From: Oscillospiraceae bacterium
GTDB taxonomy: Bacteria; Bacillota; Clostridia; Oscillospirales; Acutalibacteraceae
Assembly (NCBI GenBank): GCA_015066385.1
Contig: SVOJ01000012.1
Location: 19,201 to 83,200, forward strand
Reading direction: 5' to 3'
Length of the DNA stretch: 64,000 nt
Position 1 is the first letter of the stretch; each line of letters starts with the position of its first letter. Under the pieces are notes generated by a model. The model was not told the DNA's origin and did not search any database. It saw only the letters and a program-made list of their open reading frames with translations. Position numbers and translations under genes: made by a program. Shown here piece by piece: positions 1 to 64,000 of this stretch.

Positions 1-991
1 GGCTTCTTGCTTCGTGCGAATACTTGGTCTTATTTTCTTCGGTCACATTGTCAACAAGATAGGTGCAAAGGATTTCACCTGCGGTGATGTCGAGCACTTT
101 AACAAGAATACGGTTTTCGGCATCAACTTCAAGAATCAGAGCCTGGGCTACCTGCTTGCTGCCGTCGGGATGAATGGAGTTTACACCGTCCACGCTGAAT
201 TCGGCATACGACAGACCGCAGTCACCGATGGCGGTGAAAGTGCCCTGCCAGATGCTTCGCGGGTCGTTGGACGGATAGTGGGAATGGCCCGAAATGTCCA
301 CGACCTGCGGATACTTGTTGAGCACCTCGGTGAAATATTTCACACCCCAGCCTTCGTGCGTATAACTGCCGAAGACGGTGTCGGTGATGTGTTCATGCTG
401 GAAAACAAACACGGGCTTGTCGGGTGTGTCGGCAACAGCGACAGCCAATTCTCTATCAAGCCATTCGACCTGCGAAGGCAGATAATGTGCATCTTCGTCA
501 GCACAAGCGGAAATAACAATAAAATGATAGCCGTTTATAACGGTGTGGTAATCAGGTTGCTGCCCTGTTACCTGCGTGAGCATGGCAAGGGAATCTGCCT
601 TGGAGTAAAAATTGCCGTCATGGCTGGCAACCGCCGCCAGAGAGAGGGCTTTCGTTTCGTCACGAAGCACATTGTTGACCGTTGCACCGAATGCGGCATA
701 AGCGGTCATGGATCCTTCGTCGGTGATATCACCCGAAAAGACAACGGCATCGACCTTGTTGTAATCGGCATCCTTGTCGGCAAGGGCATATGCCTGTTTC
801 ATCATCTTTGTAATGCGGCGGCAACCCGTGTCACCCAATGTGATAACATGGGTATCGCTTGCGGCAACAAAACGCATCACGGGAACGAAATCATCTTCAA
901 TATCCTTGGGTGTTGCGGGTGCCACAAACAAACCGAAAAAGGTTGCGAGGGTGGTGAATATGGTCAGTACAACAGAAACAAAAACCTGCAT
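1..991 (-). CDS. Calcineurin-like metallophosphoesterase, partial (3' end outside window)
   Basis: Complement of 1..991 reads MQVFVSVVLTIFTTLATFFGLFVAP...RFVAASDTHV...VVFSGDITDEG...DISGHSHYPSND...; GGAGG just upstream of the ATG at 991. Not in the ORF track because no stop lies inside the window. Confidence 0.85.
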   Translation of the reverse strand, partial: MQVFVSVVLTIFTTLATFFGLFVAPATPKDIEDDFVPVMRFVAASDTHVITLGDTGCRRITKMMKQAYALADKDADYNKVDAVVFSGDITDEGSMTAYAAFGATVNNVLRDETKALSLAAVASHDGNFYSKADSLAMLTQVTGQQPDYHTVINGYHFIVISACADEDAHYLPSQVEWLDRELAVAVADTPDKPVFVFQHEHITDTVFGSYTHEGWGVKYFTEVLNKYPQVVDISGHSHYPSNDPRSIWQGTFTAIGDCGLSYAEFSVDGVNSIHPDGSKQVAQALILEVDAENRILVKVLDITAGEILCTYLVDNVTEENKTKYSHEARS

Positions 992-1051
992 AAAAACGCC
1001 TCCGTTTTCTTTTTTTTCATCTTACCATGATAAGGAAAGGATTGCAATGCT

Positions 1052-2113
1052 TTATTTTAAATTGCTTTTTATATGTTCCATATAATACAACCAGTCTTTG
1101 CGGCTGAAAAAGTGAATGCCTGCGCGCAGATGATAGGCAATGTGCCCGCCGTGCAGGAAAGTCCCGATATCGGATTGTGTGTCATCCCCGTCAAAGCCTT
1201 TTTTACCGAGCAATTCCCAAGCGGGTGCGGCGGCGGTACAGCAAATTTTTTCACTCCACGGGTCTGCCCACAGATCGTCCTTTGCGCAACCCACGCATGC
1301 AAAGCGGGGTGCAATACAGGCAAGTGCCATGTGCTGATCGAGCACTTCAAAGACCGTTTCGGTGGTATATTTATGATGATTCTCACAGAACCAATAGTGG
1401 AAATATTTGTGAATATGTTCATACGTTTCGGCATCCGCGTGTTTGGTCTGTTCGAGTGCCGTGCCGCCGCAACCCGAACCGTTGATGAGTGCAAAGCGGA
1501 TTCTTTCATCCTGTGCGGCACACCACATGGCGGTTTTTCCGAGACGGGAATGTCCTGCCACGGCAACATTATTTTGGTCAATTTCGGGACGGTTCAGCAA
1601 ATAGTCAAGCGCACCCTGCATGGCATACGCCCACAGGGATATTTTTCCCCAACCCGTGCCGTCGGTCGGGCGCTCAAAACAGCCTGCAAGACCGTCTGCG
1701 AAATCGGCATCGTCGGACGTGATATCCTTGTAGCAGATTTCGGCAAGGCAGAAACCGTTGTCAATGATTTCTTCGGTCGGACAGTACATATCGTACGGTT
1801 CGGGACGGAAATTGATCAGCAGAATCAGCGGATGCACCTTGCCGTCAGTGGGAATAAACAGGTGCATCGGAACGGTGTGGTCGCCTTTGGGTGCGTGGAA
1901 AGTCAGTTTCACCGATTCAAGCCTTGCACTGCCTCCCGCACATTTGGGGTTGACTTCGGCAACTTCGGCGGTCACTTTGCATTTTTCGGGTGCAAAGCCA
2001 TATTCTTCATGACGTAACAAATCGAGCAGTTCTTGCCTGCGTTTTGTCCAGTCCTCTGCGGTACAAACGGGCTTGCCGTCAGCAAAACGCAACAATTCGG
2101 GTCTGATATTCAT
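1052..2113 (-). CDS. Alpha/beta-hydrolase, glucuronoyl esterase (CE15)/acetylxylan esterase-like
   Basis: 353 aa ORF with nucleophile motif AGHSRLGKTAMWCAAQDERIRFA, typical of CE15-like bacterial esterases. Confidence 0.75.
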   Translation of the reverse strand: MNIRPELLRFADGKPVCTAEDWTKRRQELLDLLRHEEYGFAPEKCKVTAEVAEVNPKCAGGSARLESVKLTFHAPKGDHTVPMHLFIPTDGKVHPLILLINFRPEPYDMYCPTEEIIDNGFCLAEICYKDITSDDADFADGLAGCFERPTDGTGWGKISLWAYAMQGALDYLLNRPEIDQNNVAVAGHSRLGKTAMWCAAQDERIRFALINGSGCGGTALEQTKHADAETYEHIHKYFHYWFCENHHKYTTETVFEVLDQHMALACIAPRFACVGCAKDDLWADPWSEKICCTAAAPAWELLGKKGFDGDDTQSDIGTFLHGGHIAYHLRAGIHFFSRKDWLYYMEHIKSNLK

Positions 2114-2568
2114 GCTTTATCCTCCTTTTGTTTCGGATATACAAGTTCAAATTCTTCACACACAACAGGGGTCTGACGGGTAAAAGGCAAATCGATTGCC
2201 GAAAGTTCTTTTCTGAAAAAGTCTTCATGCTCCCGCCGCCAATAAGCCAACGAGCCGTTCCCCTCACCTTCTTTTGCGGCATGCAAAGGGGAAACTTTGT
2301 TGAACGCGCACATGTAAACGAGCGTTGTGCGGATCACACAGACCGCATTTTCGCGACTGTCGAGCACCACACTGTATTGTCCCGCTTTCGGCAAAGGCGC
2401 GTTTTCATGTGCATATACTTCATGGAGGGATGAACAAGCCGTCTTTTTGCCGCAACGCACAAGTTCTGCCAACAAATCGGCATCCACACCGAATGCAAAT
2501 GCATCATAGTCCGTCTGCGGCAGATTATTTTCTTGCAAAAATGCACGAAACATTTCATTGGCTTTCAT
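2110..2568 (-). CDS. ASCH domain-containing protein
   Basis: ORF 2110..2625; likely start at internal MKANEM. ASCH-like pattern: GQYSVVLDSRENAVCVIRTTLVYMCAFNKVS...EGEGNGSLAYWRREHEDFF. Confidence 0.75.
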   Translation of the reverse strand: MKANEMFRAFLQENNLPQTDYDAFAFGVDADLLAELVRCGKKTACSSLHEVYAHENAPLPKAGQYSVVLDSRENAVCVIRTTLVYMCAFNKVSPLHAAKEGEGNGSLAYWRREHEDFFRKELSAIDLPFTRQTPVVCEEFELVYPKQKEDKA

Positions 2569-2634
2569 TTTCTCACCCTTTTTGTTCCCTATTATATCAG
2601 TTATCTTTCCGTTTTTCCACTGCAAATATAAATG

Positions 2635-2662
2635 TTGACAAAAAAGTTTTTTAATGTAAAAT
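2635..2662 (+). promoter_or_regulatory. Sigma70-type promoter for GH51 gene
   Basis: TTGACA (2635-2640), 16-bp spacer, TAAAAT (2657-2662), upstream of the 2692 start. Confidence 0.6.
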
Positions 2663-2691
2663 AAAATTATTAAACAGAAAGGATGTTATTT

Positions 2692-5433
2692 ATGAAACAT
2701 TCCCTTGTAAACATATGGCAAAAGATCGTTGCATTTTTCAGTGCCGCATTCATGCTCATCTGCGGACTGTTTGCAGAAAAGGAGCCTGAAAAAATGTATC
2801 CCGAAAATAACACAATCGGCACTTATGATGAACAGACCGCCGACTACAACCTGAACATTCTGCCCGAAAGCCAAGTGCATGACATTTCCGACATTCTTTA
2901 CGGTGTATTTTTTGAAGACATCAACTTCGCGGCAGATGCAGGCCTTTATGCCGAAAAAATCGCAAACCGCTCGTTTGAATTCACCGCCCTTGCAACCGAT
3001 GACGAACTGTTTCATTGGGCTGCCGTGAATGGTGCTGCTCTGAATGTTTTGATTGATGCTTCCGATGCACTCAACCGCAACAACACAAACTATCTTGTCA
3101 TTGCAAACGAAGCCGACTCCCCCGCGGGTGCAAAAAACATCGGCTTTATGGAAGGCATGAACCTTGACGAAGGTGCCGCATACAATTTCTCGGTCTGGGC
3201 AAAGGGGCTTGACGGTTACACGGGTAAACTCTATGCCCGCATCTGTGTCGGGGACGAAGTGATTGACGAAGCGGTCATTGAAAACATCACTGCCGACTGG
3301 GCGCAGTACAAAATGACCCTTGAAAGCACTGTCACCGCAATCGAAAATGTATCTGCACAGATTCTCATTGATAACGGTAAAGCGGCTGTTGACATGGTTT
3401 CGCTGTTCCCCGTTGATACCTACAAAGGCAGAGAAAACGGTCTGCGCAAAGACCTTTGCATGCTTCTTGAAGAAATGCAACCCAAATTCCTGCGATTCCC
3501 CGGTGGCTGTGTCATTGAAGGATACACCTGGGAAACGGCTTACCACTGGAAAGACAGCATCGGTGTGGATGAAAACGGCGATCCGCTTTTGTTCAACGGC
3601 ACGTACGGCGATGTTGCCGCCCGTTTGCAGGGTGAAAACATCTGGACCGACCATGCCGCAACCGAAGACCCGTATCCGTCCTTCATGACCTACGGCCTGG
3701 GCTTCTATGAATACTTCCTTTTGTGCGAAGACCTCGGTGCGGTTGCCGTGCCCGTTCTGAACTGCGGACTGTACTGCCAGATGCGCGGCATGGGTCCCGT
3801 GGACATGAATTCGGAAGAATTTGCAAAGTATCTCGACGATATGTTTGACCTCATCGAGTTCTGTCGCGGTGATGAAACCACTCCTTGGGGCAAGGCAAGA
3901 ATTGCCATGGGGCACACAGAACCCTTTGACCTGCAATACATCTGCATCGGCAACGAAAACGAAGGAATGGATTACTATGAACGCTATGTTGCTTTCTTAG
4001 AAGCATTCCTTGCCGCAAAAGCAGAAAACCCCGAACTTTATGAAGGCATTGAACTGATTTATTCCGCAGGTGCGGCAGATGCCACCCACGGTGTCAACTA
4101 CATCGGCTCTTACGCATATGCAAAAGACTATCTTGAAGCACATCCTGAACTTTCCGTCAACGATTTTGCGGGGGCAACCGACCAGCATTATTACAACGAT
4201 CCCATCTGGTTCCGCCGCAACACCGACTACTATGATGAAAAGAATTATTCCCGCACCGTGGAGGGTATGACCGACACCAACTACGGCGGTGCAATTCAGG
4301 TTTTCTTAGGTGAATATGCCGCCCGTTCCAACAGCCTCGAAGCAGCCCTTGCGGAAGCGGCTTACATGACAGGTCTTGAACGCAACGGCGACATCGTCCG
4401 TATGGCGGCTTATGCACCGCTGTTCTCCTCCACCACGGCAAGGCACTGGAGTCCGAACCTCATCTGGTTCAACAATTCCGACAGCATCGGTTCGATCAGT
4501 TACTATGCACAAAAACTGTTCTCCGCCAATGCAGGCACCACGCTTCTTGAAAGCAGTCTTGACGGTGCACTGATTGAACAGCCCACCCTTTCGGGCAAGG
4601 TCGGTGTCGGCACATGGTACACAAGTGCAAAATTTGACAATGTCAAGGTCGTTTCCAATGCAGACGGCAAGATTCTCGGCGAAGATGATTTCTCCATTAA
4701 CACCTTCTGGTGGAACTGGGATGCCGCCACCGACGGCAAATTCAAGGTCGAAGACGGTGCACTGGTGCAGAAGACCACCGAAATGAACTATTCCAACACG
4801 GGTTCTGTCGCTTACTTCGGCTCTTCCGATTGGGAAGACTACACCTTTACCGTGGAAGCGACCAAACTCGACGGCGAAGAAGGATTTATCATTCCCTTTG
4901 CAGTCAAAGACACAAAGAACAACTACTTCTGGAATATCGGCGGCTGGGGCAATACCGTTTCCTGCCTGCAAAGCATTGAAAACGATGTCAAAACAGGACA
5001 AATCATCGGCACCATCCGCGATTTCACAGCCGAAACAGGCAAGACATACGAACTGAAAGTGGTTGTCAGCGGCAGAAACATTCAGTGCTACATCGACGGT
5101 GAACTGTATGTTGATTACACCACGGGTTCTTCCTGCGAAGCCGAAGCTTATCAGGTCGTCAGCACCGACGAAACGGGTGACATCATTGTAAAACTCGTCA
5201 ATGTCACAAACAGCCCCCGCACCTTTGCCGTGACCATCGACGAAAACACCGCAGTGAACAGCACGGCAACGGCTTACCAGATGTTCCACACCGATCCGAC
5301 GGTTGAAAACCACATCGGACAGACGGAAAATGTAAAAATTGAAGAAATCACCCTCGAAAACATCACAAACGCATTCAACTACACCGTTCCCTGCTACTCT
5401 GCAACGGTTGTACGCATTCAAAGAGCAAAATAA
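2692..5433 (+). CDS. Alpha-L-arabinofuranosidase (GH51 family) with C-terminal concanavalin-like module
   Basis: ISDILYGVFFEDINFAADAGLYAEKIANRSFEF, FLRFPGGCVIEGYTWE, CIGNENEG; GH51 signatures. Confidence 0.88.
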   Translation: MKHSLVNIWQKIVAFFSAAFMLICGLFAEKEPEKMYPENNTIGTYDEQTADYNLNILPESQVHDISDILYGVFFEDINFAADAGLYAEKIANRSFEFTALATDDELFHWAAVNGAALNVLIDASDALNRNNTNYLVIANEADSPAGAKNIGFMEGMNLDEGAAYNFSVWAKGLDGYTGKLYARICVGDEVIDEAVIENITADWAQYKMTLESTVTAIENVSAQILIDNGKAAVDMVSLFPVDTYKGRENGLRKDLCMLLEEMQPKFLRFPGGCVIEGYTWETAYHWKDSIGVDENGDPLLFNGTYGDVAARLQGENIWTDHAATEDPYPSFMTYGLGFYEYFLLCEDLGAVAVPVLNCGLYCQMRGMGPVDMNSEEFAKYLDDMFDLIEFCRGDETTPWGKARIAMGHTEPFDLQYICIGNENEGMDYYERYVAFLEAFLAAKAENPELYEGIELIYSAGAADATHGVNYIGSYAYAKDYLEAHPELSVNDFAGATDQHYYNDPIWFRRNTDYYDEKNYSRTVEGMTDTNYGGAIQVFLGEYAARSNSLEAALAEAAYMTGLERNGDIVRMAAYAPLFSSTTARHWSPNLIWFNNSDSIGSISYYAQKLFSANAGTTLLESSLDGALIEQPTLSGKVGVGTWYTSAKFDNVKVVSNADGKILGEDDFSINTFWWNWDAATDGKFKVEDGALVQKTTEMNYSNTGSVAYFGSSDWEDYTFTVEATKLDGEEGFIIPFAVKDTKNNYFWNIGGWGNTVSCLQSIENDVKTGQIIGTIRDFTAETGKTYELKVVVSGRNIQCYIDGELYVDYTTGSSCEAEAYQVVSTDETGDIIVKLVNVTNSPRTFAVTIDENTAVNSTATAYQMFHTDPTVENHIGQTENVKIEEITLENITNAFNYTVPCYSATVVRIQRAK

Positions 5434-5444
5434 AACTTTTACCA

Positions 5445-5476
5445 CCCGGGTCTGCAAACGCAGGCCCGGTTTTTTT
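5445..5476 (+). terminator. Intrinsic terminator after GH51 gene
   Basis: CCGGGTCTGC-aaac-GCAGGCCCGG followed by a T run. Confidence 0.75.
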
Positions 5477-5479
5477 GCC

Positions 5480-5935
5480 TTAATTATTATATACATCAAT
5501 AATTTCTTTTCCCTTTCTTTCGGCATATTGCAGTGCCGAATATGCACCGCCGAAATCCCTATAAACACCCGACACAACAAATTCAGACTGTTCAATCATC
5601 CACCTGTTCCTTAATGGGATTGCTTGTTTATAGTATGTGGTTGAACAAATTTCAGGAATAATAATTTCATCAAACCATTCTTTGTAATATTCTTTATTAT
5701 GTTGCATTTCTTTTGTTAAATAAGGCATAACAAGAATAAGGTGTATTTCTTTTTCTTTTTTTATTTTACATTGCTTTACCACTTTAATAAATAAATCATC
5801 AAAATCTCCCATGCCGCCTGTATAAAAAATCGTCACACCTTTTTTTTCAACAAGATACTCAACAATCAGCTGCATTTCATTTTTTATATCCCGGTATAAA
5901 TCTCTGTGCCCAAAACCGCAACAAGCAATACCCAT
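5480..5935 (-). CDS. SLOG-superfamily (DUF1273-like) protein
   Basis: MGIACCGFGHRDLY...YTGGMGDFDDLF...NRWMIEQSEFVVSGVYRDFGGAYSALQYAERKGKEIIDV; GHR, GGMGDFD and terminal GGA pattern match SLOG/DUF1273. GGAGG precedes the ATG at 5935. Confidence 0.7.
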   Translation of the reverse strand: MGIACCGFGHRDLYRDIKNEMQLIVEYLVEKKGVTIFYTGGMGDFDDLFIKVVKQCKIKKEKEIHLILVMPYLTKEMQHNKEYYKEWFDEIIIPEICSTTYYKQAIPLRNRWMIEQSEFVVSGVYRDFGGAYSALQYAERKGKEIIDVYNN

Positions 5936-5970
5936 AAAATCCTCCAACTCATAAAATACTATCGACTATC

Positions 5971-5997
5971 AATTATACCGATATTATCGGTATAATT
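5971..5997. promoter_or_regulatory. Perfect 13+1+13 palindrome, probable operator between divergent genes
   Basis: AATTATACCGATA-T-TATCGGTATAATT; TTATACCGAT recurs at 6026-6035. Confidence 0.7.
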
Positions 5998-6070
5998 CAA
6001 CATATTTCGATACAATCATCGATATTTATACCGATGACAATAGTATAAAATATAGACGGAGGTGATTTAA

Positions 6071-6385
6071 GTGAACGAAGATTTTATTCGGAACAGAATT
6101 TCAATGTTGCGAACCCAAAAAGGGGTATCGGAATACAAGATGAGCCTTGATCTCGGACACAGCAAAAGTTATATGCAAAGCATTTCGTCCGGCCGTTCAC
6201 TGCCGCCTTTATCTGAATTTTTGTATATTTGCGAATATCTCGGCGTCACCCCGCAGGCATTTTTTGATACAGAACAAAATGAACCGGCACTCGTGCAGGA
6301 ACTTCTGACTGTTTGCAAAACAATGTCCGAACAGGATCTTCGTGCCCTTGTGGATGTCGCCAAACGGCTTTCTGATAAAAATTGA
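6071..6385 (+). CDS. XRE-family helix-turn-helix regulator
   Basis: RNRISMLRTQKGVSEYKMSLDLGHSKSYMQSISSGRSLPPLSEFLYICEYLGVTPQAFF; GTG start after GGAGGTGATTTAA. Confidence 0.85.
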   Translation: MNEDFIRNRISMLRTQKGVSEYKMSLDLGHSKSYMQSISSGRSLPPLSEFLYICEYLGVTPQAFFDTEQNEPALVQELLTVCKTMSEQDLRALVDVAKRLSDKN

Positions 6386-6455
6386 TTTCGTTATCAATCA
6401 TAAATCTGCTTTTCGACTCCGGGTCTGCTTGTCAAGCAGGTCCGGTTTTTTATTA

Positions 6456-6492
6456 TATAGGAAATTGCTCGCGTTGTGAGCAATTTCCTATA
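6456..6492. repeat. Perfect 15-bp inverted repeat (stem-loop)
   Basis: TATAGGAAATTGCTC-gcgttgt-GAGCAATTTCCTATA. Confidence 0.8.
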
Positions 6493-6577
6493 ACAAAAAC
6501 ACCTTTTCGCCCCCAAGATTGGGGGACGGGCGTTTGATTCGTCGCAGACGATTTTTTATATTTTTTCAAATTTCCTC

Positions 6578-6606
6578 TTGACAAACGAAAAAAATGGGAT
6601 TATAAT
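6578..6606 (+). promoter_or_regulatory. Consensus sigma70-type promoter for ABC importer operon
   Basis: TTGACA (6578-6583), 17-bp spacer, TATAAT (6601-6606). Confidence 0.85.
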
Positions 6607-6614
6607 GACTTCAT

Positions 6615-6635
6615 CACATAAAAGCGTTGATGCTT
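6615..6635 (+). promoter_or_regulatory. Operator-like element shared with the promoter at about 40.0 kb
   Basis: CACATAAAAGcgTTgATGCTT, just downstream of the -10; matches CACATAAAAGttTTcATGCTT on the minus strand at 39996-40016. Confidence 0.55.
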
Positions 6636-6693
6636 AAAAGTGATATAGCATAAAAACTTAAAAGCGTCAAAGCACTAAAGAGAGGTAATCATT

Positions 6694-7725
6694 ATGAAAA
6701 AGTTTGTTTCCCTTTTCCTTTGCACTCTTCTTTGCATGAGTTTGCTTGCAGGCTGTGCAACCGACACCGCTGACCCGACAAATGAAGCTACCGATGCCGC
6801 TTCTGCGGGTAATGTTCTTTCCGCAGGTGATGCAACCGAGGACAACGAAAAATTTGTGGTCGGTATCTGCCAGCTTGCTCCCCACGAAGCACTGGATGCC
6901 GCTACCCAAGGTTTTCAGGATGCTTTGATCGATGAATTGGGTGCCGAAAATGTTGAATTCATTCTGCAGAATGCCGCAGGCGAAGCCAACACCTGTACGA
7001 CCATCGTCAATGACTTCGTTTCCAAGGAAGTGGATTTGATTATGGCAAACGCAACTGCCGCTCTGCAGGCAGCCGCCAATGCAACGCTTGATATTCCGAT
7101 TCTCGGCACATCCATCACCGAATACGGTGTAGCCCTTGAATTGACCGATTTCGACGGCACTGTCGGCGGCAACATTTCGGGCACTTCCGACCTTGCTCCC
7201 CTTGATGAACAGGCACAGATGGTCATTGACCTTGTTCCCGATGCAAAGACGGTCGGTCTGCTGTATTGCTCGGCAGAACCCAACTCCGAATACCAGGTCA
7301 AGGTTGTCAGAGAATACCTTGAAGGCAAAGGTCTGACGGTTGAAGATTTTGCTTTCTCCGCTTCTTCCGACGTAGCACAGGTTGCCGAAGCCGCCGCTGC
7401 CGCTTGTGATGCTCTTTACATCCCCACCGACAACACCGCCGCTTCCTGCACCGAAACCATCAACAACGTTGTTCTTCCTACCGGCACGCCCATCATTGCA
7501 GGTGAATCCGGAATCTGCTCCGGTTGCGGTATTGCAACCCTTTCCATCAGCTACTATGAACTCGGCAAAACCACGGGTGCCATGGCTGCAAAGATCCTCA
7601 AGGGTGAAGCCGACATCGCCGAAATGCCGATCGAATACGACAACAACCCCGTCAAGAAATACAACGCAACAAACTGCACGGAACTGAACATCACCGTTCC
7701 CGAAGATTACGAACCCCTCGCATAA
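6694..7725 (+). CDS. ABC transporter substrate-binding lipoprotein (ABC_sub_bind/TrpX family)
   Basis: Lipobox LLAGC; FVVGICQLAPHEALDAATQGFQDAL...VDLIMANATAALQAAANATLDIPILGTSITEYG. Confidence 0.85.
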   Translation: MKKFVSLFLCTLLCMSLLAGCATDTADPTNEATDAASAGNVLSAGDATEDNEKFVVGICQLAPHEALDAATQGFQDALIDELGAENVEFILQNAAGEANTCTTIVNDFVSKEVDLIMANATAALQAAANATLDIPILGTSITEYGVALELTDFDGTVGGNISGTSDLAPLDEQAQMVIDLVPDAKTVGLLYCSAEPNSEYQVKVVREYLEGKGLTVEDFAFSASSDVAQVAEAAAAACDALYIPTDNTAASCTETINNVVLPTGTPIIAGESGICSGCGIATLSISYYELGKTTGAMAAKILKGEADIAEMPIEYDNNPVKKYNATNCTELNITVPEDYEPLA

Positions 7726-7787
7726 ATATTAAAAACAACCATACAGTGCCGCTGTAAAAGGCGGCACTTTTTGACAGGAGGATATTT

Positions 7788-8687
7788 ATGGGTGCATTAT
7801 TGAATGCGTTGCCGGGTGCCGTTGCCCAAGGACTGATCTGGGGCATTATGGCAATCGGTGTCTATATTACATACAAAGTTCTTGACCTTGCAGACCTGAC
7901 CGTGGACGGCTCGATGGTAACCGGCATGGCCGTTTGTGCGGTGCTGATGGCAAACGGCTGGAATGTGTGGCCTGCGATGCTCATGGCATTTCTTGCAGGT
8001 ATGGCGGCAGGGCTTGTGACGGGCATTTTCCACACGGCGATGGGCATTCCCGCCATTCTTGCGGGGATTCTGACACAGCTGATGCTGTGGTCCGTAAACC
8101 TGAAAATCATGGGCAAAGCCAATCAGGCATTGCCGGCCCGTACCTTTGATGTGCTGATTACACAGCTTCGCAAAAATGAAGCACTGATCATTCTTGCTGT
8201 TTTCTGTGTTGTGCTGATCGCCGTTTTGTATTGGTTCTTCGGCACTAAATTCGGTTCGGGCATCAGGGCTACGGGATGCAACGAAAAAATGGCAAGAGCA
8301 CAGGGCATTGACACCAATTTCAACAAGTGCATCGGGCTGATTCTTTCCAACGGCATCGTTGCATTTTCGGGTGCACTGCTTGCACAATATTCGGGCAAAG
8401 CAGACATCAACGACGGCCGCGGTGCCATCGTGATCGGACTTGCGGCTGTTATTATCGGCGATGCACTCGTGTCACGGTTCAAGCCCAATTTCATCATTCG
8501 GCTGCTGGGTGTTGTGCTGGGCGGTGTTGTGTATTACATCGTCTATCAGGTTGTCATCTTCCTCGGCCTTGACACCGACCTTCTGAAAATGCTTTCGGCA
8601 GTGGTGGTTGCGGTGTTCCTTGCCGTTCCGTATCTGAAGAAAAAATACTTTTCACATCCGATGAAAAAGCACAAGGAGGCGGCATAA
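7788..8687 (+). CDS. ABC transporter permease (TrpY/branched-chain type)
   Basis: LAVTVDGSMV-like DLADLTVDGSMVTGMAV and multiple TM segments; between binding protein and ATPase. Confidence 0.85.
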   Translation: MGALLNALPGAVAQGLIWGIMAIGVYITYKVLDLADLTVDGSMVTGMAVCAVLMANGWNVWPAMLMAFLAGMAAGLVTGIFHTAMGIPAILAGILTQLMLWSVNLKIMGKANQALPARTFDVLITQLRKNEALIILAVFCVVLIAVLYWFFGTKFGSGIRATGCNEKMARAQGIDTNFNKCIGLILSNGIVAFSGALLAQYSGKADINDGRGAIVIGLAAVIIGDALVSRFKPNFIIRLLGVVLGGVVYYIVYQVVIFLGLDTDLLKMLSAVVVAVFLAVPYLKKKYFSHPMKKHKEAA

Positions 8688-9482
8688 ATGTTAGAAATCA
8701 AAAATGTAACCAAAATATTCAATGCAGGCACGGTCAATGAAAAAATTGCACTCAACAACATTTCGCTGACTCTGAACGACGGCGATTTTGTGACCGTTAT
8801 CGGCGGCAACGGTGCAGGCAAATCAACCATGCTCAACGTGACCGCAGGCACCTATGGTGTAGACGACGGACGCATCATCATTGACGGCAAAGATGTTACC
8901 AAACTGCCCGAATACAGGCGTGCAAAATACATAGGCCGCGTGTTTCAGGATCCCATGGTCGGCACGGCAGCCGATATGTGGATTGAAGAAAACATGGCAC
9001 TCGCACAGCAAAGAGGCACACGCCGAGGGCTTTCATGGTCAATCACAAAAAAAGACCGCGAAAAATTCAAAGAAATGCTTGCCCGCCTCGACCTCGGCCT
9101 CGAAAACCGTCTTTCCACCAAAGTTGCATTGCTTTCGGGCGGTCAGCGTCAAGCCGTCACCCTGCTGATGGCATCCATGATGCAGCCCAAACTCCTGCTT
9201 CTGGATGAACACACTGCCGCCTTGGACCCGAAAACCGCCGCAAAGGTGCTTGACATTACGGAAAGCATTGTCAACGAAACAAAACTGACGACCCTGATGA
9301 TCACACACAATATGAAAGATGCACTGCGACTTGGCAACCGCCTGATCATGATGCACGAAGGCAAAATCATTTTTGACGTTGCAGGCGAAGAAAAACAGAA
9401 TCTGACCGTTGCGGACCTGCTCAAGAAGTTCGAACTTGCAAGCGACGGCACGTTTGCAAACGACCGAATGCTGTTAGCATAA
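8688..9482 (+). CDS. ABC transporter ATP-binding protein (TrpZ type)
   Basis: Walker A GGNGAGKST, signature LSGGQRQA, Walker B LLLLDEHTAALDP. Confidence 0.9.
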   Translation: MLEIKNVTKIFNAGTVNEKIALNNISLTLNDGDFVTVIGGNGAGKSTMLNVTAGTYGVDDGRIIIDGKDVTKLPEYRRAKYIGRVFQDPMVGTAADMWIEENMALAQQRGTRRGLSWSITKKDREKFKEMLARLDLGLENRLSTKVALLSGGQRQAVTLLMASMMQPKLLLLDEHTAALDPKTAAKVLDITESIVNETKLTTLMITHNMKDALRLGNRLIMMHEGKIIFDVAGEEKQNLTVADLLKKFELASDGTFANDRMLLA

Positions 9483-9525
9483 TTTATTATTTTAAAAATT
9501 TAGCACATTAAATTGCAAAAATATC

Positions 9526-9554
9526 TTGACAAACATTTTTCACGGTGGTATACT
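9526..9554 (+). promoter_or_regulatory. Sigma70-type promoter for attenuator/aromatic operon
   Basis: TTGACA (9526-9531), 17-bp spacer, TATACT (9549-9554). Confidence 0.8.
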
Positions 9555-9582
9555 TTTTTTATCAACCGTACAGGAGTTCTTT

Positions 9583-9645
9583 ATGAAACACACATCCTTT
9601 GCAACAGCATACTTTTTTTACTTTTACTTTAACGACAAAAAGTAA
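9583..9645 (+). CDS. Phe/Tyr-rich leader peptide of transcription attenuator
   Basis: ATG AAA CAC ACA TCC TTT GCA ACA GCA TAC TTT TTT TAC TTT TAC TTT AAC GAC AAA AAG TAA = MKHTSFATAYFFYFYFNDKK*; AGGAG at 9572-9576. Confidence 0.85.
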   Translation: MKHTSFATAYFFYFYFNDKK

Positions 9646-9732
9646 AGGTTTTTTCGCTGTACCGCAAAGGCAAAGTTTTAACACTACTTTTCTTCAGCCG
9701 CAGTGAAAAACCTGCGGCTGATTTTATTTTTA
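9646..9732 (+). promoter_or_regulatory. Attenuator: mutually exclusive antiterminator and terminator
   Basis: Terminator CAGCCGCAG (9695-9703)/CTGCGGCTG (9712-9720) then ATTTTATTTTT. Competing helix AGGTTTTTTCGCTG (9646-9659) with CAGTGAAAAACCT (9701-9713): 13 pairs, one bulged T, one G-U. Confidence 0.8.
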
Positions 9733-9757
9733 TCATCATTTTACGGAGTTGCTTACT

Positions 9758-10852
9758 ATGATCGCAGTACTCAAACACAACACAACCGACGAACAACTCA
9801 AAAACCTGACCGACTGGCTGGCTTCGCAAGGTCTGGGCATACACATTTCCCGCGGTAATTACCAGACCATTGTCGGACTCATCGGCAACACAAGCAATGT
9901 GGATATTGAACTGATTGAAAGCCTTGAAATGGTGGAATCCGTACAAAGGGTTTCCGATCCGTTCAAAAGCATGGCAGCCGCCCTGAACACAGCAGACAGA
10001 GAATACACCGTCGGCATTGTCGGACTGGGACTTATCGGCGGCTCCATGGCGAGTGCCTACAAAGCGGCAGGCTGGACGGTGCTCGGTGCCGACCGTGATG
10101 CAACCACACTCGGCTACGCAAAACTTGCCGACATTATTTCCGATGAATTGACCGTGGACAACATAAACAAATGCGATCTGCTCATGATTGCCCTGTATCC
10201 GCAGGCAACCATCGGCTGGCTCAACGAAAATGCCTGCAAGATCAGCAAAAGCACCACCGTCATCGACCTTTGCGGCATCAAAGAAAGCGTGTGCGAGATC
10301 GGATTCCGAAAAGCCGCAGAACACGGCTTTGTGTTTATCGGTGGCCATCCCATGGCAGGCACACAGTTTTCGGGCATCAAATACAGCCGCTCCAACCTGT
10401 TCAAGGGGGCACCGATGGTGCTTGTACCCCCCGTATCTGACGACGAAATGTTGATTGAAAATGTTAAAAATATGCTCGCTCCTGCCGGGTTCGGTCGGTT
10501 TTCCGTCACCACGGCAAAAGACCACGACCGCATGATCGCATTCACTTCACAACTTGCACACGTTGTATCCAACGCTTACATCAAAAGTCCCACGGCCGAA
10601 CGCCACGGCGGTTTTTCGGCAGGCTCTTACAAGGATATGACAAGGGTTGCCTGGTTGAATGAGGAAATGTGGACACAACTGTTTCTTGAAAACGGCGAAG
10701 CACTGAACTTTGAACTCGACACCATCATAAATGCACTCACGCAATACCGTGATGCCATTGCAGACAAGGATGCACCCCGCCTGAAGGCACTGCTTCGTGA
10801 CGGCAGAATTGCCAAAGAAAACATAGACGGCAACGGGAAGGTGAAACAATGA
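9758..10852 (+). CDS. tyrA: Prephenate dehydrogenase with N-terminal DAHP-synthase-type ferredoxin-like domain
   Basis: GIVGLGLIGGSMASAYKAAGW, GGHPMAGTQFSGI, AFTSQLAHVVSNAY. N-terminus MIAVLKHNTTDEQLKNLTDWLASQGLGIHISRGNYQTIVGLIGNT...VESVQRVSDPFK resembles the regulatory domain of type I-beta DAHP synthase. ATG at 9758 after ACGGAG. Confidence 0.88.
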   Translation: MIAVLKHNTTDEQLKNLTDWLASQGLGIHISRGNYQTIVGLIGNTSNVDIELIESLEMVESVQRVSDPFKSMAAALNTADREYTVGIVGLGLIGGSMASAYKAAGWTVLGADRDATTLGYAKLADIISDELTVDNINKCDLLMIALYPQATIGWLNENACKISKSTTVIDLCGIKESVCEIGFRKAAEHGFVFIGGHPMAGTQFSGIKYSRSNLFKGAPMVLVPPVSDDEMLIENVKNMLAPAGFGRFSVTTAKDHDRMIAFTSQLAHVVSNAYIKSPTAERHGGFSAGSYKDMTRVAWLNEEMWTQLFLENGEALNFELDTIINALTQYRDAIADKDAPRLKALLRDGRIAKENIDGNGKVKQ

Positions 10853-11901
10853 AAACGGTAAGGGTCAACGCTTCAAAACAATATGAAGTTCGCATAAAAG
10901 ACGGCTTGCTCAAAGAAGCAGGACAGCAGATTCTGACGGTAAAAAAAGCATGCTCCTGTGTGCTTGTATCGGATGAAACGGTGTTTTCGATCTATGGCGA
11001 AACCGTTGTGCAATCCTTGCAGAATGCAGGCTTTTGTGTGCATACATTCCTCATTCCCCCGGGGGAAAGCTCCAAAAGCACCGCCAATCTTGTAAACCTG
11101 TGGGAATATCTTGCAGACTGCAACATCACAAGAAGCGACCTGCTTGTTGCCCTCGGCGGCGGCGTGGTCGGTGACTTAACGGGCTTTGCAGCGGCAACCT
11201 TTTTAAGAGGTATTGACTTTGTGCAGATTCCTACCACCTTGCTTGCCATGGTCGATTCCTCGGTCGGCGGTAAAACGGCGGTGGACCTGCAACACGGCAA
11301 AAACTTAGCGGGTGCTTTTTATCAGCCGAGCCTTGTGCTCTGCGACCCGTCCGCACTGGGCACACTGACTCCCGAAATTTTTGCCGACGGCATGGCGGAA
11401 GTCATCAAATACGGCTTTATCAACCGTCCCGAACTGATTGAAAAACTTGAAAAACAAGCGGACATAACCGATATCATCACCCTTTGCGTGGAAGACAAGC
11501 GTGACATCGTGGAACAGGATGAACGCGACAACGGTTGCCGACAACTTCTGAATCTCGGGCACACATTGGCACACGGTATTGAACTGCATTCCGGCTATAC
11601 CGTTTCGCACGGAAGTGCCGTTGCTGTCGGCATGGTACTCATCACAAAAGCCGCCGTCAAAGCAACTCTTTGTCCGCAGGAAACACTGGATATCCTACTC
11701 AATTTACTTCAAAAATACAATCTGCCGACAAAAACGCAGTTTACCTGTGAACAGCTTTGCGAAGCGGCGTTGGAAGACAAAAAACGCAAAGGCTCTTTTA
11801 TTACCCTTGTCATTCCGACCCAAACGGGCAGATCGGAACTGAAAAAGACAGCCATTGAAGACTTACCTGCATTTCTTATAAAGGCATGGGATAACACATG
11901 A
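10849..11901 (+). CDS. aroB: 3-dehydroquinate synthase
   Basis: LLVALGGGVVGDLTGFAAATFLRGIDFVQIPTTLLAMVDSSVGGKTAVDLQHGKNLAGAFYQP. Confidence 0.95.
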   Translation: MKTVRVNASKQYEVRIKDGLLKEAGQQILTVKKACSCVLVSDETVFSIYGETVVQSLQNAGFCVHTFLIPPGESSKSTANLVNLWEYLADCNITRSDLLVALGGGVVGDLTGFAAATFLRGIDFVQIPTTLLAMVDSSVGGKTAVDLQHGKNLAGAFYQPSLVLCDPSALGTLTPEIFADGMAEVIKYGFINRPELIEKLEKQADITDIITLCVEDKRDIVEQDERDNGCRQLLNLGHTLAHGIELHSGYTVSHGSAVAVGMVLITKAAVKATLCPQETLDILLNLLQKYNLPTKTQFTCEQLCEAALEDKKRKGSFITLVIPTQTGRSELKKTAIEDLPAFLIKAWDNT

Positions 11902-13136
11902 CAAAAACAATTGACAATCGCCCTCTCGGCGGAAAAATTCATGCAATTCCCTCCAAAAGCGAGGCACACAGACTGCTCATCTGTGCAGCTTTGAGCGACA
12001 AAAAAACAAAAATCACCTGCCCGCAGACAAGCAAAGACATTCAGGCGACCGCCGACTGCCTTTGTGCGTTGGGGGCTTCCATTACATATGAAAACGGGAT
12101 TTACACCGTTGCACCGATTCGGCAACCCGTCAGCAATGCGATTTTACCCTGCGGAGAATCGGGTTCGACCATACGTTTTTTAATTCCGCTTGTGTGCGGA
12201 TTGGGCGTTTCGGCGGTCTTTCAAATGGAAGGCAGACTCCCTGACCGACCGCTGTCCCCCTTAAAAGAAGAACTCGAAAACCACGGTATCTGTTTTGAAA
12301 AAAACGGCAATCTCCTTACGGTAAGCGGCACTTTGCAGGGACACGACTTCACCATTGATGCAGGTGTGTCTTCGCAGTTCATAAGCGGGATGCTGTTTAT
12401 GCTGACCCGCCACGGCGGCACACTGACCCTCACGGGGAAGATTGAAAGCAGCTCGTATATCGACATGACCGTACGTGCGTTGCAAAAATACAAAGCCGCC
12501 TTGCAAAAGACGGAAAACGGGTTTGCCGTTGAACACAGGATTCTCGCGGCAGATGCACAACTGCATACGGAAGGTGACTGGTCAAATGCCGCATTCTTTC
12601 TGTGTGCAGGCAGTTTCGGCAAAAAACCGATCACCGTCACGGGACTGGATTTTCAATCGGCACAGGGTGACAAAAAAATTGTTGAAATCCTCAAACAATT
12701 CGGTGCAAGAATTGAAATAAAAGCCGATGCCGTCACTGTCTTTGCATCCGAATTGCACGGCATTTCCATTGATGCATCGCAAATTCCCGACCTTGTGCCT
12801 GTGCTGGCAGTCGCAGCCTGTGCGGCAAAGGGAACGACCCGCATTTACAATGCACAACGGCTTCGCCTGAAAGAAAGCGACCGTTTGCAGACAACAAAAG
12901 ACCTGCTGTGTGCTTTGGGTGCGGATGTGACGATCACAGAAGACGGTCTTTTGATAAACGGGCAAAAGCCCTTGCACGGTGCGTGTGTGGACAGTGCAAA
13001 CGATCACCGCATTGCCATGTCTGCCGCCGTTGCCGCCGTTTTGTGCGACACGGATATTACACTTTCGGGAGCACAAGCGGTAGAAAAATCCTATCCCGCA
13101 TTCTGGGATGATTTCGACAAACTGAAAGGGGAATAA
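11898..13136 (+). CDS. aroA: 3-phosphoshikimate 1-carboxyvinyltransferase (EPSP synthase)
   Basis: PSKSEAHRLLICAAL, CGESGSTIRFLIPL, RLRLKESDRLQTT, NDHRIAMSAAVAA. Confidence 0.95.
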   Translation: MTKTIDNRPLGGKIHAIPSKSEAHRLLICAALSDKKTKITCPQTSKDIQATADCLCALGASITYENGIYTVAPIRQPVSNAILPCGESGSTIRFLIPLVCGLGVSAVFQMEGRLPDRPLSPLKEELENHGICFEKNGNLLTVSGTLQGHDFTIDAGVSSQFISGMLFMLTRHGGTLTLTGKIESSSYIDMTVRALQKYKAALQKTENGFAVEHRILAADAQLHTEGDWSNAAFFLCAGSFGKKPITVTGLDFQSAQGDKKIVEILKQFGARIEIKADAVTVFASELHGISIDASQIPDLVPVLAVAACAAKGTTRIYNAQRLRLKESDRLQTTKDLLCALGADVTITEDGLLINGQKPLHGACVDSANDHRIAMSAAVAAVLCDTDITLSGAQAVEKSYPAFWDDFDKLKGE

Positions 13137-13138
13137 AA

Positions 13139-14215
13139 ATGCTCACCCCATACGGCAACAATTTAAAAATTTACATAGAGGGCGGCTCGCACGACGAAAA
13201 GATCGAATTGTTTTTGGACGGTTTTCCGTCGGGCATGCAGGTCGATGAAGATGCCTTGCAATCCTTCATGAACCGCCGTGCACCGGGACAAAATGCGTTT
13301 TCAACCACACGCAAGGAAGCCGACAAACCTGTTTTTCTGTCAGGGCTGACAAACGGCAAAACCGACGGCAGCCGCATTCATGCCGTAATTTACAACAGCA
13401 ATCAGCACTCGTCGGACTATTCTTTCGTTAAAGAAACGCCCCGTCCGTCCCATGCCGATTTCTGTGCCATACAGAAATACGGGCAGGATGTGGATCTTCG
13501 CGGCGGCGGTCATTTTTCGGGCAGACTCACAGCCATGCTGTGTGTGGCAGGTGCACTGTGCAAGCAATATCTGCAGGAAAAAGGCATCGAAGTGTTTGCC
13601 CACATTCACAGCATCGGCGGCATCAAAGACATTCCGTTCGACCTTTGCAAGGTCGGCAAAACGGAACAAAAACTTCTTGCCGACAGACCCTTTGCCGTGC
13701 TCGATGAACAGGCAGGACAAAAAATGCAGGAGCTTATTCTGCAGGCAAAAGCAGATTGCGACTCTGTGGGCGGTATTGTTGAATGTGCCGTTACGGGATT
13801 ACCCGTGGGCTTGGGGGAACACCTGTTTGCAGGTGTTGAAAGCAGAATTGCCGCCGCCGTTTATTCCGTCCCCGCCGTCAAAGGGGTGGAATTCGGCAAC
13901 GGCTTCGGCTGTGCTTCGCTTTTCGGTTCGCAAAACAACGATCCGTTTGAAACGGACGGACAGAAAATATATACCAAAACCAACAACTGCGGCGGCATCT
14001 TGGGCGGGATGACAAACGGCATGCCCCTTGTGTTCAGGGCCGCATTCAAGCCGACACCCAGTATTGCAAAAGAACAAGCCACGGTGTCGCTTTCCAAAAT
14101 GGAAAACACAACTTTAAAAATAAAAGGACGGCACGACCCCTGCATTGTGCAAAGAGCCGTACCCGTCACGGAAGCCGCCGCCGCAATTGCGGTGTGCGAT
14201 CTGTTACTCGACTGA
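13139..14215 (+). CDS. aroC: Chorismate synthase
   Basis: GNNLKIYIEGGSHDEKIELFLDGFPSG, RPSHADFCAIQKYGQDVDLRGGGHFSGRLTA, NNCGGILGGMTNGMPLVFRAAFKPTPSI. Confidence 0.95.
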   Translation: MLTPYGNNLKIYIEGGSHDEKIELFLDGFPSGMQVDEDALQSFMNRRAPGQNAFSTTRKEADKPVFLSGLTNGKTDGSRIHAVIYNSNQHSSDYSFVKETPRPSHADFCAIQKYGQDVDLRGGGHFSGRLTAMLCVAGALCKQYLQEKGIEVFAHIHSIGGIKDIPFDLCKVGKTEQKLLADRPFAVLDEQAGQKMQELILQAKADCDSVGGIVECAVTGLPVGLGEHLFAGVESRIAAAVYSVPAVKGVEFGNGFGCASLFGSQNNDPFETDGQKIYTKTNNCGGILGGMTNGMPLVFRAAFKPTPSIAKEQATVSLSKMENTTLKIKGRHDPCIVQRAVPVTEAAAAIAVCDLLLD

Positions 14216-14226
14216 GGGTGAAAAAA

Positions 14227-15387
14227 ATGGAAAATGAATTGCAATCTTTAGATACATTAAGACAACGCATTGACGAAGTGGACCGCCAACTGGTTGAGTT
14301 GTTCAAGGAGCGAATGGAAATCAGTGCAGGCGTGGCACAGTATAAACGTGCAAACGGAAAACCCGTGTACGACGGTGCCCGTGAACGTGAAAAACTGGCA
14401 AAGGTGTCCGCACTTGCGGGAGAGGATTTTGCCGACTACAGCAGGGTGCTGTATTCCACCATTATGTCGCTGTCGCGATCCTATCAGGAAAAACTGCTCG
14501 GCACGCAGTCACAGACGGGTGAAATCCTTGCAAAAGCCGAACAGAACACCCCGAAGCTGTTTCCGACAACCGCGAAAGTGGCTTGTCAGGGCATTGAGGG
14601 TGCTTATTCACAGATTGCGGCGCAAAATCTGTTTGAGCTGCCGCAGATTACATACTACCCGACCTTTGAGGGTGTTTTTGAGGCCATTGAATCGGGCACA
14701 TGCCGCTACGGTGTGTTGCCGCTTGAAAACAGCACGGCAGGATCGGTCGGCAAGGTGTATGACCTGATGCTGAAAAAGAATTTTTACATCGTGCGGTCAT
14801 TCCGTTTGAAAATCGACCACAACCTGCTTGTTAAAAAAGGGGTACGTTTTGAAGATATCCGCGAGGTGTTCTCGCATGAGCAGGCAATCAGCCAGTGTGC
14901 GTCTTTCTTAAAAGCCAATCCGCAGATCAAAGTGACCGCGTGTCCCAACACCGCCATGGCGGCACGGCTTGCCGCCGAAACCGACAGAAACGATGTGGCG
15001 GCTCTCTCCTCACGTGATTGTGCACAATTGTACGGTCTTGTGAATCTTGCCGCAAGCGTACAGGACAATGCAAACAACCACACAAGATTTATCTGCATTT
15101 CACGCACACCCGAAATTTATCCCGGTGCAGACAAGACCACGCTTATGATGATTGCACCGCACAAACCCGGTGCACTGTATGTGCTTCTTTCACACTTCTT
15201 TGCACACGGAATCAACATTTCAAAATTGGAAAGCCGTCCTCTGCCCGACCGCGATTTTGAATTTTTGTTTTATCTTGACCTCGATGTGTCGGTCTATTCC
15301 CCGAAACTACCCATGGTGCTGGCAGAACTCGAACGGCAAAGCGAGCAGTTCCGTTATTTGGGCAGTTATATTGAACAGATAGGATAA
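14227..15387 (+). CDS. pheA: Bifunctional chorismate mutase/prephenate dehydratase
   Basis: N-terminal LDTLRQRIDEVDRQLVELFKERMEISAGVAQYK; then CQGIEGAYSQIAAQNLF, SHEQAISQCASFL, ESRPLPDRDFEFLFYLDLDV. Confidence 0.93.
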   Translation: MENELQSLDTLRQRIDEVDRQLVELFKERMEISAGVAQYKRANGKPVYDGAREREKLAKVSALAGEDFADYSRVLYSTIMSLSRSYQEKLLGTQSQTGEILAKAEQNTPKLFPTTAKVACQGIEGAYSQIAAQNLFELPQITYYPTFEGVFEAIESGTCRYGVLPLENSTAGSVGKVYDLMLKKNFYIVRSFRLKIDHNLLVKKGVRFEDIREVFSHEQAISQCASFLKANPQIKVTACPNTAMAARLAAETDRNDVAALSSRDCAQLYGLVNLAASVQDNANNHTRFICISRTPEIYPGADKTTLMMIAPHKPGALYVLLSHFFAHGINISKLESRPLPDRDFEFLFYLDLDVSVYSPKLPMVLAELERQSEQFRYLGSYIEQIG

Positions 15388-15391
15388 AATT

Positions 15392-16636
15392 ATGGAACAT
15401 GCAGAAAATTTCAGGGCAGGCTTAATCGGGCACAAACTGTCGCACAGTTTTTCGCCGCAGATTCACGCAGAACTTGCCGATTATGAATATAAACTTTTTG
15501 AACTTGAACCCGACGAGATTGGTGCATTTTTACAAAACGGCAATTTTGATGCCACAAATGTGACCATTCCCTACAAAAAAGAAGTGATGCCGTTTTTGGC
15601 GGAAATTTCCGAAGAAGCACAGAAAATCGGTTCGGTCAACACCATTACCCGCACCGCAAAGGGGCTTAAAGGCGATAACACGGACTATTTCGGTTTTTTG
15701 TATATGCTTAAAAAAAGCGGTATTGCGGTAAAAAACAAAAAATGTCTTGTGCTCGGCTCGGGTGGAGCTTCGGTCACGGTCTGTGCGGTACTCAAAGACA
15801 TGGGTGCAGATGTGGTTGTCATCTCCCGTTCGGGTGAAGATAATTACGAAAACCTTGACCGCCACAAAGATGCGGCTGTGATTGTGAACACCACACCCGT
15901 CGGAATGTATCCGAATACAGGCATATCCCCTGTTGACCTGACCGTGTTTCCCGTTCTTGAAGGGGTGCTTGACCTTATTTACAACCCTGCAAGAACACAG
16001 TTGCTTCTCGATGCACAGAAACTGAATATCCCTTGTTTGAACGGTCTTGCCATGCTGACCGCACAGGCAAAAAAGGCCTGCGAACTGTTTTTAAACACGC
16101 AGATTGACGACAGTGAAATTGACCGCATCACCGCAAAAATCGCTTCGGACAGCGAAAACATCATTCTTATCGGCATGCCCGGGTGCGGAAAATCCACCGC
16201 CGGCAAAGCCCTTGCCGAAATGACGGGCAGGCAGTTTGTTGATACAGATGAAATAATCGAGCAAAAAGCGGGGATGCCCATTCCCGACATTTTTGCAAAA
16301 TACGGTGAAGTGCACTTCCGCACACTTGAACACGAAGCGGTGTGCGAGTGTGCAAAAAAAAGCGGCCTCGTGCTTGCCACGGGCGGCGGTGTAATCAAAA
16401 CAAAAGAAAACTACAATTGTCTGCATCAGAACGGCAAAGTCATCTGGTTGCAACGGGATGTGAACCTGCTTGCAACGGACGGCAGACCCCTGTCGCAGCA
16501 AAGCGGTGTTTTCAAACTTTATGAGGAACGAAAACCCCTGTATGAATACTTCTGCGACATTGCAGTGCAATGTGACACCGATGCAACCATAACGGCAAAA
16601 AACATTCTTACCGCTTTCAAGGAGGTACAGACATGA
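15392..16636 (+). CDS. aroE-aroK: Shikimate dehydrogenase-shikimate kinase fusion
   Basis: AroE half: GLIGHKLSHSFSPQIHAEL, NVTIPYKKEVMPFL, GDNTDYFGF. AroK half: NIILIGMPGCGKSTAGKALAEMTGRQFVDTDEIIEQKAG, ATGGGVIKTKENY. Confidence 0.93.
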   Translation: MEHAENFRAGLIGHKLSHSFSPQIHAELADYEYKLFELEPDEIGAFLQNGNFDATNVTIPYKKEVMPFLAEISEEAQKIGSVNTITRTAKGLKGDNTDYFGFLYMLKKSGIAVKNKKCLVLGSGGASVTVCAVLKDMGADVVVISRSGEDNYENLDRHKDAAVIVNTTPVGMYPNTGISPVDLTVFPVLEGVLDLIYNPARTQLLLDAQKLNIPCLNGLAMLTAQAKKACELFLNTQIDDSEIDRITAKIASDSENIILIGMPGCGKSTAGKALAEMTGRQFVDTDEIIEQKAGMPIPDIFAKYGEVHFRTLEHEAVCECAKKSGLVLATGGGVIKTKENYNCLHQNGKVIWLQRDVNLLATDGRPLSQQSGVFKLYEERKPLYEYFCDIAVQCDTDATITAKNILTAFKEVQT

Positions 16637-17061
16637 AAATTCTTGTGATCAACGGGCCGAATCTCAATTTATTGGGACTGCGCGAACCCGACCTATACGG
16701 CAAACAGGATTACAAAGCCCTTTGTGAGTTTATAAAAGAAAACAGTCTCGGCAATGAAGTGGAACTGTTTCAGTCCAACCACGAGGGTGTCATTGTGGAT
16801 AAAATCCAATCCGCATATAAAAACTTTGACGGCATCGTTATCAATCCCGCCGCCTACACACACACGTCCGTTGCCATTTTAGATGCACTCAAGGCGGTCG
16901 GAATTCCGACCGTGGAAGTACACCTGACCGACATTGCCCAACGAGAAGCATTCCGTCAGCACTCTTTTGTTTCACTGTATGCGGAAAAACAAATCAAGGG
17001 CAAAGGCTTTGACGGTTATGCACAAGCAATCGGATATTTAACAAACAAGTACGGAAAGTGA
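16633..17061 (+). CDS. aroQ: 3-dehydroquinate dehydratase, type II
   Basis: KILVINGPNLNLLGLREPDLYG, INPAAYTHTSVAILDAL, EVHLTDIAQREAFRQHSFVS. Confidence 0.95.
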   Translation: MKILVINGPNLNLLGLREPDLYGKQDYKALCEFIKENSLGNEVELFQSNHEGVIVDKIQSAYKNFDGIVINPAAYTHTSVAILDALKAVGIPTVEVHLTDIAQREAFRQHSFVSLYAEKQIKGKGFDGYAQAIGYLTNKYGK

Positions 17062-17073
17062 GGTATATTTATT

Positions 17074-18105
17074 ATGTCTATGGATTTCAAACGCAAACTC
17101 CCCATCCCGATGGAGGTCAAAGAAAAGTTCCCCGTATCCTTTGCGGCAACGCAGAAAAAAGAAGCAATTGATGCCGAGGTCGCCGATGTGTTCAAAGGTG
17201 AATCGGACAAAAAAATCCTCATCATCGGCCCGTGTTCGGCTGACCGTGCGGATGCTGTTTTTGAATATTGCGAAAGACTTAAAAATGTGCAGGAGCAGGT
17301 CAAGGATAAACTGATTCTCATTCCCCGCATTTACACCAACAAGCCCCGCACCACAGGCGAAGGCTACAAAGGAATGCTGCACCAGCCCGATCCCAACAAC
17401 AAGCCCGACCCGTTCCAGGGCATTCTCGCCATCCGTGAACTGCACACAAGAGTGCTGACGGAACTTGGCATGTCCACCGCGGACGAAATGCTCTATCCCG
17501 CCAACCACCGTTATTTAAGCGACCTGATGAGTTATGTTGCCGTGGGTGCACGTTCAAGCGAAAATCAGGAACACCGCCTTGTGGCAAGCGGCATTTCCGT
17601 TCCCGTCGGCATGAAAAATCCCACCGCAGGCGATCTTTCCGTTATGCTCAACTCCGTCAAAGCCGCACAGGCAAGCCACTCCTTCATTTACAGAGGCTGG
17701 GACGTGGAAACCAGCGGCAACCTCCTTGCACACGCCATTTTAAGAGGTTTTGTTAACAAACACGGACAGTCAATGCCCAACTACCACTATGAAGACCTCG
17801 AAATGCTGTGCGAAATGTATGCAAAATCGGGCATTGCAAACCCCGCCGCCATCATCGACTGCAACCATGCAAACTCCGACAAAAAGTGGTTTGAACAACC
17901 CCGTATCTGCAAAGAAGTTCTGCACTCCTGCCGCCACAATGCGGACATTGCAAAACTGGTCAAGGGCTTCATGATCGAAAGTTACCTCGAAGACGGTAAT
18001 CAGAAGATCGGCCCCGACGAAGTGTACGGCAAATCCATCACCGACCCGTGCCTGGGCTGGGAAAAGAGCGAAAAACTCATCCTCGAAATCGCGGATCTTA
18101 TATAA
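17074..18105 (+). CDS. aroF: DAHP synthase, AroF/G/H (type I-alpha) family
   Basis: IIGPCSADRADAVFEYCERL, IPRIYTNKPRTTGEGYKGMLHQPDPN, ARSSENQEHRLVASG, IDCNHANSDK. Confidence 0.93.
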   Translation: MSMDFKRKLPIPMEVKEKFPVSFAATQKKEAIDAEVADVFKGESDKKILIIGPCSADRADAVFEYCERLKNVQEQVKDKLILIPRIYTNKPRTTGEGYKGMLHQPDPNNKPDPFQGILAIRELHTRVLTELGMSTADEMLYPANHRYLSDLMSYVAVGARSSENQEHRLVASGISVPVGMKNPTAGDLSVMLNSVKAAQASHSFIYRGWDVETSGNLLAHAILRGFVNKHGQSMPNYHYEDLEMLCEMYAKSGIANPAAIIDCNHANSDKKWFEQPRICKEVLHSCRHNADIAKLVKGFMIESYLEDGNQKIGPDEVYGKSITDPCLGWEKSEKLILEIADLI

Positions 18106-18117
18106 TATAAAGAAAAC

Positions 18118-18158
18118 GACCTGCACTCTGGTAAAAAAGTGCAGGTCTGCTTTTATTT
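18118..18158. terminator. Terminator hairpin at end of aromatic operon
   Basis: GACCTGCACT-ctggtaaaaa-AGTGCAGGTC followed by T-rich tract. Confidence 0.85.
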
Positions 18159-18605
18159 TTTTTGTGCGTTTCCGTATTCGCGTCGCATGGCTTGCACGGA
18201 CACCACCCATTGTTTGCCGAATTTGCAGACATCCACACCGTTTACAAGCTTTCCGTATGCGACAGCCTTGCGCAAGGTGCTTTCATGCAGCCCCCAAAGA
18301 CTGCTTGCATCACCAAATGCCATCAACCCGTCAAACGGAGTTGCAATCTGTGTTCCGTTTGCCCACAGTTCATCGCAGGAAAGATCTAATTCATCCTCCC
18401 ATACGATACCGTAGCCGCCCACATCCGTTTCAACACAGTAAAACAAATCAGGATTTTCAAGTAAAGCCTTGAAAACAGGCAAGGATTCAAACAAGGGTTT
18501 TATGTCATATATTTTTGTAACACCCTCACAAAACTGCACACTGAGTTTATAGTCGGGCAAAGGAAAAACATTTTTGACTTTGTGAAACATAAATATGCAC
18601 CTCAT
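18153..18605 (-). CDS. DUF2442 domain-containing protein
   Basis: VKNVFPLPDYKLSVQFCEGVTKIYDIKPLFE...FKALLENPDLFYCVETDVGGYGIVWEDELDLSCDELWANG. Confidence 0.8.
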   Translation of the reverse strand: MRCIFMFHKVKNVFPLPDYKLSVQFCEGVTKIYDIKPLFESLPVFKALLENPDLFYCVETDVGGYGIVWEDELDLSCDELWANGTQIATPFDGLMAFGDASSLWGLHESTLRKAVAYGKLVNGVDVCKFGKQWVVSVQAMRREYGNAQKK

Positions 18606-18856
18606 TCCAGCGGCGGCAGATTTTTAAATTCCTGCGTTTCCCAGATTTCTATTAGTTCCTGTTTGTTGATTTCAATCCATTCGAGCACCATTGCGAGTGC
18701 CTTTGGCGGAAGAAAACCGTCCAACACTTCTCCTGTCATAAAATCAACAGCAGCCGCATCGTCATTATATATTGCATGGATGTGCGGCGGATTATGCTCA
18801 TGCTGTAAAAAATACATTCTGATCACAATCCCGTAAAATCTCGATAAAACAGGCAC
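18602..18856 (-). CDS. DUF4160 domain-containing protein
   Basis: VPVLSRFYGIVIRMYFLQHEHNPPHIHAIYNDDAAAVDF; GTG start at 18856 preferred (GGGAG 5-6 nt upstream) because the track's ATG at 18892 overlaps the -10. Confidence 0.8.
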   Translation of the reverse strand: MPVLSRFYGIVIRMYFLQHEHNPPHIHAIYNDDAAAVDFMTGEVLDGFLPPKALAMVLEWIEINKQELIEIWETQEFKNLPPLE

Positions 18857-18887
18857 ATATACCACTCCCAATTTCTTTTTCAGTATT

Positions 18888-18917
18888 ATCATATCACGAT
18901 ACCGTGATATTTGTCAA
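18888..18917 (-). promoter_or_regulatory. Promoter with palindromic operator in its spacer for the DUF4160/DUF2442 genes
   Basis: On minus strand TTGACA (18912-18917), 18-bp spacer, TATGAT (18888-18893); palindrome ATATCACG-N4-CGTGATAT at 18891-18910. Confidence 0.7.
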
Positions 18918-18923
18918 GAAAAA

Positions 18924-18953
18924 AACCTGCACTCTTGTCAAAAAGTGCAGGTT
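18924..18953. terminator. Terminator hairpin near-identical to the one at 18118
   Basis: AACCTGCACT-cttgtcaaaa-AGTGCAGGTT; 26 of 28 core positions match 18119-18146. Confidence 0.75.
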
Positions 18954-18958
18954 ATTGT

Positions 18959-19735
18959 TTATGCAAAATAGCGGATGAGATAGAGGATGATCATGTGCAC
19001 GGGGTAAAAACCGTAGGAGCCGTATTGAATAAACTTGTTTGATCTTCCCTTCTTACCGCCGTAAGCCCAGATGGGAAGAAGTGCCAGCACGGCAAAGCCC
19101 TGTGTCGGGAATTCAAAGGCGTGACCGAACAGTTCAAAAGGAAGCACCTGGCCTTCAAAGAAAACAATGTGAATGAGCACCATGCCGACAAGCTGTGCGA
19201 GCCATGCAAACGGAAAATCACGGCAGATATAGAACAGAAGAATGGTAATAAATCCCGTGAAGCCGTAATCCGGGAATGTGATAACCGAAGCAACGCCGAT
19301 GAGCACCAAAAACAGGACACCAAGACCGATTGTTTTTGCAGTACGGTCTTTTTTCATCTTGTCGAGCACCACCATGGCGGCAAGTCCCAACAAAAACGTA
19401 AATAAGACATTCTGATGATAGGGGTTAAACCAACGGCTGGAATAAAACAGATTGAACGGCAATTCCGAAATCAGTGCAAATATACCGAGACGCAGAGCAT
19501 ACTTTTTTACATTTTTGGTGTGCACAAAGCCCTCTGCCAACTGAAACGCAAAAATGGGAAATGCGAGTCTGCCGAGATACGTCATCCAGTTGCCGAAGGA
19601 CATGAATGTTGCCCACACATGGTCACTGATCATCAGAAGAATAGCAATCAGGCGCAATATATTGGCGGTAATGCCGCCCAAGGGCAGATTTTCGATCGGA
19701 CGGTTTCGGGGCAGTTTTTTGAGTTTTCCGGACAT
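18959..19735 (-). CDS. TraX family membrane protein
   Basis: LRLIAILLMISDHVWATFM...YLGRLAFPIFAFQLAEGFVHTKNVKKYALRLGIFALISELPFNLFYS; GGAGA precedes ATG at 19735. Confidence 0.88.
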   Translation of the reverse strand: MSGKLKKLPRNRPIENLPLGGITANILRLIAILLMISDHVWATFMSFGNWMTYLGRLAFPIFAFQLAEGFVHTKNVKKYALRLGIFALISELPFNLFYSSRWFNPYHQNVLFTFLLGLAAMVVLDKMKKDRTAKTIGLGVLFLVLIGVASVITFPDYGFTGFITILLFYICRDFPFAWLAQLVGMVLIHIVFFEGQVLPFELFGHAFEFPTQGFAVLALLPIWAYGGKKGRSNKFIQYGSYGFYPVHMIILYLIRYFA

Positions 19736-19987
19736 AGAAAGTCTCCTTTCGAGAAAAACTATATAAACATATTTTTGAAACAAAAAAATAACCGCCCTCA
19801 ACCTTCCAAAGTAGTGCGGTTATTTCTGCCATAACGGAAGGCTAACCGTCTATCGGTCTGCCTTGTTCACTTATATTATAGCAATGTTTTTGCATCCTGT
19901 CAACACCTGTTTGCAGGTGTTTTTTTATGCAATAAAACATATCAAGGGTAACGGTTTTACATTGAGACCGTCACCCTTGAGCGCACT

Positions 19988-22402
19988 TCAGCGCAGATTT
20001 TCCGGCACATTTTCAATCGGCACATAGGTCAGCACCGAGGTACCGTCTGCATATTCAAATGCCACAAAGCAACCGTCCTGCGTGACGGGATAATGCAAAA
20101 ATGAATTTTTGACAAGTTCTGCAAGCACCGTTGCATCCTGCGCGAATTTGCCGTCGGGCATAATGTCGGAGAATGACATATTTTCTTGGGCAAGGTAGGT
20201 GCCTCTGAAGTACTGACTGCGGAAATGGCCGACGTTTTCCGCTTTGCCGTCGGCAAAGGGAGTGCGCAGAAGTTTGGCAGACACTGGCTGTTCGGCAACG
20301 CTCAGATACTGCAACAGATCATATTTTTCAAGCACGGCGACGGTGGCTTTCATATCTGCATAAACGGGATAGATATTGTTTAAATCGCAGTATTCAAAGT
20401 CCTTACTCAACTGTGCGATGGTAAAGGTCTTCGGCTCGGAGAATTCGGGACCGACATACCTATCCTCAAACGCAACAGCCGTGGTTGCATAAACAACTTC
20501 ATACCCATAATCGACTACTTCGTAATCATAACTGTAATCATAGTCCTGGTCATAACTGCGGATGTTGCCGCTGAGCGAGATGTAACCAAGCGGTGCGACA
20601 TTGTCAAAACGGCAGATCGGCATGTTGCCGTCTTTGATATCCTGCACCAAAGCCTTGCGAAGATCCGTTTCAAACCCTTGCTCCAGAATATTCCACGGAA
20701 TGACCGTCACAGACGAAGCGGCAGGTGCGATCAGCGATACATTTTCAATATAAATGTCATCAAACTGATGCGCATAATTGGTTTTCACATCTTCATGGTT
20801 TTCGTAATCACGAAGCAGTTCCATGACTTCGGGGGTGGCTTTTTCGTAATAACGGGTGACGGTTTTGCCGTTTTTGAGCTTGTACTGAAATGCAACGGGG
20901 TATCCGAACAGCGCAAGCTCCTCTTCTTTTGCTTCTGTCATGATTTTGTGGACGGCAAGCACGGTATCGATGTCCTTTTCATCCGTCAGATCACAGATGA
21001 GCGATGCAGAGTCGGAATAAAAATACGAAAGATGATCAAGCGCAAACTTTTCGTCCGTGCGGTTGTGCAGTTCATTGTCTTCATACCACAAATCGCCGTA
21101 ATAACTTTCATAGAAAGAACTGTCCGCATCTGCAAATTGCGGATAGCCGCCGCACGAAACGGACACACTTTCTATTTTTTCTTTGTCGGGAATGCGGTTT
21201 TCATAACCGAAACCGCCCGTTTGGAAGATGACACAGACAATCACAAACACGGCACATACCGACAATGCAACAGGCATGGCTTTGGCAAGTGTCTTTTTGC
21301 CGCGAAGCAGAATTGCCATGATGATGGTATACACAAGCAACAGAATAAGCGTACCGAGTGCAATCAGCACAGCACCGAGCCCGGGAATGCGGATATCTGC
21401 CGTGTCCATCACAAAGTAGGCAGGCATGGCAAGCAGGAATGCAAGGCTCAGGCAGGACACACCCACAAGAGCGGGATTTTTACCCAAGAAGCCTGCGTTT
21501 TCATTTTTACGGTGCTTGAAGCAGATGAAACTCAACATACAAAGCACTGCACCGACGGCAAGCCACACCAAGGGGTAAGACCAGCCTGGATTCATCCATT
21601 CGCCGTCCATCTTGTACCATTCAAAACCGTCGCTGAATCGGTAATCGGAAACGGGCAGGAAGAAATCAAGATAATCAAAATCGGGCAAGAACGAGCCGTT
21701 ATGAATGGTTTCACCGCTTGCAACATTGTGCAGCCAATGCTCCACCGCATTGCCCTTGAGCATGGCGGCGGCAAGGTATTTGACCCCGTAAAACAGGGTG
21801 ACGGGCAGGGCAATCAAACAGCCCGAGCACAGAAAACTTTCCACACTTGCACCTGATACACACATGGCAAGTGTGGTCATGGCAAATGCAAACACAGCAA
21901 TGGCAACAAAAGAAAGGGTATAAATGCCCGTTGCTGTCCACAATTCGGGGGTAGAACCGAACAGCATCAGATTGGACACAAGAAGTCCTGCAAAAATGAG
22001 GACAACGGGAGCAATCAGATGCACCGCACATGCGGCAAAACGGGACCAGAACAGGGTGCTTCTTGACACGCCCAAGCTGCAATACACATTGAGTGTTTTT
22101 TTGACGTGCAGAAAACGCCAGCAATGCAAAGCAAGGAACATGGCAGAAAGCCCGACCGCAAGGCAGACATAGCCCATTTCTTCCGTACTCATATGTCGGT
22201 TAAGTGCAAAGACATAAGCTTCAAGATAATCAGAATCTGAAAGCCCGCTCAGGTACATCTCCTGATTTCTGAACATCGAATGAATGTCCGCAAAAAACGG
22301 AAGAAGCAGCAAAAACTCCAGAATACCGTGAAAACTGAACTTTTTTAAGGACTGCAAAAAGGATGTACGGAATTGCTTAGCCGAAGATAGATTTGAAGTC
22401 AT
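19988..22402 (-). CDS. ABC transporter permease, large exporter type (paralogue of 24452..26788)
   Basis: Multiple TM segments, VKKTLNVYCSLGVSRSTLFWSRFAACAVHLIAPVVLIFAGL; overlaps ATPase gene. Confidence 0.75.
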   Translation of the reverse strand: MTSNLSSAKQFRTSFLQSLKKFSFHGILEFLLLLPFFADIHSMFRNQEMYLSGLSDSDYLEAYVFALNRHMSTEEMGYVCLAVGLSAMFLALHCWRFLHVKKTLNVYCSLGVSRSTLFWSRFAACAVHLIAPVVLIFAGLLVSNLMLFGSTPELWTATGIYTLSFVAIAVFAFAMTTLAMCVSGASVESFLCSGCLIALPVTLFYGVKYLAAAMLKGNAVEHWLHNVASGETIHNGSFLPDFDYLDFFLPVSDYRFSDGFEWYKMDGEWMNPGWSYPLVWLAVGAVLCMLSFICFKHRKNENAGFLGKNPALVGVSCLSLAFLLAMPAYFVMDTADIRIPGLGAVLIALGTLILLLVYTIIMAILLRGKKTLAKAMPVALSVCAVFVIVCVIFQTGGFGYENRIPDKEKIESVSVSCGGYPQFADADSSFYESYYGDLWYEDNELHNRTDEKFALDHLSYFYSDSASLICDLTDEKDIDTVLAVHKIMTEAKEEELALFGYPVAFQYKLKNGKTVTRYYEKATPEVMELLRDYENHEDVKTNYAHQFDDIYIENVSLIAPAASSVTVIPWNILEQGFETDLRKALVQDIKDGNMPICRFDNVAPLGYISLSGNIRSYDQDYDYSYDYEVVDYGYEVVYATTAVAFEDRYVGPEFSEPKTFTIAQLSKDFEYCDLNNIYPVYADMKATVAVLEKYDLLQYLSVAEQPVSAKLLRTPFADGKAENVGHFRSQYFRGTYLAQENMSFSDIMPDGKFAQDATVLAELVKNSFLHYPVTQDGCFVAFEYADGTSVLTYVPIENVPENLR

Positions 22403-23276
22403 AATCGCCTTCCTCCATTTCGTCTAAGAATATTTCTTCCACGCTCATCACAAAGCGTTCCACCAAGAGCGGATTCATCTTGCGAAGCAGGTCTTCCGCA
22501 ACATCGGGTGCTTTGTTGATGGTGAGCACCACGATTTTGCCGTCGATTTCAACCTTTTTGTAGTTGATGTGTGCAAAATCGGATTCGACTTTGTTTTCAC
22601 TGAACACAGCACGCAGTTTGCAACGAGTTCCCGACAGATCGTCCACAGAAGCATCGAGCACGATTTTTTTGCCGTTGATAAGGCCGATATGGTCGCACAT
22701 ATCGCCCAGTTCATGCAGGTTATGCGAAGAAATGATGATGCTCGCTTCCTTTTCGGCGGCATACTCAAGAAGCATATTTTTCATGAGATTCCGTTTCGCG
22801 GGGTCAAGACCGTCAAAACTTTCATCGAGCAAAAGCACCTGCGGATTGCAGGCAAGGGCAATTGCCATTTCCGCCTGTCGTTGCATACCCTTTGAAAACG
22901 AAGACACTTTTGCCTTGCGGTCAAGCCCCAAAAGGTCTGTCAGTTTGACAAAGGTTTCGTTGTTGAAATCGGGGTAATAGGACTTATAAAACTTTGCAGT
23001 TTTTTCAAGCGTGGTGTAGGGTTCAAAATGCAGCTCGTCCGGCACGAAAAACAGATGTTGTTTTTGTTTTGCGTTGTCGAAAATGTCTTCCCCGTTCATC
23101 AGCACTTTGCCGCCGTCGGCACGGTAAATACCTGCCACGGTTTTCAAAAGCGTGGTCTTACCTGCACCGTTGTAGCCGACCAGGCCGTAGACCGAGCCTT
23201 TGCGAACGGTCAGCGAAAGATCTTCCACCGCTGTGTAATTTCCGAATCGTTTGGTAACATTTTTAATTTCAAGCAT
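22377..23276 (-). CDS. ABC transporter ATP-binding protein (YtrB-like)
   Basis: GYNGAGKTTLLKTVAGIY, SFSKGMQRQAEMAIALACNPQVLLLDESFDGLDP. Confidence 0.9.
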   Translation of the reverse strand: MLEIKNVTKRFGNYTAVEDLSLTVRKGSVYGLVGYNGAGKTTLLKTVAGIYRADGGKVLMNGEDIFDNAKQKQHLFFVPDELHFEPYTTLEKTAKFYKSYYPDFNNETFVKLTDLLGLDRKAKVSSFSKGMQRQAEMAIALACNPQVLLLDESFDGLDPAKRNLMKNMLLEYAAEKEASIIISSHNLHELGDMCDHIGLINGKKIVLDASVDDLSGTRCKLRAVFSENKVESDFAHINYKKVEIDGKIVVLTINKAPDVAEDLLRKMNPLLVERFVMSVEEIFLDEMEEGDYDFKSIFG

Positions 23277-23649
23277 TTTTGTTTACCTCCTCGCCGTAAA
23301 GCGTGTGAACCGTTGCAAGAATTTCAGTCAAGGCAATTCCTTTGGCTTTGGCGGCAAGCACTGCCGTTTCCACTTCCTGAAAAGCGGTTCTGCGTAAGTT
23401 TTCGTCGGCAAGGGCATCGGCACTTACGTAACTGCCCGTACCGGGAACGGAATAAATGACCCCGTGCGATTCCAATTCGGAAAAGGCTTTTTTGACGGTG
23501 TTGATATTCACTCCCGTTTCTGCCGCAACCTGACGGATGGACGGCAGTTTGCTGTGGGGGGTGAGGACACCTAAAGATATAAGGGTCATCAGTTCATTTT
23601 TGATTTGCTCGAAGACAGGCACGCGGCTCTGTCGGTCAATATGGATCAT
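23269..23649 (-). CDS. GntR-family regulator (YtrA subfamily)
   Basis: RVPVFEQIKNELMTLISLGVLTPHSKLPSIRQVAAETGVNINTVKKAFSELESHGVIYSVPGTGSYV. Confidence 0.88.
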   Translation of the reverse strand: MIHIDRQSRVPVFEQIKNELMTLISLGVLTPHSKLPSIRQVAAETGVNINTVKKAFSELESHGVIYSVPGTGSYVSADALADENLRRTAFQEVETAVLAAKAKGIALTEILATVHTLYGEEVNKNA

Positions 23650-24455
23650 TTTTTCATCGCCTCCTGTAATTCAATTTGGGGGGATGCGGGGTGTATTGCA
23701 GAAGCAGGTGCTTCTTTTTTCTGTTTGTGTGCCACACTTGCCCACAGAATGGCGGATGCGGGGATGCTTGCCAGAACGGCGGTGATCATATCGATCATCG
23801 TGTCAAACACGGGCACTTGCGCCATGTTGACAGGCTTGCCGAACACTCGGTAGACGATATAATTTTCATCGGGATTAAAGAGAAAATCCTGCAGGGTGGT
23901 GCCCACAAAATAGTCATAGGTAAACTCAAAGATTTCCCACACGATAATCACAAAGCAGCCCATGCCGAAGCCGATGACGGATGCAATGAATCCCGAAACG
24001 GGTCTGTTTTGCGTTTGCAAACCCTTGATGACGGCTTCATAGCAGATAAACACGCACAGAAATCCCGAAAGGACGTGCAGGAAGGTGTCGTAGCCGGGTT
24101 TTCCGCACCAGCCGAGATAATGGCCGCAGTAAGAGCCGAGCAGAATAATGACCATGCCGTATTTCATTGCAGAATACGGAACACGTCCGAGAAAGATCTG
24201 CTTAGGAAAAATCACTCGCAGCAGTGTCACGCTGAATGCGGCAACGGTATTTGCGATCAACTGAATAAGAATATCAAATTTTTCACCCGTTGCAAGATAT
24301 GTTTTTAATGTCATCAGCATGGCAAAGATCATCATCACGCGGACCTGCCACCATAAGATGTATTCTACCGTTGAAACGCTTTTGCGCAGTTCCTTCCATT
24401 CGTTTTTTGGTAAGTTGCGATAATAGTTTGCTATTTTTTTGAAATTTTCTTTCAT
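23646..24455 (-). CDS. Integral membrane protein (DUF2238/YjdF-like)
   Basis: TM segments with HVLSGFLCVFICYE...VIIVWEIFEFTYDYFVGTTLQDF...VFDTMIDMITAVL. Confidence 0.55.
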   Translation of the reverse strand: MKENFKKIANYYRNLPKNEWKELRKSVSTVEYILWWQVRVMMIFAMLMTLKTYLATGEKFDILIQLIANTVAAFSVTLLRVIFPKQIFLGRVPYSAMKYGMVIILLGSYCGHYLGWCGKPGYDTFLHVLSGFLCVFICYEAVIKGLQTQNRPVSGFIASVIGFGMGCFVIIVWEIFEFTYDYFVGTTLQDFLFNPDENYIVYRVFGKPVNMAQVPVFDTMIDMITAVLASIPASAILWASVAHKQKKEAPASAIHPASPQIELQEAMKK

Positions 24456-26788
24456 TTAAGCGTTGCGGGCAATTTGTCTGCGGGTACATAGACGAGTGCA
24501 TCCGTGATCCTGCCGTCTTCGTCACTGTAATGCAGTTGCACGAAGTAGCCGGGTTCATTGACAAAATAAGAAAAATAAGTCTGTTCACAAAGTTCTTTCA
24601 GAAGTGCGGGGTCTTCCACCGTGACGGTGTCAAAGGGAACGAGCATGACACTTTCCGGGTCAAATTCGCTGTAATAATCCGGGTCTGCAATAAAACCGTT
24701 GAACTGCAAGGTCTGAATACGCTTGCGTGCAAACAGTTCTTCTTTGCTTTCATTATTCAGCGGATTTTCATAGATTCTTGCGTGGACGGGAGTTCTGACA
24801 TCCTCAAAATACTGCAGTTTCTGCGCGCTTTGCAGAACGGCAAGCGTTTCGGTCATGGAAGAAAAGACAGGCACAAACGGATAATCATAAGAATAAGTGA
24901 TGTGATAAACGGGCTCTTTGATGCGTTTGTAATCGCCTTCATCAAAATGATTCAGGGTGATATAGCCCAAGGGTGCCGTGTCACTCTCAAAATCCAACGG
25001 CAGGTTGCCGTTGCGGATGTCTGCAAGGATTGCATTGAACAAATCTTTCTGCACAGCACGGTCTTTGTCTTCCAACACCACATCCGTCATGGCTGTGCAG
25101 TTTTTGGAAAACAGCATCAGGCTGTTATTTTCATACCCGTCAAAATAGGACATCAACTCTGCAACAACTGCTTCGCGGTAGTCTTCCGTATCGAGCAAGC
25201 CCTGCAATTGCACCATGGCTTCAATGGGGGTATGGTTGTAAATGCGGGTCAGTTCCCTGCCGTTTGCGAGTTTATAGGACACCATCACAGAACCATAGTA
25301 ACTGCTGTTATAGGTGTTCCGACGATCGTTGATAAGCAGTTCGTGAATATTGCGGACGGTTTCAATGGATTGTTCATCTTCAAAATACACAAACGAACCT
25401 TCGCCCCAGATGCCTTCGGTCTGCAGATAGGCTTCTAAGAAACGGTCAGCCTGATAATCCGGGTCATGGCCTTCATACAGGTCGCGGTTGCTGCCCTTGT
25501 ATATGTAATAGCCGCTGTGCCTGACAACACCCGGTGCAGAATTGAAGGTAATTCCTGCGGCGGTGATTTTTTCGGTTGCGGGAATGCGCTTTTCAAAGCC
25601 GAAACCGCCCGTGATGAAGATGAACATAAACACAAGCAGTGCCGCCGCCATAATGCCGCCCGTGCGAAGCTGTGCTTTTATTTTTGCTTTGGAGCGAAGA
25701 AGAATCGCAATGATGCCGACAAACAGGCCGAATGCAACACCGATAAGCAAAATTGCACAGAAAGCGGTTGCAACCACGGTAAATCCGTATTCCCTGACAA
25801 TCAATGCCCCTGCGGGAATCAGGATGGAACCGAGTGCAAACACGGTAACGGCAATCAGACGCGGACAGGAGCCCAAAAATGTGGCACGCTCGGTTTTGCC
25901 GTATACAAACGAGAACCGAGCCGCAACACCGAGAAGCACAAACAAACCGAGATACAAAACAGGATAGCCGACCGACGGGAATTCGGGTACGGGTTTCGTA
26001 TATTCTTGTGCGAGTGCATCGCCGAAGTCATAGTTGGTAACGGGATACAGGAAATCCGCAAAGATGAATCTGCCGCCGAAGGCACTTTCGACGCGCACAT
26101 CGTCAAATCCTTTCAAGCGTACGAATGTAAAGAACTTTGCACCCGACAGGAACAGCTCGCTGAAAAGATAGGTGCCGTAATACAAAGCCGACGGGGCAAA
26201 GGTCAGAAGACCGCCGCAGACAAGGCTTTCAACCGTAGAGCCGCTGAAGGTCATGCAGAGCACACACACCGCAAAGGGATACAAAGAAACGGCGAGCATG
26301 CTCGCACCGTAATACAGAATCGCTTTCCACAGTTCGGGGCTTGCGCCGTATAAGTATACATTGTATACCCCGCAGATGAGAAACGGCAATACAACGGCAA
26401 TCAACTGCGAAACCACACAGCCGACAAATTTGCCTGCAAACAGGGTCGCACGGCTGACCCCTAAACTGTAATAGACATTGACGGTCTTTTTGGTGTGCAT
26501 AAAACGGAAATTGTAAACCGACAAAAGAATTGCCGAAACACCGAGCACAAGACAGTTCACTGCAATCAAAAAAGAGTCGATGTACATGCCGCCGACAATG
26601 TACTTGATCTGCGGCAAGGTGTCGTAGTAATAGATTGCATTCATGTCATAATGTACGGATACATTGTACGCATTGAGCGAAACGAGCATAAACAAAAACA
26701 GCAAGACGGTGTGGAACGCATTCTTTTTGAGCGTTTTTGCAAAGGTGACAAAAAACTGCTTTCGCGCGGAATGAACAGAATGTGTCAT
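24452..26788 (-). CDS. ABC transporter permease, large exporter type
   Basis: 778 aa, KKTVNVYYSLGVSRATLFAGKFVGCVVSQLIAVVLPFLICGV; same layout as the 804-aa permease downstream. Confidence 0.75.
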   Translation of the reverse strand: MTHSVHSARKQFFVTFAKTLKKNAFHTVLLFLFMLVSLNAYNVSVHYDMNAIYYYDTLPQIKYIVGGMYIDSFLIAVNCLVLGVSAILLSVYNFRFMHTKKTVNVYYSLGVSRATLFAGKFVGCVVSQLIAVVLPFLICGVYNVYLYGASPELWKAILYYGASMLAVSLYPFAVCVLCMTFSGSTVESLVCGGLLTFAPSALYYGTYLFSELFLSGAKFFTFVRLKGFDDVRVESAFGGRFIFADFLYPVTNYDFGDALAQEYTKPVPEFPSVGYPVLYLGLFVLLGVAARFSFVYGKTERATFLGSCPRLIAVTVFALGSILIPAGALIVREYGFTVVATAFCAILLIGVAFGLFVGIIAILLRSKAKIKAQLRTGGIMAAALLVFMFIFITGGFGFEKRIPATEKITAAGITFNSAPGVVRHSGYYIYKGSNRDLYEGHDPDYQADRFLEAYLQTEGIWGEGSFVYFEDEQSIETVRNIHELLINDRRNTYNSSYYGSVMVSYKLANGRELTRIYNHTPIEAMVQLQGLLDTEDYREAVVAELMSYFDGYENNSLMLFSKNCTAMTDVVLEDKDRAVQKDLFNAILADIRNGNLPLDFESDTAPLGYITLNHFDEGDYKRIKEPVYHITYSYDYPFVPVFSSMTETLAVLQSAQKLQYFEDVRTPVHARIYENPLNNESKEELFARKRIQTLQFNGFIADPDYYSEFDPESVMLVPFDTVTVEDPALLKELCEQTYFSYFVNEPGYFVQLHYSDEDGRITDALVYVPADKLPATLK

Positions 26789-26814
26789 TCATTTCCCTCC
26801 TTTTGAGATTCAAC

Positions 26815-26869
26815 TGTGCTATCTGTGGTAGCACACCTATACAATACCACACATTTCCCTTTCTGTCAA
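26815..26869 (-). promoter_or_regulatory. Promoter and palindromic operator of the GntR/ABC operon
   Basis: TTGACA (26864-26869) N17 TATTGT (26841-26846) on minus strand; TGTGCTA-N7-TAGCACA at 26815-26835. Confidence 0.65.
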
Positions 26870-26914
26870 GAAGTTTTCAGAAATATTTATATTCCAAAAA
26901 CTTCCCTGTTTTAC

Positions 26915-26981
26915 AAAGTTTTTGGATTTGAATCCAAAAAGTGTTGACTTTTTTAAAGTTTTTGGATAAAATAAATCCAAA
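26915..26981. promoter_or_regulatory. Repeated palindromic elements upstream of DUF4143 ATPase
   Basis: TTTTTGGATT-tg-AATCCAAAAA (26919-26940), TTTGGAT-N7-ATCCAAA (26961-26981); 13-bp direct repeat AAAGTTTTTGGAT at 26915 and 26955. Confidence 0.6.
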
Positions 26982-27004
26982 CAGCAATAAACAAGGTGAT
27001 AATT

Positions 27005-28213
27005 ATGCAAAGAATAGACCGCAAAGAGTATATGGATCGGCTGTGTACATTTCGCGACAAACAGATCATCAAAGTTGTAACGGGCGTGCGCCGTTGCGGA
27101 AAATCGACCTTGCTCGAAATATACCGCGATCATCTGTTGCAATCGGGCGTTGAAGAACGGCAAATTCTGTCCGTCAATCTGGAAGATTATGACTTTTACG
27201 ATTTAAGAGAACCAAAAAACTTACACACATATATCAAAGACCGCCTGTGCCCCGATTGCATGAATTATGTGTTTATTGACGAAGTACAGCATTGCAAGGA
27301 CTTTGCACGCGTGGCAGACAGCCTTTATATTAAAAGCAATGTCGATCTTTATCTGACGGGGGCAAATGCAAATATGTTGTCAAGCGAAATTGCAACGGTT
27401 CTGTCGGGACGGTATGTTGAAATCTCCATGCTGCCTCTCTCTTTCAAAGAATATGTGGACGGGTTGGGTGATAAAACGGAAATTTCAAAAAAATTCACTA
27501 CGTACCTGCAAAACGGTTCTTTCCCCTATGCACTTGCCCTGCATGAACAAAAAAATGCCTTGCGTGATTATATGGACGGCATTTACAACAGTATTGTCAT
27601 CAAAGATGTTTCCGCACGGCATAAAATCACCGACACACTGATGCTTGAAAGCATAGTCCGTTTCCTGTTCGACAATATCGGCAATCCCCTGTCCACCAAA
27701 AAAATTGCCGACACCATGACATCAAACGGCAGAAAAATAGATGTCAGAACCGTGGAAAGATATATTTCGGCACTCACGCAGAGTTTTATCCTCTACCGCG
27801 CACAACGCTACAACATCAAAGGCAAACAGTATCTCAAAACGCAGGAAAAATATTATGCGGTCGACATAGGCCTTCGCTATTACCTGCTCGGCTACAGTGA
27901 TGCAGACATCGGTCATATTCTTGAAAATGTCATTTACCTTGAACTGTTGCGCCGAGGCTTCGATGTGTATGTCGGCAAAGTAGATGCTCTTGAAGTGGAC
28001 TTTGTTGCCATGCAGGGCAGCCGAAAAATTTATTTTCAGGTTGCCGCAACCGTGCGCAGTGCAGACACGCTGCAACGGGAACTTTCCCCTTTGCAAAAAA
28101 TCAGCGATCACTATCCGAAATTTATTCTGACCCTTGACGATGACCCGGAAGCAGACTACGACGGCATCCGCCGTGTCAATGCACTGGATTGGCTCTTGGG
28201 AAATATTGAGTAA
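27005..28213 (+). CDS. AAA ATPase with DUF4143 domain
   Basis: KVVTGVRRCGKSTLLEIYRDHL, YVFIDEVQHCKDFARVADSLY, LTGANANMLSSEIATVLSGRYVEISMLPLSFKEY. Confidence 0.9.
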   Translation: MQRIDRKEYMDRLCTFRDKQIIKVVTGVRRCGKSTLLEIYRDHLLQSGVEERQILSVNLEDYDFYDLREPKNLHTYIKDRLCPDCMNYVFIDEVQHCKDFARVADSLYIKSNVDLYLTGANANMLSSEIATVLSGRYVEISMLPLSFKEYVDGLGDKTEISKKFTTYLQNGSFPYALALHEQKNALRDYMDGIYNSIVIKDVSARHKITDTLMLESIVRFLFDNIGNPLSTKKIADTMTSNGRKIDVRTVERYISALTQSFILYRAQRYNIKGKQYLKTQEKYYAVDIGLRYYLLGYSDADIGHILENVIYLELLRRGFDVYVGKVDALEVDFVAMQGSRKIYFQVAATVRSADTLQRELSPLQKISDHYPKFILTLDDDPEADYDGIRRVNALDWLLGNIE

Positions 28214-28215
28214 AA

Positions 28216-28265
28216 AACAAGGATCTGTGAAAACTCAGGTTTTCTTACAGATCCTTGTTTTTTTA
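28216..28265. terminator. Bidirectional terminator hairpin between convergent genes
   Basis: AAAACAAGGATCTGT...ACAGATCCTTGTTTTTTT. Confidence 0.8.
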
Positions 28266-28271
28266 TGTTCT

Positions 28272-28760
28272 TTAATAACCGCGTGTGCCTTCGAGGGATT
28301 CGTCGTTTTCGATCCAATCCGTTACGGGAATCACACGGTAATTTTCGCTGTCGTCACGGATAACAACGGTTTCGATACCTGCATTGATGACCATGCGCTT
28401 GCACATCGAACAACAGCAGGAGTTGGAAACATACTCGCCCGTATCCACTTCCTGTCCGGTCAGATACAGCGTAGCACCGATCATTTTGTCACGCGGGGCA
28501 CTGATGATGGCATTCGCTTCCGCATGGACACTGCGGCACAGTTCATAGCGTTCACCGCGCGGAATCTGCATTTTCTGACGGATGCACACACCCAAGTCCG
28601 TGCAATTTTTTCTGCCCCTGGGTGCACCGACATAGCCGGTGGACACAACCTCGTCATTGTTAACAATGACCGCACCGTAGCGACGGCGCAGACAGGTGGT
28701 GCGCTTGGAAACAACCTCTGCAAGGTCAAGATAATAATTCACTTTGTCACGGCGAAGCAT
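28272..28760 (-). CDS. Deoxycytidylate deaminase-family protein
   Basis: MLRRDKVNYYLDLAEVVSKRTTCLRRRYGAVIVNNDEVVSTGYVGAPRG...CRSVHAEANAIISA...SNSCCCSMCKRMVINAGI; zinc-binding HAE and CxxC motifs. Start set at MLRRDK. Confidence 0.85.
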   Translation of the reverse strand: MLRRDKVNYYLDLAEVVSKRTTCLRRRYGAVIVNNDEVVSTGYVGAPRGRKNCTDLGVCIRQKMQIPRGERYELCRSVHAEANAIISAPRDKMIGATLYLTGQEVDTGEYVSNSCCCSMCKRMVINAGIETVVIRDDSENYRVIPVTDWIENDESLEGTRGY

Positions 28761-28773
28761 AGTTTTCTCTCCT

Positions 28774-29343
28774 TTATTTGGCATTGATGTCGATGACTTT
28801 GGCGGCATCCTTGATGTAAATGATGCCCGAAAGCACCGCGAGCACGGCGGTAATGCCGAGCGCAATGTTGGAAACAAGAGGCAAATTGAATGTTTCGGGA
28901 ATGATGGCGCAATCACGCAGGTGTGCGCACAACAGGAAGACAAGGGTAAAGACCATCTGGGTGACGGTTTTGAGCTTACCCCAGATGTTGGCGGGGATGA
29001 CAATACCCTGTGCGGATGCAATCAGACGCATGGAGGTAACGGCAAACTCACGCACAAGCACCACAAGGATGATCCATATACTGCAAAGGCCGAGTTGCAT
29101 GAGTGCAAGCAGAGCCGAGGTGGTGAGCATTTTGTCTGCCACAGGGTCGGCAAACTGACCGAATACGGTGACAATGTTTTGCTTGCGGGCAATTTTGCCG
29201 TCCAAAAAATCGGTAAAACAGCCCACACCGTAAATCAGAAGTCCCCACAAAAAGTGGTTCGGAATGGCTTCGGCGAGAAAGACCGCCAAAAAGATTGGGG
29301 TGATGACCATACGCAGTACGGTCAGGCGATTGGGTAAATTCAT
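28774..29343 (-). CDS. pgsA: CDP-diacylglycerol-glycerol-3-phosphate 3-phosphatidyltransferase
   Basis: MNLPNRLTVLRMVITPIF, CDP-alcohol motif TDFLDGKIARKQNIVTVFGQFADPVADK. Confidence 0.92.
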   Translation of the reverse strand: MNLPNRLTVLRMVITPIFLAVFLAEAIPNHFLWGLLIYGVGCFTDFLDGKIARKQNIVTVFGQFADPVADKMLTTSALLALMQLGLCSIWIILVVLVREFAVTSMRLIASAQGIVIPANIWGKLKTVTQMVFTLVFLLCAHLRDCAIIPETFNLPLVSNIALGITAVLAVLSGIIYIKDAAKVIDINAK

Positions 29344-29359
29344 TGCATTTCCTCAAATC

Positions 29360-30700
29360 TTATTTTTGTTCAATGACTCTGCCAACAAGATCGACGTCTT
29401 CCGTTTTCTGAATTTCAACCTGCACAAGTGTACCGTCGGTCAGTTCATAGTCGCAGGTAAAATACACGGTTGAGTCGATTTCGGGGGCATCGCGCCAGGT
29501 TCTGCCGATGTACACATCATTGTATGAATCATAAGCATCGACAATGCAGGTCTGCACGGTATCCACGAGACTTTCCTGCTTTTCGGTGAAAATACGGTAT
29601 TGCAGATCCATAATGCTTTCGCCGCGTTTTTGTGCAACCTCACGGTCGATCTGATTTTCCATTTCGGCGGCAGGGGTGCCTTCTTCTGCGGAATACGCAA
29701 AGCAACCCAGACGGTCAAAACGGGCTTTCTGCACAAAGTCTGCGAGTGTTTCAAACGCTTCTTCGTCTTCCCCGGGGAAACCTGTAATAAGCGTTGTTCT
29801 CAACACACAATCGGGTAAATAAGAGCGGATTTTTTCGAGCAATGCGAGCAGTTGCTTGTCGTCACCCGAACGGTTCATGGCTTTAAGAATCTTGCCGTCA
29901 GCATGTTGAACAGGCAGGTCGATATAGGGAAGCACCTTTTCGCAGTCACGCATAACCGTAAGAAGTTCATCGGTGATACGGTCGGGATAGCAATACAAAA
30001 GACGAATCCAGCGGATGCCGTCGAGTTTGCTAAGTTCTTTGAGCAGTGCGGGCAGTTTCTTTTCATTGTAAAGGTCTTCGCCGTAGCGGGTGGTGTCCTG
30101 CGCAATGAGAATAAGTTCCTTGATGCCGTTCATGGCAAGGGAAGCCGCCTCTTTGACGATGTCTTCCATCGGACGGGAACGGAACGGCCCTCTGATGTCG
30201 GGAATAGCACAATAAGAACAACGGTTGGAACAGCCGTCGGCTACTTTCAGATATGCCCAGTGCGGCGGTGTGGACAGAATACGCGGATCACCGAGGGGCA
30301 TTTCTTCCTTTGCGGGATAACGGGATTCTTCTTTTTCCGCAAACACATTGTTGACAAATTCAACGATTTGTCCGTTTGCACCGAGACCTGCAACGGCATC
30401 CACTTCGGGCATTTCGTTTAAGATTTCATCGCGGTAACGCTCCGCCATACAGCCGAGCACGATGATTTTTCCGAGGTCACCGTCTTCTTTGAGTTGTGCC
30501 ATTTCGAGAATGTTGTCAATGGCTTCCTGTTTGGCTTCTTCAATGAATCCGCAGGTGTTGATGATGACAGCATCCGCACCGATGGGGGTATCGGTGAGAA
30601 TATAGCCTGCATCACTGAGCTTCGCAAGCATCATTTCGCTGTCCACCTGATTTTTCGGACAACCGAGAGAGATAAAACCGATTTTTTTCTGCATATTCAA
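29360..30700 (-). CDS. rimO: Ribosomal protein S12 methylthiotransferase
   Basis: IGFISLGCPKNQVDSEMMLAKL, VADGCSNRCSYCAIPDIRGPFRSRPMEDI, GFPGEDEEAFE. Confidence 0.92.
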   Translation of the reverse strand: MNMQKKIGFISLGCPKNQVDSEMMLAKLSDAGYILTDTPIGADAVIINTCGFIEEAKQEAIDNILEMAQLKEDGDLGKIIVLGCMAERYRDEILNEMPEVDAVAGLGANGQIVEFVNNVFAEKEESRYPAKEEMPLGDPRILSTPPHWAYLKVADGCSNRCSYCAIPDIRGPFRSRPMEDIVKEAASLAMNGIKELILIAQDTTRYGEDLYNEKKLPALLKELSKLDGIRWIRLLYCYPDRITDELLTVMRDCEKVLPYIDLPVQHADGKILKAMNRSGDDKQLLALLEKIRSYLPDCVLRTTLITGFPGEDEEAFETLADFVQKARFDRLGCFAYSAEEGTPAAEMENQIDREVAQKRGESIMDLQYRIFTEKQESLVDTVQTCIVDAYDSYNDVYIGRTWRDAPEIDSTVYFTCDYELTDGTLVQVEIQKTEDVDLVGRVIEQK

Positions 30701-30709
30701 AATCCTTAT

Positions 30710-31327
30710 TTAAAAATCTTGCGTATTCCATCCCAACGACTCCACCGTATCGAACACATCGTGCGGGGCATAGCCCAAACGAAAAAGGCGGTTGATAATG
30801 CGTTTTTTTGTCTTTTCATCGGGTTTGCCGTCGGCGGGACATAATTTTTCTATTATATCCATGATACTCAATTTTTCGTCAATGTCAATACTTCCCGCGG
30901 CAGTTTGGGCAATATGACGGTCAATTCCGCGGGAGATGAGTTCATTTTCGACTCTTTTCGGGGCGAAATGTTTGCGTCTTACGAGTTCGTCAGCCAAAAG
31001 TTCTGCAAATTTTTCGTCATTAAGAAGTCCGAGATCACGGCATTTTTCCACGGCTTGCTTTGCAGGGGCAGATCTGTATTTGTGCTTGAGTTTGTCATAC
31101 AGTTCTTTTTCGGAGTGTGCACGTTGCGACAAAAGCCGCAGGGCACTGTCATATGCAAAAACAAAGTCAGCCGCCTCTTGCAAGGCAGCTAACTGTTCTT
31201 CGTCTATATCGTCACCGTCACGCACCGTGCTTTCAAACCAAAACGATGCGGGCACGGAAAAACGGAATTCCCCGTCGGTGAAAATGTTGATTTTCCCGCT
31301 TTTGGCGGTGGTGGTTGAAACAATCAT
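30710..31327 (-). CDS. recX: Regulatory protein RecX
   Basis: LRLLSQRAHSEKELYDKLKHKYRS...DLGLLNDEKFAELLADELVRRKHFAPKRVENELISRGID; directly downstream of recA. Confidence 0.88.
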   Translation of the reverse strand: MIVSTTTAKSGKINIFTDGEFRFSVPASFWFESTVRDGDDIDEEQLAALQEAADFVFAYDSALRLLSQRAHSEKELYDKLKHKYRSAPAKQAVEKCRDLGLLNDEKFAELLADELVRRKHFAPKRVENELISRGIDRHIAQTAAGSIDIDEKLSIMDIIEKLCPADGKPDEKTKKRIINRLFRLGYAPHDVFDTVESLGWNTQDF

Positions 31328-32457
31328 CAGTCGGCCGTGATGTCAATTTTGATTTTGGGCACTCTGCCGTTGTTGGGGGCAATAGGTGCCACGGGCTCAA
31401 TGATTTCGCCATCTTCATCGGTTTCGGGAATATCTGCACCGGAAGGCAGAACATCGGCACGCATACTGCTGATGAATTCGGGATGATTGCGGATCTTGGC
31501 TTCGATTTCATCACGCAGAGCGGTGTTTTTGTCAAGCATCATGCGGACATTGTCACGCCCCTGCCCGAGTCTTTCTTCACCGTAAGACAACCACGAACCG
31601 CTTTTCTGCACGATGTCAAACTTGATACCGAGTTCAAGGATTTCGCTTGTTTTAGAAATACCGGTACCGAACAGAATATCGAATTCAGCCTGTTTAAAAG
31701 GCGGGGCGACCTTATTTTTGACGATCTTGCAACGGGTACGCGAGCCGACAAAATCATTGCCGGCAGCTTTGATCTGTTCGGTCTTGCGAACATCAATACG
31801 CATGGAAGCGTAGAATTTCAGTGCGCGGCCGCCGGTGGTGACTTCGGGGTTGCCATACATGACACCAACCTTTTCACGCAGCTGATTGATGAAAATAACA
31901 ATACAATTGGAACGGGAAATCGCACCTGCAAGTTTACGCAGAGCCTGCGACATGAGTCTTGCATGAAGACCGACATGGCTGTCACCCATTTCGCCTTCGA
32001 TTTCGGCACGGGGAACCAAAGCGGCAACGGAGTCCACAACAATGACATCGAGTGCACCCGATCGGGTCAGTGCTTCGGCAATTTCAAGTGCCTGTTCACC
32101 GTTGTCGGGCTGAGCAACAAGCAGAGAATCAACATCAACACCCAAATTTGCGGCATAAACAGGATCCAATGCGTGTTCGGCATCAATGAAAGCGGCTTCG
32201 CCGCCTGCTTTTTGTGCTTCGGCAACCACATGCAGGGCAAGAGTCGTTTTACCGGAAGATTCAGGCCCGAAAATTTCAATGATTCTGCCCTTGGGAAGTC
32301 CGCCGATACCCGTTGCGGCATCGAGGGTGATGGAACCCGTGGAAATGGCTTCGATCTGCAATGCGTTGGTCTGTCCTAAACGCATGATAGCACCCTTGCC
32401 GTACTGTTTTTCAATTTGCGCAATCGCGGTTTCAAGAGCTTTTTTCTTATCAGACAT
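31327..32457 (-). CDS. recA: Recombinase RecA
   Basis: [66 protein letters not shown]. Confidence 0.97.
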
Positions 32458-32476
32458 CGGAAATCTTCCTTTCAAT

Positions 32477-32490
32477 AAAACAAATGTTCG
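32477..32490 (-). promoter_or_regulatory. Probable LexA (SOS) box of recA
   Basis: Minus-strand CGAACATTTGTTTT, close to the Bacillus-type consensus CGAACRNRYGTTYC, upstream of the recA ATG. Confidence 0.65.
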
Positions 32491-32610
32491 GTTGATGTTT
32501 CATATTCTACATTATTTTTTCGGAAAATGCAAGAGGTAAAAATAAAAAAACTTGCAAAAAGCAGCGCAAAAAGGTACAATAGAGTCATCTATGGGACGGA
32601 GGACACAATA

Positions 32611-34650
32611 ATGCCCGAAATTCTTGCCCCTGCAGGGGGGCCCGAACAATTACAGGCGGCTGTGCGAAGCGGTGCGGATGCGGTTTATCTCGGCACAAGT
32701 ACGCTCAATGCTCGCAGAAATGCCAAAAATTTTAATGGTGAGGAACTGTTTGAAGCTGTACGATACTGCCATGCGTACGGCGTGAAAGTATATGTTACCC
32801 TCAATACACTGGTGGCTGACACCGAACTGCAAGAAGTGCAGAACGGCTTACAGACCATTGCACAAAGCGGGGCGGATGCGGTGATTGTGCAGGATTTGGC
32901 CGTTGTCGACCTTGTAAAAAAATGCTGTCCCACCCTCGCTTTGCATGCCTCCACGCAGATGAGCATTCACAATGTGTCGGGTGCCAAGCAGCTCGAAGAA
33001 ATGGGTTTCAAGCGCATTGTAACGGCAAGAGAACTGACTTTAAAAGAAATTGAGGCGATTGCAAGCAGTGTCACTTGTGAAATTGAAGCCTTTGTGCACG
33101 GTGCACACTGCATGAGTGTGTCGGGCATGTGCTATTATTCGGCTCTGCTCGGAAGCCGAAGCGGCAACCGCGGACTTTGTGCACAGCCCTGCCGCCTTGA
33201 TTTTGTGAATCCTCACGGCAGACATTTTGCACTTTCTTTAAAAGACATGAGCCTGCTTGCACACCTGCAGGACATGGAAAAAGCGGGGGTTGCATCCTTT
33301 AAAATCGAGGGCAGAATGAAGCGGCCCGAATATGTTGCGGCGGCGGTGTCTGCCTGCAAAGCGGCTGTGAACGGCGAAAGTTATGACCTTGAAACGCTGA
33401 AAAACGTATTTTCGCGATCAGGCTTCACGGACGGATATCTGACAGGAAAACGCGATGTGACCATGTTCGGCTATCGCACAAAGGAAGATGTGACCGCCAT
33501 GCCGACGGTGTTCGGGCAGTTGGCAAACTTATACCGTGCCGAACGGCAGGCTGTGCCCGTAACGGCTGTTTTTACAATGCAAAACGGACTCCCCTGCTCG
33601 TTCACCTTGTCTGACGGCGAGTATACCGTGACCGCCACGGGAGAAATTCCGCAGACGGCTCTCAACCGTCCTTTGGACAAAGAAAACGCATGCCGTTCTC
33701 TGTCCAAACTCGGCGGAACACCGTTTTATATGACCGCCTTTGACTGCACATTGGATGACGGGCTGATGTTGCCCGCTTCGGCTCTCAATGCCGTACGCAG
33801 GGATGCCGCACAACAACTGTATGACAAACGTGCCGAAATAACCCCCCATGCGTTCACCCCGCAGTTGAAAGAAGAAAAAGCCATTCTTCCAAAACCCGCC
33901 AAAGCAAGACTGCGATTGCATTTTACAAGCGAGGAACAGATTTTCCACATTCCCGACGGAGCACAGATTGTTCTGCCGATGGATGTGATTGACTGCAATC
34001 CGGGGCTGATTAACCGTTTCGGCGAAAACCTGTTTGTGCAGATTCCCGCACTCATTTGGCCCGAAGACGAAGAAAAGACCCTTTCCATCTTATCACGGCT
34101 TGCACAGAACGGCATTGCCGATGCGGTGTGCGACAATATCGGCGCGGTGCGCATGTGTGACGAACTGGGGTTGACCGCACACGGCGGCACGGGCTTGAAT
34201 ATTTTCAATTCCGAAAGCCTTTCGCAGTATGCAAAAATAGGGCTTGCGAGTGCATGTATGTCCTTTGAATGCCACGACAATCAGATGTATGACATGGAAA
34301 ATGAAATCCCCGTCGGACTTCTTGTTTACGGCAGACTGCCGCTGATGCGGCTCCGTGCATGCCCGATGAAAAGTGCGAACGGCTGTTTCGGCTGTGACGG
34401 TAAGAGAGTGCTGACCGACCGAAAAGGGATTGAATTTCCCGTACTGTGTGAACAGCAAAGGTTTTCAACACTGCTCAACAGTGTACCGCTTTATCTCGGT
34501 GATCAGATGTTGCCGCAGACGGATTTTGTGAGCCTTGTTTTCACAACGGAAACCAAAGAAGAATGCCGCATTGCAACAAAATCCTTTATGAATGAAGAAT
34601 ACCCGCCGTTCAAACGAACAACGGGACTTTACAAACGAGGGGTTATGTAA
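32611..34650 (+). CDS. U32 family peptidase
   Basis: MPEILAPAGGPEQLQAAVRSGADAVYLG, EAFVHGAHCMSVSGMCYYSALLGSRSGNRGLCAQPCR. Confidence 0.92.
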   Translation: MPEILAPAGGPEQLQAAVRSGADAVYLGTSTLNARRNAKNFNGEELFEAVRYCHAYGVKVYVTLNTLVADTELQEVQNGLQTIAQSGADAVIVQDLAVVDLVKKCCPTLALHASTQMSIHNVSGAKQLEEMGFKRIVTARELTLKEIEAIASSVTCEIEAFVHGAHCMSVSGMCYYSALLGSRSGNRGLCAQPCRLDFVNPHGRHFALSLKDMSLLAHLQDMEKAGVASFKIEGRMKRPEYVAAAVSACKAAVNGESYDLETLKNVFSRSGFTDGYLTGKRDVTMFGYRTKEDVTAMPTVFGQLANLYRAERQAVPVTAVFTMQNGLPCSFTLSDGEYTVTATGEIPQTALNRPLDKENACRSLSKLGGTPFYMTAFDCTLDDGLMLPASALNAVRRDAAQQLYDKRAEITPHAFTPQLKEEKAILPKPAKARLRLHFTSEEQIFHIPDGAQIVLPMDVIDCNPGLINRFGENLFVQIPALIWPEDEEKTLSILSRLAQNGIADAVCDNIGAVRMCDELGLTAHGGTGLNIFNSESLSQYAKIGLASACMSFECHDNQMYDMENEIPVGLLVYGRLPLMRLRACPMKSANGCFGCDGKRVLTDRKGIEFPVLCEQQRFSTLLNSVPLYLGDQMLPQTDFVSLVFTTETKEECRIATKSFMNEEYPPFKRTTGLYKRGVM

Positions 34651-34654
34651 TTTT

Positions 34655-35194
34655 TTATCTTTTATGCTTTTTGTTCGCCTGCATCAGTTCACGGATGTGG
34701 GCGAATGTTTTTTCTTCGCCTTCAAGGCTGAGCATCACAAGCCAGCTTTCGAGCAGTTCGGCAGTGGCGGGGTGAATGGAACGGTAGTCCTTGCCGTTGT
34801 TGTAATAATCCAGTGCGGCACGGTCCGTATATTTATCCCCTTTGTAGATTTTGCATGCCGCCACACGGTCGCAGAACATTTCGACGGTGTATTTTAAGGG
34901 CATTTCAACGGGCACGATACGCTGTTCGGCGATGCTGAAATCCGTCCAGTATTCAAAATGATGTTTGTTTCTGCCTTTGTGATGCATCCATGCCGCAGAA
35001 TAGCCGTTCTGGATGCGCTCGTTGACATTGGGGCTTTTGTCGCCGGCATAATACTTTGCACCTGTCAGAAATTCCGCAGGGCTGTATTTGGACAGATCAT
35101 GCCGAAGTCCCTGCCACAGAATGCCGACCTTTGCACAATGGCGGATGACGGCATGGCGGTGTGCTGTGATGGTTTTAAAATGTTGCAGAATTTT
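34655..35194 (-). CDS. DUF5662 family protein
   Basis: MKILQHFKTITAHRHAVIRHCAKVGILWQGLRHDLSKYSPAEFLTGAKYYAGDKSPNVNERIQNGYSAAWMHHKGRNKHHFEYW. Confidence 0.85.
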   Translation of the reverse strand, partial: KILQHFKTITAHRHAVIRHCAKVGILWQGLRHDLSKYSPAEFLTGAKYYAGDKSPNVNERIQNGYSAAWMHHKGRNKHHFEYWTDFSIAEQRIVPVEMPLKYTVEMFCDRVAACKIYKGDKYTDRAALDYYNNGKDYRSIHPATAELLESWLVMLSLEGEEKTFAHIRELMQANKKHKR

Positions 35195-35205
35195 CATCTG
35201 TACGC

Positions 35206-35586
35206 CTACTTTATCAAATGAGAATGTATCCAACTTAAAATGTCATCATAGTTAAAAGAGCCGTCTGCAACAGACAATCCAAATTCAATCAATTCCTTTT
35301 GACTATAATTCAACATTCTATCGTTGAGTTGCAATGTCATCAACATAACAAAAGCACCAATTCTTTTATTTCCGTCAATGAATGCATGGTTTTTGATCAA
35401 TGCAAATGTAAGACGTGCTGCTTTTTCTTCAACAGAAGGATATACTTCATAACCCTCAAAACCGTTCAAAGCACTGAAAACAGCAGATTCCAACAAATTA
35501 TAGTCCCGAACCCCATGACTTCCGCCGGTTTTTTCAATTAACTTTTCATGCGTTGAAACAATCTCGTTAACAGACAATAATATCAT
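35206..35586 (-). CDS. Doc/Fic-type toxin
   Basis: ALIKNHAFIDGNKRIGAFVMLMTLQLN (HxFxDGNKR motif); overlaps a Phd-like gene. Confidence 0.9.
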   Translation of the reverse strand: MILLSVNEIVSTHEKLIEKTGGSHGVRDYNLLESAVFSALNGFEGYEVYPSVEEKAARLTFALIKNHAFIDGNKRIGAFVMLMTLQLNDRMLNYSQKELIEFGLSVADGSFNYDDILSWIHSHLIK

Positions 35587-35834
35587 TTTGCCAACTCCAG
35601 AAAAGCTTCCATATTATCAGCAAGTATTTTTTCAGCAGTTTCGTTTATTTTTTGTTTGCGCAATTGCATGATTTTGGAAACTTCCTCATATTCATCAAAA
35701 TCAACAATAACATACCTCGGCTTGTTGTTTTTCAGAATAACAGCCATTCCGCTTTCATCAACCATGCGTACAACTTTAGAAAAATTCTGATTTGCATCTG
35801 TCATAGGAACAAGATAATTGGTATTCACCATCAT
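35583..35834 (-). CDS. Phd/YefM-family antitoxin
   Basis: YLVPMTDANQNFSKVVRMVDESGMAVILKNNKPRYVIVDFDEYE. Confidence 0.88.
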   Translation of the reverse strand: MMVNTNYLVPMTDANQNFSKVVRMVDESGMAVILKNNKPRYVIVDFDEYEEVSKIMQLRKQKINETAEKILADNMEAFLELAK

Positions 35835-35891
35835 TTTTTTATCACCTCATAACTATTATATGCAAATTATAGGATAAAATCAACCTATTTT

Positions 35892-36302
35892 TTAATATAA
35901 AACCTTGGAAAGAATGAAACAGACCCACAGTGCAACCACAAAAGCGGATTCAGCGGGGATTGCCAATTTTGTATAGGGGCATTTCCAGCCCTTGTCCACA
36001 AACAGGAAAATAGTTCTTGTGACAAGCACCGTGGTGGCAAAAAACAGACCGCCGACCAGCGAATAAACGGGCGTTTTCAACGCAATGGTCAGATACAGCA
36101 AAAAGGCACCCAGTGCAAAGGAAATACCGCCGTAATAGACACGGATTTCGGTTTTGCCTGCATTATCAACAGGCTTGACGGAAAAAGATTCCGCATTCTT
36201 GATGGGATTTGTGATAAATACAATTGCCATGCCGAAAAAGTAAGCCACAAGTCCGATCACGGCAATGCCCGCCGGCAGATTGGAAAAGAAAATTTCTTTC
36301 AA
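35892..36302 (-). CDS. DUF4345-like membrane protein
   Basis: 136 aa with four predicted TM segments; NPIKNAESFSVKPVDNAGKTEIRVYYGGISFALGAFLLYLTI. Confidence 0.6.
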   Translation of the reverse strand: MKEIFFSNLPAGIAVIGLVAYFFGMAIVFITNPIKNAESFSVKPVDNAGKTEIRVYYGGISFALGAFLLYLTIALKTPVYSLVGGLFFATTVLVTRTIFLFVDKGWKCPYTKLAIPAESAFVVALWVCFILSKVLY

Positions 36303-36377
36303 GATAACCTATCTCCTTTTTATTTATGCTATAGATTCAGCATATTTTTTGTTTAATGCTTTCAGGACATCTTTAAA

Positions 36378-36707
36378 TTAAATATCCATTTGTTTCAGTG
36401 CTTCTCGTTGATCTCTTCTGCCGTAAATGACTGCGGTTATATGTACCTCTTTCAGTTCATCATTCACCCAGAAATAAACAAGAAAATTTTTGACCGGCAT
36501 TTTATGTATACCGTGGCTTTTCCACGGTTCTTCATCCACAAGAGCGATTCTTTTCGGCATCGTACAAAGAGAAAGTATCCTCTTTTCCAGTTCATCAAGT
36601 AATCTTGTTGCCGCACCGGATTCTTTGAGAACACCGCTGATGTAAATGAAAATTTCAAACATCTGTGCACTTGCCTGCGGAGTGATTTTTACTTTGTATT
36701 CATCCAT
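36378..36707 (-). CDS. RelE/ParE-family toxin
   Basis: MDEYKVKITPQASAQMFEIFIYISGVLKESGAATRLLDELEKRILSL...HITAVIYGRRDQ; coupled to RelB/DinJ gene. Confidence 0.85.
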   Translation of the reverse strand: MDEYKVKITPQASAQMFEIFIYISGVLKESGAATRLLDELEKRILSLCTMPKRIALVDEEPWKSHGIHKMPVKNFLVYFWVNDELKEVHITAVIYGRRDQREALKQMDI

Positions 36708-37008
36708 TCGCAATCTCCTTGCGAAGTGAGGCAAAAACATCCCCGACATCAAGAGATTCGCCGTTCTTTGCTTGATTCAGACCGGTTTCCATCATGGTGT
36801 TAAAGGTAGCCTTATCCATTTCATCAAGAGAAGCAGGTGCACTTGGCAAAGACAAAGAAAAAGGAATTCCTTTTTTCATAATAATTTGTTTGTAAAGCAT
36901 ATTGATCACAACAGACACGGGAATACCGAGTTGCGACATAATTTCTTCCGCTTGCTGTTTCACATCCGGCTCAACGCGGGCAAGCACATTTGCAGTTTTT
37001 GCTGCCAT
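36700..37008 (-). CDS. RelB/DinJ-family antitoxin
   Basis: MAAKTANVLARVEPDVKQQAEEIMSQLGIPVSVVINMLYKQIIMKKGIPFSL. Confidence 0.88.
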   Translation of the reverse strand: MAAKTANVLARVEPDVKQQAEEIMSQLGIPVSVVINMLYKQIIMKKGIPFSLSLPSAPASLDEMDKATFNTMMETGLNQAKNGESLDVGDVFASLRKEIANG

Positions 37009-37124
37009 ACTCATTCCACCTTTCATATATATTATAACCATTTGTATAACGAATTGCAATACATTTTTAAACATTTAAAAAAGCACATCGCAATCAAGCG
37101 GTGTGCTTTCGTTTATGTTTAGTT

Positions 37125-38324
37125 TTATGCTTTTTTGATTGTGAGGTTGTCAACCAGGCCGATGACCGAGCAAACAAGAAGAACAACAAACACGGCAAGG
37201 AACGAGCCCGTTGCATCCACGATTTTACCTGCAAGGGTAGCATAGAATGCGGACGGAATGAGGATGAGGTTGAGCAGAGCGTAATTGAGTGAGAAGTTCT
37301 TCGGGCCGTAGAAAGCATTGGAAAATGCAGCCGAAACGGTCGGAGAAAAGCCGTAAGAGAAGGCACACAGGGCAACACCGATAACCACAAGTGCGGACAC
37401 CTTGGTTGCGACACCGAGCAATGCAAGCCCCGAAGCGGCAATGGCAACGGCGGAGGTGATGTACTGTGTTTTGCGGATGCCGAGTGCATCGAAGACGGCG
37501 CCCGATGCGAGTCTGCCGAAGCCGTTGAAGATGGCAAGCAGGCTTGCCAGTGTGACCGCCACATTTTCTGCAAGACCGCCCGAAAGCAGAATATCCTTAC
37601 CGAATGCAAGCGTGACACTGCCGACAGCGGAGAACAGAATGAAGAACAGGAACAACTGCCAGAAAGAGGGTCTTTTCAGCATTTCGGCGGCGGTAAAGTC
37701 CCGCTGTTCGGTGTTCACCTTTTTGGTGACGGCAGGCAGTTCTTCGGGCTTCGGGGCACGGATGAACAGACCGCAGACAATCAGCACCGCCCCGATGAGA
37801 ATGCCGTAAACGAGGTACGTTTTGCTCCAACCGACATTAACATTGTTAAACAATTTGGCGGCAATGTTCCCGAGTACAAAGGAACTGAAACCGAATGCCA
37901 TCATCAGAACACCCGAGCACACACCCTTTTTGTCGGGGAACCATGCACTTGTGAGGGCAATAACAACATTATAGACAACGCCGATACCGAGGCCCGCCAT
38001 GATACCGTAACCGAGATACAGCAGGATCACGGGGGATTCAGCCGTGATCGTAGAGGTCAGCAAGAAACCGCCTGCAACGAGCACACCGCTGACAGCCATG
38101 CGGATTTTGGAGCTGATTTTTTGATTGAGCAGACCCGAAAACAAACCGCCCAAACAAAACATGCTCATGGTGATGGTGTAATTAAGACCCAATTGCGAAC
38201 CTGACCAACCGAAAGCGGCAAAAGGTGCTTTGATCACCGACCATGCATAAATGATTCCGGCAAAGAACAGTGCGAAAGCACCAAGCCCCAAGCGAAGCCA
38301 ACGGTTGTTTTTCATTTTTTTCAC
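37125..38324 (-). CDS. MFS transporter, oxalate/formate antiporter (OFA) family
   Basis: NNRWLRLGLGAFALFFAGIIYAWSVIKAPFAAFGWSGSQLGLNYTITMSMFCLGGL. Confidence 0.85.
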   Translation of the reverse strand: MKKMKNNRWLRLGLGAFALFFAGIIYAWSVIKAPFAAFGWSGSQLGLNYTITMSMFCLGGLFSGLLNQKISSKIRMAVSGVLVAGGFLLTSTITAESPVILLYLGYGIMAGLGIGVVYNVVIALTSAWFPDKKGVCSGVLMMAFGFSSFVLGNIAAKLFNNVNVGWSKTYLVYGILIGAVLIVCGLFIRAPKPEELPAVTKKVNTEQRDFTAAEMLKRPSFWQLFLFFILFSAVGSVTLAFGKDILLSGGLAENVAVTLASLLAIFNGFGRLASGAVFDALGIRKTQYITSAVAIAASGLALLGVATKVSALVVIGVALCAFSYGFSPTVSAAFSNAFYGPKNFSLNYALLNLILIPSAFYATLAGKIVDATGSFLAVFVVLLVCSVIGLVDNLTIKKA

Positions 38325-39955
38325 CCTTTCGTTACGGTTTCCACAAGGCGGGTGGCACCGAACATTTCACGAAGTTTCGGTTTTTCGATCTTGCCGGTGG
38401 CATTTCTCGGCACTTGCGTAAATATGATTTTACGGGGACGTTTGTAACGCGGAAGTTCTGTGCAGAACGCATTGACTTCTTCCTCGGTCAATGACATACC
38501 TTCTTTTGCTTCAATAATGGCGGCGGCAATTTCGCCGAGACGGGCATCGGGAAGTCCGATAACGGCAACGTCTTTGATCTTATCGTGTGCACGCAGGAAA
38601 TCTTCGATCTGTACGGGATATAAGTTTTCACCGCCGGTGATGATAACATCCTTTTTGCGGTCAACCAAGAACACAAAGCCGTCTTCGTCGACCTTTGCCA
38701 TGTCGCCCGTATACAGCCAGCCGTCTTTGATGCTGTCGGCTGTGGCTTCTTCATTTTTATAGTAACACTTCATAACACCGGGACCGTTGAGAATGAGTTC
38801 ACCGACTTCTTCGGTTTCACATTGCGTGCCGTCCGGGTGTACCACCTTTGCCTGCCAGCCGAAACCGGGAATACCGATTGCACCGACCTTGTGCAGGTTT
38901 TCACAGCCGAGATGCAATGCACCGGGGCCGATAGATTCACTCAGACCGTAGTTGGTGTCGTAACTGTGATTCGGAAATACTTCCATCCAACGCTTGATGA
39001 GCGAGGGAGGTACGGGCTGCGCACCGATATGCATAAGACGCCATTGGTCAAGTTTGTAATCGGCAAGGCTTACCTCTCCGCGTTCAATGGCATCGAGAAT
39101 ATCCTGTGCCCACGGCACAAGAAGCCACACGATGGTGCACTGTTCGTCGGAAGCCGTGCGCAGAATCCATTCGGGTCTGACACCGCGCAGAAGAACCGCT
39201 TTGCCACCGACCAGGAATGAGCCGAACCAATGCATTTTTGCACCTGTGTGATACAGCGGCGGAATGCAAAGGAATACGTCCTCGTGGGTCTGTCCGTGGT
39301 GTGCCTGCTCGACAAGGCAGGAATGATACAATGCCTTGTGTGCGTGCAGAATGGCTTTCGGGAATCCCGTTGTGCCCGAAGAAAAATAGATTGCGGCATC
39401 GTCTTCTTCGGTCAGTGCCACTGCGGGTGCAGTGGTGGAACAATAAGTCATATAACGCAGCATATCCTCCGCAAAATCGGGGACATCACTGCCGACATAA
39501 AACAGTGTTTTTACGGTGGGCATATTGCCAAGCCCCGCTTGTACACGTTCGGTGAATTCAGGCCCGAAAATAAGCATGCAAACATCGGCAAGGTCAAGAC
39601 AATAAGTGATTTCATCTGCCGCATAACGATAATTCATCGGCACAGCCAAGGCACCCGTTTTGAGAATGCCGAAATAAACCGGAAGCCATTCCAGTGAATT
39701 CATCAGAAGTACCGCAACCTTATCGCCTTTTTTGATGCCTCTTGTGAGCAGAAGATTGGCAATGCGATTGGCTTTGACATCAAATTCGCGCCATGTCATT
39801 TCACGGCGGTAACGTTCGGAAGAACCTGTTTCAATGAGATTGAATTCTCTCCAGTTCATATTGCGGTCGGCAATACGGTCGGGATTTATTTCAACCAATG
39901 CCACCTCATCGGGATAGAGTTTGGCATTGCGTTCAAGAATTTCGGGAATGGTCAT
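38321..39955 (-). CDS. Acyl-CoA synthetase (AMP-forming)
   Basis: AAIYFSSGTTGFPKAILHAHKAL, YGLSESIGPG, LYTGDMAKVDEDGFVFLVDRKKDVIITGGENLYPVQIE, ATGKIEKPKLRE. Confidence 0.9.
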   Translation of the reverse strand: MTIPEILERNAKLYPDEVALVEINPDRIADRNMNWREFNLIETGSSERYRREMTWREFDVKANRIANLLLTRGIKKGDKVAVLLMNSLEWLPVYFGILKTGALAVPMNYRYAADEITYCLDLADVCMLIFGPEFTERVQAGLGNMPTVKTLFYVGSDVPDFAEDMLRYMTYCSTTAPAVALTEEDDAAIYFSSGTTGFPKAILHAHKALYHSCLVEQAHHGQTHEDVFLCIPPLYHTGAKMHWFGSFLVGGKAVLLRGVRPEWILRTASDEQCTIVWLLVPWAQDILDAIERGEVSLADYKLDQWRLMHIGAQPVPPSLIKRWMEVFPNHSYDTNYGLSESIGPGALHLGCENLHKVGAIGIPGFGWQAKVVHPDGTQCETEEVGELILNGPGVMKCYYKNEEATADSIKDGWLYTGDMAKVDEDGFVFLVDRKKDVIITGGENLYPVQIEDFLRAHDKIKDVAVIGLPDARLGEIAAAIIEAKEGMSLTEEEVNAFCTELPRYKRPRKIIFTQVPRNATGKIEKPKLREMFGATRLVETVTKG

Positions 39956-39995
39956 AAGGCATTTTCCTTTCGTGCTTTAGTGCTTTTATACATAA

Positions 39996-40049
39996 AAGCA
40001 TGAAAACTTTTATGTGTCAAAATATAACATACAAAAATCGGCTTGTCAA
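39996..40049 (-). promoter_or_regulatory. Promoter plus shared operator-like element of acyl-CoA ligase/MFS operon
   Basis: Minus strand TTGACA (40044-40049) N17 TATATT (40021-40026), then CACATAAAAGttTTcATGCTT (40016-39996). Confidence 0.65.
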
Positions 40050-40139
40050 GCCAAAAACGATGCGTTTTTAAAAAAAATATTGCAGGATAAAAACAATATC
40101 TGTATAATAATTCTGAAATTTAAAAAGAGGTATGATTTT

Positions 40140-40727
40140 ATGGGTTTATGGGAAGTTTTTGCGGTCGGGCTCGGTCTTGCGATGGATGCCTTTTCCGTTG
40201 CAATCTGCAAGGGATTGTCCATGCCGAAAATTGACAAAAAACAAACAGCGATCATTGCACTGTTTTTCGGCGGTTTTCAGGCTTTGATGCCGTTTCTCGG
40301 CTGGGCATTGGGTAAGCAGTTTGAACAGTATATCACGGCTGTGGATCACTGGATTGCATTCATTCTGCTGCTCATCATCGGCGGTAAAATGATTCTGGAT
40401 GTCATCAAGGACCGCAAAGAGTGCAAGGAATGTGATGAGAAAGCAACCGCAAACAAACTTGATCTCAGGGAATTATTTGCCATGGCAATTGCCACAAGCA
40501 TTGATGCACTTGCCATGGGAGTGACCTTTGCATTTTTAAAGGTCAACATTGCATCGGCAGTCACGGTGATCGGTGTGACCACGTTCATTCTTGCCGTGAT
40601 CGGCGTTCTGCTCGGACATAAATTCGGTGCAAAATGGAAAGACAAAGCCGCCCTTGCAGGCGGCATCGTACTGATTGCGTTAGGCACAAAAATTCTGCTT
40701 GAACACCTCGGTGTTCTTACCTTTTAA
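40140..40727 (+). CDS. mntP: Manganese efflux pump MntP
   Basis: EVFAVGLGLAMDAFSVAICKGL, FGGFQALMPFLGWALG, ATSIDALAMGVTFAFL. Preceded by TTGCAG-N17-TATAAT (40080-40108). Confidence 0.93.
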   Translation: MGLWEVFAVGLGLAMDAFSVAICKGLSMPKIDKKQTAIIALFFGGFQALMPFLGWALGKQFEQYITAVDHWIAFILLLIIGGKMILDVIKDRKECKECDEKATANKLDLRELFAMAIATSIDALAMGVTFAFLKVNIASAVTVIGVTTFILAVIGVLLGHKFGAKWKDKAALAGGIVLIALGTKILLEHLGVLTF

Positions 40728-41638
40728 GAATATGAGAACGTTCTTGTTTCTTTGATTTTTCCGCTGCATTGCGATTGAGCATTCATAACACCGATTCCGA
40801 CGGTTACAAAACCGAGCACATCCGAAGAAGCAGTCAGCGCAAGCAATCTTCCCTGCCCGTCCACACGGGCGGCAAGGGTGATTTTGGAATAGCGTATATC
40901 CGCACTCTGCACGGTATACGCATCCGCACTTTTTCCGAAGGGATCAATAAATGGAATTTTAGTACCGTGTACGGCGGGTGCGGCATTGTCGGCACTTGCC
41001 GTATCATCATAAAGGGTCATCACAATCAGGGTATGATCACCTTCCAATGAAACCCTTGCGGCAGAAACTTCCGCTTCTGTGAGCACAAACGTTTCTCCGT
41101 ACGGCGGAATGAGCGAATTGATGTTCACCTGCTCTCCGTTTGCACCCGTCGTGCCGGCAAGAACGGTATATTCCGTAACCGTACTGCGGTTGCATTGCTC
41201 AATGATTGCTTTTGCAGGATCACGCAAGGATTCGGTGCTTACACTCTGCATATAAACGGAATGCTGTATATCTTCCGTCATCACAAACGGATAGGTGCTT
41301 GTTTTGACCGCATTGACCGCGTTGTTCAGAAAAGAAACGGCTTGTGTGACCGACCAATCCGCATCCGTCTGTTGCGGAGCTGCAGGTTGTGTCACAAGGG
41401 GAACTTCCGTAATATGTTCGGGAACAAAACCTTGCGTCGGACTCGTTTCGGGAACCATGCTTACGCTCTGCTCCGACGGCAACGGCGGTTCGGTCGGCAT
41501 ATCTGCGGTCGCCTCGGTCGGCGGAAATGTGTTTTCGAGTGATGCTTGCGTGTTTTCTGCCTGCAGTCGCAAGGTCACGCAACCCGGGAAACAAAGTAAA
41601 AGTACAAGAATCAGGCAAAGGACTGACTTTTTTTTCAC
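40724..41638 (-). CDS. Uncharacterised lipoprotein
   Basis: KKKSVLCLILVLLLCFPGC lipobox-like N-terminus followed by Pro/Thr-rich linker; GTG start is an estimate. Confidence 0.6.
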   Translation of the reverse strand: MKKKSVLCLILVLLLCFPGCVTLRLQAENTQASLENTFPPTEATADMPTEPPLPSEQSVSMVPETSPTQGFVPEHITEVPLVTQPAAPQQTDADWSVTQAVSFLNNAVNAVKTSTYPFVMTEDIQHSVYMQSVSTESLRDPAKAIIEQCNRSTVTEYTVLAGTTGANGEQVNINSLIPPYGETFVLTEAEVSAARVSLEGDHTLIVMTLYDDTASADNAAPAVHGTKIPFIDPFGKSADAYTVQSADIRYSKITLAARVDGQGRLLALTASSDVLGFVTVGIGVMNAQSQCSGKIKETRTFSYS

Positions 41639-41657
41639 AGCAATGGCTCCTTGTTTG

Positions 41658-42704
41658 TCAACTCCACAAACGGGTATATTCATTGACCGTACCGTCCTTG
41701 GCGGTAGCGGTCATTTTTTCTTGTATGGTGCCGTTTTCAAGCAGAGAAAAACGATACTCATACGCAATACCTGCTTCAAAATCATCCGTTGCGGCAAAAT
41801 AACTGCCGTCGGTATCTTTGGCAAAAGCATTGTTGGAAGCATCATACACAGATTTGATATCGCCGTCGGTCACGATCAGATACTCTGTGTCGTCCATGGT
41901 AAAGAAGTCAAAAACGTTGATCATGTTCACCGATTCACTGTCGGCGGTGTCTGAAACACAGGCCTTTTCACCGCAGTATGTAAAATAAGGTTCCAGCTGC
42001 GCGAGCAGATCCTTTGCATCGGGATTGTTTTCCTGCAAAACATCGAGCACCTTTGCCGCACGGACATAGGAATATCTTGCAATATCCTTTGCATAGTCAA
42101 AGGCATCATCGGGATCGAGAGTTGTCAACCAGGTAAGCGAGGATGCGGCATCGAAATTCAGAAGCACATCCGAATAACGGTGCATTTCACCCAGTTGACG
42201 GGCATTACGAAGACAGATTTCATCATACAGTTCTTTTGCACCGGGATAATTAAGAACATAAGAAATATAAATCTTTGCAACAGACGGATTTTTTTCCGCC
42301 TGCGATTTTGCATATTCATAGAAAATTTCGGGCATTTCGGCAATGTATTTTTCGAGTTCGCCGCTGTTTTCCGCTGCAATAACTGCCGCTTCGTAATCGC
42401 CGTTTTCCGCGCTTTCTTTCAGAATCAGCCCTTGAATTTCGATAATCTTCTTTTCCGAATTGAAGAAGCCGTCCAGACTTTCATATCTTTCAATTGCCAG
42501 CGTGTAGTTGCCTTCATCCGCAAGTTTGCCTGCCGAACGATAAATGGAGAGCGGATCCAGCACGAATACGGCAAACAGAATAATCGCCGCAATGCTTGCA
42601 AATATGATAAAAAGATACAGCAGTGTCTGCAGTCTGTTCTTCAACTTTTCTTTTTTTGCAACAGACGGGTCTGCTTTTTTCTTTGGGTTGCCGTTTTTAG
42701 CCAT
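41658..42704 (-). CDS. Membrane-anchored TPR-like hypothetical protein
   Basis: Single TM (LLYLFIIFASIAAIILFAVFVLDP) followed by helical repeats (YTLAIERYESLDGFFNSEKKIIEIQGLI...). Confidence 0.6.
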   Translation of the reverse strand: MAKNGNPKKKADPSVAKKEKLKNRLQTLLYLFIIFASIAAIILFAVFVLDPLSIYRSAGKLADEGNYTLAIERYESLDGFFNSEKKIIEIQGLILKESAENGDYEAAVIAAENSGELEKYIAEMPEIFYEYAKSQAEKNPSVAKIYISYVLNYPGAKELYDEICLRNARQLGEMHRYSDVLLNFDAASSLTWLTTLDPDDAFDYAKDIARYSYVRAAKVLDVLQENNPDAKDLLAQLEPYFTYCGEKACVSDTADSESVNMINVFDFFTMDDTEYLIVTDGDIKSVYDASNNAFAKDTDGSYFAATDDFEAGIAYEYRFSLLENGTIQEKMTATAKDGTVNEYTRLWS

Positions 42705-42879
42705 TTTCATTTCCTCCGAAAAAAATATAAAAATATTATATCACAATACCTTACTGCGGGCAAGTATTTTTCATAAACTCCGAGAGGTATTTTGTTTATA
42801 ATAAAATGCATTATAAATATTGCATTATAAAAAATAAATGTGTATAATGTAAGAATCAATAAAAAAGGAGTGATATCTC

Positions 42880-43647
42880 TTGGATTTCAACAAAGAAGGT
42901 CTGTTTATGTACCTTGCCGCAGCGGCCGTTATTCTGTTTGTCGTTGTGGAAGCATTTTTCTTCATCGTAAAAGCATGGAAACGCGCAACACAGCTTGGCA
43001 TTGACAAAGCAACACTGCGCAATACCGTCGTTTCCAGTGCCTTATTCACTGTCGGCCCCGCCATTTCCATTCTGGTCACGGTGCTGGCTTTATCGAAAGC
43101 ACTCGGTATCGTTCTGCCGTGGGTGCGTCTTTCGGTTATCGGCAACCTTGCGTATGAATCCACCGTTGCGGAAGCCGCTCTGGATTCTTTCGGGCTGTCG
43201 CTGAATGCAGAAGTGATGGATCCCACCGCATTTTCCACCGTTGCATGGTGCATGATGATCGGTAATATGTGCGCTCTGATTCTTGTCACCGTTCTCTGTA
43301 AAGGACTGCAGAAAAAAATCGGCTCTGCCGCCAACAAGAGTGCAGGCAGCAAGAAGCTTGCCGACATGATCTCTGCCGCTGCTTTCATCGGTATTATTGC
43401 CGCTTTCGTTGCACGTGCCATCAACGGCACCACCGAAGACGGAACGGGAAATGCAGGCTTTATGAGTATTGCGGTGCTTATCACTTCTATCGTAATCATG
43501 ACCCTGCTTGACCTGCTGTGCAGAAAGAAGAATCTTGACAAACTTGTAAACTTCACAATGCCCATTGCCATGTTTGCCGCCATGGGTATGGCTGTACTGC
43601 TGAGTGCTGTTCTGCCTGAAAACATTGTGAACTTTGTGTGGAGATAA
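42880..43647 (+). CDS. DUF5058 family membrane protein
   Basis: MDFNKEGLFMYLAAAAVILFVVVEAFFFIVKAWKRATQLGI...; probable TTG start after AGGAG. Confidence 0.75.
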   Translation: MDFNKEGLFMYLAAAAVILFVVVEAFFFIVKAWKRATQLGIDKATLRNTVVSSALFTVGPAISILVTVLALSKALGIVLPWVRLSVIGNLAYESTVAEAALDSFGLSLNAEVMDPTAFSTVAWCMMIGNMCALILVTVLCKGLQKKIGSAANKSAGSKKLADMISAAAFIGIIAAFVARAINGTTEDGTGNAGFMSIAVLITSIVIMTLLDLLCRKKNLDKLVNFTMPIAMFAAMGMAVLLSAVLPENIVNFVWR

Positions 43648-43659
43648 GGAGGGAAAAAC

Positions 43660-44352
43660 ATGAAAAAGAACAACGATCAGAGAACATATTTCGATCAGGT
43701 ACATGTCTGGGGCAGACTGTGGACAATCGGTGCCATTCTTACCTTCCTTGCATTCCCGTTTGCAATCTGTGCATACTTCAATGTATGGCCTACCTTCAAT
43801 CAGGTCATTACCCCCGCACTCCAAATCATTGCCATTTATTGGCCGACCGCCGTTATTGAAGTCATTGCCTTTGTTCCCATGATGGGCAGCGGTGCTTCGT
43901 ATCTGAGTTTCGTATCGGGCAATATTTCCAACCTGAAACTGCCCTGTGCTCTCGCCGGCATGGAAAATGCAAAGGTGCGTCCCAACACCGAAGAAGGCGA
44001 AGTCATTTCGACCATTGCCGCAGGTGTTTCCGCCATTGTCACCACCATCGTCATTGCCGCAGGTGTGTTGATTTTCAGCCCCTTCCTGCATTATTTCACC
44101 GATGCCGATTCCGTGTTCGCTCCTGCATTCACTTATGTGCTACCGGCTCTGTTCGGTGCACTGGGTGCAAGTTATCTTGCAAAACACTGGAGAACCGCTA
44201 TTGCTCCCGTTATTGCAGGCGTTATTATTCTTATTTTTGCACCGACGATGGGTATCGGCACACTGATGTTCCCGACCATTATCGTTGCGATCGCAAGTGC
44301 ACTTATTATCTTCAAAGTGCAGAATAAGAAAGAGAAAAAAGCAAACGCATAA
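43660..44352 (+). CDS. Uncharacterised integral membrane protein paired with DUF5058
   Basis: 230 aa, several TM helices, starts 12 bp after the DUF5058 gene. Confidence 0.7.
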   Translation: MKKNNDQRTYFDQVHVWGRLWTIGAILTFLAFPFAICAYFNVWPTFNQVITPALQIIAIYWPTAVIEVIAFVPMMGSGASYLSFVSGNISNLKLPCALAGMENAKVRPNTEEGEVISTIAAGVSAIVTTIVIAAGVLIFSPFLHYFTDADSVFAPAFTYVLPALFGALGASYLAKHWRTAIAPVIAGVIILIFAPTMGIGTLMFPTIIVAIASALIIFKVQNKKEKKANA

Positions 44353-44395
44353 ATAAATGCAAAATGCCGATCAGATTTTAAAGGAGGAAATACCT

Positions 44396-45433
44396 GTGTT
44401 ACAAAACGAGATCACCGTCGAAACCCCGTTGCTTCGTGAAGACGGACAACTCACCGCACCCGGCTGGTGCAAGCGTAATCTTTATATTTACAACCGCGAA
44501 AAAATAGCAGACAGCAAGTGGAGAATCAAAGAGTGGGATTTCTATCAGATCTGCGACGGACACCACATGGTGCAGGTCAACTTTTTTGACATTTCCATGG
44601 CTTCTGCCCTCACCGTCAGCGTGCAGGACATCCGCACAGGCAAGGAACTGGCTTCTGCTCTGGCAATCGAACCGCTGACCCCCAATCGCTCCATCATGAG
44701 CCACAACCCCGAAAAGCCGTTCTTCTTCCATCGAAAAATGGGCAGTGCAACGGTCATTTTCGATGTGAAAGACACCACCCGCAGAATTTATTTCAACGGC
44801 AAGTGCAAAGGCAAGAGACTGGTTGTGGACATCACAGCCGACAAACTCATCGATCAGGAAAGCCTGACCGTTGCCATCCCCTTCCGCAGACCCGACAAGT
44901 TCTTTTATACCACCAAGCTCAACTGCATGCCGAGTGAGGGTACGGTACGTCTTGGCGGTGAAACGCTTGTCAAATTTGACCGCAGCAATGCCTTTACCGT
45001 GCTTGACTGGGGCAGAGGTTGCTGGCCTTACAGCAACATGTGGTTCTGGGGCAACGGCAGCACATGGCTTGACGGCAAATTGTTCGGCTTTGAACTGACA
45101 TGGGGCTTCGGCAACGATGTAAACGGAACCGAAACCGCCATCATGTATGACGGCAAGACTCACAAGATCGGCAGAGTATTCCTTGAACTGGATCCCGAAG
45201 TCGAAGACAGATGGATGCAACCCTGGCATTTCTTCTCCGAAGACGGCAGATTCGACATGACCATGGTGCCGTTTTATGACAACAAAAACCTGATGATGCC
45301 TTTGAACCTTGTCGGCATGAAGACCCATCAGGTGCACGGTCTGTGGTCGGGCAAAGCCGTACTCGATGACGGAACGGAACTGAAAATCGAAAACATGTAT
45401 GCCTTCTGCGAAAAGGTTTACAACAAGTGGTAA
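44396..45433 (+). CDS. DUF2804 family protein
   Basis: DWGRGCWPYSNMWFWGNGSTWLDGKLFGFELTWGFG; GTG at 44396 has AAGGAGG at 44381-44387. Confidence 0.8.
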   Translation: MLQNEITVETPLLREDGQLTAPGWCKRNLYIYNREKIADSKWRIKEWDFYQICDGHHMVQVNFFDISMASALTVSVQDIRTGKELASALAIEPLTPNRSIMSHNPEKPFFFHRKMGSATVIFDVKDTTRRIYFNGKCKGKRLVVDITADKLIDQESLTVAIPFRRPDKFFYTTKLNCMPSEGTVRLGGETLVKFDRSNAFTVLDWGRGCWPYSNMWFWGNGSTWLDGKLFGFELTWGFGNDVNGTETAIMYDGKTHKIGRVFLELDPEVEDRWMQPWHFFSEDGRFDMTMVPFYDNKNLMMPLNLVGMKTHQVHGLWSGKAVLDDGTELKIENMYAFCEKVYNKW

Positions 45434-45436
45434 AAC

Positions 45437-45458
45437 AAATAAATAAATAAATAAATAA
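45437..45458. repeat. Simple sequence repeat (AAAT)x5 upstream of protease gene
   Basis: caaataaataaataaataaataaaaggtgacacataATG. Confidence 0.75.
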
Positions 45459-45471
45459 AAGGTGACACATA

Positions 45472-47490
45472 ATGAAGAAACAACTCTGCATTTTTCTTTC
45501 CGTACTGATGCTGTTCGGCTCTTTGTTCTGTGCCGCCGAGGCAAAAGAGCAAGACCGTTTGACTGTTTATTCATTGCAGAAAAACGGTCTTTCTGCTTTC
45601 TGGACGGATGCAAACGGCAATGAGATTGAATTTGAAAAAATCAAAACAACAACACAGTCTGCGGAAGATGTGGGGACAGCCTTGCCGTCCTCTTACCATG
45701 CACAGAATGTGACCGCCGTCAAAGACCAGAACCCAACCGAAGCATGCTGGACATTTGCCCCCTTGTCGGTGCTGGAATCGAGTTACATCACCAAAGGTTA
45801 CGGCACAAAACGCAACACCGACTTTGCAGAAGCACATCTGACGTGGTTTGCAAACAACGGTTATATTGAAAATGCAAATGACCCCACTGCAGGCGACGGC
45901 ACGTATTTTGATGATCCGTATGAAGCGGGCGGTTCGTTCTCAATGGCAATTGCCGCGCTCGCAAGAGGGGCAGGCATTGCAACGGAAGAAAGATATCCGT
46001 TTGATACCAACAACCCGCCGACCTATACCTATGATCAGATGTATGTGTCCGATGCCCGCCTTGAAAATGCTTATTACCTGCAGACACGTGAAGACATCAA
46101 GCAAGCAATCATGCAAAACGGCGGTGTTGCGGTATGCTATTACCATGACACCAACGGCATGAAAACCAATTCCGCCGCCATGCTCAACGGTGTCACGGGG
46201 GAAGTCAGCACCACCGTCACGGCAATCAACCACAAACTCGGCTATGCACCCAACCATGCCGTCACCATTGTCGGCTGGGATGACAGTTTTCCGACCTCGT
46301 ATTTCGGCACGCTCAACAAGCCCGCAAAAGCGGGGGCATGGCTGTGTAAAAACAGCTGGGGCACGGATTACGGTGACAACGGATATCTGTGGATTTCTTA
46401 CGAAGATGCGACACTGACCGATTACACCACCCTGACCGCCGAACAGGCAACGGTTTATGATACCATTGCACAGTATGACGGCTACGGTTACAACAATGCC
46501 GTTTCCATACGCAATGCCGACACGGTGTATATGGCAAATATTTTCCGTGCCGACAAGGACTGTGCCGTACGCAGTGTCGGTTTTTACACCCTGCTTGAGG
46601 ACAGAGATTTCACCGTATCCGTTTACCGTGCGGTTTCGGCAGGGAACCCGACCGACGGAGAACTTGCTCTGACCGTGGACGGTAATGCACCGTTTGCAGG
46701 CTATCATACCGTACGCTTGGGCAGGGATATTCCCCTGCAGGCAGGCGAATATTATTCGGTTGTGGTGGCATTCCCCACAGACAAAAAGGAATCCTTCCCC
46801 GTTCCCGCGGAAGGACAAAGTTACACTTCGGGCGGCATCCGATACAATTTCGCATCCGCAGAGGGCACAAGTTATATCGGCTACCGCGACGGCACCTGCA
46901 CATGGCTGGATGCCACCAAAGAAGGCTACAACAACGTCTGCGTAAAAGCAATGCTTGTAAACAGCCAAACACAAACATCCGCCATGGTCTCCCCCACCAC
47001 ACTGACAGACCGCACCACGGGCGTGCAGGTGGTTTACGATGCAAGCGACTTTTTTGCAGGTTCGGCAGTTCAATTAACCGTGTTTGCCAACAACAGTGCC
47101 GCCGATAAGGTGAAAAAGACATTCTCGCAAGACTTCGATGTGCAGGCGGCAGGCTACAGCATTTTGCTGACCGTCAACGGTGAAGCCGTTGCTACCGCCG
47201 CCCACGGCTTTGAAATCATATTACCCGTAACGGACACTTCGTTCCCCTATATCCGTGCTGCACACCTCGATCCCACGGGCAAAACGGTTTATTTCTTCTC
47301 CGCAAAAGAGCAGGACGGGATGCTCCGTTTCAGCACCGACACCCTCAACGGTTCATTTGTGTGCGTGTATTATTCCGCACAGGAAGACTCGCCACCCCCC
47401 GTCATTTCCCCGGGAAGTTTATTGGATTCCATTCTCAACTTCTTCAGAAGGATCATTCAGTTCTTCAAGGATCTTTTTAATATAGGATAA
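45472..47490 (+). CDS. Secreted C1-family (papain-like) cysteine protease with C-terminal lectin-like region
   Basis: Signal peptide; VKDQNPTEACWTFAPLSVLES, APNHAVTIVGWDDSF, WLCKNSWGTDYGDNGYLWISYED. Confidence 0.85.
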   Translation: MKKQLCIFLSVLMLFGSLFCAAEAKEQDRLTVYSLQKNGLSAFWTDANGNEIEFEKIKTTTQSAEDVGTALPSSYHAQNVTAVKDQNPTEACWTFAPLSVLESSYITKGYGTKRNTDFAEAHLTWFANNGYIENANDPTAGDGTYFDDPYEAGGSFSMAIAALARGAGIATEERYPFDTNNPPTYTYDQMYVSDARLENAYYLQTREDIKQAIMQNGGVAVCYYHDTNGMKTNSAAMLNGVTGEVSTTVTAINHKLGYAPNHAVTIVGWDDSFPTSYFGTLNKPAKAGAWLCKNSWGTDYGDNGYLWISYEDATLTDYTTLTAEQATVYDTIAQYDGYGYNNAVSIRNADTVYMANIFRADKDCAVRSVGFYTLLEDRDFTVSVYRAVSAGNPTDGELALTVDGNAPFAGYHTVRLGRDIPLQAGEYYSVVVAFPTDKKESFPVPAEGQSYTSGGIRYNFASAEGTSYIGYRDGTCTWLDATKEGYNNVCVKAMLVNSQTQTSAMVSPTTLTDRTTGVQVVYDASDFFAGSAVQLTVFANNSAADKVKKTFSQDFDVQAAGYSILLTVNGEAVATAAHGFEIILPVTDTSFPYIRAAHLDPTGKTVYFFSAKEQDGMLRFSTDTLNGSFVCVYYSAQEDSPPPVISPGSLLDSILNFFRRIIQFFKDLFNIG

Positions 47491-47496
47491 ACGCAA

Positions 47497-47537
47497 AAAC
47501 ACCTGCCGCACTTTTGAAGTGAAGCAGGTGTTTTGTT
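47497..47537. terminator. Terminator hairpin after protease gene
   Basis: ACACCTGC...GCAGGTGT followed by TTTGTTTTT. Confidence 0.65.
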
Positions 47538-47554
47538 TTTCAGTTTGATTTTAT

Positions 47555-47647
47555 TTATTCCGCAGGCTGTTCGTTTGCCGCTGTTGTTTTCTTGGTTCTT
47601 TTTTTGCGCACACCAAAGGTTGCAAGCTTATCCTGCTGGGATATAAT
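47555..47647 (-). pseudogene. Possible C-terminal remnant of a truncated gene
   Basis: Reads ...SQQDKLATFGVRKKRTKKTTAANEQPAE*, closed upstream by an in-frame TGA with no start. Confidence 0.35.
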
Positions 47648-47660
47648 TCATAATATTAAA

Positions 47661-48083
47661 TCAGCCCCATCTCCCTAAAGGCGATTGCAAAGATAATCTA
47701 ATACCCAATTTTTCATTCTCCTCAAACTGCCGTTTGCTTATATATCCTTTTTTATACTTTAATTCATTAACATAATTATATAAATTGAAGACATTATTAC
47801 CATCACTTATGAAATCTACTGCATTTTTTGGTTTTAATCTGGTCATTGCAACATTTTGAACAATGTTTAATATCCCACATTCCACATTTATACCATTGGC
47901 TAGCATCGTTCTAAGAATTTTTCTTTCAGAAGATCCTCTAATCATCAGTTCGGCATCCGAAAAAACAGGAATTACATCATCAGCTGCAGAAGGAAAATCT
48001 TTAATGTATTGCAACATAAAAGTCTTAAGATATTCTCTCATTTCCTCTCCATAATTAGTTTTTTCTCTACGAAACCATTGCAT
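47661..48083 (-). CDS. Hypothetical protein (140 aa)
   Basis: Intact AT-rich ORF between the remnant and rnhB. Confidence 0.55.
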   Translation of the reverse strand: MQWFRREKTNYGEEMREYLKTFMLQYIKDFPSAADDVIPVFSDAELMIRGSSERKILRTMLANGINVECGILNIVQNVAMTRLKPKNAVDFISDGNNVFNLYNYVNELKYKKGYISKRQFEENEKLGIRLSLQSPLGRWG

Positions 48084-48183
48084 GACAAATTCCTCCTATG
48101 TATTCTACGTCTTCTATCAAATTATTACCTTTCACGCAAGATATAATAATATGACTGTAAAAATTATTCTTATTTTTCTTTTA

Positions 48184-48777
48184 TCAGTGCATTTTCTTTA
48201 AGAATGTTTTGCGGTGGACGGGGGAAATGCCGTGGGTACGGATCATTTCGTAATGCAGCGCCGTAGGATAACCCTTGTGCTGCAGAAATTTGTATTCCGG
48301 GTACTGCTTGTCCAATTCAGCGAGGTAGCGATCCCTGCTTACCTTGGCAAGGATGGATGCGGCGGCGATGGAAATGGACTTGGCATCCCCTTTGACGACC
48401 GCTTCTTCGGGCAAGCCCGTTTTGGGGCAGCGATTGCCGTCGATGAGCACATAATCGGGCTTGACGGGCAGATTTTCGACCGCACGGCGCATGGCAAGGA
48501 AAGTGGCATTGAGGATGTTGATTTCGTCAATCTCCTTTTCGTCTGCGCTTGCAATGGAATACGCAACGGCGTTTTCGCAGATGAGATCAAAAAGCTTTTC
48601 GCGTTTCTTTTCACTGATTTTCTTGCTGTCGTTGATGCCGAGGTCCTCGAGTCCGTCGGGCAGGATCACAGCGGCGGCAAACACGGGGCCTGCAAGCGGT
48701 CCTCTGCCTGCTTCGTCCACACCGCAAACACAAGTGTAACCCTTTTCGTGCAACATATTTTCAATTTCGTAGGTCAT
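48184..48777 (-). CDS. rnhB: Ribonuclease HII
   Basis: CGVDEAGRGPLAGPVFAAAVILP, LNATFLAMRRAV, KGDAKSISIAAASILAKVSRDRY. Confidence 0.95.
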   Translation of the reverse strand: MTYEIENMLHEKGYTCVCGVDEAGRGPLAGPVFAAAVILPDGLEDLGINDSKKISEKKREKLFDLICENAVAYSIASADEKEIDEINILNATFLAMRRAVENLPVKPDYVLIDGNRCPKTGLPEEAVVKGDAKSISIAAASILAKVSRDRYLAELDKQYPEYKFLQHKGYPTALHYEMIRTHGISPVHRKTFLKKMH

Positions 48778-49652
48778 AAAGCACCTCCGTCGGGACGTTC
48801 AAATGTCAGTCTGCCGAGTCTGCCTGCGCGCAGTTCGTCTAAAAGCATAATGGATGCACGCTCGGTATCGACTTCACCGCCCGAAATGAGCATGCCGCGT
48901 TTACGTGCGATCATTTCAAGCACTTCCCATGCTTCGCAGTCGGCAAAATCCTTAATTTTATAGCGGTCTGTCAGGCGGTCGGGATAATCTTTCATAAGAA
49001 TCGAGCAAAGACGCACGGCGAGGGATTCCACATCAAGCACCACATCCTTGACACCGCCCGTGAAAGCGAGCTTGTCGCCGACAGCGGGGTCGTCGAATTT
49101 CGGCCACAAAACACCGGGGGTATCGAGCAGTTCAATACCGCCGCCGATGAAAAACCATTGGTTATGGCGGGTCACCCCTGCTCTGTCTTCCACCTTTGCC
49201 TTGGCGGAACCTGCCATGCGGTTGATGAACGAGGACTTACCCGTATTGGGAATGCCGACCACCATAATACGCAGTGCCTTACCTGCCATGCCGCGTTCTT
49301 CGTTGCGTTTGACAAGGTCGGAAAGCACGGTTCGGACGGTATTGCGGTACTGATTGAGTCCTTTGCCGCTGCGGCAGTCCACGGCAAGTGCCGCACAGCC
49401 CTGTGATTTGAAATGGGCGATCCATTCGGCGGTTGCCTGTTCGTCTGCAAGGTCGCATTTATTAAGAAGCACAATGCGGGGCTTTTTGCCGATGATCTCA
49501 CCGAGTTCGGGGTTACGGCTCGACTCGGGGATACGTGCATCAAGCAGTTCCGTCACGGCATCCACCGAAGACAGACTTTCGGTAATGAGTCTGCGGGTTT
49601 TTGCCATGTGGCCGGGAAACCACTGCACGATTTGTTTTTGGGAATCAGCCAT
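48774..49652 (-). CDS. rbgA: Ribosome biogenesis GTPase YlqF/RbgA
   Basis: VQWFPGHMAKTRRLI, LLNKCDLAD, GIPNTGKSSFINRMAG, LLDTPGVLWPKFDD (circularly permuted GTPase). Confidence 0.94.
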   Translation of the reverse strand: MADSQKQIVQWFPGHMAKTRRLITESLSSVDAVTELLDARIPESSRNPELGEIIGKKPRIVLLNKCDLADEQATAEWIAHFKSQGCAALAVDCRSGKGLNQYRNTVRTVLSDLVKRNEERGMAGKALRIMVVGIPNTGKSSFINRMAGSAKAKVEDRAGVTRHNQWFFIGGGIELLDTPGVLWPKFDDPAVGDKLAFTGGVKDVVLDVESLAVRLCSILMKDYPDRLTDRYKIKDFADCEAWEVLEMIARKRGMLISGGEVDTERASIMLLDELRAGRLGRLTFERPDGGAL

Positions 49653-49665
49653 TATCTACACCACC

Positions 49666-50352
49666 TTAACCAATTGCAAAACCTTTTATATGGAAAGAAT
49701 CATAATCTTCAAAAATATTATATTGATAGCATTCAAAAGAGAAGAATCCCCGATCATCTGTTTTAATGCTCACATTATCAAGATTAGCCCCTTTTTCCTC
49801 TTTTGTCAAACAATAATGGCGATCTTCTGCCGCATCATTGTTACTTGCTAAATATTGCACATGCAAATTTATGCGCATATTTTGTTCTTGCAACAAATCA
49901 CAAGCGCCTTCAACTTTAATATAATATCTGTATTTTTGAACATTTGATGTATCCATTGCACCATTATTTGTTTCCCACACGCCATTATAGCGTTCTTTTG
50001 TGATTTCAATATTAGTTATTTTTACCTCCGTTTCACCAACAATCTCATTTGGTCCACTTTCTTCATCCCACTGGAAAATATTATAATCAACTGTTTTTGC
50101 ATACGGCAAAGTCTGACTTTCATGCAGAACAAGCTTTGTTCCGTCTTCCCATGCAGCTGCATCGTCAAGAACAATCGGTTCTTCAAGACCTACCGCCATG
50201 CGTAACACACTGCGTGCATCCGCACTTTCAATTTTTCCGTTGCCGTCAATATCACCCAGATATTTTGCGGTGCTTGCAGAAGCAGTCAGGCAAACAACAG
50301 TGGTAACCAACGAAGTAAAAATCGCAGACAGAACAATCAACATCTTTTTCAT
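49666..50352 (-). CDS. Secreted protein with dockerin-like EF-hand motif
   Basis: Signal peptide then KYLGDIDGNGKIESADARSVLRMAVGLEEP; start at MKKMLI. Confidence 0.75.
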   Translation of the reverse strand: MKKMLIVLSAIFTSLVTTVVCLTASASTAKYLGDIDGNGKIESADARSVLRMAVGLEEPIVLDDAAAWEDGTKLVLHESQTLPYAKTVDYNIFQWDEESGPNEIVGETEVKITNIEITKERYNGVWETNNGAMDTSNVQKYRYYIKVEGACDLLQEQNMRINLHVQYLASNNDAAEDRHYCLTKEEKGANLDNVSIKTDDRGFFSFECYQYNIFEDYDSFHIKGFAIG

Positions 50353-50404
50353 CCTTATAACCTCCAAAAAAAGCCGCAAAAGGCTTTCGCCCTGCGGCTG
50401 TATT

Positions 50405-50935
50405 TTATTCGTAAATATTCCAATCGGAACTGACACGGCAGATGGCTTTGCCGAGCAGGTAGTCTTCCTGAATAAAGCCGATATCGGCATAACGGCTGTC
50501 CAGCGAAATGGGACGGTTATCACCAAGCACAAAAACACAATCTTCGGGCACGGTCAGAGGGAATTGGGCCGAACCGTAACGGTTGCCCGACACATCGCCG
50601 TTGATGATATAAGCCGTTTCATCCAGAGGTTCGCCGTTGCGAATAAATGTGCCGTCTTCGGCGCGGTCCACAACATCGCCTTCCTTGGCAACGATACGCT
50701 TGACAATGTTTTCATGGCGGCTGTTTTCCTGCGTGGAAATGATGATATCGCCGTAATCAGGCTCGCCGTAATAAGGCATGACCAGCAACCAGTCCCCGTC
50801 AGCCAGCGTATAATCCATGGAGTCACCCGACACACCGACCATACGGAAGCAGAAAGTGAACAAAACCGCAATAACCGTGATGGCAGGCACCAGAACGGAA
50901 ACAAGTTCATAAAAGAGTTCGTTGATTTTTTTCAT
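50405..50935 (-). CDS. lepB: Signal peptidase I
   Basis: GVSGDSMDYTLADGDWLLV, NIVKRIVAKEGDVV, VFVLGDNRPISLDSRY. Confidence 0.93.
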   Translation of the reverse strand: MKKINELFYELVSVLVPAITVIAVLFTFCFRMVGVSGDSMDYTLADGDWLLVMPYYGEPDYGDIIISTQENSRHENIVKRIVAKEGDVVDRAEDGTFIRNGEPLDETAYIINGDVSGNRYGSAQFPLTVPEDCVFVLGDNRPISLDSRYADIGFIQEDYLLGKAICRVSSDWNIYE

Positions 50936-51020
50936 AAAATGTTTACACCGCTTTCATGTGTAAATATGCAGATAACTAAAAAAGGGGACACACTTGTCCC
51001 CTTCTCTTTTGCAGTAAAAC

Positions 51021-51365
51021 TTACTTGATGAGTTCCTTGACCTTAGCAGCCTTACCGACTCTGCCGCGAAGATAATACAGCTTAGCTCTGCGGACACGAC
51101 CATGTCTGATGATTTCAACCTTAGCAACGTTGGGGCTGTGGATGGGGAAAACTCTTTCTACGCCTACGCCGTAGGAAAGTCTGCGAACCGTGAAGGTTTC
51201 GGAAACGCCGCTGCCCTTGCGAGCGATAACGGTGCCTTCAAATACCTGGATTCTTTCTTTGTTGCCTTCGCGGATCTTGACGTGAACACGAACGGTGTCA
51301 CCGACCACTACTTCGGGCATTTCTGCTTTGAGGCTCGACTGAGCGACAAGTTTGAGTGCGTCCAT
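51021..51365 (-). CDS. rplS: 50S ribosomal protein L19
   Basis: [91 protein letters not shown]. Confidence 0.97.
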
Positions 51366-51512
51366 TTTAATATCCTCCGTTTCATTGTCAGACGTTCATG
51401 TTCTTTGACAGAGGACCGTCCGTTTCTGTACTTTTTGTGTACGTCTCGCCGTGGGTGGACTCCCACGCTCAGAACGCTGTAATATAATAGCACAATTCAA
51501 AACGAATTGCAA
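51366..51512 (-). promoter_or_regulatory. rplS promoter and structured 5' leader (possible L19 leader)
   Basis: Minus strand TTGCAA (51507-51512) N17 TATTAT (51484-51489); about 110-nt leader with CGTGGG/CCCACG hairpin (51450-51467). Confidence 0.45.
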
Positions 51513-51563
51513 GCATTATTTTTGCAAAAACATAAAAAGTTTCACAACTTTTAAGATCGTATT

Positions 51564-52676
51564 TTATTTAAAATACATATAAACCTGGCATTTGATCATG
51601 CCGTTGTAGAGTTTTCTGCGTTTGTCGGCTTTTCTGCCGAAGCAACGCTCGAATTCGTCGTCGGCGGTGATGACGGTATAACTCCAGCCCTTTTTCGGAA
51701 TAAAGAGCTTGCCCATGTCGGTATACAGTTTTCTTGCATTTTCGGCATCAAGAAGACGTTCCCCGTAAGGGGGATTGACGATGAGAGTACCGCGTTCACT
51801 CTCAGGTGCAAAATCACGCAGATCCTTTTTTGTCAGATGAATACAATCGGCAACCCCTGCACGCAGGGCATTTTCTTTTGCAATTTTGAGTGCATTTTCG
51901 TCAATATCCGAGCCGAATGCCTCAAAGGGTTCATCCGTTTTTTCGGCGGATTTGGCACGGTCGCGTTCATCTTTCCAGATTTCGGCGGGCACCTGCGACC
52001 ATTTTTCGGCGGTAAAATGTCGTTTAAGCCCCGGTGCAATGTTGCGTGCCATAAGTGCACCTTCCACAAGAATGGTACCAGAACCGCACATGGGATCATA
52101 AAGCGTGTGATAGGGACGAAGTCTTGAAATATTGCAAAGCGAAGCGGCAAGTGTTTCCTTGAGCGGTGCGGCATTGGCGGCGGGACGGTAACCGCGCTTG
52201 TGCAATCCGTAACCGGACGTGTCAATGAGCAGCGACACCACATTTTTCATAATGGAAAACTGAATCTGATACAGTGCACCCGTTTCTTCAAACCACGGAA
52301 TGCGGTAGCGCAGTTTGAGCCGTTCAACTACCGCTTTTTTGATGATCGACTGGCAGTCGCTGACACTGAACAGATCGGAATTGAGTGAATAGCCCTTGAC
52401 GGGGAAGGCATCGTTTTTGCCGATCCATTCTTCCCACGGCAGGGCCTTTGTGCCCTGAAAAAGATCTTCAAACGAATGTGCCTCAAACGAGCCGACAAAC
52501 ACCTGAATGCGTTCGGCATAGCGACAACAGATATTAGCCCTTGCAAGCACGGCGGCATCACCCGAAAACAGCACTCTGCCGTTTTCGGCATTGACGTCCG
52601 AAGCACCGAGATTACGCAGTTCATCGGCAATCAGGCCTTCGAGTCCTAACAGACACGGGACACAAAAACGAAACAT
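51564..52676 (-). CDS. THUMP-domain class I SAM-dependent RNA methyltransferase (RlmL/YpsC-like)
   Basis: MFRFCVPCLLGLEGLIADELRNLGASDVNAENGRVLF, YDPMCGSGTILVEGALMARNIAPGL, LIVNPPYGERL. Confidence 0.92.
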   Translation of the reverse strand: MFRFCVPCLLGLEGLIADELRNLGASDVNAENGRVLFSGDAAVLARANICCRYAERIQVFVGSFEAHSFEDLFQGTKALPWEEWIGKNDAFPVKGYSLNSDLFSVSDCQSIIKKAVVERLKLRYRIPWFEETGALYQIQFSIMKNVVSLLIDTSGYGLHKRGYRPAANAAPLKETLAASLCNISRLRPYHTLYDPMCGSGTILVEGALMARNIAPGLKRHFTAEKWSQVPAEIWKDERDRAKSAEKTDEPFEAFGSDIDENALKIAKENALRAGVADCIHLTKKDLRDFAPESERGTLIVNPPYGERLLDAENARKLYTDMGKLFIPKKGWSYTVITADDEFERCFGRKADKRRKLYNGMIKCQVYMYFK

Positions 52677-52817
52677 AACTTTTCTCCTTTGTCCGCACCC
52701 TTGCAAAATCGGCACGGAGTGTATTTTCAGCGTTATTATACCTTGTTGCACCTGTTTTGTCAACGCAAAAACCACACCTATCTGTCGATACAAAAATATC
52801 AGATGGGCACAAAAAAA

Positions 52818-53903
52818 CTACTCAAACTCCGTGCAATTCGCACAGGCGACCCATTTGTCATTCTCTTTATGACAAATGACCGTAAACCGCTGTTCACCGA
52901 CTGCCAATATGACCGTTGCATCGTCCGCTTTTACTGTGGACGATGCAAGTTGCACTTCGTCTTCCTGCACATGCAACCGGCGTCCGGTTTCGCTGTTTAT
53001 CAGATATTCGGTTGCCGCCTCACGGAACGGAGCATTGCCGACAATGGACCTTAGCACAAAAAACATGCTCAACAGAAATACCATCACCACAGCAAACCAA
53101 ACAGCTTTGAATTGTATTTTTCTTTTATCTTTTTTCGTATTTCCGTACAAAATCGGTGAAGCGGCAGGCGCATAATCCGAATGCACAAAATCGTCCAACT
53201 GATCCTGAAACACAACACAGGTTCCGGTTATGCGATCCCCCAGCCCTTGCCCCGTTGCATCAATCACAAAGTCATCAAACAGAAACAAGAAGAAAAAAAG
53301 GTTACGCAGAATCAGTTGTTTATTGGAGGCATTCTCCCCCGTTTTGCAGTCAATGACCACCAGCCCTTGCTTTTTGTAACCAAAGCTGCGCCCCTTTCCG
53401 ATCACATCACGGAAAACAAACAGAGATAGCACAATCAAAATGACCGTCGGGGCCAACAGTGCAACCGCCAGTACGGGAAACATCTGCTGTACATTCTGCA
53501 GATCTGTAACAAGGTTTGCACGCAATATAATGAGCAACAAAAAAGCAAGAAGCGGTAGCAATGAAAGCACCCAATCTGTCATATCGGCTTTGCTTCTTCG
53601 CCAGCGAACACCCGAGGTCAGAAAAACATCAATATGCCCGACAAATTCCTTTTTGCGTCTTCGTCTGCGTTCTTCTTCGCTTTCCTGTGTGGGCTCACAT
53701 TCCCCGTTCATCAACTCCTGTGCACTGACACCCAGAATTTCTGCAAGTGTGAACAGGGTTTCAATACGAGGTTTGCTTTCGCCGTTTTCCCATTTGGAAA
53801 CAGCCGCAGGGGTGACAGAAAGTTGCTGGGCAAGTTCTGCCTGTGTTATCCCTTTTTGCTCACGCAAGGTGCAGACAAAATTGCCGAATTTGTAATCATT
53901 CAT
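52818..53903 (-). CDS. XRE-family HTH protein fused to RDD-like membrane domain
   Basis: FVCTLREQKGITQAELAQQLSVTPAAVSKWENGESKPRIETLFTLAEILGVSAQELM then TM segments with GKGRSFGYKKQGLVVIDCKTGENASNKQLILRNLF. Confidence 0.8.
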   Translation of the reverse strand: MNDYKFGNFVCTLREQKGITQAELAQQLSVTPAAVSKWENGESKPRIETLFTLAEILGVSAQELMNGECEPTQESEEERRRRRKKEFVGHIDVFLTSGVRWRRSKADMTDWVLSLLPLLAFLLLIILRANLVTDLQNVQQMFPVLAVALLAPTVILIVLSLFVFRDVIGKGRSFGYKKQGLVVIDCKTGENASNKQLILRNLFFFLFLFDDFVIDATGQGLGDRITGTCVVFQDQLDDFVHSDYAPAASPILYGNTKKDKRKIQFKAVWFAVVMVFLLSMFFVLRSIVGNAPFREAATEYLINSETGRRLHVQEDEVQLASSTVKADDATVILAVGEQRFTVICHKENDKWVACANCTEFE

Positions 53904-53932
53904 CTTTTCACACCCTCTCTCTTCGGTTTTAC

Positions 53933-53984
53933 AAAACACGGCTTCCTGTTGCCGAGTATAGCACAAGAAGCCGTGTTTTTGCAA
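53933..53984 (-). terminator. Hairpin downstream of GH31 gene with embedded promoter-like sequence
   Basis: 13-bp arms AAAACACGGCTTC/GAAGCCGTGTTTT (53933-53945, 53967-53979); minus strand TTGCAA (53979-53984) N18 TATACT (53955-53960). Confidence 0.6.
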
Positions 53985-54056
53985 GAATTTCGGTGTTGAA
54001 TTTCAGTTGATATTCTTAATTACAGACACTTTTCTATTATTTTGTCTTAAATTTGT

Positions 54057-56459
54057 TCATCTGTGCAGGTTCTTGATTTCCTCAATCGGGCCTGCAAAGT
54101 CGTCGCCGACATTCGGCAGCTTCTTCGTGCCGTTGACAAAGCCGTTGAAGATCATACCCTTGCGGTCGGTTGACATCTGGAATTTGGAAACGGTACGAAC
54201 AAGAAGGGTCTTTTCATCTTCGTTGGTGAGATACACGCATTCGTTGAGCATGACCTTGACCTTTGCGGCGGCTTTTGCTGTGACGGTGACACAGATGCCC
54301 TTGCCGCATTTGGAAACAGCATTCTTTGCGCGCTTGCCGTCCACGGTGACGATTACATCGGCACGGACAACGTCCTTGAACATAAAGTGATACGTTCTTT
54401 CGGCAGGAACGATGTTGTCTTCACCCTCTGCTTTTTCGGCAAGGAAAGTGAGCTTGTCGCCGTCTTCAGCCACGGTGAACTTCGTCTTGAAGAAAGCGCC
54501 GTTCTTGTAGTTGAGGGTCTCGCCGTCATCTTCATACATGGTGAACGAGTTGTTGCCGCGGTAGATGAGAATATCCATTTCCTTGGGATTGGTGCAGTCG
54601 TTTTCGGTGTCGTTGGTGCTCATGGGGATGATCGCACCCTGTTTTGCGAGCACGGGAATGGTGTCGATATCGCGGTACATCTTGACAAAACGATTGCCCG
54701 AATAGATGCGGTCGGTAAAAATGTCGGTATATCTGCCTTCGGGAATCCACACGTTGACCCCTGCAAGATTGGTCTTGTCGGAAGTGTGCTCGGTGATGGG
54801 GGCGACGATCATTTCCGTACCGAAGAAGAACTCATTCTTACAATTATAGGCGTTTTCATCCTTCGGATAAGCATAATACATCGGCTCACAGATGGCTCTG
54901 CAATCGTTGTGGGTACGATAGTTCATGGTGTAGATATAGGGCAGCAACTTGTGGCGAAGACGAAGTGCATCCGTGGCAGCTTTGGCGGCGGGACCGCTGT
55001 AGTTCCACGGCTCCTTGCCTGCAAATTCGTTGTTGGTGGAGTGCAGTCGCATGATGGGGCTGAACACACCGAGTTGTACCCAACGGACATACAGTTCATC
55101 GTCCTTTTTGCCCATACAGTGACCGCCGATATCATGACTCCACCACGGATAGGCAATGTTGGAAGCGGTGGCGGTAAAGCCCGGCTGGAAGTCGAGGCTC
55201 TTCCATGTCTGGGTGGTGTCGCCGCTGAATCCCAAGGGATAACGCTGACTGCCGGCTCCGCAGAAACGGGACAGAATCAGCGGACGGTTGCCGTGCTTGG
55301 CATTGTCGAGGAAGTGATAATGGTTGAGTGCCCACAGCGGATCAAGCCCTTTGACGGCAGTGTTTTTGCCCTGCTGCCAGTCGATCCACCAGAAATCAAC
55401 GCCCTTTTCCTCATAAGGACGGTGGAGAATATCGAAATAATTTTCAATAAAACGCTTGTTTGTGATGTCAAATGCAACCGCTTTTTTGCTTGCGGGGTCG
55501 ATATCCATGGCCTTTGCCATTTCTTCGTACTGATCTTCAAACCAACGCACACCCATGGACGGATGGATGTTGAAAGTCACGCGGTAACCGTCGTCCTTGA
55601 GTTTTTTGAGGAAGGCATCGGGATCGGGGAACAGTTCGGTGTTGAAGCTGTAACCCGTCCAACCCGTTGACCATACGTCATACACATATTCCATGAAGTT
55701 GCGGTGGAAGCCGGGTTTGTGGCTGTCCTTACCGAATTTCTTTTTGATATTGACCCAGTGCCAGTCCATATCGACCGTGGCAACCGTTACGGGGATTTTT
55801 TCTTCCTTGAAACGATCCATAAGCGACAGATATTCGTCCTGCGTGTATGCCTTATATCGGCTCCACCAGTTGGAAAGGGCATAACGCGGAATCAGCGGCA
55901 CATTGCCCGTAAGTTTATACAGGTCGGTGGTGGCACCGATGTAATCATTGCCGTAAGCGAAGTAATAAATATCGGTTTCTTTGTTGTCACGCGGCAGAAT
56001 GGTGCCGTCTTCTTTCATGGCAAGGGTGTTGCTGTCGTCAAGCAGTGCCACACCGTTTTTGGAACACACACCGTCGGTCAGGGTAATGATGCCTGCGGTG
56101 ATGTCGAGGGTGCGGCAGGTACCCTTGAGGTTACCCTTGTTGAAATCCGTCACCTTTTTGCCGCCTGCAAGGGTAATATACTGCATCTTTTGTGCTTTCA
56201 AAGAATAAACAAAGGTGACTTCGGCGGTGCGGATCTGCACGGTGTCTGCAATTTCAAAAACCTTGATGGTAGGGTCTGCAAAGTCACGGAACCACACACT
56301 CTGCGTGGCTTCGTCGCAGAATTTGCCGTCTTCCTGCACTTCCACGCGAAGCAGACGGTCGGTAATGACGGAAAATCTTGTATTGCTCTTCACAAAAACG
56401 TTTTTTGCGGGACAAAGGGGCGAGGCTTCAATTTTAAATCTCTGTGCAAAAGTATCCAT
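54057..56459 (-). CDS. GH31 family alpha-glycosidase
   Basis: VTVATVDMDWHWVNIKKKFG, GVDFWWIDWQQGKN, PLILSRFCGAGSQRYPLGFSGDTTQTWKSLDFQPGFTATASNIAYPWWSHDIGG. Confidence 0.93.
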   Translation of the reverse strand: MDTFAQRFKIEASPLCPAKNVFVKSNTRFSVITDRLLRVEVQEDGKFCDEATQSVWFRDFADPTIKVFEIADTVQIRTAEVTFVYSLKAQKMQYITLAGGKKVTDFNKGNLKGTCRTLDITAGIITLTDGVCSKNGVALLDDSNTLAMKEDGTILPRDNKETDIYYFAYGNDYIGATTDLYKLTGNVPLIPRYALSNWWSRYKAYTQDEYLSLMDRFKEEKIPVTVATVDMDWHWVNIKKKFGKDSHKPGFHRNFMEYVYDVWSTGWTGYSFNTELFPDPDAFLKKLKDDGYRVTFNIHPSMGVRWFEDQYEEMAKAMDIDPASKKAVAFDITNKRFIENYFDILHRPYEEKGVDFWWIDWQQGKNTAVKGLDPLWALNHYHFLDNAKHGNRPLILSRFCGAGSQRYPLGFSGDTTQTWKSLDFQPGFTATASNIAYPWWSHDIGGHCMGKKDDELYVRWVQLGVFSPIMRLHSTNNEFAGKEPWNYSGPAAKAATDALRLRHKLLPYIYTMNYRTHNDCRAICEPMYYAYPKDENAYNCKNEFFFGTEMIVAPITEHTSDKTNLAGVNVWIPEGRYTDIFTDRIYSGNRFVKMYRDIDTIPVLAKQGAIIPMSTNDTENDCTNPKEMDILIYRGNNSFTMYEDDGETLNYKNGAFFKTKFTVAEDGDKLTFLAEKAEGEDNIVPAERTYHFMFKDVVRADVIVTVDGKRAKNAVSKCGKGICVTVTAKAAAKVKVMLNECVYLTNEDEKTLLVRTVSKFQMSTDRKGMIFNGFVNGTKKLPNVGDDFAGPIEEIKNLHR

Positions 56460-56483
56460 TTTATATTCTCCTGATTTATTTTT

Positions 56484-56625
56484 TTACAGATGGGTCTGGC
56501 GGATAAAGCAGTTGCGTCTGCCTTCGAGCCAATCGGGTCAGTGCAAGACTTTTTCGCCCATGATCGCCATAAGTTTGATGTGCTTTGTTTTGAGCGTGCC
56601 GTCTTCAAAGCCTTTCCTGCTCTCT
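56484..56625 (-). pseudogene. Degraded gene remnant upstream of GH31 gene
   Basis: One frame reads GFEDGTLKTKHIKLMAIMGEKVLH*PDWLEGRRNCFIRQTHL* with an internal TGA and no start. Confidence 0.45.
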
Positions 56626-56757
56626 TTTATACATATTAACATAATAACACAAAGGTTGCAAGATAAATTCCTGCAACCTGTTTTTCCCTTTTTTGCATTT
56701 TTCTTCGGATTTCAGGCAAAACTATCGGGAGAAAATGCTTTCACGGAGGAAAACAAG

Positions 56758-59700
56758 GTGCAGAATAACAAGAAGGCTTGTGCGGGCGAAAACAACATTT
56801 TGTCTGTTGCAAATTTAAAAAAGCAACTGCGGGCAGACGGGATTTGTCTGCGCAAAGCGGCAAAACAAGCGGCGGGGACAGAAAGCCCGAACACGGCACA
56901 GCATTGGCTCAGCGATAATTTTCATCTGTTGGAAGCGGTGCGTACCGATTGCATAACCGCATTCGACAACCGTGCATTGCCGCCGTTTGTCAAGCCCGTT
57001 GCAGATGCTGACATCGGCTCTGCCGGGGGCTTGTTTTTGCGTTGTCTTTCCCTTTGTGCGGACGGAAAACTGCCCGCACAAAAAGATATTGCCGCTTTTT
57101 TCACAAAATATCCCCTGTGCACGGCACAATGCGTTTTACTGCCCGTAATTCTGCGGACGGCACTGTTGCACACGGCCGCAAATGCCGTAAGATGCGAACA
57201 GCAGGATGTGCTCATTGACAGCATCCGTTCCCTCTTGCGGCTTCGGTCTTTTGATTTTGACACATTGCAAACTGTCATCAGCCCCGTTGAACAGGTGTTG
57301 ATGCAAGATCCCGCAGGAATATATGAAAACATGGATCTGCCGACGAAAAGTGCGTACCGCAGGCAAATAAGCCGCCTTGCCCTGTCGGAAGACAAGGACG
57401 AAGAAAGTATTGCGCTCGATCGGCTCAACCGGGCAAAAGAAGCAAACAAGCACATCGGTTTTTTTCTGGATTTTGAAAAGCAGAATAACAAAAAGGTTGT
57501 TGTTTTTACTGTTTCACAGGCAGTCTGCGCGGTGCTGTTGAGTTTTCTGACAGCTTTGGCAATCGACCTTTTGTGGAGTATTCCATTGACACTCCTTCCC
57601 TTTTATGCCATCCTGCAACCGCTTTTTGACCGTATGGCATCTGTATTTTTTACGGATGAGCCGTTGTTTTCCATGCAACCAAACCGTGAAATTGCGGAAG
57701 AAAACCGCACTTTGCTGACCGTGTGCGGTCTTTTGCCCAAAGCCGCCGATGCACAAAAAGCAGAAAAGCATCTGGCATCACTGTATGAATCCGAAGGGTT
57801 CGGTGCAGTGCAGGTGCTGTTTCTTGCCGACCTTTGTGAGGCCGATTCTCCCGAAATGCCGAATGACGAGCCTGACATTGCCGCCATGATGCGCAGTATT
57901 GACCGTCTGAATGAACGGTTCGGCGGCGGTTTTGTATTGGCAGTGCGTCCGCGTGTGTTTTCGCCGACACAACAAAAATATGCAGGCAAAGAACGCAAGC
58001 GCGGCGCTTTGCTCGCGTTGAGCACCTTGCTGACAGGCAACGGCGACGGCGGGTTCAGTGTTCTGCACGGTGACACGCAATATTTAAAAAACACAAAATA
58101 CATCTTTACCCTTGACAGCGACACGGTTTTGTCGTTCGGCTGCATTGCGAGGCTTTGCGCGGTCGCCTCCCATCCCCTCAACAGACCGCAGACCGACCCG
58201 CAGAAACGTATCGTGGTGCAAGGGTACGGCATTCTTGTTCCCGGTGCACAAACGGCACTGACTGAAAACCATGATTCGTTCTTCAAAAAACGTATGACGG
58301 GTTACGGCGGCATGGGTGTATACGCAGACGATGTGAGCGAGCGAAACATGACGCTGTTCAAAAAAAGTGTATTCACGGGAAAAGGGCTTGTGCATGTACA
58401 GACTTTTTATGACCTGTGTGCAGGCCGCTTTCCCGATCAGCGCATTTTAAGCCATGATGTACTGGAAGGTGGGATTCTGCGCGCGGGGTATGAAAATCGC
58501 GTTGCCTTTTGCGAACATTTTCCCGACCACGAACGTTCGTATCTTGAACGCATGCATCGCTGGCTTCGCGGCGATTGGCAGAATGCCGCTTTTATTTTCC
58601 GTCCCTTGGGGAACGACCAACTTTCAACCCATACAAAGTGGTTGCTTGCAGACAATCTGCGCCGTGCCCTGACACCCATTGCGGCACTGCTTCTGCTTTT
58701 TGTTTCGCTGACACAAAAAGGATATTCACAAAACATGCTCGCCGTCACGGCATTGCTGTCCGTTTGTGCGGGCGAAGCGTTTGCCACCCTCACTTCTCTT
58801 TTTTCGCAATTACGGTTTATTCTGCAAAACCGTTGCACCTGCATCCGATGGACAGGCATCGGTGAAACAGCGGCACAGATGCTCTTGTTGTGTGCCATGT
58901 TGCCGCAGACGGCGGCGGTCTGCGTTTCGGCGGCGGCACAAAGCTTCTGGCGGCTGTGCGTGAGCAAAAGAAATCTGCTTGCATGGAAAACGGCGGCGCA
59001 TTCCGACAAGCAATCCGACCGACAATGGTTTACAACGCTCATATTCCCTCTTTGTTCGGCTTTTTGCTTGTTTTGGGGTGGCGGTGTGTGTAAACTGACT
59101 GCCCTGCTTTTTCTTATGCAGCTGCCATTGGCACTCGGATTTTCGTTGCCGCAGACAGAAAAGCAAAACATTCTCACTCCTGCGCAAAAAGACCGTTTAC
59201 TGGCAGACTGTGCATGTATGTGGCAGTTTTTTGAAGAACAGGCAGATAAACAGAACCACTTTCTGCCGCCTGATAATCTGCAACAGACACCGCTTAAAAA
59301 AGTGGCACACCGCACCTCACCGACCAACATCGGGCTGTATCTGTGCAGCATGCTTGCCGCCGCGGACCTCGCCTTTATTGATGCACAAGGTTTGCACGAC
59401 CGTGTCAGTCGGTGTCTTGACAGCATAGAGCAACTCGAAAAACGAAGCGGGCATCTTCTGAACTGGTATGATACAAAGACCCTTGCACCTTTACAACCGC
59501 AGTATGTTTCGACCGTGGACAGCGGAAATTTTGTCTGCTGTTTAACCGCCCTGCGCGAGGGATTGTGCGAATACACCGCCGCCTGCCCCGCGTTGCAGAC
59601 ACAGATCGACCGCATTGAGGCTTACCTGAAAACGGTTGATTTCAGGCCCTTGTATAACCCTTTGCGCAAACTGTTTTATGTCGGCATGGATGCACAGACG

Positions 59701-62700
59701 GGTGAAAAAAGCGAATCCTGTTATGATCTTTATATGAGCGAAGCACGCATGACATCCTACTGGTGCGTATCGGCAGGCATTGTTCCCGTTGATCACTGGA
59801 AGGCGCTGGGAAGAACACCCGTCTGCACCGATTCTGCCTTCGGTGCAATGAGCTGGACGGGCACATTTTTTGAATACTTCATGCCGTGTCTGTTTTTACC
59901 CGTCCGCCCGCATTCGTTTACCGCCGTTTCCCTGCGCTGTTGCCTGGTGGCGCAAAAAAAGTATGCCGAACGAAAAAAAATTCCGTGGGGCATCAGCGAA
60001 AGCGGTTTCTATGAATTTGACCCCGCCATGAATTACAGCTACAAAGCACATGGTATTGCCGCTCTCGCCCTCAGACACCGTGCCGACTGTGAACCCGTGG
60101 TCGCCCCCTATGCTTCCTTCCTTGCATTGTCCTTGTTTCCGAAAGAAGCCATGCATAACTTAAACAGACTGCGCAACATGGACATGACAGGCCGTTACGG
60201 ATTTTTTGAAGCGGCTGATTTCACAAAAAAGAGGACAGGCGGTGAGGACTACTGCGTTGTACGCTCTTATATGGCACACCATGTGGGCATGAGCCTGTTG
60301 TCGGCGGTCAATGCCATGCACGGCAATGTGTTTGTGCACCGCTTTATGCGCTCTGCTCGCACCGCCCCCGCCTTACAATTGCTCAATGAACGGTTTGACA
60401 CCCACGCAAAGCCGTTCCGCGACATACGCAAAAAAGAGGAAATTGCCCGTCCTGTCCGTCCCGACACCAAAACACAATGTGCACCGAAAAACATCGGCAT
60501 TTTTGCCAACGGCGAATGGACATTACTGTGCGACCGCTACGGGCGCAATGCGCATTTATTCTCTGCGCATCAGCTTCTGCGTGTGCAACGCTTCGGTGCG
60601 GGAATCAGTGCGGCATGCATCGCAGACGGCGAAATTTTCCCGCTGGCGGGGCATCCCGCTTTGCAAAACCGCTTCAGCAACGGGAGCGCAACAGGCATGG
60701 CGCAAACCGAAACCTTAAAAATTTTTACGGCACAGGGCGTACACCCGCAGGCGAGTGCATCCCTGTTTGCCGTGCGCATGGAAAATGGCGCAGACAGTCC
60801 GCAGACGGCGCAGCTTTGTTTTTATTTAGAGCCATACCTGCAGGCGGTGTTTGACAAACAGACGCACCCCGCCTATGAAAAACTGTTTATTGCCTGCACT
60901 TATGATGCAGATGAAAAGATTTTCATTTTTACCCGCCGAACAGAAGAAGCAACCCTTTGTACGGCAATCGGACTGTGGGACAATGCTTCATTTTCTTTTG
61001 AAACAGACCGCGAACAGGTGCTTTCTCGCGGTGGGGCAGATCATTTTCCCGTCACAGACGCATTTACGCAACTGCAAAACGGGCTTTGCGGCACAGATCG
61101 CTGTCTTGCCCTGTGCATTCCCGTAACCCTGCAAAAAGCACAGACCGTGGAGCATACGCTCATCATCACCGCCGCCGAAAACGAAACGGAAGCGGCTGAT
61201 CGCCTGCGCAGAATCCGTGCCAAACCCTTACCCGACAGCCGCAGATGCGCACGCAATCCGTTTGCGGATAATGCGGTTCTTATGCAGAGTGCGGAAAATC
61301 TGTGTGCAGGATTGTTTTTTGATGCCGCACCGCCCGAGGCTGTCCGCTATGCGCGTGTGCACAATACGGAAGGCAGGCAGGCGCTGTGGTCATTGGGCAT
61401 TTCGGGCGACCGTCCCATTGCCGTATTGGAAACAGACAGCGACGAACAACCGCAAGTGCTTGACTCCTTTGTCCGTCTGCACGCAAAATTGTGTGCGCTC
61501 GGCTTACCGTTCGACTTTGTTTTCTTACGCGGGCGCACGGGCGGTTATTCGGAATCTGCGCAGGAGATCCTGCAACAATCCGTCCGTCGGGTCGGCTTAC
61601 CACACACGGGAGGCAATTTGTTTGCCCTGCAGAAAAATACTTTCCCCGTTGAAACGCTTCGCACGCTGTGCGCTTTTGCACAACTGATTTTCCCGCTTCA
61701 TTTTGACACGGTCTGTCGGCCGCGTTTTCGGGAGCCAATTCCCGCATTGCCCTTACAGACACCCGCAAGGCAAAGCGGTTTTATACAGCACGGCTATTGC
61801 ATTGCCGAACAGCCGGATGTGCCGTGGTGTCAGGTGTATGCCAATCCGGTGTTCGGTTTTCTCGCTGAGGACAATGCACTCGGCTTCACATGGGCAGGCA
61901 ATGCACATCTGAACAAAATCTCCCCTTGGCGCAATGACACAAGAGCAGAAGCGGACGGCGAGGAATTGTTATTGGGCACAGATGACAAAATATATTCCCT
62001 CACCCGCGGTGCCGGCTGCTGTTTTACGGACACGCAAGCGCAGTATGAGGGCGAAGCGGGAACGCTTCGGTCAACCGTTTTTATTTGCACGGAGAAAAAA
62101 GCACAGATGAAGCGCATAACCGTACACCTGCATAACACCGCACAAACAGAAGCAACTGTGCATCTCGCTTATAAACTCTTGCCGCAACTCGGCGAACGCG
62201 CATCGGATGCGCGTTTTGTGCAGGCGCAGACCGAAGATGGCGGTATCATTCTGCACAATCCCGTCAACACAGAAGTGCCCGGTTTTGCGGGCATGTTCTG
62301 CAACGGAGATTCCCCGTCCTTTGCGTTCAGTGAACAGCAACTTCTCGCTTGCCTGCATGGCAAAGAAAAGGCAGACTATAAAGTAGAAGACAAACCGTTG
62401 TCGGCAGATCTTGCCGCTGTGTGTATCCGTTTGCAAATCCCGCCCGCGACAAGCGCAACCGTGCAGTTTTCGCTTGTGTTTGCGCGCACAAAAACAGCCC
62501 TTGCGGCTGCAAAAAACCTTTCACTGTGCATGGCAACCCCCGTCAGGACAAACTTTTCAACCGGCAATGAAACCCTTGACCGTTTCGGCAATGCGCTTTT
62601 GTTGCACACGGTTCTGCACGCTCGTTTTTACGGACGGTGCGGATTTTATCAGTGCGGCGGGGCATGGGGATTTCGTGATCAGTTGCAGGATGCGCTGTGC

Positions 62701-63834
62701 TTGTTGCCGTATTACCCGCACCTGACACGGCGGCAACTGCTTCGCTGTGCGGCGGTACAGTTTTTGCAGGGAGATGTGTTGCACTGGCATCATGCGCTGT
62801 TTCCCAAAAATGCCGTAAAGACAGTTTACAAAGGGGTTCGCACACGCTGTTCGGATGATTTTCTGTGGTTGCCGTTTGTGACGGCGCGGTATGTGTTGCA
62901 AACAAAGGATGTATCTGTTTTGCAGACCCGTATTCCCTATCTGGATGCACCGCCGCTGCAAAAAAATGAACAAGACCGCTATGCAACCTACCGCCATGCC
63001 GATATCAAAGAAACCTTATACAGCCATTGCCTGCGTGCGATCGCAAGGGGTTTACGATTCGGGACACACGGGCTGTCGCTGATGCTCGGCGGTGACTGGA
63101 ACGATGCAATGGGCGCAGTCGGTGAACAGGGTAAGGGGGAAAGCGTATGGCTGTCCATGTTCCTTGCACAAACACTTGACCTCTTTTCAGGTCTTTGCGA
63201 CCTGCAGAAAGAACCGCACAATGCCATTCGGCTTCGCAAACTGTCGGCGGCGGTCAAAAGCAATATTGACCGCAGTGCATGGGCAAATGACCGCTATCTG
63301 CGCGCCTTTTTTGATGACGGCACCCCCTTGGGCAGTCCGGACAGCACCGCCTGCAAACTGGACATTCTGCCGCAGGCATTTTCCGTTTTCTGCAATATGC
63401 CCGACAAAAAGCGCATCCGCACCGCACTTGCAACCGCCCATAACACACTTTTTGATCCCAACATCGGCATCGTGAAACTTTTCACACCGCCGTTCACGCC
63501 GCAGGACAAAAAGGCGGGATATATCAACCTCTATCCCGCAGGTGTGCGCGAAAACGGCGGACAGTATACCCATGCGGCAGCGTGGTTCTGCATGGCACTT
63601 TACTATGCGGGCTACCCCGAGCAGGCAAAGCAGATTGCACTGTCCATTTGCCCTGCAAGCCGTTATGAGGACGGCCTGCAGACACCGCAAGCCGAAACCT
63701 ACCGTTGTGAACCCTATGCACCGTGCGGGGATGTGGCATCAGCAGACAGTATGGCAGGCCGCGGCGGCTGGAGCCTGTATACAGGCTCGGCAGGGTGGAT
63801 GCTGGAGCTATTGCGTTTGCTGTCGGAAAGGTAA
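56758..63834 (+). CDS. Cyclic beta-1,2-glucan synthase-like protein (GT84 plus GH94 domains)
   Basis: YIFTLDSDTVLSFGCIARL glycosyltransferase core with TM segments, GHLLNWYDTKTLAPLQPQYVSTVDSGNFVCCL, and C-terminal LMLGGDWNDAMGAVGEQGKGESVWLSMFLAQTL (GH94). GTG at 56758 preceded by GGAGG; track start at 56215 overlaps GH31. Confidence 0.85.
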   Translation: MQNNKKACAGENNILSVANLKKQLRADGICLRKAAKQAAGTESPNTAQHWLSDNFHLLEAVRTDCITAFDNRALPPFVKPVADADIGSAGGLFLRCLSLCADGKLPAQKDIAAFFTKYPLCTAQCVLLPVILRTALLHTAANAVRCEQQDVLIDSIRSLLRLRSFDFDTLQTVISPVEQVLMQDPAGIYENMDLPTKSAYRRQISRLALSEDKDEESIALDRLNRAKEANKHIGFFLDFEKQNNKKVVVFTVSQAVCAVLLSFLTALAIDLLWSIPLTLLPFYAILQPLFDRMASVFFTDEPLFSMQPNREIAEENRTLLTVCGLLPKAADAQKAEKHLASLYESEGFGAVQVLFLADLCEADSPEMPNDEPDIAAMMRSIDRLNERFGGGFVLAVRPRVFSPTQQKYAGKERKRGALLALSTLLTGNGDGGFSVLHGDTQYLKNTKYIFTLDSDTVLSFGCIARLCAVASHPLNRPQTDPQKRIVVQGYGILVPGAQTALTENHDSFFKKRMTGYGGMGVYADDVSERNMTLFKKSVFTGKGLVHVQTFYDLCAGRFPDQRILSHDVLEGGILRAGYENRVAFCEHFPDHERSYLERMHRWLRGDWQNAAFIFRPLGNDQLSTHTKWLLADNLRRALTPIAALLLLFVSLTQKGYSQNMLAVTALLSVCAGEAFATLTSLFSQLRFILQNRCTCIRWTGIGETAAQMLLLCAMLPQTAAVCVSAAAQSFWRLCVSKRNLLAWKTAAHSDKQSDRQWFTTLIFPLCSAFCLFWGGGVCKLTALLFLMQLPLALGFSLPQTEKQNILTPAQKDRLLADCACMWQFFEEQADKQNHFLPPDNLQQTPLKKVAHRTSPTNIGLYLCSMLAAADLAFIDAQGLHDRVSRCLDSIEQLEKRSGHLLNWYDTKTLAPLQPQYVSTVDSGNFVCCLTALREGLCEYTAACPALQTQIDRIEAYLKTVDFRPLYNPLRKLFYVGMDAQTGEKSESCYDLYMSEARMTSYWCVSAGIVPVDHWKALGRTPVCTDSAFGAMSWTGTFFEYFMPCLFLPVRPHSFTAVSLRCCLVAQKKYAERKKIPWGISESGFYEFDPAMNYSYKAHGIAALALRHRADCEPVVAPYASFLALSLFPKEAMHNLNRLRNMDMTGRYGFFEAADFTKKRTGGEDYCVVRSYMAHHVGMSLLSAVNAMHGNVFVHRFMRSARTAPALQLLNERFDTHAKPFRDIRKKEEIARPVRPDTKTQCAPKNIGIFANGEWTLLCDRYGRNAHLFSAHQLLRVQRFGAGISAACIADGEIFPLAGHPALQNRFSNGSATGMAQTETLKIFTAQGVHPQASASLFAVRMENGADSPQTAQLCFYLEPYLQAVFDKQTHPAYEKLFIACTYDADEKIFIFTRRTEEATLCTAIGLWDNASFSFETDREQVLSRGGADHFPVTDAFTQLQNGLCGTDRCLALCIPVTLQKAQTVEHTLIITAAENETEAADRLRRIRAKPLPDSRRCARNPFADNAVLMQSAENLCAGLFFDAAPPEAVRYARVHNTEGRQALWSLGISGDRPIAVLETDSDEQPQVLDSFVRLHAKLCALGLPFDFVFLRGRTGGYSESAQEILQQSVRRVGLPHTGGNLFALQKNTFPVETLRTLCAFAQLIFPLHFDTVCRPRFREPIPALPLQTPARQSGFIQHGYCIAEQPDVPWCQVYANPVFGFLAEDNALGFTWAGNAHLNKISPWRNDTRAEADGEELLLGTDDKIYSLTRGAGCCFTDTQAQYEGEAGTLRSTVFICTEKKAQMKRITVHLHNTAQTEATVHLAYKLLPQLGERASDARFVQAQTEDGGIILHNPVNTEVPGFAGMFCNGDSPSFAFSEQQLLACLHGKEKADYKVEDKPLSADLAAVCIRLQIPPATSATVQFSLVFARTKTALAAAKNLSLCMATPVRTNFSTGNETLDRFGNALLLHTVLHARFYGRCGFYQCGGAWGFRDQLQDALCLLPYYPHLTRRQLLRCAAVQFLQGDVLHWHHALFPKNAVKTVYKGVRTRCSDDFLWLPFVTARYVLQTKDVSVLQTRIPYLDAPPLQKNEQDRYATYRHADIKETLYSHCLRAIARGLRFGTHGLSLMLGGDWNDAMGAVGEQGKGESVWLSMFLAQTLDLFSGLCDLQKEPHNAIRLRKLSAAVKSNIDRSAWANDRYLRAFFDDGTPLGSPDSTACKLDILPQAFSVFCNMPDKKRIRTALATAHNTLFDPNIGIVKLFTPPFTPQDKKAGYINLYPAGVRENGGQYTHAAAWFCMALYYAGYPEQAKQIALSICPASRYEDGLQTPQAETYRCEPYAPCGDVASADSMAGRGGWSLYTGSAGWMLELLRLLSER

Positions 63835-63844
63835 TTATCGGCAA

Positions 63845-63877
63845 AAACAACCCCGACCTTTGAAGATCGGGGTTGTT
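63845..63877. terminator. Bidirectional terminator hairpin
   Basis: AACAACCCCGA-cctttgaaga-TCGGGGTTGTT between convergent genes. Confidence 0.75.
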
Positions 63878-63895
63878 CGTATTAAAAAACAGTGT

Positions 63896-64000
63896 TCAAC
63901 CGGCGGCTTTTTCGTACCATTCGTCGGGGTTATCCAGACCGACCGAAGCACGGAGAATGCTTCTGGCATCGCCCGCGTTCACCGGCCCTTCTCCGTTGAC
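63896..64000 (-). CDS. C-terminal end of a dockerin-like protein, partial
   Basis: Complement reads VNGEGPVNAGDARSILRASVGLDNPDEWYEKAAG*; continues past the right edge. Confidence 0.7.
   Translation of the reverse strand, partial: VNGEGPVNAGDARSILRASVGLDNPDEWYEKAAG

Follow-up and report, generated by a model that had tools for sequence, protein, structure and literature searches.

The region at 9526-9732, directly upstream of a cluster of aromatic biosynthesis genes, raises the question of how the entrance to this pathway is controlled in a genome of the Clostridia. Ribosome-mediated attenuation is a textbook mechanism; leader-peptide attenuation is treated as mainly proteobacterial and actinobacterial, with T-boxes filling this role in Firmicutes. 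The window, which here means the whole analysed stretch of 64,000 nucleotides, comes from an Oscillospiraceae bacterium, and a sequence-only reading of it had proposed a complete Phe/Tyr transcription attenuator at this position. The promoter, the Shine-Dalgarno sequence and the 20-codon leader with seven Phe/Tyr codons in a row were all recovered where that reading had placed them, as were the strong terminator and the pairing that competes with it. The leader region contains the following elements:

9526-9554, + strand: sigma-70-type promoter, TTGACA (from 9526), a 17-nt spacer and TATACT (ending at 9554), with an extended -10 TG and 11 of 12 consensus matches
9572-9576, + strand: Shine-Dalgarno AGGAG of the leader, read from the sequence and also found in relatives
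9583-9645, + strand: leader ORF MKHTSFATAYFFYFYFNDKK, 20 codons, ATG at 9583 and stop TAA at 9643-9645
9620-9649, + strand: hairpin 1:2, pairing 9620-9630 (last aromatic codons) with 9639-9649 (stop region), -9.1 kcal/mol
9646-9660, + strand: antiterminator 5' arm AGGTTTTTTCGCTGT, predicted to lie beneath a ribosome that has reached the stop codon
9694-9731, + strand: intrinsic terminator, a 10-bp hairpin (9694-9721) followed by the T-rich tail TTTTATTTTT, -18.3 kcal/mol
9701-9713, + strand: antiterminator 3' arm CAGTGAAAAACCT, overlapping the 5' arm and loop of the terminator

The promoter elements are likewise present in the relatives L002-L004. The leader ORF holds eight Phe/Tyr codons, and the seven consecutive ones (sensor codons Y10-F16) occupy 9610-9630. 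The hairpin at 9694-9721 is the sole terminator-like site within 9300-9900. Specifically, AGGTTTTTTCGCTG (9646-9659) pairs with CAGTGAAAAACCT (9701-9713) in an antiterminator duplex of -16.8 kcal/mol, near the value of the terminator, and at this locus (L010) the duplex is better than 200 of 200 dinucleotide shuffles. Antiterminator and terminator share a segment and are mutually exclusive here by duplex tests and folding.

Downstream, eight tightly packed co-directional genes extend over 9758-18105, and their packing and shared direction fit a single operon. Pfam analysis of the eight genes identified all seven shikimate steps together with the Tyr and Phe branches, bearing out the earlier statement that the entire shikimate pathway lies behind the leader:

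9758-10852, + strand: first structural gene, an FXD (DAHP-synthase ferredoxin-like) domain fused to prephenate dehydrogenase (tyrA; PF18152, PF02153, PF20463)
10849-11901, + strand: aroB, 3-dehydroquinate synthase (Pfam)
11898-13136, + strand: aroA, EPSP synthase (Pfam)
13139-14215, + strand: aroC, chorismate synthase (Pfam)
14227-15387, + strand: pheA, chorismate mutase-prephenate dehydratase (Pfam)
15392-16636, + strand: aroE-aroK fusion, shikimate dehydrogenase and shikimate kinase in one gene (Pfam)
16633-17061, + strand: aroQ, type II dehydroquinase (Pfam)
17074-18105, + strand: last gene of the operon, a class I family DAHP synthase without the FXD domain (Pfam)

From the sequence comparisons and folding models given below, we consider it very probable that the region is a ribosome-mediated transcription attenuator, which would sense charged tRNA-Phe and tRNA-Tyr and gate the whole shikimate-Phe-Tyr operon. 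When Phe and Tyr are plentiful, the ribosome would pass the seven Phe/Tyr codons, reach the stop at 9643 and cover 9646-9655; the antiterminator would be blocked, the terminator (9694-9721) would form and transcription would end. With either amino acid in short supply, the ribosome would be expected to stall within the run; 9646-9660 would then stay uncovered and could pair with 9701-9713 while the 3' arm of the terminator is still unmade, and RNA polymerase would presumably read through into tyrA-aroB-aroA-aroC-pheA-aroEK-aroQ-DAHPS. The sensor codons match the end products of the operon (Phe and Tyr).

Concerning the relatives, the first-gene protein (FXD-tyrA) occurs again in 256 of 301 genomes within the same taxonomic family. 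What counted as a leader was a short ORF with a Shine-Dalgarno sequence ahead of it, located upstream of aroF or tyrA and containing a stretch of eight codons of which five or more are aromatic. Such a leader was found upstream of tyrA in 70 of the 97 loci of a first sample, drawn largely from that family and otherwise from MAGs titled Clostridia or Oscillospiraceae bacteria, a count that includes a few chance ORFs inside aroF, the great majority being at the expected place on inspection. The distance to tyrA is usually about 1.2 kb, because the DAHP synthase gene (aroF) intervenes as the first gene; in L041 and L038 the leader stands directly before tyrA, with the same elements kept. For a wider sample, searches of the order, class and phylum started from aroF, and the leader was sought 20-320 nt before it. 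It was present at 93 of 120 order and class loci and at 107 of 150 order, class and phylum loci (opposite-strand control: 1 of 150), proportions which, like that of the first sample, come from best-scoring matches biased to close relatives and are not estimates for whole taxa. A terminator lies between the aromatic run and aroF at 105 of these 107 loci, and the other 43 aroF loci have no leader by these criteria. Twenty loci lacking a leader by the same criteria gave no Rfam element either; aroF loci with neither include L148, L149, L155, L160, L163, L165, L196, L241 and L250. Judged from these sequences, the leader-attenuator arrangement is widespread in the Clostridia and not peculiar to the genome of the window. 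Within that genome no second leader was found among 30 inspected places, and a genome-wide search for five consecutive Phe/Tyr codons was uninformative (84 + 56 matches, against 118 + 103 for the reversed pattern).

The leader peptides themselves are highly divergent (MNRNFFATKYFYFYFYSQKQ, MKTNVFAAEYFYFYFIKKI, MKNMTFTAAYYYDYFYFTRCK), with aromatic density and position constant. In each of the 168 distinct leaders that are followed by a terminator, the aromatic run lies in the ORF frame (frame 0; 1 and 7 in the other frames), and nucleotide shuffles reach the same aromatic density in 2.8% of cases; as leaders were chosen for their aromatic run, the opposite-strand control given above is fairer than this frame test. 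Both Phe and Tyr occur in the densest window of 159 leaders, and 35 of the 168 have a Trp codon somewhere. Distant clades (L080, L095, L098, L092, L233, L252, L254, L257) have longer leaders with the recurring cores RFTGFGYPRFFWAWDF and GFYFSAGYF, and sometimes Trp codons; these long leaders are perhaps sensors of three amino acids.

For each locus, the best terminator lying after the run and ahead of the first gene was determined, and then the best duplex that the segment behind the run can form with the 5' arm plus loop of that terminator. Within the family, the antiterminator duplex beats 95% of dinucleotide shuffles at 45 of 69 loci. Since a MAFFT alignment of 22 leaders aligned the arms only partly, column-wise covariation was replaced by a cognate-versus-noncognate duplex test, which compares pairing to the own terminator with pairing to the terminators of other species after removal of row and column means. 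Antiterminator arms of the family set pair better with their own terminator than with those of other species by a mean of 5.6 kcal/mol (z = -14.4, n = 63); when the arms were shuffled, z was -3.2 to -3.9, and when they were reversed it was -2.8, which gauges the composition effect. The order, class and phylum set, which shares a few genomes with the family set, gave z = -18.4 (n = 105; reversed control -3.8). A third helix, the hairpin 1:2 that the earlier reading had not mentioned, coevolves likewise, with z = -23.8 over 165 loci in a similar test (control -4.8). Compensatory exchanges are visible by eye, as in GTGATTT/AAATCAC, GTGCTTT/AAAGCAC, GCTTGTTTT/AAAACAAGC and GGTTTTTT/GAAAAACC. Additionally, AAAAGTAA, the 3' arm of hairpin 1:2, reads K-K-stop in the window and K-S-K in L030, which argues that it is held at the RNA level. 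The attenuator proposal had been staked on conservation of the aromatic run and of the two competing helices in relatives; both are conserved, and the helices coevolve across the order, class and phylum.

Ribosome geometry was evaluated with a footprint that spans roughly -25 to +12 relative to the A site, an assumption taken from E. coli values. The 5' arm of the antiterminator begins 16-25 nt (interquartile range) behind the aromatic run. At 147 of 168 loci it lies within the footprint of a stop-codon ribosome, and at only 5 would a ribosome halted on the final aromatic codon reach it, so that the predicted masking at the stop, and freedom during a stall, hold in footprint geometry. Folding of the window with the occluded segment, proposed beforehand as a check, agreed in part. 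With RNA ends at 9711-9717, the modelled antiterminator probability is 0.00 for a ribosome at the stop and 0.91-0.95 for a stalled one, while at RNA end 9721 the equilibrium outcome is mixed, with 0.85 for a stall at Y10, 0.07 at Y13 and 0.41 at F16. Once the full terminator is out, equilibrium thus favours or ties with the terminator at two of the three stalls, so in this model the switch must be kinetic. Without a ribosome, at RNA end 9711, hairpin 1:2 (0.97) and the antiterminator (0.95) coexist in the model and barely compete; hairpin 1:2 is probably a timing or pause hairpin, whose effect would lie in polymerase pausing more than in competition.

Across the 168 loci, mean sequestration of the terminator arm was 0.49 with no ribosome, 0.39 with a ribosome at the stop and 0.78 with a stalled one. 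The stalled value exceeds the stop value by more than 0.3 at 93 loci and is lower by that much at 2, and the stop-codon fold still sequesters the arm above 0.5 at 59 (about a third). The same code returned, in the same order, 0.14, 0.23 and 1.00 for E. coli pheL and 0.06, 0.07 and 0.26 for trpL. The stop-versus-stalled direction predicted across the loci is that of a classical attenuator, and the comparison with pheL-pheA that had been drawn from the letters stands, as pheL folds in the same direction.

The conservation data also bear on a different reading of the leader, in which the nascent peptide itself binds free Phe/Tyr or another ligand and so halts the ribosome, with no shortage of charged tRNA involved; TnaC stalls in this manner with Trp as ligand. 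We regard this as improbable. Some distant clades do keep a peptide core (RFTGFGYPRFFWAWDF, GFYFSAGYFCC) that includes non-aromatic residues, but the recurring K-S-K and F-C-C residues coincide with the RNA arms AAAAGTAA and TTTTGCTGC, and the clade of the window keeps mainly aromatic content, with F and Y interchanging and TTT, TAT, TAC and TTC all in use. The logic would also be inverted, since high ligand ought to shut the operon off.

A metabolite-binding riboswitch or T-box, to which the short ORF would be secondary, is very improbable. T-boxes are widely used in Clostridia, and the Rfam T-box model has eight matches in this very genome (L100-L107), but none of them lies at the aro operon, and the RNA consists of three simple helices whereas it is the ORF and its codons that are conserved. 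At the gathering threshold, neither the window nor any of 20 relatives with a leader matches a family of Rfam 15, and scans of the window and 40 relatives at gathering and lenient thresholds found no described RNA, the lenient matches being at chance level. A T-box (RF00230) as the element of the aro operon was rejected, there being no covariance-model match at the locus.

Ribosome-mediated attenuation of the aro operon would thus operate in a cell that also uses T-boxes. Their targets were assigned by eye from the protein sequences of the first downstream ORFs, and are apparently pheS, aspS, tyrS, thrS, trpB, a LeuA-like synthase and two acyl-CoA-ligase-like genes. The sequence-only reading had set its attenuator against the T-boxes of Firmicutes; with apparent pheS, tyrS and trpB T-boxes present, the contrast becomes a division of labour within one cell. 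From the sequence, the cell would seem to read tRNA-Phe and tRNA-Tyr in two ways, through T-boxes where the synthetases are encoded and through a stalling ribosome at the operon for biosynthesis, and the handling of Trp by the apparent trpB T-box fits a leader without Trp codons. The two acyl-CoA-ligase-like genes have an HTH-cupin-like N-terminus and are unexpected as T-box targets.

That the hairpin just ends transcription of the ABC-transporter operon upstream, as an ordinary intrinsic terminator beside a fortuitous leader ORF, can hardly be credited: the last transporter gene does end at 9482, just 44 bp ahead of the leader promoter, but that promoter is near-consensus and stands between transporter and leader, while throughout the order, class and phylum all three elements (leader, terminator and antiterminator) accompany aroF or tyrA, with coevolving helices, and L041 and L038 keep them directly before tyrA. 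The transporter operon itself (ABC_sub_bind, BPD_transp_2 and ATPase) occupies 6694-9482, directly 5' of the attenuator, and neither a T-box nor an obvious leader ORF was found ahead of it. Its neighbourhood suggests an aromatic amino acid as substrate.

Compared with known systems, the proposed attenuator resembles E. coli pheL-pheA in combining a leader rich in end-product codons, an intrinsic terminator and an antiterminator freed by a stalled ribosome. It differs in having Tyr besides Phe as sensor codons and in preceding eight genes of a whole pathway, not pheA. Moreover, the untranslated nascent RNA of the window is predicted to form the antiterminator, in contrast with the low no-ribosome value of pheL, since there is little overlap between hairpin 1:2 and the antiterminator. 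Both leader peptides begin with MKH, which is probably a coincidence.

Stav et al. 2019 (PMC6429828, Fig. 6b) present two candidate shikimate-associated uORFs with F and Y codons, from five genomes with Clostridium novyi among them. As far as the figure legend describes them, these are alike in Phe/Tyr codons and shikimate genes and may be the same element; unlike the present analysis, the legend holds nothing on an antiterminator, coevolution or distribution. The uORFC-13-1 motif (PMC8632094, 2021) is a uORF with Phe before aroF beside a terminator, for which attenuation was proposed, but it comprises 24 representatives from Acholeplasma and environmental sequence only, with at least one Phe codon. 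Histidine leader-peptide attenuators have been reported in Firmicutes, including some Eubacteriales (PMC9413887; PMC2965389; PMC4833913), and differ in their His codons, in their genes and in the few genomes concerned (17 in PMC9413887). A 2010 survey (PMC2965389) stated that leader-peptide attenuation was unshown outside Proteobacteria and Actinobacteria, with two exceptions, the hisS case of that survey and the atypical leader of ermC. No paper describing this Phe/Tyr element in detail was found in the open literature. The mechanism is already known, as are, briefly and to the extent of the 2019 figure, F/Y-rich uORFs before shikimate genes; what appears to be new is the breadth, the geometry and the co-use with T-boxes on pheS, tyrS and trpB in the same genome.

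More tentatively, and with less than even confidence, the sequence and folding data may point to an old attenuator class that goes with aroF operons across Clostridia and some neighbouring classes, with joint Phe/Tyr sensing to which Trp codons were added in some clades. Such a class would have a split design, in which the coding run and stop region form the timing hairpin, a separate switch arm lies behind the run at the spacing given above, and ribosome-free leaders read through, unlike E. coli pheL. The attenuator is an apparently common control at the entrance to aromatic biosynthesis in Clostridia, where such control is barely known. Together with the T-boxes of the same genome it offers a natural comparison of two ways to read the same tRNAs; coupling of transcription and translation at the aro locus is a further prediction.

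Finally, the FXD-TyrA fusion at 9758-10852 is shared by L002 and L003, while L004 is unfused: there the FXD domain (66% identical over 91 aa) sits in a DAHP synthase ahead of a separate tyrA. A DAHP synthase of the L004 type has no match in the genome of the window at E 1e-30. Judged from sequence, the fusion looks like an in-frame loss of the DAHP synthase core that grafted the allosteric domain onto TyrA, and the terminal DAHP synthase without FXD (17074-18105) presumably replaces the lost aroF.
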